Shown here piece after piece: positions 1 through 64,000 of a stretch of 64,000 nt of DNA. The notes beneath the pieces are model-generated. The model was not told where the DNA came from, did no database searches, and worked only from the letters and a program-made list of their open reading frames with translations. The DNA is taken from the NCBI GenBank assembly GCA_945861895.1, contig CAMAWF010000002.1, forward strand, positions 41,073 to 105,072, read 5' to 3'. The stretch comes from Rhizobium sp. Q54. Its GTDB lineage: Bacteria; Pseudomonadota; Alphaproteobacteria; Rhizobiales; Xanthobacteraceae. The position numbers and the translations under genes are program-made. Numbering within the stretch: the stretch's first letter is position 1; each line of letters begins with the position of its first letter.

Positions 1-1
1 G

Positions 2-256
2 AAGGAGCTTGGCTACAACGTCGAATATTATTTGTGGGTCGGCATCTTTGCGCCGAAAGGAACGCCGCCGCAAATCGTGTCGACACTGAGCACAGCCATC
101 GACAAGGCCGCCAACACCGATGCGTTCAAAAGCGCGATCGCCAATCTCGGTCTCGACATCGGCTATCTCAACGCGAAGGACTTCGCCGCGTTCTGGGACG
201 CCGATGCCAAGCGTGCCGACGACGCCGTGAAAACGATCGGCCGCGTGCAGGGATAG
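2..256 (+). CDS. Tripartite tricarboxylate transporter substrate-binding protein (Bug/TctC family), C-terminal part, truncated by window start
   Basis: Open frame from the window edge ending ...LNAKDFAAFWDADAKRADDAVKTIG; followed directly by TctB and TctA-like genes. Confidence 0.8.
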   Translation, partial: KELGYNVEYYLWVGIFAPKGTPPQIVSTLSTAIDKAANTDAFKSAIANLGLDIGYLNAKDFAAFWDADAKRADDAVKTIGRVQG

Positions 257-257
257 A

Positions 258-704
258 ATGAAAATTCGTTCCGATCACGTTGCCGGGGCGACGTTCGTCA
301 CATTCGGCGTTGTGATATTCGCACTCAGCGGCGATCTGCCGACCGGCCGGCTATCGATGCCGGGCGCGGGCTTTCTGCCGAAGCTCGTCGCTACGCTGAC
401 GATCGTGCTTGGGGCGGCGCTATTCCTGCGCGCGCGCGAAAGCGAGCCGTTTTCCAGCCTCGGCTGGTCGGACGGCAAGCACGCCATGCTGGTGATGGCG
501 ATCACCGCGGCCGCGACCGCGCTCTATACCTGGCTCGGCTTTATCTCCTCCATGGTGCTGATGATGCTCGGCCTGCTGGTCGTCATCGAACGGCGGAATC
601 TCCTGCGCGCCGGGGTCTACAGCCTATGCACGGTCATGGTCACCTATGGCGTATTTATTTGGGTCCTCAAGGCGCCGCTACCGAAGGGCCCGCTGGGTTT
701 TTAG
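258..704 (+). CDS. Tripartite tricarboxylate transporter TctB family protein
   Basis: 148 aa, 4 hydrophobic segments, between TctC and TctA homologues. Confidence 0.85.
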   Translation: MKIRSDHVAGATFVTFGVVIFALSGDLPTGRLSMPGAGFLPKLVATLTIVLGAALFLRARESEPFSSLGWSDGKHAMLVMAITAAATALYTWLGFISSMVLMMLGLLVVIERRNLLRAGVYSLCTVMVTYGVFIWVLKAPLPKGPLGF

Positions 705-713
705 GTCCGATCC

Positions 714-2243
714 GTGGAAAGCACTCTCATCAGCCTGCTGCACGGATTTTCGGTCGCCTTGCAGCCGGACAATCTCTGGTACGCGTTTATCGGCTGTCTG
801 GTCGGTACGCTGGTCGGCGTGCTGCCGGGCATCGGCCCGCTCTCCGGCATCAGCATCCTGCTGCCGGTGACATTCGGGCTCAACGCCACGCAGGCCGTCA
901 TCATGCTCGCGGGCATTTATTACGGCTCGCAATATGGCGGCTCGACCACTTCGATCCTGATGCGGATTCCGGGCGAGGCCTCCTCGGTGATGACCTGCAT
1001 CGACGGCAACGCCATGGCGAAAAAGGGCCGCGCCGGGGCGGCGCTTTGCATCGCCGCGGTGGGCTCCTGGATCGCCGGCACCTTCGGCATCATCATGCTG
1101 ACGCTGATCGCGCCGCCGCTGGCGACGATTGCGCTGCGCTTCGGGCCGCCGGAGTACACCGCGCTGCTCGTGCTCGGGCTTATTTTTCTCGCCTATATGT
1201 CCTCGACCTCGCTGGTGCGCACGCTGCTGATGGCCTGCATCGGCTTGATGCTGGGAATGATCGGCATCGACAACATGACCGGTCATTTCCGCTACAGCTT
1301 CGGCCTGGCGGAACTGGGCGACGGCATCGGCATCGTGCCGGTCGCGGTCGGCTTGTTCGGGCTTGGCGAAATCCTGGCGACGCCAAGTCACAAGGTCGTG
1401 GGCGAAGTCATCGCGCCAAAATTGCGCGAACTGCTGCCGAGCCGTCAGGAATGGCGCGAAGCGAGTATGCCGATCGCGCGCGGCAGCGTGCTCGGTTTCA
1501 TCATCGGCATCATCCCAGGCTCGGCGCACATCATTTCCAGCTTCCTCTCCTATGCGCTGGAAAAACGCATCTCCAAGCGTCCGGAAGAATTCGGCAAGGG
1601 CGCGGTCGCCGGCGTCGCCGGCCCCGAAGCGGCCAACAATTCAGCATCTACCGGCGCTTTTGTGCCGATGCTGGCGCTTGGAATCCCGACCGGGCCGATC
1701 ACCGCCGTGCTGATCGGCGCGCTGATGATCCACGGCGTGCCGGCAGGCCCGCAACTGGTAAGCGACCACCCCGACGTGTTCTGGGGCTTTGTCGCCTCGA
1801 TGTATGTCGGCAATCTGATGCTGCTCGCGCTCAATCTGCCGCTGGTCGGCCTGTTCGTCAGCCTGCTGCGAATCCCCTATGCCTATCTCTATCCGCTCAT
1901 CATCATGTTCTGTGTGATCGGCGTTTACGAGGTGAGCCACTCGATCGTGGACGTGTGGATCATGCTGATCATGGGCGTGTTCGGCTATGCCTTGCGCAAG
2001 TTCAATTTCGACCCGGCGCCGCTGGTGCTCGGCCTCGTGATCGCGCCAATCTTCGAGCAGAGCCTGCGGCAATCGCTCATCATGTCGAACGGCAATTATC
2101 TGATTTTCTTCAGCCGCCCGATTTCGCTCGGGCTGGTGATCGTCAGCATCGGTCTGCTGGCGTTGTCGGCGCTTGCCTTCGTGCTCAACCGCAAGGACTG
2201 GCGCACCAAGCTGGCGGAGGCTGAGGTCGGCAAAACGCCGTGA
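714..2243 (+). CDS. Tripartite tricarboxylate transporter permease (TctA family)
   Basis: 509 aa; GTLVGVLPGIGPLSGISILLPVTFGL and IPGSAHIISSF motifs typical of TctA. Confidence 0.92.
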   Translation: MESTLISLLHGFSVALQPDNLWYAFIGCLVGTLVGVLPGIGPLSGISILLPVTFGLNATQAVIMLAGIYYGSQYGGSTTSILMRIPGEASSVMTCIDGNAMAKKGRAGAALCIAAVGSWIAGTFGIIMLTLIAPPLATIALRFGPPEYTALLVLGLIFLAYMSSTSLVRTLLMACIGLMLGMIGIDNMTGHFRYSFGLAELGDGIGIVPVAVGLFGLGEILATPSHKVVGEVIAPKLRELLPSRQEWREASMPIARGSVLGFIIGIIPGSAHIISSFLSYALEKRISKRPEEFGKGAVAGVAGPEAANNSASTGAFVPMLALGIPTGPITAVLIGALMIHGVPAGPQLVSDHPDVFWGFVASMYVGNLMLLALNLPLVGLFVSLLRIPYAYLYPLIIMFCVIGVYEVSHSIVDVWIMLIMGVFGYALRKFNFDPAPLVLGLVIAPIFEQSLRQSLIMSNGNYLIFFSRPISLGLVIVSIGLLALSALAFVLNRKDWRTKLAEAEVGKTP

Positions 2244-2263
2244 GCGCCAAGACGCCGTGAGCG

Positions 2264-3127
2264 CTAGGCGCGTGCGTAGCCCATGCCGCGCACGGCCTGC
2301 GGCACCGGCGGCTCCTTCATCAGGCGCTGGCGCATCAGCCCGATGAGCTGGCCTTTCGGCATCGGCTTGGCGAACAGAAAGCCCTGCCCGACATTGCAGC
2401 CGATGCCCTGCAACTTGTGGCTCTCGTGCGTGGTCTCGATGCCTTCGGCGACGGTCTTCAACCCAAAGCGCTTGCCAAGCTCGACGATGGTTTCGCACAA
2501 CCCGCCATTGAGCCGGTCCGAGTTGCAATTCATCACATAGCTGCGGTCGATTTTCAGTTCGCTGAACGGAAGCTGGCGCAGACGCGCGAGCGAGGAATAG
2601 CCGGCGCCGAAATCGTCGAGCGCAAGATTGCAGTTGAGATCGCGCAGCGCCGCGGCAACGTCATTGGCAAGATTGAGGTCATGGATGATCTCGTCCTCGG
2701 TGACTTCCAGCACCAGACCCGGCCAATTGGCGGCGCGCGGGCGGCCCTCGCGCAACATCTGCGCGATCGGCAGCTTGACAAAGGCGGAGACCGGAACGTT
2801 GACGGCGAATTTCATCGACACGCCATGCTCGGCGAACAATTCCCAATCTGCCAGCGCGGTCATGATGACGCGCTCGGTCAGATCCAGCAGTTCATCCTCG
2901 CTGGCGTCGGGAAGAAAGAAAAACGGGCTGACGACACCGCGCTGCGGATGGCGCGCGCGCACCAGCGCCTCGGCGCCGACCAGGCGCATGGTCTTCAAGT
3001 CGATCTTCGGCTGGTACCACAGCTCGAACCAGTCCCGCCGCAGCACTTCGCCGAGCGGTATTTTGTCCTTCGGGTCGGCGAATTGCTCCGCCCCGGCGCC
3101 GAACATTTTCCGCATGGCTTTGAGCAT
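2264..3127 (-). CDS. EAL domain protein (putative c-di-GMP phosphodiesterase)
   Basis: GAEALVRARHP and LALDDFGAGYSSLARLRQLPFSELKIDRS motifs. Confidence 0.9.
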   Translation of the reverse strand: MLKAMRKMFGAGAEQFADPKDKIPLGEVLRRDWFELWYQPKIDLKTMRLVGAEALVRARHPQRGVVSPFFFLPDASEDELLDLTERVIMTALADWELFAEHGVSMKFAVNVPVSAFVKLPIAQMLREGRPRAANWPGLVLEVTEDEIIHDLNLANDVAAALRDLNCNLALDDFGAGYSSLARLRQLPFSELKIDRSYVMNCNSDRLNGGLCETIVELGKRFGLKTVAEGIETTHESHKLQGIGCNVGQGFLFAKPMPKGQLIGLMRQRLMKEPPVPQAVRGMGYARA

Positions 3128-3274
3128 GGTGGAACCCGCGTTGCCGCGCTGACTATCGTGCAGACGCGGAGTTCTACGACAGGCGGGGCGGACGCCCGGT
3201 TAATGGCCAGGCGGGGGCCAAGATTATGCTTTGCAAATGGTAACGGCGATTGGGAAAGTACGACGCATCTACCC

Positions 3275-3374
3275 GTCATTCCGGGACGGACCGAAGGGCC
3301 GGGCCCGGAATCCATAATCCCAGTCTGTGAATATGGATTCCGGGCTCGCCGCTAACGCGTCGCCCCGGAATGAC
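3275..3374. repeat. Palindromic element B, intergenic copy
   Basis: Outer arms GTCATTCCGGG/CCCGGAATGAC, inner arms CCCGGAATCCATA/TATGGATTCCGGG; second copy at 8538..8634. Confidence 0.9.
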
Positions 3375-3380
3375 AAGAAG

Positions 3381-5444
3381 CTACGCCGCCGCCTTGCGCG
3401 CCGCGACGATCTGATCCGCCGTGCGGCCGGTGAGCTCGGCCATGTGGTCGAATTTGGAGGTAAAGCTGCCGACCCCGGCGGTGGCCGAACGCACCTCGAT
3501 GATGAGATTCCCGATTTCCGTCTCCGGCATCATCGCCCGCACCGTGTCCCAGCCCTGCCAGCCTTCGCGGGTGTCGAAGCCGAGAATTTGCCCGCGCCGC
3601 CCCGACAGGATGGCGTTTATTTTCGCGGTCGCCTCCGACGGGCAGACGATTTCCACCGCAAGGATAGGTTCGAGCAGCACCGGCTGGCATTGCGGCAGGC
3701 CCTCGACGATACCGATGCGGCCGGCGGTGCGGAACGCCATGTCGGAGGAATCCACCGTGTGATAGGAGCCGTCGATCAACGCCACGGCGATATCCACCAC
3801 CGGGAAACCCAACGGTCCGTGCTTGAGCGCGTCGATGACGCCTTCCTCGACCGACGGAATGTAATTGCGCGGCACGACGCCGCCGGTGATTTTTTCCTCG
3901 AAGCTGAATCCGGAGCTGCGCGGCATCGGCTTGATTTCGAGCACCACGTCGCCGAACTGACCGTGGCCGCCGGACTGCTTCTTGTGCCGTCCGCGGATCT
4001 GGATCGGCTTGCGGATGGTTTCGCGGTAGCCGACGGTCGGCGGCCGGGTTGTCACCGCAACGCCGAAGCGGTCGGCAAGCCGCTCGCCGGCGACCCGCAG
4101 ATGCATTTCGCCCTGCCCCCATATGACGATCTCATGGCTCTCGGCGTTGTGCACGATGCTGAGCGAGGGATCTTCCTCGGTAAGCTTGGCGAAAGCCTGG
4201 CCGAGCTTGACGTCGTCCTTGCGTTCCTTCGCCGACACCGCGATGGCGAGCACCGGCGCATTCGGCTTCACGGCGATGACGGAAGCATGCGCCTGCTTGC
4301 CGGTCGAGAGCGTATCGCCGGTCTTGGCATGATCGAGCTTGCCGAACGCGACGGTATCGCCGGCCTGCGCCTGCCCGCGCTTCTCGGTGTTCTGGCCCAT
4401 GAGCTTGAACACGCCGGCCACGCGGCCGGCCTCCCGTTCGGGCGTATTGAACGTCGTGCCGTCACCGGCCTGTCCTGCCAGCACGCGGGCGACCGACATC
4501 TTGCCGCCGTGACCGGTGTGGAAGGTCTTGAGCACCGCGGCGACTGCCTCGCTGCCGGGTTTGACGCCGAGACGTTTGGCGGTGTCGGCGATGCCGGGCG
4601 CTTCATGACGCAGCGCCTTCATCAGCCGCAGTACGCCGTTGGTGCGGCTGGCGACGCCCATCAGCACTGGACAGACCAGGCCTTGGCGCAATTCCTTGGC
4701 GAGATCGTCGAACACCTTGTCGCGCGGCGGCGGGATGTCTTCCAGCAGCTGTTCCATCAACTCGTCGTCATGATCGGCCAGCGTCTCCAGCATGGAGAAA
4801 CGCGCGGTCTTCTTGCGATTGAGAGTGTCGCCTTCGAGCGCGACGACTTCGGAAGCGGCGTGCTCCTTGTAGACGAAGGCGCGCTCGAGCGCGAGATCGA
4901 CGAAGCCGGTGATGATGTCGCCGGAAAAGGTCGGAATCTGCCGCAGCAGCAATTTGCAGCTCGACGCCGGCTGCAGCAGTTTCAGGACATCGTGAATGGT
5001 GGTGTCGGCCTTGTCGATCTTGTTGAGAAAAAGAAAGCGCGGAATTTTCTGTTGATCGAGCTCGCGCAAAATGAGCTGAAGCTGGGGAATTTTCTTTTCG
5101 TCCATCTCGCAAACGACGATAGCCGCATCGACGCCGGACAGCGCGGCGCGCATGTCGTGGACGAATTCGACGGAGCCGGGACAATCGATGAAGGTATAGC
5201 TGTCGCCCATGAACTCGGTGGTGGCGACCGAGACTTCGATGCTCATGCGGTGGTGGCGCGCCTCTTTGCTGGCGTCGCCGACCGTGGTGCCCGCTTCCGT
5301 CGTGCCCTGGCGCTGAATCGCGCCGGTGCGGGCGAGGATCGCCTCTAGCAGCGTGGTCTTGCCGCTCTGAAAGGGGCCCACCAGCGCAATGCACCGTGGA
5401 CCCGAATTCCTTATGACATTGGGATCAGCACCGTTCTGTCCCAT
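3381..5444 (-). CDS. Elongation factor G-like GTPase
   Basis: GPFQSGKTTLLEAIL P-loop, DCPGSVEF, NKID; EF-G domains III-V signatures; start chosen at MGQNGADP. Confidence 0.85.
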   Translation of the reverse strand: MGQNGADPNVIRNSGPRCIALVGPFQSGKTTLLEAILARTGAIQRQGTTEAGTTVGDASKEARHHRMSIEVSVATTEFMGDSYTFIDCPGSVEFVHDMRAALSGVDAAIVVCEMDEKKIPQLQLILRELDQQKIPRFLFLNKIDKADTTIHDVLKLLQPASSCKLLLRQIPTFSGDIITGFVDLALERAFVYKEHAASEVVALEGDTLNRKKTARFSMLETLADHDDELMEQLLEDIPPPRDKVFDDLAKELRQGLVCPVLMGVASRTNGVLRLMKALRHEAPGIADTAKRLGVKPGSEAVAAVLKTFHTGHGGKMSVARVLAGQAGDGTTFNTPEREAGRVAGVFKLMGQNTEKRGQAQAGDTVAFGKLDHAKTGDTLSTGKQAHASVIAVKPNAPVLAIAVSAKERKDDVKLGQAFAKLTEEDPSLSIVHNAESHEIVIWGQGEMHLRVAGERLADRFGVAVTTRPPTVGYRETIRKPIQIRGRHKKQSGGHGQFGDVVLEIKPMPRSSGFSFEEKITGGVVPRNYIPSVEEGVIDALKHGPLGFPVVDIAVALIDGSYHTVDSSDMAFRTAGRIGIVEGLPQCQPVLLEPILAVEIVCPSEATAKINAILSGRRGQILGFDTREGWQGWDTVRAMMPETEIGNLIIEVRSATAGVGSFTSKFDHMAELTGRTADQIVAARKAAA

Positions 5445-5532
5445 CGCAACCTCCCTTGCTGGCCGGGAGTTGGACCTTTGCCCGGGCCAGTTGCCCATAT
5501 CGTCTCAGGCATCGCAGAGTCTGGCAAGGTCG

Positions 5533-6561
5533 TTATTTCGGCAAATTGCTGTGGCCCTTGACGAAGCTGAGATCGAGTACGTTGCGCGCATCCACGCTGG
5601 CCTCGACCAGCCCCTGGGATTTGTACCAGGCGATCTGGGCATAGACGTCGCCGACATCGAGCCGCGCCTGCGCATCGACGTAATAAGCCGAGCTCTCGAT
5701 CAGCGCCACCGCGCGTTCTGGGGCTTGCGACGGATAAATATATCTCGCGATCACAAGCGCGACCGCGCGTGAATTGACGTCCGAAACGCGCTTGCTGTAG
5801 CGATCGCGCCGCAACATGCCGGCGGCAAAATCGGCGGCCCCGCGCTGATAGGCGCGCACGAACTTATCCACAGTCTCGCGCCGGCTCTGGATAATTTTCG
5901 CCGTGGCGAAAAGCCCGCCCAATTGCTGCTCGTCCAGCTCCGAATACCAGCCCACGAGCTTGGCCTGGCTCGCCATCAGCATTTCGCGCGCGTGTTGCAC
6001 GGGAAGAATGGCGGCATCGACCTGGCCCGCGGCGAGCGCCGAGACCATGGCGTCGAGCGATTGCAGCGGCTTCAAAGTGACGGTCTTGAGATCGAAGCGC
6101 TTGAGGCGCGCAATCTGGCCGATCTGATAGTGGAACGATGAGCCGAGCTGGGTGATGGCGAGCGAATGGCCGGACAGATTTTCCGGCTTGCGCAGACCTT
6201 TGGCATAGGCGGCGTTCGACGCCAGGATTTCGTTGCCCTCGAAATCCCTTTTTTCCCGTGCCTGGGCGGCGATCACCTTGATTGCGCCTTTGCCGGCGAG
6301 ATTGAACAGTTCGGCGGTGAAGGCCGTGGCGCCGAGATCGATTTCGCCCGCGGCCAGCGCCGCCGCCACCGGCTGCGCCGCCGGATAAAACTTAAACTCG
6401 ACGTCGAGCCCTTCCTGCTTGAAATAGCCCTTGCCGGCGGCGAGGAACAGCGCGCCATTGGTGACCAGACGCAGCGCGCCGACCGTGACGCGCTCCTGCG
6501 CGGCGGCAGGAGCAAACAGCGATGCAAGAAAAATGATGGAAACGAGCCCGCAGCGAATCAT
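5533..6561 (-). CDS. ABC transporter substrate-binding protein (NMT1/SsuA-like)
   Basis: Signal peptide; GALRLVTNGALFLAAGKGYFKQEGLDVEFKFYPAAQPVAAALAAGEIDLG. Confidence 0.85.
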   Translation of the reverse strand: MIRCGLVSIIFLASLFAPAAAQERVTVGALRLVTNGALFLAAGKGYFKQEGLDVEFKFYPAAQPVAAALAAGEIDLGATAFTAELFNLAGKGAIKVIAAQAREKRDFEGNEILASNAAYAKGLRKPENLSGHSLAITQLGSSFHYQIGQIARLKRFDLKTVTLKPLQSLDAMVSALAAGQVDAAILPVQHAREMLMASQAKLVGWYSELDEQQLGGLFATAKIIQSRRETVDKFVRAYQRGAADFAAGMLRRDRYSKRVSDVNSRAVALVIARYIYPSQAPERAVALIESSAYYVDAQARLDVGDVYAQIAWYKSQGLVEASVDARNVLDLSFVKGHSNLPK

Positions 6562-6606
6562 GCGTGGCAGATTAGCGGAGACGCGCGCGATTCGCTCCGT
6601 CTTTAC

Positions 6607-6749
6607 CTCGCCCCGCTTGCGGGGAGAGGTCGGCGAGCGTGAGCGAGCCGGGTGAGGGGGCTTCGAGAACGTTACAGAAAGGGATAGGCCCCCTCACCCG
6701 CCTCGCCGCTTTGCGGCTCGGCACCCTCTCCCCGCACGCGGGGAGAGGG
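6607..6749. repeat. Inverted pair of REP-like elements
   Basis: CGCCCCGCTTGCGGGGAGAGG...CGGGTGAGGGGG and its inverted counterpart CCCCCTCACCCG...CCCTCTCCCCGCACGCGGGGAGAGGG. Confidence 0.85.
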
Positions 6750-6757
6750 AAAGCGGA

Positions 6758-8050
<1,293 letters not shown>

Positions 8051-8121
8051 CTATCAAGGTTGTTGATGATCTAACCCTCCTTTAATCCGCCCCTGCTAGA
8101 CCGGCCTTTTCCGGAGGCCGC

Positions 8122-9408
8122 ATGGACGCCCTCTTCGACAGCCTGCGCAGCGGCTCATGGCTCACCCGCGAGCGGATGCAGCTGGTGGCGCTTGCCGTGC
8201 TGGCCGCCTCGCTGGCCGGCTTGATCTGGCTGGTGGCGGCCTCCGATGGGCTCAACGACCGGCTCGGCCGCCCGCTCGGCACTGACTTCTCCAATGTCTA
8301 CGCCGCCGGCACGTATGTGCTGGAGGGCCGTCCCGCGGCGCCGTTCGATCCCGCCGCGCAGTACGCCCGCGAGCAGGCGATCTTCGGCCAGGCCACGCCG
8401 TTTTACGGCTGGCACTATCCGCCGTTTTTTCTGGCGCTCGCCGCGTTGCTGGCGCTGATGCCGTACACCTTGGCGCTGGCGCTTTGGCAGGGCACGACGC
8501 TGGGGATTTATCTGTGGGCCGTTCGTTTCATTTTCTTGTCATTCCGGGGACCGCGAAGCGGGAGCCCGGAATCCATAACCACCATCGAGACTATGGATTC
8601 CGGCCCGCGCGCGGACGCGCGCGACCGGAATGACAACACGATCTTCCCCCTCCTTCTCGCGCTGGCCTTCCCCGCTGTCTTCGTCAATCTCGGCCACGGC
8701 CACAACGGATTCCTCACCGCGGCGTTGTTCGCGGCCGCATTGCTCGCGCTCGACCGGCGGCCGGTCCTTGCCGGCATCCTGTTCGGCTGCCTTGCCTACA
8801 AACCGCAATTCGGCGTGCTGATTCCGCTGGTGCTGGCGGCGAGCGGGCGCTGGCGCGCCTTCGCGGCGGCGGCGGCGGCCGTGGCGATATTCGCGCTCGC
8901 GGTCACGCTTGCCTTCGGGCCCGACGTATGGCGCGCGTTCATCGCATCGACCGAGTTCACACGCACAGTTGTGCTGGAAGCCGGCGACACCGGCTGGCAC
9001 AAAATCCAGAGCGTGTTTTCGTGGGTGCGGATGTGGGGCGGCGGCGTCACGCTCGCCTACATCGTGCAGGGCGTAGTCACCCTCGCCGTTGCCGCCGCGC
9101 TGGTCCGGCTCTGGCGCAGCACTGCCGCCTTCCCGCGCAAGGCCGCCGCGCTGCTGATCGGCACCGTTTTGGCGACGCCCTACAGCCTCGACTACGACCT
9201 GATGCTGCTGGCGCCGGCCATCGCCTTGCTCGCCGCCGACGGATTTGCGCGCGGCTTTTACGCTTGGGAAAAATCCGCGCTCGCGGCGCTCTGGATCGTG
9301 CCGCTGATCGCCCGCTCCATCGCCGAGGCAACATTAATCCCGCTGGCGGTGCCGGCGATGCTCGCGGCTTTCGTATTGCTGTTGCGAGATCACCGCCCGC
9401 CCGGATGA
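8122..9408 (+). CDS. GT87/DUF2029-like multispanning membrane protein carrying an internal palindromic-repeat insertion
   Basis: Polytopic; GWHYPPFFLALAALLALMPY, LAYKPQFGVLIPLVLAASGRWRAF; paralogue at 15515..16738. Confidence 0.8.
   Translation: MDALFDSLRSGSWLTRERMQLVALAVLAASLAGLIWLVAASDGLNDRLGRPLGTDFSNVYAAGTYVLEGRPAAPFDPAAQYAREQAIFGQATPFYGWHYPPFFLALAALLALMPYTLALALWQGTTLGIYLWAVRFIFLSFRGPRSGSPESITTIETMDSGPRADARDRNDNTIFPLLLALAFPAVFVNLGHGHNGFLTAALFAAALLALDRRPVLAGILFGCLAYKPQFGVLIPLVLAASGRWRAFAAAAAAVAIFALAVTLAFGPDVWRAFIASTEFTRTVVLEAGDTGWHKIQSVFSWVRMWGGGVTLAYIVQGVVTLAVAAALVRLWRSTAAFPRKAAALLIGTVLATPYSLDYDLMLLAPAIALLAADGFARGFYAWEKSALAALWIVPLIARSIAEATLIPLAVPAMLAAFVLLLRDHRPPG
8538..8634. repeat. Palindromic element B, in-frame copy inside the 8122..9408 CDS
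   Basis: GTCATTCCGGGG...CCCGGAATCCATA...TATGGATTCCGG...CCGGAATGAC; encodes SFRGPRSGSPESITTIETMDSGPRADARDRND. Confidence 0.9.
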
Positions 9409-9821
9409 TCCATCGGCCAGCCGTTGCAGTGTCCATATTCGTGACGGCGCAGCCGCGCCTGCGTCACGCGATCGATATTCTCGCCATCGGCGCGTGGAAT
9501 TAAAACGATGCAGAAATTTTTCAGCGGAAAAGCGCAGGCCTCGAAACGGGCCGGCATGCCCGCCAACCCGCGCTCGGCAATGCTTCCCATGCGGGCGCGG
9601 CAGGCCGCATCGATCGCCCAATAATCGAGTTGCTTCTCGACAACGCGCCCGCGCGGCTTGTAGTCGAACTGCACAGGCGGAAGCCAGACATACGGCCCGT
9701 TGGCGCCCGCGGGCCACGCCGGCTTTGATTTGCCGCGCGCGCCCGTCTCGCCAATGGCGCAAAAGCAAAGCGTGAACGAAGTTGCCAGGAGCAATGCGGC
9801 CTTCACGACAAGCACCCCCAA
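9390..9821 (-). CDS. Small secreted protein with HExxH-like motif (HEYGHCNGW), unknown function
   Basis: Signal peptide; C-terminal RLRRHEYGHCNGWPMDH; convergent overlap with 8122..9408. Confidence 0.65.
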   Translation of the reverse strand: MGVLVVKAALLLATSFTLCFCAIGETGARGKSKPAWPAGANGPYVWLPPVQFDYKPRGRVVEKQLDYWAIDAACRARMGSIAERGLAGMPARFEACAFPLKNFCIVLIPRADGENIDRVTQARLRRHEYGHCNGWPMDHPGGR

Positions 9822-10047
9822 AGCCGAGCTATCCGCCGCTGCGGTAATCCCATCGCGATCTGTGCGAATCGAAAGAGCATTTCGCGATTTGGATGAAAAA
9901 GCCTAGTCTTGCCGCTTATGTGCGGCAAGCGGGCTGCAAAACGCCTCCCAGCTTTTTTCGCTCCTCCTGCCGATGGCGTTTTTCCGCCCGCACAATAGAA
10001 TAGGCGCAACAGACGGCCCAAAGGCCGCTGGATCAAGGGAGTGCGCC

Positions 10048-10866
10048 ATGCAGCTCAACGCCGAGCAACTCAAGGCCTTTGACGAGCAGGGCTACGTCTT
10101 CTTCCCGAATTGTTTCTCCGAGGAGGAAATCCTGCTGATGCGGGCAGAGGCCGACAACATTCTCAAGCTCGACCGCCAGGAAGTCTGGCACGAGAAAACC
10201 GGCGCGCCGCGCACCGCCTTTGCCGCGCATACGTTCAGCGAAGTGTTCGGGCTGCTGGCCCGGCATCCGCGCCTGGTCGAGCCGCTGCGGCAATTGTTCG
10301 GCGAAGACGTCTACGTCCACCAGTTCAAGCTCAACGCCAAGGCCGCCTTCGAAGGCGACGTCTGGCAATGGCACCAGGACTACGGCACCTGGGCGCGCGA
10401 CGACGGCATGCCGCAGGCACGCGCCATGAACATCGCCGTATTCCTCGACGAGGTGCTGCCGATCAACGGCGCGCTGATGGTGATCCCGAAAAGCCACAAG
10501 CACGGCACGCTCGCCGCCGGCCACGACAAGTCGACGACGTCCTATCCGCTGTGGACGCTCGACAACGAAACAGTCACGCGGCTTGCGGCAGAGGCAGCGG
10601 AGCCCGGCGGCGTCGGCATCGTGGCGCCCACGGGCAAACCCGGCTCGGTGCTGATGTTCCACGGCAATCTGGTGCACGCCTCGCCGCCCAACATCACGCC
10701 CTACCCGCGCAAGATCGTTTACCTGACGCTCTGCGCGGTCTCCAACCACATCACCAAATTCACCCGCGCGGAGTGGATCGCGCATCGCGACTTCACCCCG
10801 ATCGTGCCGGTCGACGACGGCGCGTTGCTGGATTATGCGCGCGCGCATCGGCAGGCGGCGGAATGA
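10048..10866 (+). CDS. Phytanoyl-CoA dioxygenase family protein
   Basis: WQWHQDYGTWARDDGMP (HxD) and GSVLMFHGNLVHASPPN motifs; start at MQLNAEQLKAFDEQGYVFF. Confidence 0.9.
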   Translation: MQLNAEQLKAFDEQGYVFFPNCFSEEEILLMRAEADNILKLDRQEVWHEKTGAPRTAFAAHTFSEVFGLLARHPRLVEPLRQLFGEDVYVHQFKLNAKAAFEGDVWQWHQDYGTWARDDGMPQARAMNIAVFLDEVLPINGALMVIPKSHKHGTLAAGHDKSTTSYPLWTLDNETVTRLAAEAAEPGGVGIVAPTGKPGSVLMFHGNLVHASPPNITPYPRKIVYLTLCAVSNHITKFTRAEWIAHRDFTPIVPVDDGALLDYARAHRQAAE

Positions 10867-11035
10867 CTTTCTTCCGCACAGTGACGCGGAAGCAAACTTT
10901 GTTTCAAATGCGGCACGGCGGGGAACCGCTTGTGCTGTTTTGAAATGATCTCATAAGTCCGCCTTGCAATCGCCGGACTTTGTCCGCTCTATCCGGCGCG
11001 ATTTGCTTTGACGGAAACCCGCGCAAGGCGGCGAC

Positions 11036-11668
11036 ATGTACACGCTTTATTCGATGCAGCGCTCCGGCAATAGCTACAAGGTGCGCCTCGCGCTCGCCAA
11101 GCTCGGCATTCCGCACAAACTTGTCGAGGTCGATATCCTCCAGGGCGAGAGCCGCACGCCGGAGTTTCTGGCCAAAAATCCGAACGGTCATGTGCCGCTG
11201 CTTGAGGCCGCGCCCGGCCGCTATCTCGCCGAGTCGAACGCCATCCTCTGGTACGTCGCCGGCGGCTCGACGCTGGCGCCGGAGGATCGCATCGATCGCG
11301 CCGACGCGTTGCAATGGATGTTCTTCGAGCAGCACAGCCTGGAGCCGAATATCGGCGCGGCATTCTTCTGGCTGGCGCTGATCAAGGGCGGCCGCGATCT
11401 GCAACGGCACGCGCACGAGGACTGGATGGAAGACGGCTACCGTTCTCTCGGCGTGATGGAAAAACATCTCGCCGGCCACCGCTATTTCGCCGCCGACCGC
11501 TACACCATCGCCGACATTGCGCTCTACGCCTATACCCACGTCGCGCACGAGTGCGACTTCGACCTCACGCGCTTTCCCGCCATTCGTGCCTGGCTCGACC
11601 GGGTCGCCGCCGAGCCCGGCCATGTGACGATGGATTGGCAGGCGGAGACGCTGGCGGTCGCGGAATAG
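11036..11668 (+). CDS. Glutathione S-transferase family protein
   Basis: MYTLYSMQRSGNSYKVRLALAKLGIPHKLVEVD..., NPNGHVPLLE, LAESNAILWYVA. Confidence 0.92.
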   Translation: MYTLYSMQRSGNSYKVRLALAKLGIPHKLVEVDILQGESRTPEFLAKNPNGHVPLLEAAPGRYLAESNAILWYVAGGSTLAPEDRIDRADALQWMFFEQHSLEPNIGAAFFWLALIKGGRDLQRHAHEDWMEDGYRSLGVMEKHLAGHRYFAADRYTIADIALYAYTHVAHECDFDLTRFPAIRAWLDRVAAEPGHVTMDWQAETLAVAE

Positions 11669-11840
11669 GCCCCTTTTCTGGGTCATGAGTCTTCGTTTGC
11701 GCCGGCTGTTCACCTTTCGTTAACCAAAGCCACGAAATCGCCGCGGTTCAATACGGCCTTCGCCCAAGTCCGGTCGAACGACTGCCGGTTTCGCGCATCA
11801 TCATGCGGTCATGGAAAGAGTAATTTTTCGCAGGCCCGAC

Positions 11841-12137
11841 ATGAAGCACTCCTCTGACCGGGGCGGGTTCCAGCACCCGACCCGCCGCGAATTGCGCGGC
11901 GAACGCCGCAGCGGCGCGCTCGCCGGACTGATCGCAACCGCCGCGCTCGCCGTTTCGACCGTCGTCGCCGCAATTGTGGTGTCGATCGGCTTTGCGCGTG
12001 CAAGCGCCGCCGATGCGCTGCTCGACAACGAAGGTGGCATTTTCGCCATCGCGCTGCTGCTCGGCCTGCTGTTCGCAGGCATGGGCGGCATCAGCATGCT
12101 GATGCTGCCGGGCGACCGCACAGCCCAGCGCGAATAG
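11841..12137 (+). CDS. Hypothetical two-TM protein
   Basis: 98 aa ORF with two hydrophobic segments, begins MKHSSDRGGFQHP. Confidence 0.55.
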   Translation: MKHSSDRGGFQHPTRRELRGERRSGALAGLIATAALAVSTVVAAIVVSIGFARASAADALLDNEGGIFAIALLLGLLFAGMGGISMLMLPGDRTAQRE

Positions 12138-12179
12138 GCGGCGCACCCGCGCCCAGTGAATTTCCTGGAACTCTGCCTT

Positions 12180-12280
12180 AGAGTCTGATCGGCTCCGATT
12201 GAATCAGAGCTTGGCTCTATCTTTTTTTTGAGCATGATCTTTTCCGAAAACCGGTTCCCACTTTTCGGGATCATGCTCTA
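12180..12280. repeat. Dispersed hairpin element A, copy 1
   Basis: AGAGTCTGATC...GATTGAATCAGAGC...GAGCATGATC-TTTT-CCGAAAA-ccggttcccac-TTTTCGG-GATCATGCTC. Confidence 0.92.
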
Positions 12281-12318
12281 TGCTGGCCGTCGATGCGGGC
12301 GGCGGTGAGGTAGTTTTC

Positions 12319-13449
12319 ATGCGGTGGCGGGCGGCATGCGCGGTCTCGTTATTCGTCCTCGGCAGCGCGGTGCCTGGCGCGGCGCTGACCTTTCGCACTG
12401 AAGCCGGCAACATAACCGTCGAGACCGTCGCCGGCGGGCTGGCGCGCCCCTGGGCGCTCGCCTTTCTGCCTGATGGGCGCATGCTGGTGACCGAACGGCC
12501 GGGCCGCATGCGCATCGTCACCCGCGATGGAAAACTTTCCCCGCCGCTCGGCGGCCTGCCGCGCGTATTCGCCTCCGGGCAAGGCGGAATGCTCGATGTC
12601 GCGCTCGACCGCGGCTTTGCGCGCAACGGCACAATTTATTTCTGCTTCGCCGAACCGGCCGAATCCGGCGGGCGCACGGCGATGGCGCGGGCGCGGCTCG
12701 CCGAGGACGGCGGTGCGCGGCTGGAAGACGTGAAGGTGATATTCCGCCAGCAAGGCCCGCTCTCGTCCGGCAATCATTTCGGCTGCCGCATCGTGCAGAT
12801 GCCCGACAACAATTTGTTCCTCACCATGGGCGACCATTACGGCCCGCGTGACGAGGCGCAGAACCTCGCCAATCATCTGGGCAAGATCGTCCGCGTCGCG
12901 CCCGACGGTTCGGTGCCGAAGGACAATCCGTTCGTCGGCAAAGCCGGCGCGCTGCCGGAAATCTGGAGCTATGGCCACCGCAACGCGCAGGGCGCCGCGA
13001 TCAACCCGGCCTCCGGTAAATACTGGATGCACGAGCACGGCCCGCGCGGCGGCGATGAGGTCAATATTCCGCAAGCGGGAAAAAATTACGGCTGGCCGGT
13101 GATCGGTTACGGCGTCGACTACAGCGGCGCGATCATCCATGAGGGCACGCACAAGGCCGGCATGGAGCAGCCGGTCAAATACTGGGTGCCGTCGATCGCG
13201 CCGTGCGGCATGGCGTTCTACACCGGCGATATGTTTCCGGCCTGGAAGGGCAACCTGTTCATCGGCTCGCTCGCCAGAGCAACGCTGGTGCGGCTCGAAC
13301 TCGACGGCGAAAAAGTGACGAAGGAAGAGCGGCTGCTGGACGACCTGAACGAACACATCCGCGACGTGCGGCAAGGCCCGGACGGCGCGCTCTATCTCCT
13401 CACCGACAACAGCGCCGGCCGTATCCTGCGCGTCACGCCGGCGAAGTGA
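12319..13449 (+). CDS. PQQ-dependent sugar dehydrogenase (soluble aldose dehydrogenase family)
   Basis: VAGGLARPWALAFLPDGRMLVTERPGRMRIV, WSYGHRNAQGAAINP, HEHGPRGGDEVN motifs. Confidence 0.92.
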   Translation: MRWRAACAVSLFVLGSAVPGAALTFRTEAGNITVETVAGGLARPWALAFLPDGRMLVTERPGRMRIVTRDGKLSPPLGGLPRVFASGQGGMLDVALDRGFARNGTIYFCFAEPAESGGRTAMARARLAEDGGARLEDVKVIFRQQGPLSSGNHFGCRIVQMPDNNLFLTMGDHYGPRDEAQNLANHLGKIVRVAPDGSVPKDNPFVGKAGALPEIWSYGHRNAQGAAINPASGKYWMHEHGPRGGDEVNIPQAGKNYGWPVIGYGVDYSGAIIHEGTHKAGMEQPVKYWVPSIAPCGMAFYTGDMFPAWKGNLFIGSLARATLVRLELDGEKVTKEERLLDDLNEHIRDVRQGPDGALYLLTDNSAGRILRVTPAK

Positions 13450-13461
13450 CGCTCATTTTTT

Positions 13462-13533
13462 AGAGCATGATCCCGAAAACCGGTTCCCACCCCGGATCAA
13501 ATCCAGAGCAGGCTTTTTCGGGATAATGCTCTA
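13462..13533. repeat. Dispersed hairpin element A, copy 2 (variant, lacks 5' arm)
   Basis: AGAGCATGATCCCGAAAACCGGTTCCCACC...TTTTTCGGGATAATGCTCT. Confidence 0.85.
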
Positions 13534-13563
13534 TTGTCCTGGCGTCCGATTGAGGAACCGATC

Positions 13564-14361
13564 ATGCCTCGAAGCACAGCGGTTGCCGCCCTGGCGCTCG
13601 TTCTGACCGTTCTGCTTGGGGTTGCGCCCGCGCTGGCGCAGGCCCCGAAAGCTTCCGCGCCGAAACCCTCCGCCTTGCCGGCGCAAGCGCCATACGCCCC
13701 AGTGGCGGTGACGATCTCCGGCGTGCCGGACGATCCGAACATGGCGGCGTTCCGCAATGAGCTGACGGCGGTGGTCAAGGGCCGCGTCTTTGCCGATCTG
13801 GCGCGACTGGTGGTGCAGCGCGGCTTTTTCTGGGATCGCGACTTCGGGGGCGGCTTCGACCCGAAAAAATCCGGCGCCGAGAATCTCGCCGCTGCCATCG
13901 GTCTTGAACACGGCCGCGGCGCCGGCTGGAACCGGCTGGCCTGGCTGGCGGCGGAAGCCGCGGGCGGGAAGCTAGGCGCGCGTCCCGGCATCGTCTGCGC
14001 GCCGGCACGGCCGCAATTCAACGAATTCGATTTCGACCGGCTGATGCAGACGACGAAAAGCGATGCGTTCGCGTGGACCTATCCGCGCGCGGCCGGCGCC
14101 GAACTGCGCGCGGCATCGCGGCCGAATGCGCCGGTGATCGAAAAGCTCGGCCTGCATCTCGTGCGCGTGCTCGGCTATGAGGCCAAGGATGATGACCCTG
14201 ACGCAACGCGGACCGCGTGGGCGCGCGTGGTGGCGCCGTCCGGCAAAGTGGGATTCGTCGCGCCCGCGCTGCTGCTGTCGCCCTATGCCGAACGGCTCTG
14301 CTATGCCAAGGACGTGACCGGCCGCTGGCGAATCGCGGGATATATCGGCGGCGGCGATTAA
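13564..14361 (+). CDS. Secreted protein of unknown function with SH3-like C-terminus (tandem paralogue 1)
   Basis: Signal peptide; shares LVVQRGFFWD...KKSGAENLAAAIGL and VIEKLGLHLVRV with 14443..15234. Confidence 0.75.
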   Translation: MPRSTAVAALALVLTVLLGVAPALAQAPKASAPKPSALPAQAPYAPVAVTISGVPDDPNMAAFRNELTAVVKGRVFADLARLVVQRGFFWDRDFGGGFDPKKSGAENLAAAIGLEHGRGAGWNRLAWLAAEAAGGKLGARPGIVCAPARPQFNEFDFDRLMQTTKSDAFAWTYPRAAGAELRAASRPNAPVIEKLGLHLVRVLGYEAKDDDPDATRTAWARVVAPSGKVGFVAPALLLSPYAERLCYAKDVTGRWRIAGYIGGGD

Positions 14362-14442
14362 GAGATAGGCTGCGCCCGCCGCACGGCGGTCGCATTTGCG
14401 CTCTATCGCTGCGCGCTCTGCATCGAACCTTGGAGTATCGCG

Positions 14443-15234
14443 ATGCGCCACATCTGCATGACGACTTTCGCCGCCACCTTGTTGTCCGCCGGAATATTGC
14501 TGCCTGCGCCGGTCGGCGCGCAAAACAAACCGCAGGGCGCGCCGGCGCAAACCCGGCCGGCACCCGCCATGCCGTACAAGACCTTGGCGATCACCCCGGC
14601 GCGGCCGATGCAGGACGCCGGCCTGGATGCGCTGCGCAAGCAGATCGGCGAAGCCGCAAAAAAGAAGGACCGCGCCGCGCTGGCCAGGCTCGTCGCCGGC
14701 CAGGGCTTCTTCTGGGATGGCCAGGAGGGCAAGGGCGCCGACAAGAAAAAATCCGGCGGCGACAATCTCACTGCCATCATGGGCCTCAACCGCAAGGACG
14801 GCGCCGGCTGGGACATGCTCGCCGGCATGGCCGCCGACCCGACCGTTTCCGAATCCGCCGACCACAAGGGCGCGGTCTGCGCGCCGGCCGAACCGGGCTT
14901 TAACGACAAGGAATTCGACGACCTGATCGCGGCCACGCAGACCGACCTGCTGGATTGGGGCTACACGCTCGTCAACGGCGCCGAGGTGCGCGCGACGCCG
15001 CAAACCGGCGCAGCGGTGGTCGAGAAGCTTGGCCTGCATCTGGTCCGCGTCATGCCCGATAACAATCCGGCGGCTGCGGTTGCCGCCTATATCCGGGTCG
15101 TCACGCCCGCAGGCAAAACTGGCTATGTGGCGGCCGACGCCATCGCGCCGCTCGGCAGCGACCAGCTCTGTTTCGTCAAGGAGGCCGGCGGCTGGAAGAT
15201 CGGCGGCTATATCGGCGACGGCGACGCGCAATAA
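14443..15234 (+). CDS. Secreted protein of unknown function with SH3-like C-terminus (tandem paralogue 2)
   Basis: Signal peptide; LVAGQGFFWD...KKSGGDNLTAIMGL, VVEKLGLHLVRV, WKIGGYIGDGD. Confidence 0.75.
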   Translation: MRHICMTTFAATLLSAGILLPAPVGAQNKPQGAPAQTRPAPAMPYKTLAITPARPMQDAGLDALRKQIGEAAKKKDRAALARLVAGQGFFWDGQEGKGADKKKSGGDNLTAIMGLNRKDGAGWDMLAGMAADPTVSESADHKGAVCAPAEPGFNDKEFDDLIAATQTDLLDWGYTLVNGAEVRATPQTGAAVVEKLGLHLVRVMPDNNPAAAVAAYIRVVTPAGKTGYVAADAIAPLGSDQLCFVKEAGGWKIGGYIGDGDAQ

Positions 15235-15242
15235 GACGCCGG

Positions 15243-15455
15243 ATGAGCGCGGCCGAGCACACTCCAGCCCTCGCACGGCGCGTAAATTGCGCACGTTGCG
15301 GCGCAGCGTTCGGATGCGGCCTCGGCGGCGACTGCTGGTGCGCGGCCGAGCCTTACCGGATGCCGATGACCATAGCCGCGGCGGAAGATTGCCTGTGCTC
15401 CGAATGCCTGCGAAAGGCGGCGGCCGGCCGAGTGAGCGGCGGACCGCCGCAGTAA
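15243..15455 (+). CDS. Cysteine-rich CWC-like small protein
   Basis: CARCGAAFGCGLGGDCWC...CLCSECL spacing typical of the cysteine-rich CWC family. Confidence 0.7.
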   Translation: MSAAEHTPALARRVNCARCGAAFGCGLGGDCWCAAEPYRMPMTIAAAEDCLCSECLRKAAAGRVSGGPPQ

Positions 15456-15514
15456 GGAAATAGCAAGGCGGGGCCGTCATTTTGCATGACCGCCACCGAT
15501 CCGGACCCCGGCCC

Positions 15515-16738
15515 ATGGCCATCGCGCCCAGCGGCGACGTTTCGAAACATGACGGCGCGCAAGCGAACCGCGATGCGGTCCGCGCTTTCGCGATCCTGGG
15601 CGCGTTTTTCTTCGTGGCGACCGCGGCCGCCTACGTCTATACGCTCGCCCTCGCCGCGCCGATCCCGCGCGACGGCTCGACGCTGGTGGTCGGCCGCGAC
15701 TTTTTGAATTTCTGGATGTATGGCCGCGCCGCGCTGCTGCCGGAGCCCGGCCGCTGGTATGACGTGGTCTTGTATCAGCGCGAGCTGGCCGGCCTGCTCG
15801 GCGCGGACTATCCCGGACAGAACTGGTCCTATCCGCCCAGCATCATGCTGATCGCCGCGCCGTTCGGGCTGCTCGGCTATATGCAGGCGCTGCTGATCTG
15901 GACGCTGCTCGGGCTCGCGGTGTTCATTGCGGTGGCGCGCAATCATTTCGGCGATATGCGCGTGCTGGCCGCGCTGGTGTTCTCGCCTGCCGCCGTGTTC
16001 TGCCTGATCTCAGGCCAGAGTTCGTTGCTCACCGCGGCGATGCTGATCGGCATATTCGCCTGGCTCGACCGCAGGCCGGTCGCCGCCGGAGTTCTGATCG
16101 GACTTTTGACCCTGAAGCCGCAGCTCGGCCTGCTGTTTCCGGTCCTGCTGATCGCATCCGGGCGCTGGCGCGTGTTCGCCGCCGCCGCCGTCACAACGCT
16201 CGCGCTCGCCGCGTTCAGCGCCGCGCTGTTCGGTCCGCAGGTGTGGATCGATTTCGTGCTCAAGGCCCTGCCGACGCAAAATCTGGTGCTGGCCGATCCG
16301 CAAGCCATCGCGACGCCGTTTTATCCGACCGTGTTCATGAACCTGCGCGGCATCGGCGCGAGCTACACGGTGGCGATGGCGGTGCAGCTTGGCTTTTCGC
16401 TGGCCGCGGCCGGCGCGGTGGCCTGGGTCTGCCGCCGGCGCAGGGACGCCGACCCGCAACTCCTGGCCGCGCTGTTTTTCGCCTGCGCGATCGCCGCTGT
16501 GCCTTATCTTTTGTCCTACGACACGCTGGCGCTCACGTTCGCCGCGCTCGGCCTGCTCGCGGCCGGAAATCTCGATCGCCAAGGGCGCCTGCTGGCGCGT
16601 CTCGCCTATTGGCTGCCGCTGCTGCAAATCGCGCTCGGCTCTTTGCACATCCCCGGCCCGGCTTTGATCGCGCCCGCTTTTGCCGGCTATATCCTGCTGC
16701 GGCTGAAAGCTTCGCCGCCGCGGCTTTGTCGTGTATAG
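15515..16738 (+). CDS. GT87/DUF2029-like membrane protein
   Basis: Polytopic; YGRAALLPEPGRWYD, YPGQNWSYPPSIMLIAAPFGLL, LKPQLGLLFPVLLIASGRWRVF. Confidence 0.8.
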   Translation: MAIAPSGDVSKHDGAQANRDAVRAFAILGAFFFVATAAAYVYTLALAAPIPRDGSTLVVGRDFLNFWMYGRAALLPEPGRWYDVVLYQRELAGLLGADYPGQNWSYPPSIMLIAAPFGLLGYMQALLIWTLLGLAVFIAVARNHFGDMRVLAALVFSPAAVFCLISGQSSLLTAAMLIGIFAWLDRRPVAAGVLIGLLTLKPQLGLLFPVLLIASGRWRVFAAAAVTTLALAAFSAALFGPQVWIDFVLKALPTQNLVLADPQAIATPFYPTVFMNLRGIGASYTVAMAVQLGFSLAAAGAVAWVCRRRRDADPQLLAALFFACAIAAVPYLLSYDTLALTFAALGLLAAGNLDRQGRLLARLAYWLPLLQIALGSLHIPGPALIAPAFAGYILLRLKASPPRLCRV

Positions 16739-16775
16739 ATCGGCGCGCGAGGCCCGCGCGTGAGGAAGCAACATC

Positions 16776-17075
16776 ATGGTTCTTGAAATCGCCCAGATCG
16801 ACATCAAGCCCGGCATGGAAAGCGAATTCGAAGCCGGCGTGAAGCAAGCGACGCCGCTGTTCAAGCGCGCCAAGGGCTGCAAGGGCATGGAATTGCAGCG
16901 CTCGGTCGAGAAGCCAGGCCGCTTCCGGCTGTTCGTGCAATGGGACACGGTGGAGAACCACACCGTCGATTTCCGCGGCTCGGCGGATTTCCAGGAATGG
17001 CGCAAGCTCGTCGCCCACTGCTTCGCCTCACCGCCGGAGATCGAGCACACCAGCCAGGCGGTGAAGGGTTTCTAG
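16776..17075 (+). CDS. Antibiotic biosynthesis monooxygenase (ABM) domain protein
   Basis: ~99 aa; [25 protein letters not shown]...[29 protein letters not shown]. Confidence 0.88.
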
Positions 17076-17125
17076 AACACCGGCGCTCTTTCTTCTTCCG
17101 CCGACTCCACCCATATTTGGGGGCG

Positions 17126-19927
<2,802 letters not shown>

Positions 19928-20009
19928 GTTCAACAGCGCCAATTGACTTTGACTGCGTAGTGCACTCCACAGCTTTTCAACCTTATTTTCTATATTGTTT
20001 TCAATAGGA

Positions 20010-20335
20010 TACTTGCCGAAGCGCAAAATCATTAAACTTTTTTCAGAATGGAACCTTGTTCCGCCGCTTTTCGCCACCATCTCATTCGTGCCTTTAGACA
20101 ATTGGGCTAAGGGGGAAGGCGTAAGCTTCGTCAAGTGCGCCGGTCGTTCCGACCAGGCACTCGACGATAGCTTCGGTCATCGTCATGAAGATGATGATGG
20201 TGATATGAAGCATGGCGTTATGTCCTTCTTGATTATAGCGCATCGCGTAATTTTGCGGACGACTACGGATGATGGTCGAAAGTAAGTTGGTTTCGGAGGG
20301 GACATTGGCAGACGCGCGCCAGCGCCCCTCCGAAC
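20010..20335 (+). ncRNA. Candidate structured ncRNA upstream of the reverse transcriptase (boundaries uncertain)
   Basis: Successive hairpins: AAGCG/CGCTT around GGAAC-CTT-GTTCC; CCTTTAG/CTAAGGG; CGTC-GTGC-GGTCG-TTC-CGACC-GCAC-GACG; CATCGTCAT-GAAG-ATGATGATG; TTCGGAGGGG/CCCCTCCGAA. Confidence 0.55.
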
Positions 20336-20356
20336 TTGCTAATTCATGGACCGCGT

Positions 20357-21637
20357 ATGTTTCAGAAGCGAAAAGTCCGACAAGACGGCTGGTATATTAA
20401 AAAGTCATTTCCGCACTTCGATTTGCCGCTCAATTTCGAAGAAGCAAAAACAATCGTCACCGACCCAATTTACGTATCTCATAAATCATTTTGGCCTTTT
20501 ATTGGGTTTGTCGATCAAAAGCGAAAATTCAAAAAAATTGATGGCGAAGTCACCATTAAATTAAAAGAGCGACCACTTCGTTATTGCTCTCATCACGATG
20601 GGTATGTCCATTCATATTATGCAGCGCAGCTTACCGCAAAATACGAGGCGCGCATTAAGGCTGAAAAAATCGACAACGTGGTAATCGGCTATCGCCAAAA
20701 TGTTGGCACGAACGTTCACATGGCTAAAGCTGCGTTTGATGAAATTCGTAGGCGCGGTGACTGCGTTGTCATTGCTCTTGATATAGAAAGTTTCTTTGAC
20801 AGCATTGATCATAGAATACTGAAAGCCAATCTCCAGTCAGTCTTGGGCGTGCCGCGACTCACTACAGATTGGTTCAAGATTTTTAGGTCGATGACTGAGT
20901 ATTCATGGGTCGAGATTGCTTCGCTTGCACAGCGGCTAGATTTTGACGTTCGCGAACCGCCGCGACCACTATGCTCGGCTCCGGAATTCAGAAAGATAGT
21001 GCGCGGCGATGACGGTGTTTTACCAAGCGTTGTGCAGACGAACGCTAAAAATTACGGGATACCACAGGGGTCGCCGATATCTGCGGTTTTCTCCAACGTC
21101 TATATGCTGTGCTTTGACCAGGCGTGCGTGAAGCATTTTGATGTAATCGATGTATTTTTTCGTCGCTACTCGGATGACATTATCGCGATCTGCAATGCGA
21201 GCCAGCAAGCAGCGGTGATAAATTTCATCACTAACGAAATATCTAACCTCGGACCTTCGATGAAGGTTAGCGCTGAAAAGACAGAAACCTCATCATTCTC
21301 CTTTTCGCTCGACTGGGCATTATCTTGTGATCGACCCATCACCTATCTTGGACTGACGTTTGACGGAGCGCGAACGCTCCTGAGAGGGCGAACTGTCTCT
21401 CGATACTATCGGCGAATGACGTATGCAGCGCGACATACCGCTAAGACCGCTGCGAGAGCAAAATCGAAAAAAATATTTATGCGGAAGCTTTATAGTGACC
21501 TGTCGCACCTCGGCAAACAGAACTTTTATTCTTACGCTAAAAGCGCAGCCGCAACGTTAGGTGACAACGCTCCAGTTCGTCAGCTAAGGCGGCACGTAAA
21601 AATTCTGCGACGTAAGGTGACCACGCTCGGGCGATAA
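20357..21637 (+). CDS. Stand-alone reverse transcriptase, putative antiviral DRT-family (DRT2-like)
   Basis: RT motifs VIALDIESFFDSIDH, NYGIPQGSPISAVFSNVYM, FFRRYSDDIIAIC; ~426 aa, no maturase or other fused domain; low GC relative to neighbours. Confidence 0.88.
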   Translation: MFQKRKVRQDGWYIKKSFPHFDLPLNFEEAKTIVTDPIYVSHKSFWPFIGFVDQKRKFKKIDGEVTIKLKERPLRYCSHHDGYVHSYYAAQLTAKYEARIKAEKIDNVVIGYRQNVGTNVHMAKAAFDEIRRRGDCVVIALDIESFFDSIDHRILKANLQSVLGVPRLTTDWFKIFRSMTEYSWVEIASLAQRLDFDVREPPRPLCSAPEFRKIVRGDDGVLPSVVQTNAKNYGIPQGSPISAVFSNVYMLCFDQACVKHFDVIDVFFRRYSDDIIAICNASQQAAVINFITNEISNLGPSMKVSAEKTETSSFSFSLDWALSCDRPITYLGLTFDGARTLLRGRTVSRYYRRMTYAARHTAKTAARAKSKKIFMRKLYSDLSHLGKQNFYSYAKSAAATLGDNAPVRQLRRHVKILRRKVTTLGR

Positions 21638-21815
21638 TATGTCTACTCCTTATTGACAATCACCACATCTAGGATTATATTCCACAATCCCATCCACTGA
21701 GGGCGTTTTCATGAGACGTCATGACAGCGGGCGGGATGGGAGCGGCCCCTGCGCGCGGGGACCAGCGGCGGCGCCCGCGCGCCCGAAACAACAGGGGCGG
21801 CGAAGCTTGCGCGCT

Positions 21816-21859
21816 CGTCATCCTGAGGTGCGCGCACTTGCGCGCCTCGAAGGATGACG
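21816..21859. repeat. Palindromic element D
   Basis: CGTCATCCTgaggtgcgcgcacttgcgcgcctcgaAGGATGACG. Confidence 0.85.
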
Positions 21860-21889
21860 GCGAAGCGCCCCCACCCGCCGCCTTATTTG

Positions 21890-21915
21890 CGCAAGTCGCA
21901 AACATGCGACTTGCG
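21890..21915. repeat. Perfect 11-bp hairpin
   Basis: CGCAAGTCGCA-AACA-TGCGACTTGCG. Confidence 0.85.
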
Positions 21916-21924
21916 TGGCGGCTT

Positions 21925-21948
21925 CCCTCCCCCGCAAGCGGGGGAGGG
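21925..21948. repeat. REP-like hairpin
   Basis: CCCTCCCCCGC-AA-GCGGGGGAGGG, perfect 11-bp stem. Confidence 0.85.
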
Positions 21949-22062
21949 ATAAAGAAGTGGCTGTTTGAAAATCGAATCCGTGGCAACGCAAGCGCGCAAG
22001 CGTCTGGACGAAACGCGCGTTGGCGTAGATGCTATCCCGGCCGCAACCGGCAGGAGCAAAAA

Positions 22063-22323
22063 ATGCACCGCACGTTGTGCCGCCTCTCCGCCCTCGCCGC
22101 ATTGGCGGCGCTCGCCGCGTGCACCGTCAGCGGCACCGTCAACCAGCCCGCGCCGAGCGAAGCCGCCGCGCCCGCCCTCTCGCCGGCAGAGCAAACGCAA
22201 CAGGCGCGAACGGAATGCTGGATGCGGATCGAAAAGCAGAACGCCGCCCAGAACATCGACAAGCGCATCGCGCTGGTCGACAAATGCGTCAGCGATAAAA
22301 TGAAGGCGCAGGCGGCCCAATGA
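22063..22323 (+). CDS. Small lipoprotein, unknown function
   Basis: MHRTLCRLSALAALAALAACTVSG lipobox; overlaps the next ORF by 4 nt. Confidence 0.7.
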   Translation: MHRTLCRLSALAALAALAACTVSGTVNQPAPSEAAAPALSPAEQTQQARTECWMRIEKQNAAQNIDKRIALVDKCVSDKMKAQAAQ

Positions 22324-22643
22324 CGCGTTGCAGGCTCACGTTAGCGGCCTTCGGGCTCGCCGCGCTCGGCTTGGCCGTCACGGCGCAGCCGGCGGACGCG
22401 AGCCTGTTCTGCACCGTACTCAAAAGTCCCGATGGGTTCGTCGCGCTACGCGAAAAGCCGGACGCCGGCGCGCGCATCGTCGAGCGCATGCGCGCGGATG
22501 ACGAGGTGCAGGCGCTGGAAGGCCGCCGCGGCCGCTGGCAGGAAGTGCTGCATTGGCGCGGCGACGCACGCTACCACGAGGCGACGCGCGGCAACACCCG
22601 CAAAGGCTGGGTGCATATGCGCTACATCAGCGAGTGCGGGTGA
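22320..22643 (+). CDS. SH3-like domain secreted protein
   Basis: Signal peptide; GFVALREKPDAGARIVERMRADDEVQAL...KGWVHMRYI. Confidence 0.7.
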   Translation: MTRCRLTLAAFGLAALGLAVTAQPADASLFCTVLKSPDGFVALREKPDAGARIVERMRADDEVQALEGRRGRWQEVLHWRGDARYHEATRGNTRKGWVHMRYISECG

Positions 22644-22652
22644 CCGGCCGGC

Positions 22653-22907
22653 TTAATTCAACGCCGGACGCTTGAGCGGATAGTCCGCGCTCTCGTAAAG
22701 CTGGCGGATGTCCTGGTGGCCAAGCCGCTCCTCATTGACCTCGATATAGGCGCCGAGCAACAGCGGCTCCGGCATCTTCTCGATGGCGAACTGGATGGCG
22801 TCGGCTGCCTTGTCGAAACGGCGGTATTTCATCGATTGCGCCATTTTCACTTTGCGGCTGCGCGAGGGAAACAGCTCCGCCGGAACGTTGTAATCAAATT
22901 TGGCCAC
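22653..22907 (-). CDS. Conserved small protein (family shared with 25582..25830)
   Basis: 84 aa; [11 protein letters not shown]...[12 protein letters not shown] shared with the second copy. Confidence 0.7.
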   Translation of the reverse strand: MAKFDYNVPAELFPSRSRKVKMAQSMKYRRFDKAADAIQFAIEKMPEPLLLGAYIEVNEERLGHQDIRQLYESADYPLKRPALN

Positions 22908-23173
22908 GGTATTTCTCCAAAATAACGCTCAAATCATTTGAACGATCATTGTCCTCTATATGGGGGTGCGGTTGGGTTTAATCGAGGCATCGGCGCGCTT
23001 TATCTGCGCGTAACGTGAATTTTGCCCGCCAGAGCCCGGCGAATGGCTGCCATGCAGTAAAACCACTACCTGCGCGGGAATAATTAGTTTAAGCTTCAAA
23101 TAATTTGCAATTGGGCCGCACACCCGGTTTTTCCGGGCCAGACGGGCTGCCCGCAAACCCGCTTCCGGGGATA

Positions 23174-23599
23174 ATGAAGATGACCCTTGAGACCATGCGC
23201 GCGTTTTGCGACGATTTGGCGGCGCGGCAGACGCAGCGCGTAGCCCCTCTGCTCGACGACAATATCGAATGGACCGCGTTCGGCCCGATCGACCTGTTTC
23301 CGTTTTTCGGCCATCGCCGCGGCAAAACGGCGGTGCTCGCCATGTGCGGCGAGATCGCCGCATCGCTGCAACTGCGCGGCTGCGACAAGGAAAGCACGCT
23401 GACCGACGGCGACCAGGCCGCCTCGCTGCTCAAGCTCAATGCCGTCTACACCCGCACCGGCCGCGTGTTGAGCCTGCGGCTGGCGCTGTTCGCGCAGTTC
23501 CATGACGGCAAACTGCTGCGCCTGCGCGCCTTGTTCGACAGCTTCGACGCCGCCGAGCAGGCGCTGGGCCGGCACATCGATCTGGGCGCGGTCGCCTAA
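23174..23599 (+). CDS. SnoaL/NTF2-like protein
   Basis: MKMTLETMRAFCDDLAARQTQRVAPLLDDNIEWTAFGP...FPFFGHRRGKTAVLAM. Confidence 0.7.
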   Translation: MKMTLETMRAFCDDLAARQTQRVAPLLDDNIEWTAFGPIDLFPFFGHRRGKTAVLAMCGEIAASLQLRGCDKESTLTDGDQAASLLKLNAVYTRTGRVLSLRLALFAQFHDGKLLRLRALFDSFDAAEQALGRHIDLGAVA

Positions 23600-23607
23600 C
23601 CGGGCTG

Positions 23608-24291
23608 TCACTGCACCACAAAATCGAAATACGTCCGCGGAAACGGTTCGTTCCGCAGCGTAAAGTGCCACCATTCCTTGTCGTAGGGCCGGAAACCGCG
23701 CTGCCGCATGGCGGCGGCGAGCAATGCGCGGTTCGTGCGCTGCTGTTGCGTGACGCTGCCATCGCCCGGCGCCGAGCGCGGGCTGAACAGGTCGAACGCG
23801 GTGCCCATGTCGAGCTCTTCATGGCCGCCGAGCCGCACCAGCGTGAGATCGACGGTCGAGCCGCGCGAATGGCCGGAGCGCGCGGCGATGTAGCCCAGCC
23901 GGAACAGATCGCGCTTATCGACCTGCGGATAGAACTCGGCCTTGCGCGCAGTGTCGGCGGGCTCGCGCGCCCAGCGCATGAAATGCGCCACCGCGCGGGC
24001 CGGCCGGTAGCAGTCGAACAGTTTGAGCCCGAACCCGCGCGCATGCAGATCGCGCTGCACGGCGGCAAGCGCAGTAGCGGCCTGTTGCGTCAGCAGGCAG
24101 CGCGCGCGCCGATAGCCGTCGATCGGGCGTCCGACGAAATTATGCGGACCGGCATAGCGCATCTCGACCACCGCGCCCTCGATCTGATCCGCCGCATCGA
24201 CAAATCCGGACGGCATCTCCTGCGCCTGCGCGTTGGCGGCCAACGCGGCGAGCAGCATGGCGCTGGCAATGGTGGAGCGCGGGCGGGGCAT
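23608..24291 (-). CDS. M15 family D-alanyl-D-alanine dipeptidase (VanX/DdpX-like)
   Basis: Signal peptide; SGHSRGSTVDLTL, MGTAFD, KEWWHF catalytic-type motifs. Confidence 0.85.
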   Translation of the reverse strand: MPRPRSTIASAMLLAALAANAQAQEMPSGFVDAADQIEGAVVEMRYAGPHNFVGRPIDGYRRARCLLTQQAATALAAVQRDLHARGFGLKLFDCYRPARAVAHFMRWAREPADTARKAEFYPQVDKRDLFRLGYIAARSGHSRGSTVDLTLVRLGGHEELDMGTAFDLFSPRSAPGDGSVTQQQRTNRALLAAAMRQRGFRPYDKEWWHFTLRNEPFPRTYFDFVVQ

Positions 24292-24397
24292 CGCGGCTTT
24301 CTGATCTGCGGCCTGGGAAACATGGGTTTTTATCACGGCATCGCCTGCCGCTGAATGGGACGCCGCCGAAGGGCAAGTCCCCTCGCGCGCGCCGCAT

Positions 24398-24538
24398 AGA
24401 GTCTGATCCACTCCAATTGAATCAGAGCCTGGCCCTATCTTTTTGTTTGAGCATGATCTTTTCCGACCTTCCTTCGCCCGCCGAAGCGGGCTTCGCGAAG
24501 GCGGGAAACCGGTTCCCACTTTTCGGGATCATGCTCTA
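24398..24538. repeat. Dispersed hairpin element A, copy 3, interrupted by a 39-nt palindrome
   Basis: Same as copy 1, but ttttccga|39 nt|aaaccggttcccac. Confidence 0.9.
24467..24505. repeat. Nested palindrome inserted in element A copy 3
   Basis: ccttccttcgcccgccgaagcgggcttcgcgaaggcggg; its removal restores the element A consensus exactly. Confidence 0.85.
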
Positions 24539-24608
24539 ACCGGTGTGAACCTTTCGGCCCGTCCGCGCGACCAATGCTCGAAGTGCAGGTACCGTTGGGG
24601 GTTGCGCC

Positions 24609-24968
24609 ATGACACGCCGTATCGCTTTTGTCCTTGGCCCGCTGCTGGTGATCGCCGCGCTGGCCGCCTGTACGCTGGCGTTGTTCGCGGCGTCCGCCCG
24701 GCCGGCGCCGCTCGAAATACCCGGCTGCGAGCGCAATCTCGCCGAATCCTCCGCCGGCATTGCGGCGATCCAGGCCCGGCTAAAAAGCCTGGGCGCGGCG
24801 CGCAGCCCGGAAACCTGCACCGCCACCCGCCTTTATTTCCTCGAAGCGGTGAAAGCGCGCGCGGTCACGGCGCTGTGCAAAACCGGCCTGGAGCGCGAGC
24901 GAGAACTCGGCCGGCTGGATGCCGATGTCGAGCAGATCAACGCCGCCATCGCCTCGACCTGCGGCTGA
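24609..24968 (+). CDS. Hypothetical signal-anchored protein
   Basis: 119 aa, N-terminal TM/lipobox-like segment, coding-like composition. Confidence 0.55.
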   Translation: MTRRIAFVLGPLLVIAALAACTLALFAASARPAPLEIPGCERNLAESSAGIAAIQARLKSLGAARSPETCTATRLYFLEAVKARAVTALCKTGLERERELGRLDADVEQINAAIASTCG

Positions 24969-25099
24969 TGCCGGCGGCCGCACGCCTGAACCGCCTCGCC
25001 CGGGTTGTCCGGGACAACGCCGCAAGCAACACGAGGTTGCATGACCGCACCGTGAGCGTGCCCGAAATTTATCCTGTGGATTGCAGGGAGATCGGAACC

Positions 25100-25262
25100 T
25101 GCCGCCCCCGACTCACGCAATACGGGTCTACACTCGGTTTGTTCGAAAGCGGTGGACGGGAGTTCCCCTCGCCGGAAACCGTGGGCCCACGCAAAGATGC
25201 TGGGGCCCGCTTCGGGCAATCCTCCCAATAAACTTGGCCCCGCTCCGGCGGGGTCTTCTTGC
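25100..25262 (+). ncRNA. Candidate small structured RNA with intrinsic terminator (possible 6S-like)
   Basis: GTTTGTT/AATAAAC and GGGAG/CTCCC pairing, GGGCCC arms, then CCCCGC-TCCG-GCGGGG-TCTTCTT terminator; motif TTGTTCGAAAGCGG...TTCCCCTCGCCG. Confidence 0.4.
25238..25260 (+). terminator. Intrinsic terminator
   Basis: CCCCGC-TCCG-GCGGGG followed by TCTTCTT. Confidence 0.65.
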
Positions 25263-25282
25263 GTTGTACGGCAAAGCTTGGA

Positions 25283-25441
25283 TTAGCGCCCGGGCATCGA
25301 TATCGCGCGCAGATTTCCGCCATCGAGACTGAGACGCCCGGCAATGTGATGAGTGACCACCACGGCTCCGATCAGCATCACGGCGGCGGTGACCCCGCCG
25401 AGGATGTAGCCGATCAATCCGAGCGTGCCCCGGTCCGCCAT
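25283..25441 (-). CDS. 52-aa single-TM small protein
   Basis: MADRGTLGLIGYILGGVTAAVMLIGAVVVTHHIAGRLSLDGGNLRAISMPGR; below the ORF-track size cutoff. Confidence 0.45.
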   Translation of the reverse strand: MADRGTLGLIGYILGGVTAAVMLIGAVVVTHHIAGRLSLDGGNLRAISMPGR

Positions 25442-25534
25442 CGCCGGCTCCCAAATTCCCGTCGTGCGACTATTCGCTCACCGCCGGGAAAACGCGCCCG
25501 GCGGTGTTTCGTTCCGGCCGGGCTGCCGAAATGA

Positions 25535-25556
25535 AAATGGCCCCGAAGGGCCATTT
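25535..25556 (-). terminator. Hairpin downstream of 25582..25830 (minus strand), likely terminator
   Basis: AAATGGCCC-CGAA-GGGCCATTT; on the minus strand followed by TCATTTC. Confidence 0.5.
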
Positions 25557-25581
25557 CGTCATGCGTTTTCAGGGGTAAGGG

Positions 25582-25830
25582 TTAATTTGCCGCCTTGCGC
25601 GGCAGCGGATAGTCGGCGCTCTCGTACAGCTGGCGGATACCATTGCCGTCGAAGCGCACCTCCTCGACCTCCAGGTAAGCGCCGAGCAGCAGGTCGGACG
25701 GCAGCTCCTCCATGGCGAAACGGATTGCCTCCGCCGCGGTGGGAAATCTCTTGTACCCGATTGGCCGCCGTGCCTTGCGGCTTCGGCTGGGAAACAGTTC
25801 GGATGGGGCCCGATAATTGATCATCGCCAT
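25582..25830 (-). CDS. Conserved small protein (paralogue of 22653..22907)
   Basis: 82 aa; [36 protein letters not shown]...[12 protein letters not shown]. Confidence 0.7.
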
Positions 25831-26252
25831 TTTACGCAACCTCCAGCGCATAATATGGGGCCACGGCGCGCAGAAATCTAGGCATGGCAGGCGATGCCTG
25901 CCTTGCGCGGTTGACAGGGTAAATACCGCCCGCGGCCTGGCCCATGAAATGCCGCGGCCCGGCAGTTGCCGGCACGATCTGCTCGACGGCCGCACGAAAG
26001 GCGTCGTCCGCCTGCGGCGGAGGTTGCGGCGGTGGCAGCCCCGATTCCTCCCGCCAGCGTAAGCGCCAATGTATATGCGACGGTAACATGAAGCAGACGA
26101 ATCCGCATGGCGTTCCCGCATGCAGCCGCTTTGCGATCTGGCGAGAACGGCCAGCGCACCGATTCGTTTCATCGCACCGCAGTCATTTACCGAAAGCAGC
26201 GACTCGGATACCAGCCATGGCGAGATTGATTCGCCGGGGCTTGGAGAATTGA

Positions 26253-26645
26253 ATGATTCTCGAAACGCTTTTCGGGGTATCGCTGGTCATCTCCGCCTCG
26301 CTCGAGATCGGTCCGCCGCCGCCGGCAGGACCGACAACCTGGACGCAGATGTCGGTGCGGCAGAGAGATGCCGCTTTGCTGCCGCTGGTGCATTCCGCCA
26401 CCGATTGCATCGTCCGCAATGTCACCGCCGATGCGCGTTTCAACGAGACCCTGCGGCCGGGCGAAATCAACGATCTGATCGTCGATTCCATGAACGCCTG
26501 CGCCGGGCCCGTGCGCGCGATGATCGACGCCCACGACCGCCTGTTCGGCGACGGTTCGGGCGAGGCATTCTTCATGGGGCCCTATCTTGAAGTGCTTCCC
26601 GCCGCCGTCAGCGTGCAGCTGAAGGCACCCGCGAATAGCCGCTAG
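26253..26645 (+). CDS. Hypothetical secreted protein
   Basis: 130 aa, hydrophobic N-terminus; coding-like. Confidence 0.55.
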
Positions 26646-27534
26646 GATTTCGCGGCGGCAAGCGCCGGCCGCAGCGCCAACGCGATCGGCAACGTGAGCA
26701 ACGCCGTCGCGGCTGCGGCTGCAAGCGCCACGGGCACACCGGCGGCATCGCCGAGCAATCCGTAAAGCGCCGGAGCGATGGCGCCCGAGCCGATGGTGCC
26801 GGTATAGAAAATTCCGAATGCGCGCGGGCGCCGCGACGGCTCAACGACGTCCGGCACCGAACCGTAGAGCACCGAAGAGGTGCCGTTGAGCCCGATCCCT
26901 ATTACCGGCAGCAGCAACAAAATGACTTCGACCGGCAGCGGCAGTATTCCGACGATGCTCACTGCGGTCACCGTTTCGGTCAGCCACACGGTCGCCACCG
27001 CGCCGATGCGCGACCCGATGAATACGCAAATCAGCTTGCCCGCGGCGCCGCCGGCAGCGTCATCTTGCCGATATCGCCGGAGAAGTTGTAAGTGCCGAGC
27101 GCCTTGAACGAACGCGATCCGGCAAAGGCGCGCGCGATCAGCGAAGACGCCAGCGGATGCTGCGTGCTGGCGCCGAGCCCGCCGATAAAAAGCGCCGCCA
27201 CGAGAAAGATAATTCCGCTGCTTGCGCCCGCCAGACAGTAGCCAAGACCGGCCAGCGCGGTGCCGGCGGCCAAAACAGCGGCCGCGCCGGCCCGCTCGGC
27301 CAAGATCCCGGCGGGAACCTGGAACGCAGCAAGCGTGCCGGAAAAGACCGTCTTGAGCAGACCCAGCGCCGCATAGCCAAGGCCGAATTCCGCCTGCCAG
27401 ATCGGCAGCAGAACATAAATCAGATCGGTATAGCCGTCGTGCAACGCATGCGCGCCGAAGGCGACGCCCGCGGCGCGGCGTTCGTTGCGCCGGGTGGCTG
27501 GCGCTGCCGGCGGGATCTCCTGGGTGGCTGTCAT
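26642..27534 (-). pseudogene. MFS transporter disrupted by a frameshift near 27030..27060
   Basis: N-half MTATQEIPPAAP...GDIGKMTLPAAPRAS* in one frame; C-half ...KLICVFIGSRIGAVATVWLTETVTAVSIVGILPLP... in another. Confidence 0.75.
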
Positions 27535-28013
27535 GGCGATGCCGGACGCCGCGCCACGAAAGTGGTGCTGACGAAAGAGATCGCCGTCTCGCGGCGCTGG
27601 TTGACGCCGGTGCTTAGCATCGTCAGTAGACCCCATCCCGGCCTGCTGTTGGATGACCGTGTTGCCGTCACCTCGGTGACGTAGCTGATCGTATCGCCGA
27701 CATAAACCGGCTTGAGCCATTTAAGATCGCGAACGCCGGGCGACGGCCCGAGCATGGCGACAGCATCGCCGCGTGCGCGCAGCGCCTCATCCTCGCGGCG
27801 GTGGTATTCCACCATCAACCGCATCCACACCACCGCGGTATGCCAGCCCGAGGCGCAGAGCGCGCCGAAATGCGAACGGCCGGCGGCGCTCTCGTCGAGA
27901 TGAAACAATTGCGGATCGAAACGGCCGGCGAAGGCCTTGATCTCGGCAGCGGAAAACGTGTGCTGCCCGACCGCATAGCGATCCCCGACGCGAATGTCGT
28001 CCCAATATCGCAT
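27531..28013 (-). CDS. MaoC family dehydratase-like protein
   Basis: RYWDDIRVGDRYAVGQHTFSAAEIKAFAGRFDPQLFHLDESAA...GALCASGWHTA. Confidence 0.88.
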   Translation of the reverse strand: MRYWDDIRVGDRYAVGQHTFSAAEIKAFAGRFDPQLFHLDESAAGRSHFGALCASGWHTAVVWMRLMVEYHRREDEALRARGDAVAMLGPSPGVRDLKWLKPVYVGDTISYVTEVTATRSSNSRPGWGLLTMLSTGVNQRRETAISFVSTTFVARRPASP

Positions 28014-28477
28014 CAGGCCGCACTTTTGTCCGATGGACGGCGGCCAAACATCAGATTGGTCGTCAGGGTCATCACCTGCGCGTCCGTCTGATCGAGCGTT
28101 TCAAACAGGAATCTGACAAATCCCATTTCCGGACGGCTATTCGACGGGCGAACTTCCAGCACCGTGGCGCGCACGGCGAGCTGCATACCCGGCCGCATCG
28201 GCGCCAGCCATTTTACTTCCTCGACGCCGGGACCGCCCATCGAGCTGGAATTGAGAATGAACCCGTCGGCGATGATCCGCATCATCAGGCAGCAGGTATG
28301 CCAGCCGGATGCGGCCAGCCCGCCGAACATGCTGCTGCGCGCGGCGCTCTCGTCGAGATGCATCGGTTGCGGATCGAATTCCGCCGCGAACGCCACGATT
28401 TCTTCGCGGGTCACGAGCCGCGGCCCGTATTCGGCGACGGCCCCCAGCGTGAAATCTTCCCAATAAAGCTTCGGCAT
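28013..28477 (-). CDS. MaoC family dehydratase-like protein
   Basis: MPKLYWEDFTLGAVAEYGPRLVTREEIVAFAAEFDPQPMHLDESAA...GLAASGWHTC. Confidence 0.88.
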   Translation of the reverse strand: MPKLYWEDFTLGAVAEYGPRLVTREEIVAFAAEFDPQPMHLDESAARSSMFGGLAASGWHTCCLMMRIIADGFILNSSSMGGPGVEEVKWLAPMRPGMQLAVRATVLEVRPSNSRPEMGFVRFLFETLDQTDAQVMTLTTNLMFGRRPSDKSAA

Positions 28478-28495
28478 GACAGGGGAAGCCGGGGC

Positions 28496-28771
28496 TCAAT
28501 AGGCTTTCAGGATCGACATATAGGCGGATTCGGCGGCGCTGAACGCGGCCTTGGTGTTGGCGGAGAGCACGATCTCGGCGACCGGCTGCTTGGCCGGATT
28601 GTAACGCACCAGCGCGTAAATCTTGGCGGGCGCCTCGTCGAAGGACTGGCCTTTCGGCGCCAGCATCTGCACTCCCAGTTCCTGGCTCGCTTCCTTGTGC
28701 TCGGCCCAGCCGTCCGGAACCGCGATCGCGGAAACGATGCCGATGCGGCAAACGGCGGGCAAGGCTGGCAT
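28496..28771 (-). CDS. Hypothetical small protein
   Basis: 91 aa ORF upstream of the MaoC pair on the same strand. Confidence 0.5.
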   Translation of the reverse strand: MPALPAVCRIGIVSAIAVPDGWAEHKEASQELGVQMLAPKGQSFDEAPAKIYALVRYNPAKQPVAEIVLSANTKAAFSAAESAYMSILKAY

Positions 28772-28847
28772 GGCAGCACCTCAAACAGCGTCCGGGCCTG
28801 GACGCATCCTCGCAGTGTCGCGCGGAATAGGCTTGCGATTCAATCGG

Positions 28848-29954
28848 TCAGGTGGCGAAACGGAAATGCATCACGTCGCCGTCGGCGACGGCATACTCCT
28901 TGCCCTCCAGCCGCAATTTGCCGGCGTCGCGGGCCGCGGCCTCGCCGCCGAGCGCGACAAAATCGTCGTAACCGATCGTCTCGGCGCGGATGAAGCCGCG
29001 CTCAAAATCGGTATGGATCACGCCGGCCGCCTGCGGCGCCTTGGTGCCCTGCGTGATGGTCCAGGCGCGCGCCTCTTTCGGACCCACGGTAAAATACGTC
29101 ACCAGGTGAAGCAGCCCGTAGCCGGCGCGGATCAGCCGGTCGAGCCCGGCCTCCTTCAGTCCGACCGCTTCGAGGTAATCCTTGCGCTCGGCCGACGGCA
29201 GCGTCGCGATCTCCGACTCGATCTTCGCCGAAATGACGACGGCGACGGCGCCCTCCTCCTTTGCGCGCGCCTCCACCTGACGGGAAAAGCCATTGCCCAT
29301 TGACGCCGACGCTTCCTCGACGTTGCAAGCGTAAAGCACCGGCGTCGAGGTGAGCAGACCGAGCGCGTGAAAGGTCTTTTCCTCCTCCGGCTTGCGCGTC
29401 ACGAAGCGCGCCGGCTTGCCTTCCCGCAGCAGCACGAGCGCACGCTTGACGAGATCGAGCGTCTCTTTCGCCTCTTTGGCGTCCTCGCCGGTGCCGCGCG
29501 TTTTCTTTTCGAGATTATCGACGCGCTTCTCCAGGCTATCGAGATCGGCAAGCATCAATTCTGTCTCGACCGTCTCGATGTCGGCGACCGGATCGATCTT
29601 GCCTTCGACATGCGTAACGTCGGCATCTTCAAAGCAGCGCACCACATGCACGATGGCATCGACCTCGCGGATGGTGGCGAGAAATTGATTGCCGAGCCCC
29701 TCGCCTTTCGAAGCGCCGCGCACCAGCCCGGCGATGTCCACGAAGGTGATACGCGTCGGCACGATCTGTTCCGACTTTCCAATCGCCGCGAGCTTGTCGA
29801 GCCGCGAATCCGGCACGGCGATTTCACCGACATTCGGCTCGATGGTGCAGAACGGATAGTTCGCCGCCTGCGCCGCCGCCGTTTGCGTGAGCGCGTTGAA
29901 AAGCGTCGACTTGCCGACATTCGGCAGACCGACGATACCGCATTTGAATCCCAT
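28848..29954 (-). CDS. ychF: Redox-regulated ATPase YchF
   Basis: [25 protein letters not shown]...[22 protein letters not shown]. Confidence 0.97.
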
Positions 29955-30000
29955 GAAATTTTCCGTGCCGTTGTTGTTCTTGGGGCGCGCGCGCGCGCCG

Positions 30001-30612
30001 TCAATCCGCCGATGGCAAGGGCTCGCCCGGTTCTCCAAACCCTTTGGCCTGCATGGCAAGGTGGACCTTGTTCTGGAAACTCGAATCCTGACCCTTCGCC
30101 AGCAGCTCCGCATTGTCGGCAACGATCTCGCACAGCGCCGCGACCCATGCGCGGTCGCTTTTGGCGAAATCGCCGAGAACATGATGCGGCACCAGCTCCT
30201 TTACCTCCGGTTTGCCGATGCCGATGCGCACGCGCCGATAGTCGTTGCCGACATGCGCCGTGATCGAGCGCAGACCGTTATGCCCGGCGACGCCGCCGCC
30301 GGTTTTCACACGCAGCTTCGACGGCGGCAGATCGACCTCATCGTGGAAGACGACGATCTCGCCCGGCGCCAGCTTGTAGAAATTCGCAGCTTCGCCCACC
30401 GCGCGGCCGGACTCGTTCATGAAGGTGCCCGGCAGCAGCAGCAGCACGCGCTCGGCCCCGATTGCGCCTTCCACCGCTACGCCGTGGAAGCGGCGGCGCC
30501 AGGGCGCGATGTCGTGACGGCGCGCGATCGCCTCGACCGCCATGAAGCCGATGTTGTGGCGGTTCGCGACATGGCGCGCACCCGGATTGCCGAGGCCGAC
30601 GACGAGCAGCAT
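30001..30612 (-). CDS. pth: Peptidyl-tRNA hydrolase
   Basis: [53 protein letters not shown]. Confidence 0.97.
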
Positions 30613-30675
30613 GGCTTCAACAACCGCGTGGGCGCGAGACGAACTTTTCGGCCGGCGCGCGGAATTCCGCGCGCG

Positions 30676-31458
30676 TCACTTCTTGTCGGGTTTCGCCGGC
30701 GCCGCAGCGCCGGCAGCGGGAGCCGCTCCAGGCGCCGCGCCGGGAGCCGCTCCAGGCGCCGCACCGGGCGCCGCGCCGGGAGTTCCGGGCGCCGCACCTT
30801 CGGCGCCGGGCACCAGCCCGGCTGCGGCGGCAGCTTCGGCGGCTGCCGCAGCGGCAGCGGCCGCTTCCGCAGCGGCTTTCATTTCTTCCGCGTAGCCAGA
30901 CGGCGGCACGACCGTGACGAGGGTGATATCGCCCGGCATGACCACGCGAACATTCGGCGGTATCGTCACATCGCTCAGATGCCGGGAATAATTGATCTCG
31001 AGGCTGGAGATATCGACATCGATCGACTCCGGAATTTCCTCCGGCCGGCACTGCACTTCGATCGAGTGGGTGACGATATTGACCGCGCCGCCACGCTTCA
31101 CGCCCGGCGACTGGTCGGCATTGATGACGTGGACCGGAATATGCACGCGGATGGTCGCGCCTTCGCCGAGCCGGAGGAAATCCACATGGATGGGGAAGTC
31201 CATGACCGGATCGAGCTGGTAGTCGCGCGGGATCACGCGGTGCTTGGTGCCTTCAAGTTCGAGTTCGTAGATCGTGGTGAGGAAGCGCCCGGCATAGATA
31301 CGATGCCGCAGGTCGGCATGGTCGACCGAAATGGGAAGCGGGGGTTTATTGTCGCCATAGATCACGCCCGGCACGCGGCCGGCACGTCGCTCCGCCCGGG
31401 CGGCCCCCTTGCCGCTCTTCGGACGAGCCGTCGCCTTCATTTCCTTGACGGTCGCCAT
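30676..31458 (-). CDS. rplY: 50S ribosomal protein L25/general stress protein Ctc with Ala/Gly/Pro repeat tail
   Basis: RVPGVIYGDNKPPLPISVDH..., upstream of pth; tail GTPGAAPGAAPGAAPGAAPGAAPAAGAAAPAKPDKK. Confidence 0.93.
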   Translation of the reverse strand: MATVKEMKATARPKSGKGAARAERRAGRVPGVIYGDNKPPLPISVDHADLRHRIYAGRFLTTIYELELEGTKHRVIPRDYQLDPVMDFPIHVDFLRLGEGATIRVHIPVHVINADQSPGVKRGGAVNIVTHSIEVQCRPEEIPESIDVDISSLEINYSRHLSDVTIPPNVRVVMPGDITLVTVVPPSGYAEEMKAAAEAAAAAAAAAEAAAAAGLVPGAEGAAPGTPGAAPGAAPGAAPGAAPGAAPAAGAAAPAKPDKK

Positions 31459-31594
31459 GATAAATTCCTCACTGAATTCAACGCAAAAAGAGCGCGTTCA
31501 ACGGAAAAGACCGCAGCGAGCCTCCAGGGGTGCCGGGGGCCGCGGTCGGCCGGGTTTATAGCGATGGCAGCCGGAAATGACAAGAAAACCGGGA

Positions 31595-31873
31595 TCAGTC
31601 GCCCGGCGCGGAACCTGAGCTTTTCTTGGCCTGTTTAGCCTCCAGCGCGCCGATGCGCGCTTTCAACGCCTCATTTTCGTCGCGGGCGAGCCGGGCCATC
31701 TCCTTGACCGCCTCGAATTCCTCGCGCGGCACCACATCGAGGTCGCGCAGGATGCGCTCGGCCTGGCTGCGAAACAGGGTGTCGAACTCCCGCCGCACGC
31801 CCTGGGCGACGCCGGTGGCATCGTTCATCAGCCGTGCGATCTCGTCGAAGAACCGGCTTGAGGTCTGAGTCAT
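31595..31873 (-). CDS. UbiK/BMFP-type accessory factor
   Basis: MTQTSSRFFDEIARLMNDATGVAQGVRREFDTLFRSQAERILRDLDVVPREEFEAVKEMA. Confidence 0.88.
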   Translation of the reverse strand: MTQTSSRFFDEIARLMNDATGVAQGVRREFDTLFRSQAERILRDLDVVPREEFEAVKEMARLARDENEALKARIGALEAKQAKKSSGSAPGD

Positions 31874-32024
31874 TGCTAGCCTCTCGACTCGCGTATTGTT
31901 GTCAGTCTGAGAATGGCGATAGGGTCCGCGCACCGCAAGACCCGGAACTTGCTAAATTGACCTGCCGATTTGAGTCCGTGCGCGGCTTGGCCGCATCTTG
32001 CCGATATCGCCGGGACTAAAACAA

Positions 32025-32849
32025 ATGCCGCTGCTGGTCTTACCGTTTCCCGCTTTCGATCCGGTGCTCATCAGCATCGGGCCGTTCGCGATCCGCTGGT
32101 ACGCGCTGGCCTATATTTGCGGCATTCTGCTTGGCTGGGCTTACGCGCGCGCGCTGATCCGCCGCGAGCGGCTGTGGGGCGGACCGGCGCCGATGAGTGT
32201 GCTGGATTATGACGATTTTATTCTTTGGGTGACATTCGGCATCATCCTTGGCGGCCGCGCCGGCTATGTGTTGTTTTATAATCCCGCGCATTTTGCCGCC
32301 CATCCGCTTGAAATCCTGCAATTGTGGAACGGCGGCATGTCGTTCCACGGCGGCTTCGCCGGCTGCGTGGTTGCCGTCATTCTGTTCGCCCGCCGTCGCG
32401 GCATCCCCATCCTTTCGCTCGGCGACGTCACCTGCGCGGTCGGGCCGATCGGGCTGCTGCTTGGCCGCATCGCCAATTTCATCAACGGCGAATTGTGGGG
32501 CCGGGCAGCCGACGTACCGTGGGCGATGGTGTTTCCCGGCGGCGGAGGGGTGCCGCGGCATCCGAGCCAGCTTTATGAGGCGGCACTCGAAGGGCTGCTG
32601 CTGCTGATCGTGCTCGCGCTGCTCGTTCGCGGCGGCGCGCTGAAGCGGCCCGGCTTCATACTCGGCGCATTTGCGCTCGGCTATGGAATCGCGCGCTCGA
32701 TTTGCGAACTGTTCCGTGAACCCGATGCGCAACTCGGTTTCTTCTGGGGCGGACTCACCATGGGCATGTTGCTGTCGGCGCCGCTGATGCTGGCCGGCAT
32801 CGGCTTTATGACCCACGCGCTGCGGCAAGATGCCAGACGGCAGGTGTGA
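32025..32849 (+). CDS. lgt: Prolipoprotein diacylglyceryl transferase
   Basis: [55 protein letters not shown]. Confidence 0.97.
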
Positions 32850-33949
32850 TGGTCTATATTCCGCCGCTCAATACCGAGATACGCCGGCTCATCGCGGCGG
32901 CGGGCCCGATGCCGGTCGCGCAATACATGTCGTTGTGCCTGACCGATCCGCATCATGGCTATTACGTCACGCGCGACCCCATTGGCGCCGCCGGCGACTT
33001 CGTCACCGCGCCGGAAATCAGCCAGATGTTCGGCGAGTTGATCGGCCTGTGGGCGGCCTCGACATGGCGGCAAATGGGCGCGCCGGCAAATGTGCGCCTG
33101 GTCGAGCTTGGCCCCGGCCGCGGCACGATGATGCGCGATGCGCTGCGCGCCGCGCAGGTGGTTCCAGAATTCAACGCCGCGGCGGTGGTGCATCTGGTCG
33201 AAATCAGCCCGGTGCTGCAGCGACTTCAGCAGCAAACGCTCGCCGGCATCTCAACGCCGGTATTCTGGCACTCCTCGCTCGAAGAGGTGCCGGCCGGGCC
33301 GGCGATCATTCTCGCCAATGAATTTTTCGATGCGCTGCCCGTGCATCAGGCCGTGAAACAGCCGGACGGCTGGCACGAGCGGAAAATCGCCATCGACCGC
33401 AACGGCAATCTTATATTCATCATCGCCCCGGAGCCGGTTCCGCATTTCGAGGGCATACTCCCCCCGCAGGTGCGCGCCGAGCCGAACAATTCCATCTTCG
33501 AGTGGCGCACCGACCATGTGGCGATGGAGATCGGCCGGCGGATAGCCCGCGCTAACGGCGCGGCGTTGATTATCGATTATGGTCACGCAGAAAGCGCGGC
33601 CGGCGACACGTTTCAGGCGGTCGGGCATCATGCCTTCGCCGATCCGCTGGCCGCGCCGGGCATGGCCGATCTCAGCGCGCATGTGGATTTCCAGGCGCTG
33701 GCGGAGGCGGCAAGCGGCATGGGTGTCAGTGTCTATGGCCCGATCGAGCAATCCGAATTGCTGGAGCGTCTGGGCATCAACACCAGGGCCGACACGCTGA
33801 AGGCCGGAGCCAGCCGGTCAGATGTCGTGGCGATCGAATTGGCGTTGCAACGGCTAATCGGCCACGGACGCACCGCCATGGGCACATTGTTCAAGGCAAT
33901 CGCCTTCGCCGATCCGAAAGTCGGCGTACCGCCGGGGTTCGAACGATGA
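32846..33949 (+). CDS. Class I SAM-dependent methyltransferase, MidA/NDUFAF7 family
   Basis: [57 protein letters not shown]. Confidence 0.92.
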
Positions 33950-34731
33950 ATGCGGAACAGATTATGCTGCATGCTCCGTCACTGTCCGCGCTCGGCGGCA
34001 TCCGCCATGCATTTTTCACGCGCCACGGCGGCGTATCGAAAGGCATGTATGCGACGCTCAACGGCGGCACCGGGTCGAATGACGCGCCGGACCATATCGG
34101 AGAGAACCGCGCCCGCATGGCAGCGGCGCTCGGCGTCGCACCCGAGCGGCTGCTCACCGCCTATCAAATCCACTCCCCCGATGTGGTGGTTGCCGACCGG
34201 GCATGGACGCGCGAGGGCCGGCCGCGCGCCGACGCCATCGTGACGCGCACTCCGGCGCTCGCCATCGGGGTCTCCTCCGCCGATTGCGGCCCATTGCTGT
34301 TCGCGGAGCCCGCAGCACGGGTCATCGGGGCGGCGCACGCCGGCTGGCGCGGTGCACTCACCGGCGTGATCGAGGCGACGCTGGCGGCGATGGAAAAGCT
34401 TGGCGCCGACCGCGGCCGCATCGTCGCCACGCTCGGCCCGCTGATCCGTCAGCCCAGCTACGAGGTCGGCCCGGAATTCGTCGCTCGCTTCGAGCAGGAC
34501 GACACCGGCAATGCGCGCTTCTTCACCGCCTCGCCGCGCGCAGGATACGCGCTGTTCGACCTGCCGGGTTACCTCGCCGCCCGTCTCGCCCGCGCCGGCG
34601 TGGACAAATTCGAGGATCTTGGGCTTTGCACCTATGCCGATCCGCTCCGCTTTTTCAGCTACCGCCGCTCGACTCAGTTGGCCGAGGCGGACTACGGCCG
34701 GCACATCAACGCCATCGCATTGGCCGAATAA
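33946..34731 (+). CDS. pgeF: Peptidoglycan editing factor/purine nucleoside phosphorylase (YfiH family)
   Basis: RHAFFTRHGGVSKGMYATLN, VSSADCGPLLF, GAAHAGWRG. Confidence 0.93.
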   Translation: MNAEQIMLHAPSLSALGGIRHAFFTRHGGVSKGMYATLNGGTGSNDAPDHIGENRARMAAALGVAPERLLTAYQIHSPDVVVADRAWTREGRPRADAIVTRTPALAIGVSSADCGPLLFAEPAARVIGAAHAGWRGALTGVIEATLAAMEKLGADRGRIVATLGPLIRQPSYEVGPEFVARFEQDDTGNARFFTASPRAGYALFDLPGYLAARLARAGVDKFEDLGLCTYADPLRFFSYRRSTQLAEADYGRHINAIALAE

Positions 34732-34884
34732 GCTAGCCGGACGACCGGTATCGCCGGATGCGGATTAACCGCATTCTTCACTTGCGTAAAAAAGCTTCGG
34801 GACAACGAATTCACTCATATTGCCGGGCTCATCGCCCCTTGTTATGACCACGCCGCCTACTGGGCGCGATGCTGGGAGACGGCA

Positions 34885-35838
34885 ATGGCGGCGAAAAACG
34901 GAGCGATCAAGCTCGTCGCCGGCAACTCAAATCCTGCGCTGGCCGAGGCGATTGCCCAATATTTGAAAACCCCGCTGACCAAGGCGGTCGTTCGGCGCTT
35001 CGCCGATATGGAGGTTTTCGTCGAAATCCAGGAAAACGTGCGCGGCGCGGATGTCTTCGTCATTCAGTCGACGTCGTTCCCGGCCAACGATCATCTGATG
35101 GAATTGCTCATCATTATCGATGCGTTGCGGCGCTCCTCCGCGCGGCGCATCACCGCAGTGATCCCGTATTTCGGCTATGCCCGGCAGGACCGCAAACCCG
35201 GGCCCCGCACCCCGATCTCGGCAAAATTGGTCGCCAACCTGATTACTCGCGCCGGTGTCGACCGGGTGATGACGCTGGATCTCCACGCCGGGCAGATTCA
35301 GGGCTTCTTCGATATCCCGGTCGACAATCTCTACGCCTCGCCCGAAATGGTGCGCGACATCCGCGACCGCTTCAAGCTCGACAATCTCATGGTGGTCTCG
35401 CCCGACGTCGGCGGCGTGGTGCGCGCGCGCGGCCTGGCGAAGCGGATCAATGCACCGCTCGCCATCATCGACAAGCGGCGCGAGCGCGCCGGCGAATCCG
35501 AGGTGATGAACGTGATCGGCGACGTTGCAGGCCACACCTGCATCCTGGTCGACGACATCGTGGACTCCGGCGGCACCCTGGTGAACGCCGCCGACGCGCT
35601 GCTCGAGCAAAAAGCCAAAGCCGTCTATGCCTATCTCAGCCACGGCGTGCTCTCCGGCGGGGCGGTCGCGCGCATCGTTGCTTCGCGGATCAAGGAACTC
35701 GTGATCACCGACTCGATCCAGCCGACCGCGGAAGTCAAAGCCGCCGGCAATATCCGCGTGCTGCCGATCGCGAACCTGATCGGCGAAGCCATCAGCCGGA
35801 CGGCGTCGGAAGAGTCGGTTTCCAGCCTGTTCGACTGA
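34885..35838 (+). CDS. prs: Ribose-phosphate pyrophosphokinase
   Basis: [62 protein letters not shown]. Confidence 0.97.
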
Positions 35839-36134
35839 TCGCGCCTTAACTTATCCACCACCGAGTCAACTTGTCGCAACATTCGCTGTGGAGAGTACGC
35901 CATGCGGCGTTGCGCGGATTCCGCAAATCACGGCTGATTGGCTTGGATGGTGCCTTTGGAGGCCGGAATCGAGCGAGTTATAGTCGGTTCGTCAAGTGAT
36001 TCGTTTTCACGGTCAAGGCACCCGTACCCCTCTGCGTCGAAATGCGACCGGGCCCCGTGGGCCTCACCCGTTGCGTCCCGGTACGCGTGCGGTGGCGTGC
36101 GTTTCCCACTTCCCAGCGGCAAGGTGGAGACGTC

Positions 36135-36635
36135 ATGTCCCTCATCAACTATTCGCACGAGCAACGAATCAATCCCCTCGACGTGGTTGAACGCATCGCG
36201 TCGGTCAACGACTGGTCGTTCGAGCGCGCCAGCGCCGACGAAATCACCATCCTCGTCGCCGGGCGCTGGAGCGACTATCAAGTCTCCTACACATGGATGG
36301 GCGACCTCGAAGCCCTGCATCTTGCCTGCGCCTTCGACATCAAGGTGCCGGAGCCGCGCTGCGGCGAGGTGCGCCAGTTGATCTCGCTGATCAACGAGCA
36401 GATGTGGGTCGGGCATTTCGATCTGTGGACGAAGGACGGCCTGGTGATGTTCCGCCACGCGCTGATGTTGACGGGAGGCGTCGAGGCCTCCGGCAAGCAA
36501 TGCGAGGCTTTGCTCGGCATCGCGCTGGAAGCCTGCGAACGCTATTTCCCCGCCTATCAATTTGTGGTGTGGGCCGGCAAGCCCGCGCGCGAGGCGCTCG
36601 ACGCCGCCATGTTCGAGACCTCGGGCGAAGCCTGA
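36135..36635 (+). CDS. YbjN domain-containing protein
   Basis: NPLDVVERIASVNDWSFERASADEITILVAGRWSDYQVSYTWM. Confidence 0.88.
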   Translation: MSLINYSHEQRINPLDVVERIASVNDWSFERASADEITILVAGRWSDYQVSYTWMGDLEALHLACAFDIKVPEPRCGEVRQLISLINEQMWVGHFDLWTKDGLVMFRHALMLTGGVEASGKQCEALLGIALEACERYFPAYQFVVWAGKPAREALDAAMFETSGEA

Positions 36636-36660
36636 GGCCGATGAACGGCCGATAACCGCA

Positions 36661-37497
36661 ATGGCCGCTCACGACACGCGCAAGCTGAAAGATTTTCGCG
36701 GCACGCTTGTTCTCGTCGGCGCCGGCAAGATGGGTTGTGCCCTGCTGGATGGTTGGCTCGCGCGCGGACTTAATCCGAAAAAAGTTGCGGTGCTGGAACC
36801 GCAGCCATCGAAGCAGATCAAAGCGCTCGGCAAGCGCGGGCTTCGTCTCAATCCTGCGGGCAAATTAAGCGAAGCCGCAGCGATCGTCGTCGCCGTCAAG
36901 CCGCAGACGGCGCCCGAAGTGATGCCGGCGCTGGCGCCGCTGATCGGCAAGTCGACGCTGGTGCTCTCGATCATGGCGGGGCGGCCGCTGCAATTCTTGG
37001 CGCGCGCTTTGGGCCCGAAGGCCGCCCTGGTGCGCGCCATGCCGAACACGCCGGCCGCGATCGGGCGCGGCATTACGGTTGCGCTCGCCAATCGCAATGT
37101 GTCGCCGCGCCAGCGCAAGCTCGCGGGCGAACTGCTTGCGGCCGCAGGTTGCGTCGAATGGATCCAGGATGAAATATTGATGGACGCGGTGACGGCAGTC
37201 TCCGGCTCCGGACCGGCCTATGTCTTTCTGCTGGTGGAAGCGCTCGCGCGCGCGGGCGTTGCCGCCGGGCTGCCGGCCGAACTTGCGGCGGTACTGGCAC
37301 GCGAAACCATTGCGGGCTCCGGCGAGCTGCTGCGCCGCTCCCCGCTCGACGCCGCGACGTTGCGGCAGAATGTCACTTCCTCGGGCGGCACCACCGCTGC
37401 CGCATTGGACGTGCTGATGGGCGCAGGCGGGCTTGAAGCCCTTATGACAAAGGCCATTGCCGCCGCAACCAGGCGCTCGCGCGAACTGGCCGGCTAG
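36661..37497 (+). CDS. proC: Pyrroline-5-carboxylate reductase
   Basis: LVLVGAGKMGCALLDGWLARGL, RAMPNTPAAIGRGI, TAVSGSGPAYVFLLVEAL, VTSSGGTTAAAL. Confidence 0.96.
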   Translation: MAAHDTRKLKDFRGTLVLVGAGKMGCALLDGWLARGLNPKKVAVLEPQPSKQIKALGKRGLRLNPAGKLSEAAAIVVAVKPQTAPEVMPALAPLIGKSTLVLSIMAGRPLQFLARALGPKAALVRAMPNTPAAIGRGITVALANRNVSPRQRKLAGELLAAAGCVEWIQDEILMDAVTAVSGSGPAYVFLLVEALARAGVAAGLPAELAAVLARETIAGSGELLRRSPLDAATLRQNVTSSGGTTAAALDVLMGAGGLEALMTKAIAAATRRSRELAG

Positions 37498-37569
37498 CGT
37501 CCTTGCCCTAGAACGGTCGCGTTTGCGGGCTTAAGCTGAAGCCGAACGACAGACCGACAGGAGGCCAGG

Positions 37570-38265
37570 ATGGCCCACAAACCCAAGCCGCGAAGCAGTT
37601 CGAACCCGCCGCCGCCGCGCGGCACGTCCGACCGCGACAAAGCGGTCGAGGCCCTGATGGCGCTGCTCGCCGAGCAGCCGTTCGAGCAGATCGGCCTTGC
37701 CGAAATTTCCGCCCGCGCCGGATTGTCGCTGTCGCAATTGCGCGGCGAATTCCCCTCGACGCTCGCCATTCTCGCCGCCCACATCAAGGAGATCGACCGC
37801 GCGGTGCTTGCCGGCGGCGACGGCGATATGGCCGAGGAGCCGCCGCGCGAGCGGCTGTTCGATGTGCTGATGCGCCGGCTGGAAGCACTCGCCCCCTACA
37901 AGGCGGCGGTGCAATCGCTGTTGCGCTCGGCGCGGCGCAATCCTGGTCTTGCTTTCGCCCTCAACGGCATGGGCGTGCGTTCGCAGCAATGGATGCTCAC
38001 AGCCGCCGATATCGGCGCCTCCGGCCCCAAAGGCATGGTGCGCGCGCAAGGCCTGGCGCTGATATTCGCACGCGTGCTCAATGAATGGATCGACGACGAC
38101 GATCCGGGCCTGGCGTTCACCATGGCCGAGCTCGATCGCGCACTCGCACGCGGGCAACGCTGGTCGGGCTTCCTCGACGATCTTTGCGCCATTCCCGCGC
38201 GCTGCTGCCGCGGTTCGCGCCGCCGCCGCCGTCGCGATCGGGAAGAAGAAGTCGCTGCCGCGTGA
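37570..38265 (+). CDS. TetR/AcrR family transcriptional regulator
   Basis: N-terminal HTH-like ALMALLAEQPFEQIGLAEISARAGLSLSQLRGEFPS. Confidence 0.85.
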   Translation: MAHKPKPRSSSNPPPPRGTSDRDKAVEALMALLAEQPFEQIGLAEISARAGLSLSQLRGEFPSTLAILAAHIKEIDRAVLAGGDGDMAEEPPRERLFDVLMRRLEALAPYKAAVQSLLRSARRNPGLAFALNGMGVRSQQWMLTAADIGASGPKGMVRAQGLALIFARVLNEWIDDDDPGLAFTMAELDRALARGQRWSGFLDDLCAIPARCCRGSRRRRRRDREEEVAAA

Positions 38266-38278
38266 GTGGATCGGCCGG

Positions 38279-39676
38279 CTAAACCGGCACTCGCACCGTT
38301 GCGCGCAATCCACCGAGCGGGCTATCGCCGAGCGCGATGTCGCCGCCGTGCGAGCGCGCAATGTCGCGCGCGATGGCAAGGCCAAGGCCGGTACCGCCCT
38401 CATCCTGGTTGCGCGCGTCGTCAAGCCGCAGAAACGGCTTGAACACTTCCTCGCGCAGAGCGATTGGAATGCCCGGGCCATCGTCATCGACGGTGACGGT
38501 GAGCCAGCGGTGGTCGCGGTGCCCGGTGATCGAGATCGAGGATGCGTGCCGCGCCGCGTTCGACACCAGATTGGCGAGGCAGCGCTTGAAGGCGGCGGGC
38601 CGCACGGTCACCACCGGCGGGCCGTGGAACACCACGCTTGAGGCATGGCCGTTGCGCTCGGCATCGCCCTTGAGTTCTTCGAGGAACGCGGCCATGTCGG
38701 TCGGCGCCGACTGCTCGCCGAAATCGCCGCGCGCGAAGGCAAGATAGGCCTCCAGCATGCGGCTCATTTCGTCGATGTCCTTCTTCATCGCCTCCACTTC
38801 AGGGCTGTCCCCGATCAGCGCCAATTCCAATTTGAAGCGCGTGAGGATGGTGCGCAGGTCGTGCGACACGCCGGCCAGCATCGTCGTGCGCTGCTCGATG
38901 CTGCGCTCGACGCGGCCTTTCATCTCGATGAAGGCCTGCGCGGCACGGCGAACCTCGCGCGCGCCGCGCGGCCGGAAATTCGGCACATCGCGGCCCTTGC
39001 CGAAGCTTTCGGCGGCGTCGGCCAGCCGCAGGATCGGGCGGATCTGGTTGCGCAGGAACCCGATGGCGACGGCAAGCAACACGGCCGAAGTGCCGACCAT
39101 CCAGAACAGGAAGATTTCCGAATTCGAGGCGTAGGCGGCGTTGCGGCGGGCAAAAACCCGCATCACCGCGTTGTCGAGCTGGATGCGAATTTCGACCAGC
39201 GCGGACTTTCCAACCGTGTCGATCCAGAACGGCCGTGCGATCTGCTTGCGCAGCTCGATGGACAGCGCTTGATCGAGCAGCGAAAAAAACGGCTTCGGCC
39301 CGGGCGGCGGCATTTCGCTCACCGGCAGAAAGTCCACCACCAGCCCGAGGCGCTCCTGCGCGATCCGCCGGATCTGCGCGTGATCGGCGTCCTGCGGATA
39401 GCCGCGCTGCACGTCGATCAGCGCCGCGATGTCCTGCACCACGCCGGCGGACAGGCGTTGCGTCACCAGATTCCAGTGGCGCTCCATGAACACGAACGCC
39501 ACGACCGACTGCAAAATCACCATCGGCGCGATGATGATGAGCAGCGCACGGGCGTAGAGGCCCTTCGGCATCACGCTGTTGAGCCAGCGGCTCATCCGGC
39601 GCCAGCCATCGCCGACGCGGCCGGCGGCCGTGCGGATGGTGCGAATCGTGGCGATGCCGATGTCGAGACTGGTCAT
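38279..39676 (-). CDS. Sensor histidine kinase (EnvZ-like)
   Basis: HAMP; LAGVSHDLRTILTRFKLELAL H-box; DDGPGIP, GGTGLGLAIAR. Confidence 0.95.
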   Translation of the reverse strand: MTSLDIGIATIRTIRTAAGRVGDGWRRMSRWLNSVMPKGLYARALLIIIAPMVILQSVVAFVFMERHWNLVTQRLSAGVVQDIAALIDVQRGYPQDADHAQIRRIAQERLGLVVDFLPVSEMPPPGPKPFFSLLDQALSIELRKQIARPFWIDTVGKSALVEIRIQLDNAVMRVFARRNAAYASNSEIFLFWMVGTSAVLLAVAIGFLRNQIRPILRLADAAESFGKGRDVPNFRPRGAREVRRAAQAFIEMKGRVERSIEQRTTMLAGVSHDLRTILTRFKLELALIGDSPEVEAMKKDIDEMSRMLEAYLAFARGDFGEQSAPTDMAAFLEELKGDAERNGHASSVVFHGPPVVTVRPAAFKRCLANLVSNAARHASSISITGHRDHRWLTVTVDDDGPGIPIALREEVFKPFLRLDDARNQDEGGTGLGLAIARDIARSHGGDIALGDSPLGGLRATVRVPV

Positions 39677-40383
39677 GTGGAAATCACCAGCCGGTAGCCG
39701 ATGCCGCGCACCGTTTGCACAATCAACGGATTGGCGGGATTGCGCTCGATCTTGCGGCGCAGGCGGTTGACTTGTACATCGACCGCACGCTCGTTGATCG
39801 CAGCCCCGCCGTTGCCGGCCAGCGCGAGGCGCGGCACGGTTTCGCCGGGCGTCGTCGCCAGCACGCGCAGCATTTCACGCTCGCGATCGGTGAGACGGAT
39901 GATCTCTTCGCCGCGGCGCAATTCACCGCGTCCCATATGAAAAACAAATTGTCCGAAGCGCACGGACTCAATCGACGGCGCCGCGGCCGGCTGCGCGCGC
40001 TTGAGGATGTTGCCGATGCGCAACGACAATTCGCGCGGCTCAAATGGTTTGGCGACATAGTCGTCGGCGCCGCTTTCCAGCCCCTCGATCCGGCTCTCGG
40101 TCTCGTCGCGGGCGGTGAGCATCAGGATCGGCACCGCCGAAGAGCCGCGGATCGCCTTCGCCAGATCGTAGCCGGACTCGCCCGGCATCATCACGTCGAG
40201 GATCAGCAGATCGAAACTCAAGCCGCCAAGCTTGGCGCGCGCATCGGCCGCGGTTTCCGCCGTCGTCACCCGGTAACCCTCGCTCGCCAGGAAGCGCGAG
40301 AGCAAATCGCGAATGCGGCGGTCGTCGTCGACGACCAGCAGGTGCGGCGCGTCGTCGGCGAGAACGGCAGGGGCGATGGTCAT
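39673..40383 (-). CDS. OmpR-family response regulator
   Basis: LLVVDDDRRIRDLL, DLLILDVMMPGESG, C-terminal winged helix VDVQVNRLRRKIE...VRGIGYRL; 4-nt overlap with the kinase. Confidence 0.95.
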   Translation of the reverse strand: MTIAPAVLADDAPHLLVVDDDRRIRDLLSRFLASEGYRVTTAETAADARAKLGGLSFDLLILDVMMPGESGYDLAKAIRGSSAVPILMLTARDETESRIEGLESGADDYVAKPFEPRELSLRIGNILKRAQPAAAPSIESVRFGQFVFHMGRGELRRGEEIIRLTDREREMLRVLATTPGETVPRLALAGNGGAAINERAVDVQVNRLRRKIERNPANPLIVQTVRGIGYRLVIST

Positions 40384-40404
40384 GCGCCGCGCTCCCCGCG
40401 CACG

Positions 40405-40965
40405 TCAGGTGTTCGGCCGGCGCGCATGATCGGCGCGCGCAATAAGCCGCAGCACCCGGTCGCGGCCGGCGGGATCGAGCATGGCGGTGAGAAACCGGCG
40501 CGCGACGTCGTGCGTACCAGGCCCAAGCTCGGCGAGCGCGCGGGCAATCCGCGTGGTTTGCAGTCCGGCGAGCTTGAGCGCCAGCGCCTCGCCCTTCGGC
40601 GTGACATAGAGCAGCCGTTGGCGCCGGTCGTTGGCGCCTTCCTTTTGCAACACATAATTCTGATCGACGAGCTGCTTGAGTACGCGGCCGAGCGATTGCT
40701 TGGTGATTTTCAAGATGTCGAGCAGGTCGGCGACTTTCATGCCTGGATTGCGGTTGACGAAATGCAGCACGCGGTGGTGCGCCCGTCCGAAGCCTAATTT
40801 CGCCAGCACTTCGTCCGGGTCGCCGACGAAATCGCGATAGGCGAAGAACAAAAGCTCGATGATGTCCCATGCCGGCTCCGGCGCAGATGCCGGACGCGCC
40901 GTGCCCGATGCAGAAGACCGGTTTGCCAAGTCAGCCAGCTTGGCAGTCAGATTTATGTCAGCCAT
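40405..40965 (-). CDS. MarR family transcriptional regulator
   Basis: MKVADLLDILKITKQSLGRVLKQLVDQNYVLQKEGANDRRQRLLYVTPKG. Confidence 0.92.
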   Translation of the reverse strand: MADINLTAKLADLANRSSASGTARPASAPEPAWDIIELLFFAYRDFVGDPDEVLAKLGFGRAHHRVLHFVNRNPGMKVADLLDILKITKQSLGRVLKQLVDQNYVLQKEGANDRRQRLLYVTPKGEALALKLAGLQTTRIARALAELGPGTHDVARRFLTAMLDPAGRDRVLRLIARADHARRPNT

Positions 40966-41198
40966 ATTGACATATTTCGGTTTTATTGTTACAAAAACAC
41001 TACCGCCAACGAAAGGATCGTGCCGGGGCGGACGGTTCCAGAGCGAACGTTGCGTCGTATCCGGAAGCGCGCTCTCATAAGCGGTCCACTCATACCGGGT
41101 GTTGACCCACGAAGCAAAGAGTTGAGCCGCCACGCAAAAGCGGCATAAAGACAAGGAAAACGGTGCCCTGTGCCGGGGCGGCCCTGAGGAGAAATGCC

Positions 41199-42092
41199 AT
41201 GGCTGCGCAGTCCTACGACCGGCTTGAGGGTGTCATCTGGTTCGATGGCAAGCTCGTTCCCTGGCAGGACGCCAATGTGCATGTGCTCACCCATGGCCTG
41301 CATTATGCGAGCGCCGTGTTTGAGGGCGAGCGCGCCTATGGCGGCCGTATCTTCAAATGCAGCGAGCATTCCGAGCGGCTGAAAAAATCCGCCAAAATGC
41401 TCGATTTTGAAATCCCCTATTCGGTCGCCGAGATCGACGCCGCCAAGCGCCTGGTGCTGGAGAAGAACGGCAAGCAGGAAGCCTATGTGCGCCCGGTCGC
41501 CTGGCGCGGCTCCGAGATGATGGGCGTCTCGGCGCAGAAAAATACCATTCACCTCGCGATCGCCTCCTGGGAATGGCCGAGCTATTTCGATCCCGCCGAA
41601 CGGCTCAAGGGCATCCGGCTCGACCTCGCCGACTATCGCCGGCCCGACCCGAAGACCGCGCCATGCCGCGCCAAGGCTGCCGGCCTTTACATGATCTGCA
41701 CGATTTCCAAGCACGCGGCCGAGCGCAAAGGCTATGCCGACGCCATGATGCTCGACTGGCAGGGCCGCGTCGCGGAATGCACCGGCGCGAATATTTTCTT
41801 CGTCAAAGACGGCAAGATCTACACACCTATCGCCGATTGTTTCCTCGACGGCATCACCCGGCGCACGGTGATCGATCTCGCACGCAAGCGCGGCTTCGAG
41901 ATAATCGAGCGGCGCATCATGCCGGAGGAGCTGAGCGAATTCTCCGAATGCTTCATCACCGGCTCGGCCGCCGAAGTGACGCCCGTCTCCGTGATCGCGA
42001 ATTGGAATTTCAAACCCGGCGGCATCACGCGGCAATTGATGGACGATTACACCGCGGAAGTGCACCCGAAGGGCAAGGCCGCAGCCGCCTGA
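41199..42092 (+). CDS. ilvE: Branched-chain amino acid aminotransferase
   Basis: WFDGKLVPWQDANVHVLTHGLHYASAVFEGERAYGG...; VAECTGANIFFVKDGKIYTP. Confidence 0.95.
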   Translation: MAAQSYDRLEGVIWFDGKLVPWQDANVHVLTHGLHYASAVFEGERAYGGRIFKCSEHSERLKKSAKMLDFEIPYSVAEIDAAKRLVLEKNGKQEAYVRPVAWRGSEMMGVSAQKNTIHLAIASWEWPSYFDPAERLKGIRLDLADYRRPDPKTAPCRAKAAGLYMICTISKHAAERKGYADAMMLDWQGRVAECTGANIFFVKDGKIYTPIADCFLDGITRRTVIDLARKRGFEIIERRIMPEELSEFSECFITGSAAEVTPVSVIANWNFKPGGITRQLMDDYTAEVHPKGKAAAA

Positions 42093-42141
42093 TCGCGGGC
42101 GAGCCGCCGCTTGCCGTGATACTCCACGACCCGTTGGCCGA

Positions 42142-42942
42142 TTACAGCGCCGCCTGGACGGGTGCGGTTTCCTCGGCCCGCAGCAGCGTGACGTAACGTA
42201 CCTTATTGGCCGCGGCAAAACGGTCCATGCGTTCGTCCAACACCCGATGCCGGCTTTTGGATGCGTGGCGCAGCAACAACTCGCCGTTGCCGCCGAAGGC
42301 CACGAAGCCGGTGTGGAAATAGTCCAGATTGGATTTTTTGGTGACGAAGCCGACGATATCGCCGTTCGCGAGCAGATGTTTGTTCGATAAAAAAGTGGCG
42401 CGCGGTATGCCGTGCATGAGAAATCGCCGCTTCCCGAGTTCAGGATGCCAATTCACCGTCTTGTCGATCTCGACCGAGCCGTCCATCGCAATCGGGCGGC
42501 ATGTCTTGTTTTCAACGTTATGCTGGCTCCATTCGAAAAAATAGTGATTGCGCTGATCCCAGCTCACTTGGCCATTTCGATAGCGAATTTGCCGTAGCGC
42601 CGGCTCGAATTCGCCGAAATCATGCGCTATCGCGGCCGCCAGAACGGTTTCGCAATACGTGACGCAGTCGAACGCGTCGTCGTGCACCACGAATTTTTCC
42701 GGTTGCTTAGGCCCGCCGATGAGCGGATTTGCTTTGTACTTCGCGCCCAGCAGCGCGCGGGATATGAAATCGATGCGCTGCGAAATTCGCGTATAATTAC
42801 TCGCCTCGGCGATCAGGCGGCCGATCACGGTTTCGCCGGCGAAAGCGGGCCATGCACCGGCGGCGATAATCGAGCCGCCGGCAAGGATTTGCAGGACGCT
42901 TCTGCGGCTGACGCCTCGATCGCATGATGCCATGCCGGTCAT
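42142..42942 (-). CDS. DUF1460 (N-acetylmuramoyl-L-alanine amidase-like) protein
   Basis: Tat-like leader (SRRSVLQILAGG); DDAFDCVTYCETVLAAAIA; HTGFVAF. Confidence 0.75.
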   Translation of the reverse strand: MTGMASCDRGVSRRSVLQILAGGSIIAAGAWPAFAGETVIGRLIAEASNYTRISQRIDFISRALLGAKYKANPLIGGPKQPEKFVVHDDAFDCVTYCETVLAAAIAHDFGEFEPALRQIRYRNGQVSWDQRNHYFFEWSQHNVENKTCRPIAMDGSVEIDKTVNWHPELGKRRFLMHGIPRATFLSNKHLLANGDIVGFVTKKSNLDYFHTGFVAFGGNGELLLRHASKSRHRVLDERMDRFAAANKVRYVTLLRAEETAPVQAAL

Positions 42943-42963
42943 CCGTTTAGCCGGGCACTGTTT

Positions 42964-43917
42964 TCAATCCCTGACCACCACAAGACGGTCGTTCCCCGAT
43001 TCCGCGCCCCAGGCCTCGCCCGCGCGGCCGAGCATCTGCCGTACCGAAGCGCCGCGCTTGTCGCTCGCAAACCGCTCGAATTTTTCCGTCGCCGGATCGA
43101 ACCGCACAATGGCATTGGCGGCGAAATCGGTGAGCCACACTTTGTCCTTGTCATCGACATAGACTGAGTAGCAGCCGGATTTGCTGTTCGGCAGGCTCCA
43201 CACTTTCCATGTCTTCGCCGCCGGATCGTAGCGGCCGACTTCGCCGGAATGCCAGAAGCTGACCCAGAGAAGACCCTTCGAATCCGACCAGACACGGCGC
43301 GGTCCGACGCCCGGTTTATGCGGCGCAACCACCATGACATCGCCGCTCACCGTGTCGACTTTTGCAAGGTGGTCGCCGGCAAGCGAGACATACCAGACAT
43401 CGCCGTTCGGCGTCGTCGCGATGCCGTAGGGGCCATTGCCCTTCGGCGCCTTCCAGGCATCGACCTTGCCGGTCGCCGGATCGACGCGGCCATAGACGCC
43501 GCTCTGGCCGGTGAACCAGAGAATTCCCTTTTTGTCGAAGGTCGCGGTGTTGAGATTGGCGTTTGGAAATTCCTTCGGCAACGGAAACAGCTTCACCGCT
43601 TTGGTCGCGGGATCGACGCGTGCGATCGCGTTCTGACCGCTCTCGGTGATCCAGGCTGCGCGGTCGGGACCGACGATGACGCCGTGCGGCGAAGCGCCGG
43701 GGCCGAGCGGGATCTGCTGCACCTTGCCGGTTTTCGGATCGAGAATACCCAACGCACCCTGGCCTTGGGCGGTATACCAGACCGTGCCGTCCGGCGCCGG
43801 TGCGACATCGTGCGGACGCGCGCCGCGCGGCACATCGAAATAGACGACCTGCGCCGCGGGCGCGGTGCTGACGCCTAATATGTAAGCGGCAACTGCGGTG
43901 GCCACCATCGGTAGCAT
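42964..43917 (-). CDS. Vgb/SMP-30-like beta-propeller (virginiamycin B lyase family) protein
   Basis: Repeated blades APDGTVWYTAQGQGALGILDPKTGKVQQIPLG..., signal peptide. Confidence 0.85.
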   Translation of the reverse strand: MLPMVATAVAAYILGVSTAPAAQVVYFDVPRGARPHDVAPAPDGTVWYTAQGQGALGILDPKTGKVQQIPLGPGASPHGVIVGPDRAAWITESGQNAIARVDPATKAVKLFPLPKEFPNANLNTATFDKKGILWFTGQSGVYGRVDPATGKVDAWKAPKGNGPYGIATTPNGDVWYVSLAGDHLAKVDTVSGDVMVVAPHKPGVGPRRVWSDSKGLLWVSFWHSGEVGRYDPAAKTWKVWSLPNSKSGCYSVYVDDKDKVWLTDFAANAIVRFDPATEKFERFASDKRGASVRQMLGRAGEAWGAESGNDRLVVVRD

Positions 43918-43957
43918 AACAATCCCTCCGATAGAGTTCCTACGTTTTCGCGTGCGA

Positions 43958-44443
43958 TCACTCCGCCGCCTCGCGCCGGGCTGCGGTCCGCGTCCATCGA
44001 TCGGCTGCGGCGTCGTCGGTCTTTTTTGCCTCAATCCAGCTCGTCCCGTCCGCGCGCTCGACCTGTTTCCAGAACGGCGCACGGGTCTTGAGAAAATCCA
44101 TCAGAAATTCCGCAGCGGCAAACGCCGCTTCCCGATGCGAGGAGGCGGTGACGACAAGCACGATGCCGTCGCCAGGTTCGATGCGCCCATGGCGGTGGAT
44201 CACGGTAACGCCGGTCAGCGGCCAGCGCTCCTTGGCGTCCGCGACATGGCGTTCAATCTCGGCCTCGGCCATGCCGGGAAAATGCTCGAGCGTGAGCGCG
44301 GCGATCGGTTCGCCCGCTTCGTCGCCGCGGCAAATGCCGGTGAAGGTGACAAGCGCGCCGATATCGCTGCGCCCCCGCGTCAGCAGCGCGGTCTCGGCGG
44401 CGGCGTCAAACGGCTCGCGTTGCAGACGCACGGTCGGGATCAT
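43958..44443 (-). CDS. moaE: Molybdopterin synthase catalytic subunit
   Basis: GALVTFTGICRG...EHFPGMAEAEIERHVADAKERWPLTGVTVIHRHGRIEPGDGIVLV. Confidence 0.95.
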   Translation of the reverse strand: MIPTVRLQREPFDAAAETALLTRGRSDIGALVTFTGICRGDEAGEPIAALTLEHFPGMAEAEIERHVADAKERWPLTGVTVIHRHGRIEPGDGIVLVVTASSHREAAFAAAEFLMDFLKTRAPFWKQVERADGTSWIEAKKTDDAAADRWTRTAARREAAE

Positions 44444-44486
44444 GCCGGATAATCTACTCCCGTCGCCGTCAATGCGCGAGAGGGCG

Positions 44487-44744
44487 CTAACCGCCGGTCA
44501 TTGGCGGAAAAAAGGCGATTTCACGGGCGTCTTTTATCGCGGTATCCGGCCGCGCATGGGCGCGATCGATCGCCGCGCGGATGACGTTGCGATTTTCGAA
44601 AGCGTAGGCGTATTCCTCGCCGCGCCCGGCGAGCCAATCCATCAAGCCGCCGACCGTCGTTACGCTGGCAGGGGGCAAAATTTCTTCCTCGGGCTTGCCT
44701 ATCCGCTCGCGCACCCAGGCGAAGTAACGCACTTTCACGCTCAT
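44487..44744 (-). CDS. moaD: Molybdopterin synthase sulfur-carrier subunit
   Basis: MSVKVRYFAWVRERIGKPEEEILPP...EIAFFPPMTGG. Confidence 0.95.
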   Translation of the reverse strand: MSVKVRYFAWVRERIGKPEEEILPPASVTTVGGLMDWLAGRGEEYAYAFENRNVIRAAIDRAHARPDTAIKDAREIAFFPPMTGG

Positions 44745-45349
44745 TCCTCGATCAGATAGCGCAGGCCGGCGCGCAGATAGTCCCAGCCGGTGTACAGCGT
44801 GAGCAGCGCCGACAACCAGAGCAGCGTCAATCCGACCGAGGTGGTGAACGGAATGATGGCGTCGCCCGCCTTGCCGGCGAGCAGAAAACCGATGGCGACG
44901 AGCTGCCCGGTGGTCTTCCATTTTGCCAGCCGCGTCACCGGCACGCTGACGCGCAACTCGGCGAGGAATTCGCGCAAACCCGACACCAGGATTTCACGGC
45001 AGAGGATGATGATGGCCGCCCACAGCGACCAGCCGCGGATGGTGCTGTCGGCCGCCAGCATCAACAGGCAGGCGGACACCAGCAGCTTATCGGCGATCGG
45101 ATCGAGCATGCGCCCGATCGCGGATTGCTGTTGCCAGGCGCGGGCGATATAGCCGTCGAGAATGTCGGTGACACCGGCGGCGATGAAAATCGCAAGCGCG
45201 ACCCAGCGCAGCCACAGCCCGCCCTGTAGAATGTCCTGCCAATACAGGCAGGCGACGACCGCCGGCACCGCGACGATGCGGCCATAGGTCAACAGGTTCG
45301 GCAAGGCGAGCGGACGTGACGGCAGCGGCTGGGTGGTGACGGATTTCAT
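44741..45349 (-). CDS. pgsA: CDP-diacylglycerol--glycerol-3-phosphate 3-phosphatidyltransferase
   Basis: LPNLLTYGRIVAVPAV; DILDGYIARAWQQQSAIGRMLDPIADKLLV. Confidence 0.95.
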   Translation of the reverse strand: MKSVTTQPLPSRPLALPNLLTYGRIVAVPAVVACLYWQDILQGGLWLRWVALAIFIAAGVTDILDGYIARAWQQQSAIGRMLDPIADKLLVSACLLMLAADSTIRGWSLWAAIIILCREILVSGLREFLAELRVSVPVTRLAKWKTTGQLVAIGFLLAGKAGDAIIPFTTSVGLTLLWLSALLTLYTGWDYLRAGLRYLIEE

Positions 45350-45411
45350 AAATTAAAGGAATACCCTTGGCGCAGTTCCGTCAACCGTCCGGCGTCCGCG
45401 ATCCCCGCTGT

Positions 45412-46302
45412 TTATTGGATAGGCGCTTTCGGCAGCCGGCTTTCGCCCGGTTCCATCGTGAAAGCCTGATCGAGCGAATACCACTCACCTTTGACATCCG
45501 GCGCCGGCGCGGGCCCGTCATGACGGACATAATCTCCGACCAGCGCGCGGGTGACGCCGAACTGCACGTCGGTTTCGAGGTGCTTGTCGCCGTTGACGTA
45601 AATCTGCGAGATCAGAGTCTTGAAGCCCGGCTTATGAATCAAGAAATGCAGATGCGCGGGGCGATAGTTGTGGCGCCCGGTCGCGCGCACGAGATCGCCG
45701 ACCGGGCCGTCGATCGGGATCGGATATCCCGCAGGCTTCACGCTGCGGAAGCCGAAATGCCCTTGCGCATCGGTGATGAATTTGCCGCGCAGATTCATGT
45801 CGGCCTGCTTGGGGTCCTGCTGTTCGTAAAACCCCTCCGGCGAGGAATGCCAGATATCCACTTCCGCGCCTGCGACCGGCGCACCCTTTTGATCGCGCAC
45901 CCGGCAGTTCACGAAAATCGCCGGCCCCGGCGTCGGCGAGCGCACGATCGACGCGCCGCTTTCCGTGCGCGGGGAATTCAGCCGCCAGAACGGGCCGAGC
46001 AGGTTCGCCGTCGTCTCGGTCTGCCCGTTGTTGCCGTTGTTGAGCAGACAGATCAGCGTGGAGAAACCAAGCGAGCCCGACATCAGCACGACTTCGTTGT
46101 GGGACGCCGTCGTGCGCTGGCCGAGCGCGGTGACGTAGCCGACCGCCTGCTCGAATTCCCGCTCCGTCAATTTCACCTCGCGCGCAAACTCGTGCAGGTG
46201 GCGCACCAGTGCAGCAAGTATTTCCCGCAGGCGCGGGTCGGCCGTGCTCTTGAAGGCGTTGAGCACCGCATCGGTTACGTGTTCTTGCCGTTCGATGATC
46301 AT
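45412..46302 (-). CDS. Intradiol ring-cleavage dioxygenase (hydroxyquinol/catechol 1,2-dioxygenase-like)
   Basis: ETTANLLGPFWRLNSPRTESG, VDIWHSSPEGFYEQQD, RPAHLHFLIHKPGF. Confidence 0.92.
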   Translation of the reverse strand: MIIERQEHVTDAVLNAFKSTADPRLREILAALVRHLHEFAREVKLTEREFEQAVGYVTALGQRTTASHNEVVLMSGSLGFSTLICLLNNGNNGQTETTANLLGPFWRLNSPRTESGASIVRSPTPGPAIFVNCRVRDQKGAPVAGAEVDIWHSSPEGFYEQQDPKQADMNLRGKFITDAQGHFGFRSVKPAGYPIPIDGPVGDLVRATGRHNYRPAHLHFLIHKPGFKTLISQIYVNGDKHLETDVQFGVTRALVGDYVRHDGPAPAPDVKGEWYSLDQAFTMEPGESRLPKAPIQ

Positions 46303-46331
46303 CGAAGCACTCCGCCGGTTTGGCCCCAAGA

Positions 46332-48356
46332 TTAGCGCGCGGCCTCATGGAAGAAATCATAAATCTTTCGCGCTGTCTCCGCGTTAATCCCGGGAACCTG
46401 GGCGAGATCGGGCAGCGAGGCGCGCTCAATTGCTTTCAAGGTGCCGAAATGACGCAGCAGCGCGCGCTTGCGCGTCGGTCCGATGCCGGGAATTTCCTGC
46501 AACCCGGCCTCGCGGATATCGCGTTTGCGCCGCGCACGGTGCGAGCCGATGGCAAAACGATGAGCCTCGTCGCGCAAGCGTTCGACGAAATACAGCAGCG
46601 GGTCGCGCGGCGGCAGCTTGAACGGGCTGCGCCCGGGCGTGAAAAACGTCTCGCGGCCGGCGTCGCGGTCGGGCCCCTTGGCGACCGCGACCAGCGGCAC
46701 GTCGGCAATGCCCAGCGCGGCCAACGTCTCCTTGGCCGCCGCAAGCTGGCCCTGGCCGCCGTCGATCAGCACCAGATCGGGCCATGGCGAGACGATATCG
46801 TGTTCGGCATCGTCGGACAGGACTGCCGCGAGCGCGGTAGCAGCGTCCACGCGCGGCGATTCATCGAGCAGCCGCTTGAAGCGCCGCTGCAGCATCTCGC
46901 GCATCATTCCGTAGTCGTCGCCCGGCGCCAGGTCGGCGGAGCGCATATTGAATTTGCGGTATTGGTTTTTCTGAAATCCCTCCGGCCCCGCGACGATCAT
47001 CGCGCCCACCGGGTTGCTGCCGGAAATATGGCTGTTGTCGTAGACCTCGATGCGGCGCGGCACGCGCGGCAGCGCAAATGTCTCCGCCAGCGTCTTGAGC
47101 AATTTCTGCTGCGATGAAGTGTCGGCAAGCTTGCGCGCGAGCGCTTCGCGCGCGTTGGCGAGCGCGTGAGTGACAAGCTGCTTCTTCTCCCCGCGCTGGG
47201 GCAAGGCGACTTCGACTTTGCGGTTGTTCTTGGCGCTCAAGGCCGCGGCGAGCAATGCGCGCTCCTCGAACTCGTGCGAGATGAAAACCTGCGCCGGACA
47301 GGGCTTGTCGTCGTAAAACTGCGCGAGGAACGCACCCAGCACTTCGCCCGCATCGAGCGAGCGGTCGGCCTTGGGAAAATAGGCGCGGTTGCCCCAATTC
47401 TGCCCGGTGCGGAAGAAGAACACCTCGATGCAATTGAACCCGCCGGCCTGATGGATCGCGAACACGTCGGCCTCTTCGACCCCGCGCGGATTGATGCCCT
47501 GATGCGACTGGATGGCGGAAAGCGCGGCAAGACGGTCGCGATAGATCGCGGCGCGCTCGAAGTCGGTCTGCCCGGAGGCCACTTCCATGTCGGCGGCGAG
47601 TTGCTCCTGCACCGCGCGGCTGCGGCCGGATAGAAATGCGTTCGCCGCGCGCACCAGCTCGGCATATTCGGGAAAGCCGATCTCGCTTGTGCATGGCGCC
47701 GAGCAACGCTTGATCTGGTGCAACAAACATGGCCGCGTGCGGCTTTCGAAGAACGCATCGGAGCACGAGCGCAGCAAAAACGCGCGCTGCAGCGCCGTGA
47801 TGGTGCGGTTGACCGCCGAGGCGGCCGCGAACGGGCCGTAATAGTTTCCCTTGCGCGTGCGCGCGCCGCGATGCTTGAGCATTTGCGGCGCCCAGTGGTC
47901 GGACGTAATCAGGATATAGGGGAACGATTTGTCGTCGCGCAGCAGCACGTTAAAGCGCGGACGCAGGCGCTTGATCAGATTGGCCTCAAGCAGCAGCGCT
48001 TCGGTTTCGGTCGCGGTGGAAACGAATTCAAGCGCGGTGGTCGCCGCGATCATGCGGGTGATGCGCGTATCGTGGCCGGCCGGCCGCGCATAGGCGAGTA
48101 CCCGCTTCTTGATGTTCTTGGCCTTGCCGACATAGAGCACGTCGCCCTTGGCATCGATCATGCGATAAACGCCGGGAGACGACGGCGCGTGCTTGGCATG
48201 CTTGAGAATGGCGGCGCGGCCTGCCGCAAGCGGGCCGGATGCCGTCGTCAGTTCTTGCTCTTCCTCGATTTCCGGCAGCGACGGCTCTTCCTCGTCCTCG
48301 ATGAGGACGGTCTCAGGCTCGACGTCTTTCTTGGTGTCTTTGCTGGGGCCGGTCAT
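46332..48356 (-). CDS. uvrC: Excinuclease ABC subunit UvrC
   Basis: [59 protein letters not shown]. Confidence 0.97.
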
Positions 48357-48407
48357 GGGAGGAAAGTAATGCGCCGGTCGACTTCGGACCAGACCGGCGC
48401 CGCAACG

Positions 48408-49199
48408 CTACTCCGCGACCCTGGAATCGGCGGTCTGCCAAGCCAGGCTCTGGCCGCCATCGACCGCGATGGTCTGCCCGGTCACGCTTGCAGCCGAGGC
48501 AAGGTACACCACCGCCTCCGCGACCGCTTCCGGGGTCGGCCCGCGGCCAAGCGGCAACGCCGAGGTCTGGCGCGCGAAGTCCTCCGGCGCCTGACGCTGG
48601 CTTGCGAGCACCGGGCCGGGTGCCACCGCGTTGACGCGGACACCGGGCGCCAACGCCTGGGCGAGCGTGGTGGTGGCGGCAAACAGCGCATTCTTGCTCA
48701 GGGAATAAGAGACAAAATGCGGGGTCGGCTTGAACACCCGCTGATCGAGCAGATTGACGATCGAGGCATCGGCCCCGGCCGGAGCCTGGGCGGCAAATAC
48801 CTCGGATAGAAATAGCGGGGCACGCAGATTGACCGCCATTGTGCGGTCAAAGCGCGCGACATCAAGCGAGCCGATCTCGTCGCGCTCGAATTCGCCAGCG
48901 TTATTGACCAGCAGCGTCAACGCGCCGAACGCCGTGGCCGCCGGAATCAGGCGGCGCACATCGCCGTCTTGCGCAAGATCTGCGAGCACCACGGCGGCAC
49001 GCCCGCCCTGCTTGGCTATCTCGGCGCAGAGTTGCTCGGCTTCGTCGCGCGAGCGATGGGCATGCACCACGACTGCATAACCCGCGCGCGCCAGCGCAAG
49101 CGTAATCGCGCGGCCGATGCGCCTGGCGCCGCCGGTGATGAGCGCCGCGCGCGGCGGCGCGGATGTTCCCATGGTCTTCGGCATCGAAGCTTCCGTCAC
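48408..49199 (-). CDS. SDR family oxidoreductase
   Basis: AALITGGARRIGRAITLALARAGYAVVVHAHRS; VNNAG; YSLSKNAL. Confidence 0.93.
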   Translation of the reverse strand: MTEASMPKTMGTSAPPRAALITGGARRIGRAITLALARAGYAVVVHAHRSRDEAEQLCAEIAKQGGRAAVVLADLAQDGDVRRLIPAATAFGALTLLVNNAGEFERDEIGSLDVARFDRTMAVNLRAPLFLSEVFAAQAPAGADASIVNLLDQRVFKPTPHFVSYSLSKNALFAATTTLAQALAPGVRVNAVAPGPVLASQRQAPEDFARQTSALPLGRGPTPEAVAEAVVYLASAASVTGQTIAVDGGQSLAWQTADSRVAE

Positions 49200-49612
49200 G
49201 GCCTGTCCTACGCCGCGAAGATTGAACCTGTCACCGCATATCGGTTTGGCGGTCCGCCCGACGTATTGCCGCGATTTCGCGGCCGTCTCCAGCGCACGCC
49301 AATTATAGTAAATGCAGTCTGACCCGACATGGTAAATACAGAGCGTGTCGATCCGCGCAAACTAAGAGTTCTTTAGGGATAACAACTGTTGCTTACTTAG
49401 CAATTCATAACCGCTTAACTTAAAATACGCGATAAATCTTCCACGAAAATGTCGATCTTTCGCCATTCAACCGGCCTTGCGACCCCTTAATCGCAACTAG
49501 AATTTGCGGATTAATGAGTCGGCGGCCAGCCGGAATGCAGGATCTGCGCAACAAGTGACCAGGACGCCGCCGCCAAGCGGTCCGTGCCCGGGGTACTAAA
49601 GTGGAGGTAGCA

Positions 49613-50233
49613 ATGAAGAGTGCGATTTACGCCGCGGCCACGGTCGCTATGACGCTTGCGGCAGGCGCCGCAGCCGCAGCCGACCTCCCGCGCAGCCCGG
49701 CCCCGTATTATTCCGCCCCGGCGCCGCAAACCTACAATTGGACGGGTCCCTATGCCGGCGTGAATGTCGGCTATCAATGGGGCGACACCACCAACAATGC
49801 GACCGAACCGTCCGGTCTACAGGGCGGCTTGCAGGCCGGCTACAATTGGCAAGCCGGCCAGTTCGTGTTCGGCGCCGAAACCGACATCCAGCTTTCGGGC
49901 AGCGACGATACCTTCGCGCCGTGGAAGTTCTCCAATCCGTGGTTCGGCACATTGCGCGGCCGCGCCGGCGTCGCGCTCAACAATATTCTGTTCTACGGAA
50001 CCCTGGGTCTCGCTTATGGCGGCGTAAAAGGCGAGATCTCGGGTCTGGCGGAATCCAAAACTCATCCCGGCTGGGCCGTCGGCGCCGGCATGGAAGTGGG
50101 CCTCACTCCGAATTGGTCGGCCCGCGCAGAATATCTCTATGTCGATCTTTCGGACCGCAACTATACGGTCACCGGCAGAGGCAACGGTATCGAGTCGAAC
50201 CTGATCCGCTTCGGCGTCAACTACCGCTTCTGA
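49613..50233 (+). CDS. Outer membrane beta-barrel (Omp25/Omp31-like porin family) protein
   Basis: Signal peptide; NWTGPYAGVNVGYQWGD...NWSARAEYLYVDLSD...LIRFGVNYRF. Confidence 0.93.
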   Translation: MKSAIYAAATVAMTLAAGAAAAADLPRSPAPYYSAPAPQTYNWTGPYAGVNVGYQWGDTTNNATEPSGLQGGLQAGYNWQAGQFVFGAETDIQLSGSDDTFAPWKFSNPWFGTLRGRAGVALNNILFYGTLGLAYGGVKGEISGLAESKTHPGWAVGAGMEVGLTPNWSARAEYLYVDLSDRNYTVTGRGNGIESNLIRFGVNYRF

Positions 50234-50257
50234 TCGCGGCATAAATCGTCGCACTAA

Positions 50258-50287
50258 AAAAGCCCCGCATCCCGGTGCGGGGCTTTT
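50258..50287. terminator. Intrinsic (bidirectional-looking) terminator
   Basis: AAAAGCCCCGCA-TCCCGG-TGCGGGGCTTTT. Confidence 0.9.
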
Positions 50288-50405
50288 GCTTTGCGCGTGC
50301 TGCTTGCGCCAACTGCCTTGAAAACGCAGGTCGCGATAGCCAAGCGCGCAGGCGAGCGCGATCTGTCCGACAACCGGCAGCCGATCCAGCCGCGGCCCGC
50401 GCAGC

Positions 50406-50621
50406 TTAGCCGGTGACGACCAGATTTACCGCCTTGGGACCCTTGCCCTTCTTGTCGGGCTCGACATCGAAGCTGATGCGCTGCCCTTCGTTCAGGGATT
50501 TTAGCCCCGCCTGTTCCACCGCGGTGATGTGGACGAACACGTCGCGTCCGCCGTCGTCCGGCTTCACGAAGCCATAACCCCGCTCGCCATTGAAAAACTT
50601 TACGGTACCGGTCTGCGCCAT
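50406..50621 (-). CDS. Cold-shock domain protein
   Basis: MAQTGTVKFFNGERGYGFVKPDDGGRDVFVHITAVEQAGLKSLNEGQRISFDVE. Confidence 0.97.
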   Translation of the reverse strand: MAQTGTVKFFNGERGYGFVKPDDGGRDVFVHITAVEQAGLKSLNEGQRISFDVEPDKKGKGPKAVNLVVTG

Positions 50622-50817
50622 CGGGAAACTCCTCCCCCAATTGCTTCGCCGCCCGCCCCCACGGCGGGAGGCTCGGCCGGACATTCACAATCGGGGAAAG
50701 CGTCAGCCAGTTACGGCCTTCGTCACTCCGCCGGCCCCCCAAAATGGAGGCGGAACGCCAAAGCCAGCCTCTAAGAGCTAAACCAACCCGGGCCCTGTGA
50801 AAAGAGGCACGCGGTCG

Positions 50818-51672
50818 CTAGACCCGTTCGCCGGCCAGCCAATCGAGGCAAAATCCGCCCTGGCCGTCGCGCCCCAGGAGTGCGGCCAGCGCCGGCAGCA
50901 GGGTTTTAAGCTCGCCCTCCAGCGGCCAGGGCGGATTGACCAGGATCAGCCCGGAGCCGTTCAAACGGCTCACATCGTCGAGCCGCGCGACGGTAAGTTC
51001 CGCGCGCAGAATCTTGCCGATGCCGAGGCGCTGCAGGCTTTTGGCCAGGGCATCCGGCTCGCGGCGGGCCTTGATCGGATACCAAAGCGCGTAGATGCCG
51101 GTCGCCCATTTGCGATGCGCCGCCGCCAGCCCGTTCGCCAGCCGCGTGAAATCGCCGTCCTCTTCGAATGGCGGATCGACCAGCACCAGCCCGCGGCGCT
51201 CGACCGGTGGCACATAGGCGGCAAGCGCCGTCCAGCCGTCGATGCGCAAGCTCTTGATGCGCACATCCCCGCGCAAATTCGCCTCCAGCGCCTTCGCCGC
51301 CTTCGGCTCCGTCTCGCACAGGATGAGGCGATCCTGCGGGCGCAACCAGGCGCGCGCCAGCGCCGGCGAGCCCGGATACGTGGTCAGCCGGCCGGGTGCG
51401 TTGAGCGCCGCGATGACGTCGAGATAGGGCACAAGCAGCGCGGCGATGGCGGGCTCAAGCCGGGCGGCGAGCAGGCGTTCGATGCCGTGATGCCATTCGC
51501 CGCTGCGATTGGCCTCCGGCCCGGCGAGATCGTAGAGGCCGGCCCCGGCATGGGTATCGATCACGCGATAGGCCGCCGGCTTGCCGCACAGATAAGTGAG
51601 AATGCGGCAAAGCACGGCATGCTTGAAGACATCGGCAAAACTGCCGGCGTGGAAGGCGTGGCGGTAGTTCAC
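50818..51672 (-). CDS. rlmJ: 23S rRNA (adenine2030-N6)-methyltransferase RlmJ
   Basis: MNYRHAFHAGSFADVFKHAVL...; LVLVDPPFEEDGDF. Confidence 0.93.
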   Translation of the reverse strand: MNYRHAFHAGSFADVFKHAVLCRILTYLCGKPAAYRVIDTHAGAGLYDLAGPEANRSGEWHHGIERLLAARLEPAIAALLVPYLDVIAALNAPGRLTTYPGSPALARAWLRPQDRLILCETEPKAAKALEANLRGDVRIKSLRIDGWTALAAYVPPVERRGLVLVDPPFEEDGDFTRLANGLAAAHRKWATGIYALWYPIKARREPDALAKSLQRLGIGKILRAELTVARLDDVSRLNGSGLILVNPPWPLEGELKTLLPALAALLGRDGQGGFCLDWLAGERV

Positions 51673-51752
51673 GTTGGCGCGCCCAGTGACGATTGAGGTC
51701 GCTGCACTATAAGGCGGCGGGCCGCTTGCGTCGTCGCGGCTGCAATGGCCGG

Positions 51753-52463
51753 TCAGCGCGCGTCGGCCGCACGCCCCCCGCGCACCGGCGGCATGATGAT
51801 CTTGTCACGCCGGCAACTGCGGCGGTCGACCTCCGCGCAGTCGCGGAAGTTCAGGTCCTTGCTCAGGCACACCCGGACTTCGCTCAACCGTTTGTGGTCG
51901 CAATTCACCGCGATGCCGACGCGGGTCATGCCGGGATTGGCCTTGACGAAAGCGTCCTCGACCTCATCCGGCGTCACGCTGAGTAGGCTGGTGACGTCGG
52001 TGAACTGCTCGGGGATTTTCACTGCCGCGCGCGCTTTGCGCACGGCCTCGAAATACCCATGCGGCGATAAGCCCGAGCAGGTGCCGTGCCGGTCCCATTG
52101 ATTGAAGACCAGGCGCGGGCTCGGCATCAGGTCCAGCATGGACGACATGATATTGCGATCGAGCCGCGGCGCCGGGACCTGACAGTCGCGCGGGAAGCCG
52201 CGCTCGAATTGCGGCCACAAGCCATGCACGACGAAGGAATAGGGCCGCGCACCGCATTGATCGCGCGGCGCCTCGCGCCCGCGCTCGGCACTGGCCTCGC
52301 AAAACGACGGCGACCAGGACAAGGCAAGGACATAGAAGTCGAACCGGCCCGGCTCGCTTTGACGCCGGTCCTGCGCGAAGGCGGTTACGATGGCGAGGAA
52401 GAGAATGGCCGTCACGGCCGCCGTGACGTGGATGGCTTGCTCGATCGCGGATCGGCGGAACAT
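51753..52463 (-). CDS. Ribonuclease T2 family protein
   Basis: FDFYVLALSWSPSFCEA, FVVHGLWPQFERGFP, FNQWDRHGTCSGLSPHGYFEA. Confidence 0.92.
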   Translation of the reverse strand: MFRRSAIEQAIHVTAAVTAILFLAIVTAFAQDRRQSEPGRFDFYVLALSWSPSFCEASAERGREAPRDQCGARPYSFVVHGLWPQFERGFPRDCQVPAPRLDRNIMSSMLDLMPSPRLVFNQWDRHGTCSGLSPHGYFEAVRKARAAVKIPEQFTDVTSLLSVTPDEVEDAFVKANPGMTRVGIAVNCDHKRLSEVRVCLSKDLNFRDCAEVDRRSCRRDKIIMPPVRGGRAADAR

Positions 52464-52565
52464 GGGGCGCCCCCTGGCACATGAAATACGCCAGGGAACC
52501 CTAGCGAAGCAAAAAGAACAATTCAAGAACAAAATGCAGATAAAACGGGTTCGGACGCTCCCGCC

Positions 52566-53021
52566 TCAGGGCCGGGCCATCTTGCACCCTGGATTATACG
52601 CCCAGTTGCGGTCGAGACCGACCACGCAAAATTCGACGCCCCAGCTGGCGCCGATCCGGCCGGTATCCTCGCCAATCCAGTAATGCACCTGCCGCCAGCG
52701 CCCGTCGGAAATCAGCGCCCGCGCACTGCAAAAGCGCCGCGGAATGGTGTTGGCCGCCCACGGCCGGAATGCCGTCTGCCGGACGCGTTCGAAGTCGACG
52801 ATATGCAGGCTGGAATTCCAGAACCGGCTTTCCTTGGTGGCAAAACGCGAAGCGACCCAGCCGAGGCCGGCTTCGCATTCCGGCACCGCGCCATCGTAGC
52901 GCGGACCCGACAGCCCAAAATTCATTTCCAGCCAGCTCGCCGCCCGCGCCTCGCCGGCAACCGCAAGGCCGGCCAGCATCAGCGCCGCGAACAATCGCCG
53001 GAAACGAACACCGCCAGCCAT
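52566..53021 (-). CDS. Hypothetical secreted protein
   Basis: Signal peptide; 151 aa. Confidence 0.6.
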   Translation of the reverse strand: MAGGVRFRRLFAALMLAGLAVAGEARAASWLEMNFGLSGPRYDGAVPECEAGLGWVASRFATKESRFWNSSLHIVDFERVRQTAFRPWAANTIPRRFCSARALISDGRWRQVHYWIGEDTGRIGASWGVEFCVVGLDRNWAYNPGCKMARP

Positions 53022-53198
53022 GACGTCTTTCCTCATCGGGACGGCCGCCAGATTACCACAGCTTTCTCTGCCCGAACGGAAATTGACCACAGCTTTCGCG
53101 CTGCCCGGACTCCGTCATGCTATGGCGCACCGGCATCATGCGTGTCTCGATTCGCGTCGCATCGGTAGTGCCGGCGTGCGGGCTGAAGGAGACGGAGC

Positions 53199-53675
53199 AT
53201 GTCGGTCGCACTGCGGCGGTTGGAAACATCCGAGCAGGAGTTCGGATTGCAGGCGGCGGCGCGCTTGATGACCGAAGTATTGGCGCCCTGGGTGCAGGAT
53301 CTCGATCTGCTGGTCGAAAGCGTGGAGAGCGGCCGGCCGGCCGGCGCGCCGGACGATTGGCAGCCGGGCGCGGTGCTGCGGCTGGTATTCTCCAAGAAGA
53401 TTTGCCGCGATGGCGGCGTCGCCTGCGGCCAGGCGTTGATGGCGCTCGCCGATACCGCGATGGTGTTTGCCTGCGCGGCGGCGTGGAACGGCTACCGGCC
53501 GATGACCACGATCGACCAGACCATGCACTTCCTCCGTCCGGTGAACTTCGATGTCATCGCCGACGCGCGCGTGGTGCGGATCGGCCGCACCACCAGCTTC
53601 GGTCGCGTGATGATGTCGAGCGCCACCGACAAGCGGCCGGTAGGAATGGTATCGAGCGCCTATGCATTGTTGTGA
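53199..53675 (+). CDS. PaaI family thioesterase
   Basis: GGVACGQALMALADTAMVFA...MTTIDQTMHFLRPVNFDVIADARVVRIGRTTSFGRV. Confidence 0.82.
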   Translation: MSVALRRLETSEQEFGLQAAARLMTEVLAPWVQDLDLLVESVESGRPAGAPDDWQPGAVLRLVFSKKICRDGGVACGQALMALADTAMVFACAAAWNGYRPMTTIDQTMHFLRPVNFDVIADARVVRIGRTTSFGRVMMSSATDKRPVGMVSSAYALL

Positions 53676-53689
53676 AGCGAGCAAATACG

Positions 53690-53950
53690 ATGTCAGCTAG
53701 TCCGGCGGCATTCACGGCGCTTGCCATTGGCGTGCTGCTGAGTTCCTGCGCCGGCCCGGGCTCGGGGCTGACCGGAAACGATACCGGCGGGATCGTTCCC
53801 TGGTCGCCGGAAAGCCGCGAATACGCGGCCGACTGGGCCGCCGCGCACTGCGCGCGCTACGGCAAGATTGCGCGCATCACCAGCGTGCGCGCCGGCTACG
53901 GCAATTACATCGGATTTTCCTGCCGGTTTGACCGGCGTGCGGTCCGCTAG
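53690..53950 (+). CDS. Small lipoprotein, unknown function
   Basis: MSASPAAFTALAIGVLLSSCAGPGSG lipobox; TAG stop coincides with the start of element A copy 4. Confidence 0.65.
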   Translation: MSASPAAFTALAIGVLLSSCAGPGSGLTGNDTGGIVPWSPESREYAADWAAAHCARYGKIARITSVRAGYGNYIGFSCRFDRRAVR

Positions 53951-54050
53951 AGTCTAATCGGCTTCGATTGAATCAGGGCCCGGCGCCAGCTTTTTGTTTG
54001 AGCATGATCTTTTCCGAAAACCGGTTCCCACTTTTCGGGATCATGCTCTG
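53949..54050. repeat. Dispersed hairpin element A, copy 4
   Basis: AGAGTCTAATCGG...GATTGAATCAGGGC...GAGCATGATCTTTTCCGAAAACCGGTTCCCACTTTTCGGGATCATGCTC. Confidence 0.92.
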
Positions 54051-54065
54051 ACAGCATACCGCCGC

Positions 54066-54872
54066 TCAGACTTTATTTTTTTCGGTCTGCGCGCCGCGCC
54101 AATCGCCGAGCACGGCCTGCACCAGCGTCAGCGCCGCAATTGCGGCGGTGTCGGCGCGCAGGATGCGCGGCCCGAGCGCCAGCCGCAATACATTGGGCTG
54201 ATTGAGCAATTCGGCGCGCTCGTGCTCGGCAAAGCCGCCTTCCGGGCCGAGCAGCACCGCCAGCGGCGTTGCGGCCGCGGTCCCGATCGACACCAGTGCG
54301 GCCGGCTGCGGGCGCGCGGCGGCGAGCGCCGCCACCGGGTCCTGCACCGGCGCATCCTCGTCGCAAAATATCAGCAGCCGGCTCGGCTCCCTTTTCGCCA
54401 GCATCGCCTTGAAAGCGACCGGCGCGGCGATCTCCGGCAGCGTCAGGATGCCGCACTGCTCGGCCGCCTCGATGGCGTTGGCGCGCATGCGTTGCAAATT
54501 CACCCGCGCCACCTGGGTGTGGCGGGTCAAAACCGGCTGCAAGCTCGTCGCCCCCATCTCCACGGCCTTTTGCACCATGTAATCGAGCCGGGCATGTTTG
54601 AGCGGCGCGAACAGCACATGCAGATCGCCGGCCGGCGGCTGGGCGCGCGTCTGTTCGCCGACGACGATGGATGCCCCGCGTTTGCCGGCCTCGCCCGGCA
54701 TTCCCCGCCATTCGCCGTCGCGGCCATTGAAAAGCAGCACGCCATCGCGGGGTTTAAGCCGCAACACGTTGAGCAGATAATTCGCCTGGGCGCGGTCGAG
54801 CTTGATCTGCGCGCCGCCGGCGAGCGGCGCATCGATATAGAGGCGGGGGCCGGTGAAATCGTAGCGGGGCAT
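54066..54872 (-). CDS. rsmE: 16S rRNA (uracil1498-N3)-methyltransferase
   Basis: HARLDYMVQKAVEMGATSLQPVLTRHTQV; VLLGPEGGFAEHE; LALGPRILRADTAAIAAL. Confidence 0.95.
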   Translation of the reverse strand: MPRYDFTGPRLYIDAPLAGGAQIKLDRAQANYLLNVLRLKPRDGVLLFNGRDGEWRGMPGEAGKRGASIVVGEQTRAQPPAGDLHVLFAPLKHARLDYMVQKAVEMGATSLQPVLTRHTQVARVNLQRMRANAIEAAEQCGILTLPEIAAPVAFKAMLAKREPSRLLIFCDEDAPVQDPVAALAAARPQPAALVSIGTAAATPLAVLLGPEGGFAEHERAELLNQPNVLRLALGPRILRADTAAIAALTLVQAVLGDWRGAQTEKNKV

Positions 54873-55061
54873 GCTCTGTCCCGGGTGCAGGCGGCTTGGT
54901 TTACTCAGCCGTGGCCGGGCTTACCAGGGGAGCGGCAAGCCGAATTTTCGTTTTCTGCCGCCTTCTGGCCGGATTCGGCGGGTTATTATGTAGGCCACTC
55001 AATTCCGGTACTTGTATTCCAGTGGCTGTATAATGCGTGCCGGAATCAATGAGGATATGCC

Positions 55062-55535
55062 GTGAATTTGCGCCGGGCGCTTCCACTTGCAATGGCCATG
55101 TTCCTGTCCGCCGCCGGCATGGCGGCGGCGCAGGGGCCGCCGCAATGTATGAAAGACTTCGTGCCGCTGCGCGACGACGCCACCAAGAAGGCTGCCGCGA
55201 TCAGGGCTGCGAGCGAGCGCAAAGTGCCGCCGGCCGAGGCCTGCTCGTTGTTCAAGGTGTTCGTAGCGGCCGAAGCGAAGGTGATCAAATACGCCCGCGA
55301 CAACGCCACCTGGTGCGGAATTCCACCCGACGCCATCGCTCAGATGAAGAAAAACCATGACCACTCGCTGGCGCTGCGCACCCAGGTTTGCAAAGTCGCC
55401 GCGGCGCCGCAACGCCCGGCCGCTCCGAGCTTGAGCGACGCGCTCGGCGCGCCGAACGCCGCGGCGCCCGACACCATCAAGCCCGGCCGCGGCACCTTCG
55501 ATACGCTGACCGGCACGCCGCTCGGCGCCAAATGA
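55062..55535 (+). CDS. Hypothetical secreted protein
   Basis: Signal peptide, 157 aa, GTG start. Confidence 0.65.
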   Translation: MNLRRALPLAMAMFLSAAGMAAAQGPPQCMKDFVPLRDDATKKAAAIRAASERKVPPAEACSLFKVFVAAEAKVIKYARDNATWCGIPPDAIAQMKKNHDHSLALRTQVCKVAAAPQRPAAPSLSDALGAPNAAAPDTIKPGRGTFDTLTGTPLGAK

Positions 55536-55548
55536 GCGGGCGCGGCAA

Positions 55549-56478
55549 TTGACCGAGAGCCCGGGGCGCGTTGCCGATGCGACCGGCAATTGGGTCGACG
55601 GCCTCGCTCCCGCATTCACGCGGCCCTATCTGCGGCTCGCCCGCCTCGACCGGCCGATCGGCTCGTGGCTGCTGCTGATGCCATGCTGGTGGTCGGCGGG
55701 GATCGCCGCGGTGCATGGCGGCCGGCCGGTGAATGTCTGGCATGTTCTGTTGTTCTTCGTCGGCGCCTTCGCCATGCGCGGCGCGGGCTGCACCTGGAAC
55801 GATCTGGCCGACCGCAATCTCGACAAACTTGTCGAGCGCACGCGCTCGCGGCCTATCCCCTCCGGCCAGGTGAGCGTGGCGCAGGCCGCAGCCTTCCTCG
55901 TGCTGCAAGCGCTCGTCGGCCTCGCGGTGCTGCTGCAATTCAACGGCTTCACCGTCGGCATGGGAATTCTCTCGCTCGTCACCGTCGTGGTCTATCCGTT
56001 TCTCAAGCGCGTCACTTACTGGCCGCAGATCGGATTGGGGCTGGCGTTTTCCTGGGGCGCGCTGATGGGCTGGGCCGCCGCCTTCGGCCGGCTCGATTGG
56101 CCCGCGGTCATTCTCTATGCCGGGTCGATCGCATGGGTGATCGGCTACGACACCATCTACGCGCATCAGGACCGCGAGGACGACGCGCTGATCGGCATCA
56201 AGTCCACGGCGCTGCTGTTCGGCGAAAACACCCGGCCGATGCTGGCAGGTTTTTATGCCGGCGCGGTGGCGCTGATCGGCATCGCCGGCGCGATGGCCGG
56301 CGGCGGATCGATCTTCGCGCTCGGGCTTGCCGCGTTTGCCGCGCATCTGGCGTGGCAGGTGGCACGGCTGAACATCGCCGACCCCGCGCATTGCCTGATG
56401 CTGTTCAAGTCGAACCGCGACGCGGGGCTGATCTTGTTTGCGGCGCTGGTGGCGGAGGCATGGGCGGGGCGGGTTTGA
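55549..56478 (+). CDS. ubiA: 4-hydroxybenzoate polyprenyltransferase
   Basis: RLDRPIGSWLLLMPCWWS, GAGCTWNDLADRNLDKLVERTRSRPI, YDTIYAHQDREDDALIGIKSTALLFG. Confidence 0.96.
   Translation: MTESPGRVADATGNWVDGLAPAFTRPYLRLARLDRPIGSWLLLMPCWWSAGIAAVHGGRPVNVWHVLLFFVGAFAMRGAGCTWNDLADRNLDKLVERTRSRPIPSGQVSVAQAAAFLVLQALVGLAVLLQFNGFTVGMGILSLVTVVVYPFLKRVTYWPQIGLGLAFSWGALMGWAAAFGRLDWPAVILYAGSIAWVIGYDTIYAHQDREDDALIGIKSTALLFGENTRPMLAGFYAGAVALIGIAGAMAGGGSIFALGLAAFAAHLAWQVARLNIADPAHCLMLFKSNRDAGLILFAALVAEAWAGRV
56396..56459 (+). repeat. 64-bp direct repeat, copy 1 (inside the ubiA 3' end)
   Basis: Identical to 57226..57289. Confidence 0.95.
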
Positions 56479-56546
56479 AGCATTCGCACTCCGCATTGTC
56501 ACTTGGTGCAATGCTGCCCATAATGCGCATTCGAGAGGAAACGGAT

Positions 56547-56780
56547 ATGGCCAATCTCCTGGACCGCATCAGCATCGACCCGGAGGTCTGCGGCGGTAAG
56601 CCTTGCATCAAAGGGACGCGCCTCTGGGTGTCCCTCATTCTCGACATGTTGGCCACCGGCATGCCGGAGGCCGAGGTGCGCGCGGAATATACGCAGTTGA
56701 CGCACGACGACATCCTCGCGGCCATCGCCTACGGGGCGGAAGCTGCGCGCGAGCGCGTCATTGCGGTGCCGGCGGTGTGA
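56547..56780 (+). CDS. DUF433 domain protein, putative antitoxin
   Basis: LLDRISIDPEVCGGKPCIKGTRLWVSLILDMLATGMPEAEVRAEYTQLTHDDILAAIAYG. Confidence 0.92.
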   Translation: MANLLDRISIDPEVCGGKPCIKGTRLWVSLILDMLATGMPEAEVRAEYTQLTHDDILAAIAYGAEAARERVIAVPAV

Positions 56781-57148
56781 GGATCAAGACCGACGAGAAT
56801 ATCGGACACCGCGGAGTCGAACTCCTGCGCGATGCAGGCCATGACGTGATGACTGTTCGCGAGCAGCAGCTTGCGGGCGCAACGGATGTGGCAGTGTTTG
56901 ATGCCTGCGCTTTCGAGGGCCGTACGCTGGTCACGCTGGATCGCGACTTCGGCCAAGTGCTCCGGTTTCCGCCGAAACAAAGCGCAGGCATCGTCATTCT
57001 CGAGCTTGGTGGCCCGGCGTCCCTGCGGCTTCTCCTTGACCGCTTGCGTGACTTTCTCACGCTGGCCGCGAGCCGACCGGTTGCGGGCGCGCTTTGGATC
57101 GTCGAGCCCGGCCGGCTGAGGGTCCACTTAGCGAAAGATGAAGAATGA
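56777..57148 (+). CDS. DUF5615-type PIN-like protein, putative toxin partner
   Basis: GTG start with 4-nt overlap; IKTDENIGHRGVELLRDAGHDVMTVREQQLAGATD...LVTLDRDFG. Confidence 0.88.
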   Translation: MRIKTDENIGHRGVELLRDAGHDVMTVREQQLAGATDVAVFDACAFEGRTLVTLDRDFGQVLRFPPKQSAGIVILELGGPASLRLLLDRLRDFLTLAASRPVAGALWIVEPGRLRVHLAKDEE

Positions 57149-57149
57149 T

Positions 57150-57307
57150 ATTGCGCTGAGGGACGGCGCGACGCAGATCGTTTGGCAGATGACGCGGCTC
57201 GACATTTCAGGCCCCGCGCATTGCTTGATGCTGTTCAAGTCGAACCGCGACGCGGGGCTGATCTTGTTTGCGGCGCTGGTGGCGGAGGCGTGGGCGCACC
57301 GCATCTG
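57150..57307 (+). pseudogene. Remnant of a ubiA 3' end
   Basis: VWQMTRLDISGPAHCLMLFKSNRDAGLILFAALVAEAWAHRI* versus UbiA AWQVARLNIADPAHCLMLFKSNRDAGLILFAALVAEAWAGRV*. Confidence 0.9.
57226..57289 (+). repeat. 64-bp direct repeat, copy 2 (ubiA remnant)
   Basis: Identical to 56396..56459. Confidence 0.95.
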
Positions 57308-57332
57308 AACGCATTGCGCCGCTGCCGCTGCA

Positions 57333-57370
57333 TTGACATATCGCCGCCGCATTGATATGTCTAGACATAT
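57333..57370 (+). promoter_or_regulatory. Putative vapBC-type promoter/operator
   Basis: TTGACA, then half-sites GACATATC-11 nt-GATATGTC-TA-GACATAT; ATATGTCTAGACATAT is a perfect 16-bp palindrome. Confidence 0.6.
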
Positions 57371-57644
57371 GACAGAACGAACCACCGTCCGGCTGCCGGA
57401 AGATTTGCTCAAGCGCGCCAAACGCAAGGCCGCCGCGGAGGGCCGCACTCTCACCGCGCTGATCGAGGATGGACTGCATCGGGTGGTGGCCGACGATCGG
57501 CAAAAGCCCAAAGCAAGACGAAGCTCGCTGCCCGTCAGCAAAGCCACCGGTGGCCTCATGCCCGGGATCGACATCGCTGATTCTGCCGCTCTCCAAGAAA
57601 TGGACGACCGCGCATATGTCGAGCGGATGAAGCACTTTAAATGA
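57369..57644 (+). CDS. Ribbon-helix-helix antitoxin (VapB-like); alternative start at 57357
   Basis: MTERTTVRLPEDLLKRAKRKAAAEGRTLTALIEDGLHRVV; 4-nt overlap with the PIN gene. Confidence 0.88.
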   Translation: MTERTTVRLPEDLLKRAKRKAAAEGRTLTALIEDGLHRVVADDRQKPKARRSSLPVSKATGGLMPGIDIADSAALQEMDDRAYVERMKHFK

Positions 57645-58072
57645 TTTTGCCCGACGTTAACGTGCTAATCTATGCGTTCCGCACAGATGTCCCCCAACAC
57701 GCGATTTGTAATCCTTGGCTCAATAACGTCGTGGCGGGCAGCGCCCGTTTCGGCATCTCGCCGTTGACGCTCAGTGCGGTCATCCGGATAACGACCGATC
57801 AGCGCATCTATCGGAACCCGAGCAGCCTCCACGAGGCACACGCCTTCACTGACTATCTACTTGGCCAACCCAACTGTCAGGTTGTCGAGCCCGGCGAACG
57901 GCACTGGGAAATCTTCAAGCGCTTGTGCATCGCCACCGATACACGCGGATCGCGCGTGAGCGACGCCTGGTTCGCGGCGCTTGCCATCGAGTCGGGCTGC
58001 GAGTGGATCACGCTGGATCGCGACTTTGCGCGGTTTCCGGGATTGAAATGGCAGGTGCCGGAGATGGCGTAA
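57641..58072 (+). CDS. PIN domain toxin (VapC family)
   Basis: MILPDVNVLIYAFRTDVPQH...RGSRVSDAWFAALAIESGCEWITLDRDFARFPGL. Confidence 0.92.
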   Translation: MILPDVNVLIYAFRTDVPQHAICNPWLNNVVAGSARFGISPLTLSAVIRITTDQRIYRNPSSLHEAHAFTDYLLGQPNCQVVEPGERHWEIFKRLCIATDTRGSRVSDAWFAALAIESGCEWITLDRDFARFPGLKWQVPEMA

Positions 58073-58080
58073 CTTGCCGC

Positions 58081-59424
58081 CTAGTCCGCCTCATCCTCAT
58101 CGTCGAAAGCGCCGTCCTCGCCCGGAATGGCGGCCTTCAACGCGGGCGCGGGTGTTGCCGCCGCAGGCTTTGCGGATTTGCCCTTGGCGGACGCCGGCTT
58201 CGCAGGCGCTTGCGGGATCGATCCCGTGGTCACCGCCGCATCGTCGTCATCGTCATCCGCAAAATAGCCGTCCTCGCCGGGGATGGCGTTCTGCTTCGCG
58301 GAGGCTTGCGATTGCAGCGTGATCGAGCCGGTGGTGGTGGGATCGCCGCGCTTCGCCATGCGGCTGCGCCCGGCGCGCGCGGCCACCACTTCGCCGTCGA
58401 TGGCGTTCGGCTGGCAGACGCGCCGCCCGCTCGCGCGCCGCATCAGGTCGACATGGATGTGGTCGTAGTGAAACCGGTTGGAGCCCGGCGCCAGCACGGT
58501 GTTGAACTGCTGGCAGGCCGCGCCCTGCACGTCGTGCAGAAAGGCCTGCTCTTCCGGCGTTCCGTTCCAGCCGTTCTTGACGGTGATTTTACGGCCGTCG
58601 GCGAGCACGAAGGCGGCGATGTCGAGCGCGTTGCCGAAAGCGTGTTCGGAAATGCGCGCGCCGGCCTGGCCGTTCATGCCGCGGCAGGAATAGGCCGAAA
58701 TCTGCTTGATCTCGACAACCGGTTGATTGAACCAGCGCAGCGCCGCCGGCTGCACCGCGGCGGCGACCCATTGGTCCAGTGCCGAGACGATCGGACAGGC
58801 GAGTGTCGCGGTCGGCGTCACGGACGCTGCCGGCACCGCGCCGGTATAGCGGCCGCGCGCGGGGCCAAGCGGCGGCAAGGCGCGCTGCTCCGGTACGGCG
58901 CGTTGCGGCGGCGGACGATAGGCCGGCTGCGTCGCCGGCGCACGCCGGCTGGACGGCAATTCGGCGTCGTCGGGAATGTCATCCTCGTCGGATTCCTTGA
59001 TGCCGGGCGGCAGGATCGACAGCGGCCTTGCCGACGGCGCCGAGACGCTGCGCGGCGCCGGCGGCGCCGGATATTCCGAGGGCGGTGCGTAGCGCGGCGC
59101 TGCGGCCGGCCATCGCGGCTGCGCCGCCGAACCGTTGGGGATGGCTCCGGGCGGGCGCAGATCGTCGGCGTAACCGAGCGACAAGTTTGCGCCCAGCGCC
59201 GCCACCTTGAGCGGGAAATCCGCGCCGCACATGCCGGGGCCGGCGATCGGCTCCGCGCGCACGATTGCCGTGCCTACCTTCACGCTGCCGGTTTTCAAGC
59301 AATCGACCTCGGCCTGATGCCGCCAGCTGTCGCGGTCCTGGAGTTGCACCCAGGCGCGGCCACAGCCGGCCAACGCCACCAGGGCGACGAAGCCGACGAG
59401 ATACAGGCGCACTCCACGCGTCAT
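58081..59424 (-). CDS. Extensin-like C-terminal domain protein
   Basis: LACPIVSALDQWVAAAVQPAALRWFNQPVVEIKQISAYSCRGMNGQAGARISEHAFGNALDIAAF. Confidence 0.92.
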   Translation of the reverse strand: MTRGVRLYLVGFVALVALAGCGRAWVQLQDRDSWRHQAEVDCLKTGSVKVGTAIVRAEPIAGPGMCGADFPLKVAALGANLSLGYADDLRPPGAIPNGSAAQPRWPAAAPRYAPPSEYPAPPAPRSVSAPSARPLSILPPGIKESDEDDIPDDAELPSSRRAPATQPAYRPPPQRAVPEQRALPPLGPARGRYTGAVPAASVTPTATLACPIVSALDQWVAAAVQPAALRWFNQPVVEIKQISAYSCRGMNGQAGARISEHAFGNALDIAAFVLADGRKITVKNGWNGTPEEQAFLHDVQGAACQQFNTVLAPGSNRFHYDHIHVDLMRRASGRRVCQPNAIDGEVVAARAGRSRMAKRGDPTTTGSITLQSQASAKQNAIPGEDGYFADDDDDDAAVTTGSIPQAPAKPASAKGKSAKPAAATPAPALKAAIPGEDGAFDDEDEAD

Positions 59425-59590
59425 GCCCCAAAAATGCGAGGGATTCCTTTAATGCCCTCTCAACGATGCGGTGAGCGGTTTTGTTAAGGATAAGAATTCG
59501 TTGCCGCCCCAGGACGCGGCCACATCCGCTTGATCCCTGCGGAGCTTTGGGGTGTCATCCGCCGCGCTGGGCAAGACAAAAGGGGGCGCA

Positions 59591-59824
59591 ATGGACGGCA
59601 AGACCAGGTTCATCCTCGCGGCTTTGATGTCCGCAGTGATGGTGCTCGTGGTGACGCTGCTGGTCACATATTTGAATCTCGGCCTGCGGGCGGATTTTCT
59701 CGCCCAATGGGCGAAAGCCTATTTCATCGCCTGGCCGGTGGCGGCGATCACCGGTTTCCTGGTGATGCCGATGGCGCGGCGCGCGGCCGACGGCATCGCC
59801 AGCCTGATCGGCGGCCAAAGCTGA
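59591..59824 (+). CDS. DUF2798 family small membrane protein
   Basis: MDGKTRFILAALMSAVMVLVVTLLVTYLNLGLRADFLAQWAKAYFIAWPVAAITGFLVMP. Confidence 0.85.
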   Translation: MDGKTRFILAALMSAVMVLVVTLLVTYLNLGLRADFLAQWAKAYFIAWPVAAITGFLVMPMARRAADGIASLIGGQS

Positions 59825-60032
59825 CGTGGCGGTTTCGGGCGACAAATTTCACAAATAAAAAAATAATTCCGCGCCGCAAATTGCGGCAGGCCGTCATTTG
59901 CCTCGAACTATCAAACTGTTGGCAAAGCCATGCGCGTTGCGCATTGCGGCGGCGCAGCGCCTTTGGCGCTTCGGAGCCGGGGCGATTTCTGTTATACTTT
60001 AGTCATAGCAACGACCAAGGGAGGCCTATGCC

Positions 60033-60116
60033 GTGGAGCTTGCCTTGAAACTCAACGTGCTGGCGGTGTGCGTCGTGGTCGCGTTTATCGGCGCAATCTT
60101 GCTGGGAGCATTCTGA
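60033..60116 (+). CDS. 27-aa single-TM micropeptide
   Basis: GTG start preceded by GGGAGG; VELALKLNVLAVCVVVAFIGAILLGAF*; TATACT -10-like box upstream and strong terminator downstream. Confidence 0.5.
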   Translation: MELALKLNVLAVCVVVAFIGAILLGAF

Positions 60117-60182
60117 GTTCGGTAACCCAACGACTAAAGCCGACACCGACAAAACCGGATCAAGTCCGGCGCATCAAATCCA

Positions 60183-60213
60183 CACCGGGGAGCAAACTCC
60201 CCGGTGTTTTTTT
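60183..60213 (+). terminator. Intrinsic terminator
   Basis: CACCGGGGAG-CAAA-CTCCCCGGTG-TTTTTTT. Confidence 0.93.
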
Positions 60214-60219
60214 ATCGCG

Positions 60220-63957
<3,738 letters not shown>

Positions 63958-64000
63958 TGCCCAACCCTCAGGCTTGCTTCTCCCTCTCCCCGTTGGGGAG

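What the first reader, a model, noticed from the sequence alone, without database searches (positions are those of the whole stretch)
20357..21637. Low-GC stand-alone reverse transcriptase between uvrB and a lipoprotein gene: probable antiviral DRT2-like system
Seen directly: intact ~426-aa ORF with RT motif A (VIALDIESFFDSIDH), motif B (YGIPQGSPISAVFSNVYM) and motif C (FFRRYSDDII), no fused maturase, integrase or nitrilase domain, markedly more AT-rich than both flanks, and flanked by palindromic repeats. Established: stand-alone RTs of the UG/DRT superfamily are anti-phage systems, and DRT2 is a single ~430-aa RT paired with an upstream ncRNA. Inference: the N-terminal pattern (KERPLRYCSHHDGYVHSYYAAQLTAKYEARI) and CSAPEFRKIVRG before motif B fit my recollection of the DRT2 family better than DRT1/3/9, retrons or group II introns, but this is from memory. 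An alphaproteobacterial member would be a divergent example worth testing.
Basis: partly seen in the sequence, partly recalled or inferred. Interest (0 to 1): 0.92.

Follow-up and report, generated by a model that had tools for sequence, protein, structure and literature searches.

The report
DRT2 antiphage system, variant template-jump motif
This is a bacterial anti-virus gene of a recently discovered kind (DRT2) that seems to build a hidden repetitive gene by copying its own RNA in a loop, and its loop marker differs from the published one in a way that may extend to much of the family.

Summary

The hidden half was also found upstream. 20119-20244 is a 126-nt (42-codon) template flanked by GCGTAA/GCGTAA. 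Copied head to tail on the opposite strand, it creates TTGACG-N17-TATAAT across the junction, a Shine-Dalgarno and ATG, and one stop-free frame, i.e. the Neo effector of DRT2. No promoter exists in the unjoined DNA. Two relatives (53% and 58% identical RTs) share this plan.

What differs is the template-jump motif. The published one is ACA/ACA. In 64 DRT2 loci whose repeat unit was set by promoter and frame alone, the two flanks agree at one of two positions: ACA (6 nt from the -35; gamma/beta Klebsiella-like clade) or GTT (8 nt from it; several other phyla). This locus and one relative carry GTA in both copies, a paired change from GTT. This offers an answer to a reported difficulty in finding Neo genes in divergent DRT2 clades.

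The cassette lies in uvrB-lipoprotein DNA that is empty in a congener. No wet-lab data; defence is inferred.

The parts
20357..21637 (+). DRT2 reverse transcriptase, 426 aa, catalytic D142 / YSDD (D273, D274)
20088..20345 (+). Predicted ncRNA carrying the template (ends inferred from the Klebsiella ncRNA layout, not measured)
   Evidence: 417-nt region folds with z = -2.8; alignable with L019; inference for the ends
20091..20112 (+). Candidate 5' handle hairpin (CCTTTAG...CTAAGG); weak
   Evidence: fold z = -1.1 here, -3.2 in L019; in L159 the fold pairs differently
20119..20244 (+). Template / repeat unit, 126 nt = 42 codons
20119..20124 (+). Template-jump repeat copy 1, GCGTAA (core GTA at 20121-20123)
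20245..20250 (+). Template-jump repeat copy 2, GCGTAA (core GTA at 20247-20249)
20129..20134 (-). -35 element TTGACG of the junction promoter
   Evidence: 17 bp from the -10 only after concatenation, 97 bp and in the wrong order in the genome
20232..20237 (-). -10 element TATAAT of the junction promoter
   Evidence: no promoter found in the unjoined DNA
20223..20227 (-). Shine-Dalgarno AAGGA of neo, 9 nt before the ATG
   Evidence: sequence
20211..20213 (-). Predicted neo start codon ATG
   Evidence: sequence
20119..20244 (-). Predicted Neo repeat, stop-free: MRYNQEGHNAMLHITIIIFMTMTEAIVECLVGTTGALDEAYA (42 aa)
   Evidence: homologous units in L019 and L159
20115..20228 (+). Candidate template hairpin: GAAGG 20115-20119 with CCTTC 20224-20228
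   Evidence: invariant in both sequences, so no covariation information
20292..20334 (+). 3' scaffold 'tower' hairpin (10 bp outer stem, 3 bp inner stem)
   Evidence: fold z = -4.4; three pairs changed on both sides against L019
20260..20278 (+). Candidate 'buttress' hairpin; weak
   Evidence: fold z = -1.4
19928..21720 (.). AT-rich cassette absent from the uvrB-lipoprotein interval of a congener; boundaries approximate

Best explanation
A horizontally acquired, apparently intact DRT2 anti-phage system. Inferred from the Klebsiella work: the RT binds an ncRNA made from about 20088-20345 and copies the template from 20244 down to 20119. When the growing cDNA ends in the complement of GCGTAA copy 1, it re-anneals to the identical copy 2 just downstream of the template, and copying restarts. 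This gives a concatemer of 126-nt units. Shown here by sequence: each junction brings TTGACG and TATAAT to exactly 17 bp on the strand opposite the ncRNA, next to a Shine-Dalgarno and ATG, and one frame runs through all units without a stop, encoding a 42-aa hydrophobic-biased Neo repeat. Inferred: phage infection triggers double-stranding and Neo expression, and the cell becomes dormant. This member belongs to a class whose jump motif is GTT, here GTA in both copies, eight bases from the -35, instead of the published ACA six bases from it.
For: Protein. Template: the only hit of the strict detector (promoter >=11/12 at N17, repeat >=6, multiple of 3, stop-free) in both strands of the 64-kb window; 0 of 1500 shuffles of the upstream region; 2 chance hits in 1.01 Mb of other real sequence. 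Relatives: L019 (53%) has GTTATC/GTTATC, 123 nt, TTGACG-N17-TACAAT and a homologous Neo; L159 (57.5%) has GTA/GTA, 120 nt, TTGACG-N17-TATAAT and a homologous Neo. The same script recovers ACA and 117 nt in Klebsiella-like loci. Jump motif: in 64 loci with the unit set by promoter and frame only, the flank triplets agree in 22 at offset 8 (17 GTT, 2 GTA) and 13 at offset 6 (9 ACA), about 1 expected; dealing the 3' copies among loci gives means of 10.0 and 3.0 and never reaches the observed counts in 5000 deals; shuffled sequence gives 0-1. Motif labels need only 2 changes on the RT tree, the least possible. Unit length is a multiple of 3 in 42 of 56 loci when set by the promoter alone. Empty site in a congener.
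Against: No RNA, cDNA or phage data. The ncRNA ends and its own promoter are not identified (one search finds no sigma-70-like promoter upstream). Rfam's DRT2-associated RNA model RT-12 does not match here, though it matches Klebsiella-like controls. Relative L159 keeps only the GTA core, so the outer three bases of the 6-nt repeat are not required. The loci are related, so counts are not independent. Only about 40 of 108 RTs in the tree carry an assigned motif. Pairing statistics for the window/L019 structure are weak because two sequences cannot say much.
Confidence: 0.85

Rival explanations
1. It is a DRT2 with Neo synthesis, but template jumping is set by RNA structure (the RT stalling at the 5' handle) and the GTA/GTT repeats are conserved for another reason, for example as part of the promoter spacer or of RT binding.
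For: Wilkinson et al. (PMC12039810) suggest that tightly bound RNA elements stall the RT; several loci (e.g. L022, L058) have only GT in common at the junction.
Against: The two copies change together (GTT to GTA here; ACA in the Klebsiella clade) and match within a locus far more often than between loci. Disrupting ACA homology abolished defence in Klebsiella DRT2 (PMC11100668).
Confidence: 0.1
2. A DRT2 remnant or a diverged RT that no longer makes Neo; the open concatemer frame is a leftover.
For: Relatives of this subclade are few and sporadic.
Against: The ORF is intact with conserved catalytic residues, and promoter, spacing, frame, start signals and paired motif are all intact at once, as they are in two diverged relatives.
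Confidence: 0.04
3. Group II intron, retron or other UG reverse transcriptase.
For: Generic RT motifs; weak matches to other RT models.
Against: All such models are hundreds of bits below Drt2 and below their own cut-offs; fold TM 0.57 or less (query-normalised) to group II, DRT9 and retron RTs against 0.89 to DRT2.
Confidence: 0.01

Closest known systems
Klebsiella pneumoniae DRT2 (PDB 9c0i; Wilkinson et al. 2024 PMC12039810; Tang et al. 2024 PMC11100668)
   Same: Single ~425-aa RT with upstream template RNA; template length a multiple of three; stop-free concatemer frame on the antisense strand; sigma-70-like promoter with 17-bp spacer formed only across the junction; RBS and ATG after the -10; 3' hairpin domain; fold TM 0.89.
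   Different: About 32% identical protein; 126-nt instead of 120-nt unit; jump repeat GCGTAA (core GTA, 8 nt from the -35) instead of ACA (6 nt from it); 3' RNA domain not matched by Rfam RT-12; different Neo sequence; different host group.
Rfam RF03016 RT-12 RNA
   Same: Covers the 3' domain of the DRT2 ncRNA in Klebsiella-like loci L101 and L105; the corresponding region here also forms a long hairpin.
   Different: No match to this locus even at E up to 5, nor to L019.
DRT9 and DRT10
   Same: UG reverse transcriptases that repeatedly copy a short ncRNA template.
   Different: Different RT families; DRT9 makes homopolymer and DRT10 short tandem repeats, neither of which makes a gene; TM 0.48 or less to DRT9.

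Membership tests
DRT2 | RT above the curated Drt2 cut-off | tested here: met
   NF041746 432.8 bits, cut-off 390; PADLOC Drt2 443 bits
DRT2 | Stand-alone RT of about 425 aa with DRT2 fingers and long straight thumb, no added domain | tested here: met
   Only RVT_1 in Pfam; model covers the full length of 9c0i at TM 0.89, next best TM 0.57 or less
DRT2 | Intact catalytic Asp triad | tested here: met
   D142, D273, D274 invariant in 30 DRT2 proteins
DRT2 | Upstream template, length a multiple of 3, whose concatemer has one stop-free antisense frame | tested here: met
   126 nt, one open frame; rare by chance
DRT2 | Promoter formed only across the repeat junction | tested here: met
   TTGACG-N17-TATAAT across the junction; none in the unjoined region
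DRT2 | RT-bound structured ncRNA with 3' scaffold | tested here: inconclusive
   Strong 3' hairpin with three pairs changed on both sides, but no transcript data and no Rfam match
DRT2 | Phage-triggered concatemeric cDNA, Neo expression and defence | not testable with these tools
   needs experiment
Klebsiella-type (ACA) subgroup of DRT2 | ACA/ACA trinucleotides flanking the template | tested here: not met
   GCGTAA/GCGTAA instead; ACA is confined to one clade among labelled loci
Rfam RT-12 RNA | Covariance-model match | tested here: not met
   no match up to E = 5
Group II intron / retron RT | Family models above cut-off | tested here: not met
   TIGR04416 76.9 bits against cut-off 300; retron models below theirs

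The most novel reading that the evidence does not exclude
DRT2 systems use at least two template-jump codes. GTT, eight bases from the -35, is the widespread and probably ancestral one, found across several phyla; ACA, six bases from the -35, is a derived form of the gamma/beta Klebsiella-like clade on which the published mechanism rests; and GTA in this locus is a third form in which both copies changed together. Only the identity of the two copies matters, not their sequence.
Probability: 0.6. Interest if true: 0.7.

Novelty: new variant of a known kind. Interest (0 to 1): 0.6.

Why it matters
Published work reports that Neo genes were hard to find in divergent DRT2 clades and raises the possibility of alternative mechanisms (PMC11100668). 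This locus and its relatives suggest that the mechanism is the same and only the jump motif differs, which makes Neo predictable in many more bacteria and gives direct, cheap tests of how an RT finds its restart point. That question is shared with telomerase repeat addition. The held papers do not describe a GTT or GTA class, but the final Science version of Tang et al. and its supplement were not available.

Tried and rejected
Searching close relatives with the single protein found none in genome contigs; an alignment query found 80. Rfam gives nothing usable at the locus. A promoter for the ncRNA itself was not found. The idea that the full 6-nt repeat is required was dropped after L159 showed only the GTA core. 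The first structure counted for the 5' handle was offset and is not used as evidence (helix 1); the handle in L159 folds differently. Flanking palindromes as part of the element: rejected, since a congener without DRT2 has one in its uvrB tail. A Fisher combination over hand-listed loci is not relied on; one search replaces it.

Full report
Observation. GC drops to 0.42-0.49 over the gene against 0.60-0.69 in both flanks. The neighbours are uvrB (UvrB, UvrB_inter and UVR domains) and a small lipoprotein-like ORF followed by an SH3_3 protein.

Identity of the protein. PADLOC Drt2 models score 443 and 375 bits, the next family 77. The NCBIfam Drt2 equivalog scores 432.8 bits against a cut-off of 390, while the group II maturase and retron models stay far below theirs. 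The nearest solved chains are Klebsiella DRT2 (E = 2e-65). An AlphaFold model from 30 aligned relatives (pLDDT 93.2) matches 9c0i over its whole length at TM 0.89, whereas group II, DRT9 and retron RTs reach 0.57 at most when normalised by the query.

The hidden half. Papers on Klebsiella DRT2 show that the RT copies a 120-nt template of an upstream ncRNA head to tail, that the joined copies form a promoter and a stop-free frame (neo), and that two ACA triplets flank the template. Upstream of this RT, GCGTAA occurs at 20119 and again at 20245, 126 nt apart. The reverse complement of 20119-20244, concatenated, has TTGACG-N17-TATAAT across the junction (11 of 12 bases, exact spacing), AAGGA nine bases before an ATG, and exactly one stop-free frame: MRYNQEGHNAMLHITIIIFMTMTEAIVECLVGTTGALDEAYA. 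In the genome the two hexamers are 97 bp apart in the wrong order, and a promoter scan of the unjoined region finds none.

Chance. A strict detector of this arrangement hits only this place in both strands of the 64-kb window, 2 places in 1.01 Mb of other fetched sequence, and 0 of 1500 dinucleotide shuffles of the region.

Relatives. L019 (Hyphomicrobiales MAG, 53% identical RT) has GTTATC/GTTATC, 123 nt, TTGACG-N17-TACAAT and Neo VVRYNEEGCRAMLFISYLNSLKNLLTVTLLAVLAALLDGDN. L159 (same family as the window genome, 57.5% identical) has GTA/GTA, 120 nt, TTGACG-N17-TATAAT and Neo SVSYNVEGYNSMHFIGRVIVTLAIHAGKFMALAIGLDGSY. Three RTs that differ at about half of their residues keep the same plan, with different unit lengths all divisible by three.

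A second jump motif. I defined the repeat unit in 64 DRT2 loci by junction promoter and open frame only, and then asked where the two flanks agree. They agree at two positions: eight bases before the -35 (22 loci; GTT 17, GTA 2) and six bases before it (13 loci; ACA 9), with about one expected; a shoulder at nine (mostly CGT) and seven belongs to longer repeats around GTT. Dealing the 3' copies among the loci gives means of 10.0 and 3.0 and never reaches the observed 22 and 13 in 5000 deals; the same pipeline on shuffled sequence gives 0-1 matches. Independently, when the unit is set by the promoter alone, 42 of 56 units are multiples of three and 38 of those 42 are stop-free. On the RT tree the labels need two changes, the minimum for three states: ACA is one clade of mostly gamma- and betaproteobacteria, GTT is spread over the remaining branches including the deepest split, and GTA is the window plus L159, next to GTT in L019. 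So GTT is probably older and ACA derived, and here both copies changed together. This is inference from related, partly near-duplicate loci; about 40 of 108 rows carry a label, and some ACA labels come from the repeat-aware scan.

RNA structure. The 3' hairpin at 20292-20334 folds well below shuffles (z = -4.4), and three of its pairs change on both sides against L019. The 5' handle and the buttress are only candidates. Rfam RT-12 matches Klebsiella-like loci at the corresponding place but not this one, so the published RNA model misses this class.

Origin. Of 44 genomes in the genus only two have a DRT2-like RT, and the other is of a distant DRT2 subclade. In congener L141, uvrB is followed after about 340 nt by a gene homologous to the window's lipoprotein gene; in the window the gap is 2135 nt, the difference being the AT-rich cassette. 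No target-site duplication was seen by the repeat search.

Mechanism. Sequence shows the template, paired repeats, junction promoter, start signals and open frame. Taken from the Klebsiella work and not shown here: RNA binding, priming, phage trigger, second-strand synthesis, Neo translation and dormancy.

Verdict. A real, apparently complete DRT2 defence locus: a new member of a known system, and the entry point to a variant class with a GTT/GTA jump motif that I did not find described in the papers held.

Noticed in passing
L057, L060, L063, L065, L079, L084, L011 (Rhodobacterales DRT2 clade): Highly conserved template regions but no good TTGACA/TATAAT pair at 17 bp across the predicted junction; candidate motifs such as CCAG or TTAACA/TATGTT suggest a different promoter type or spacing.
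   Followed up: partly
L023, L027, L044 (Pseudomonas DRT2): Best promoter pair gives a 125-nt unit with 17-bp spacing, not a multiple of three and with stops; the jump boundary may add a base or differ there.
   Followed up: no
L101 2346-2480, L105 2338-2461: Rfam RF03016 'RT-12 RNA' corresponds to the 3' domain of the DRT2 ncRNA in Klebsiella-like loci.
   Followed up: yes
L018, L095, L163, L164, L169: In the deepest DRT2 subclade the flanks often read GTTGA (5') against GTCGA (3'): near-identical but with one regular mismatch in the middle.
   Followed up: no
L164 (another genome of the window's genus): A second, distant DRT2 subfamily in the same genus on a different contig from uvrB, hence an independent acquisition.
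   Followed up: partly
window 19700-19927: The uvrB reading frame runs on through a G+C-rich palindromic element; congeners have similar variable, palindrome-bearing uvrB tails.
   Followed up: partly
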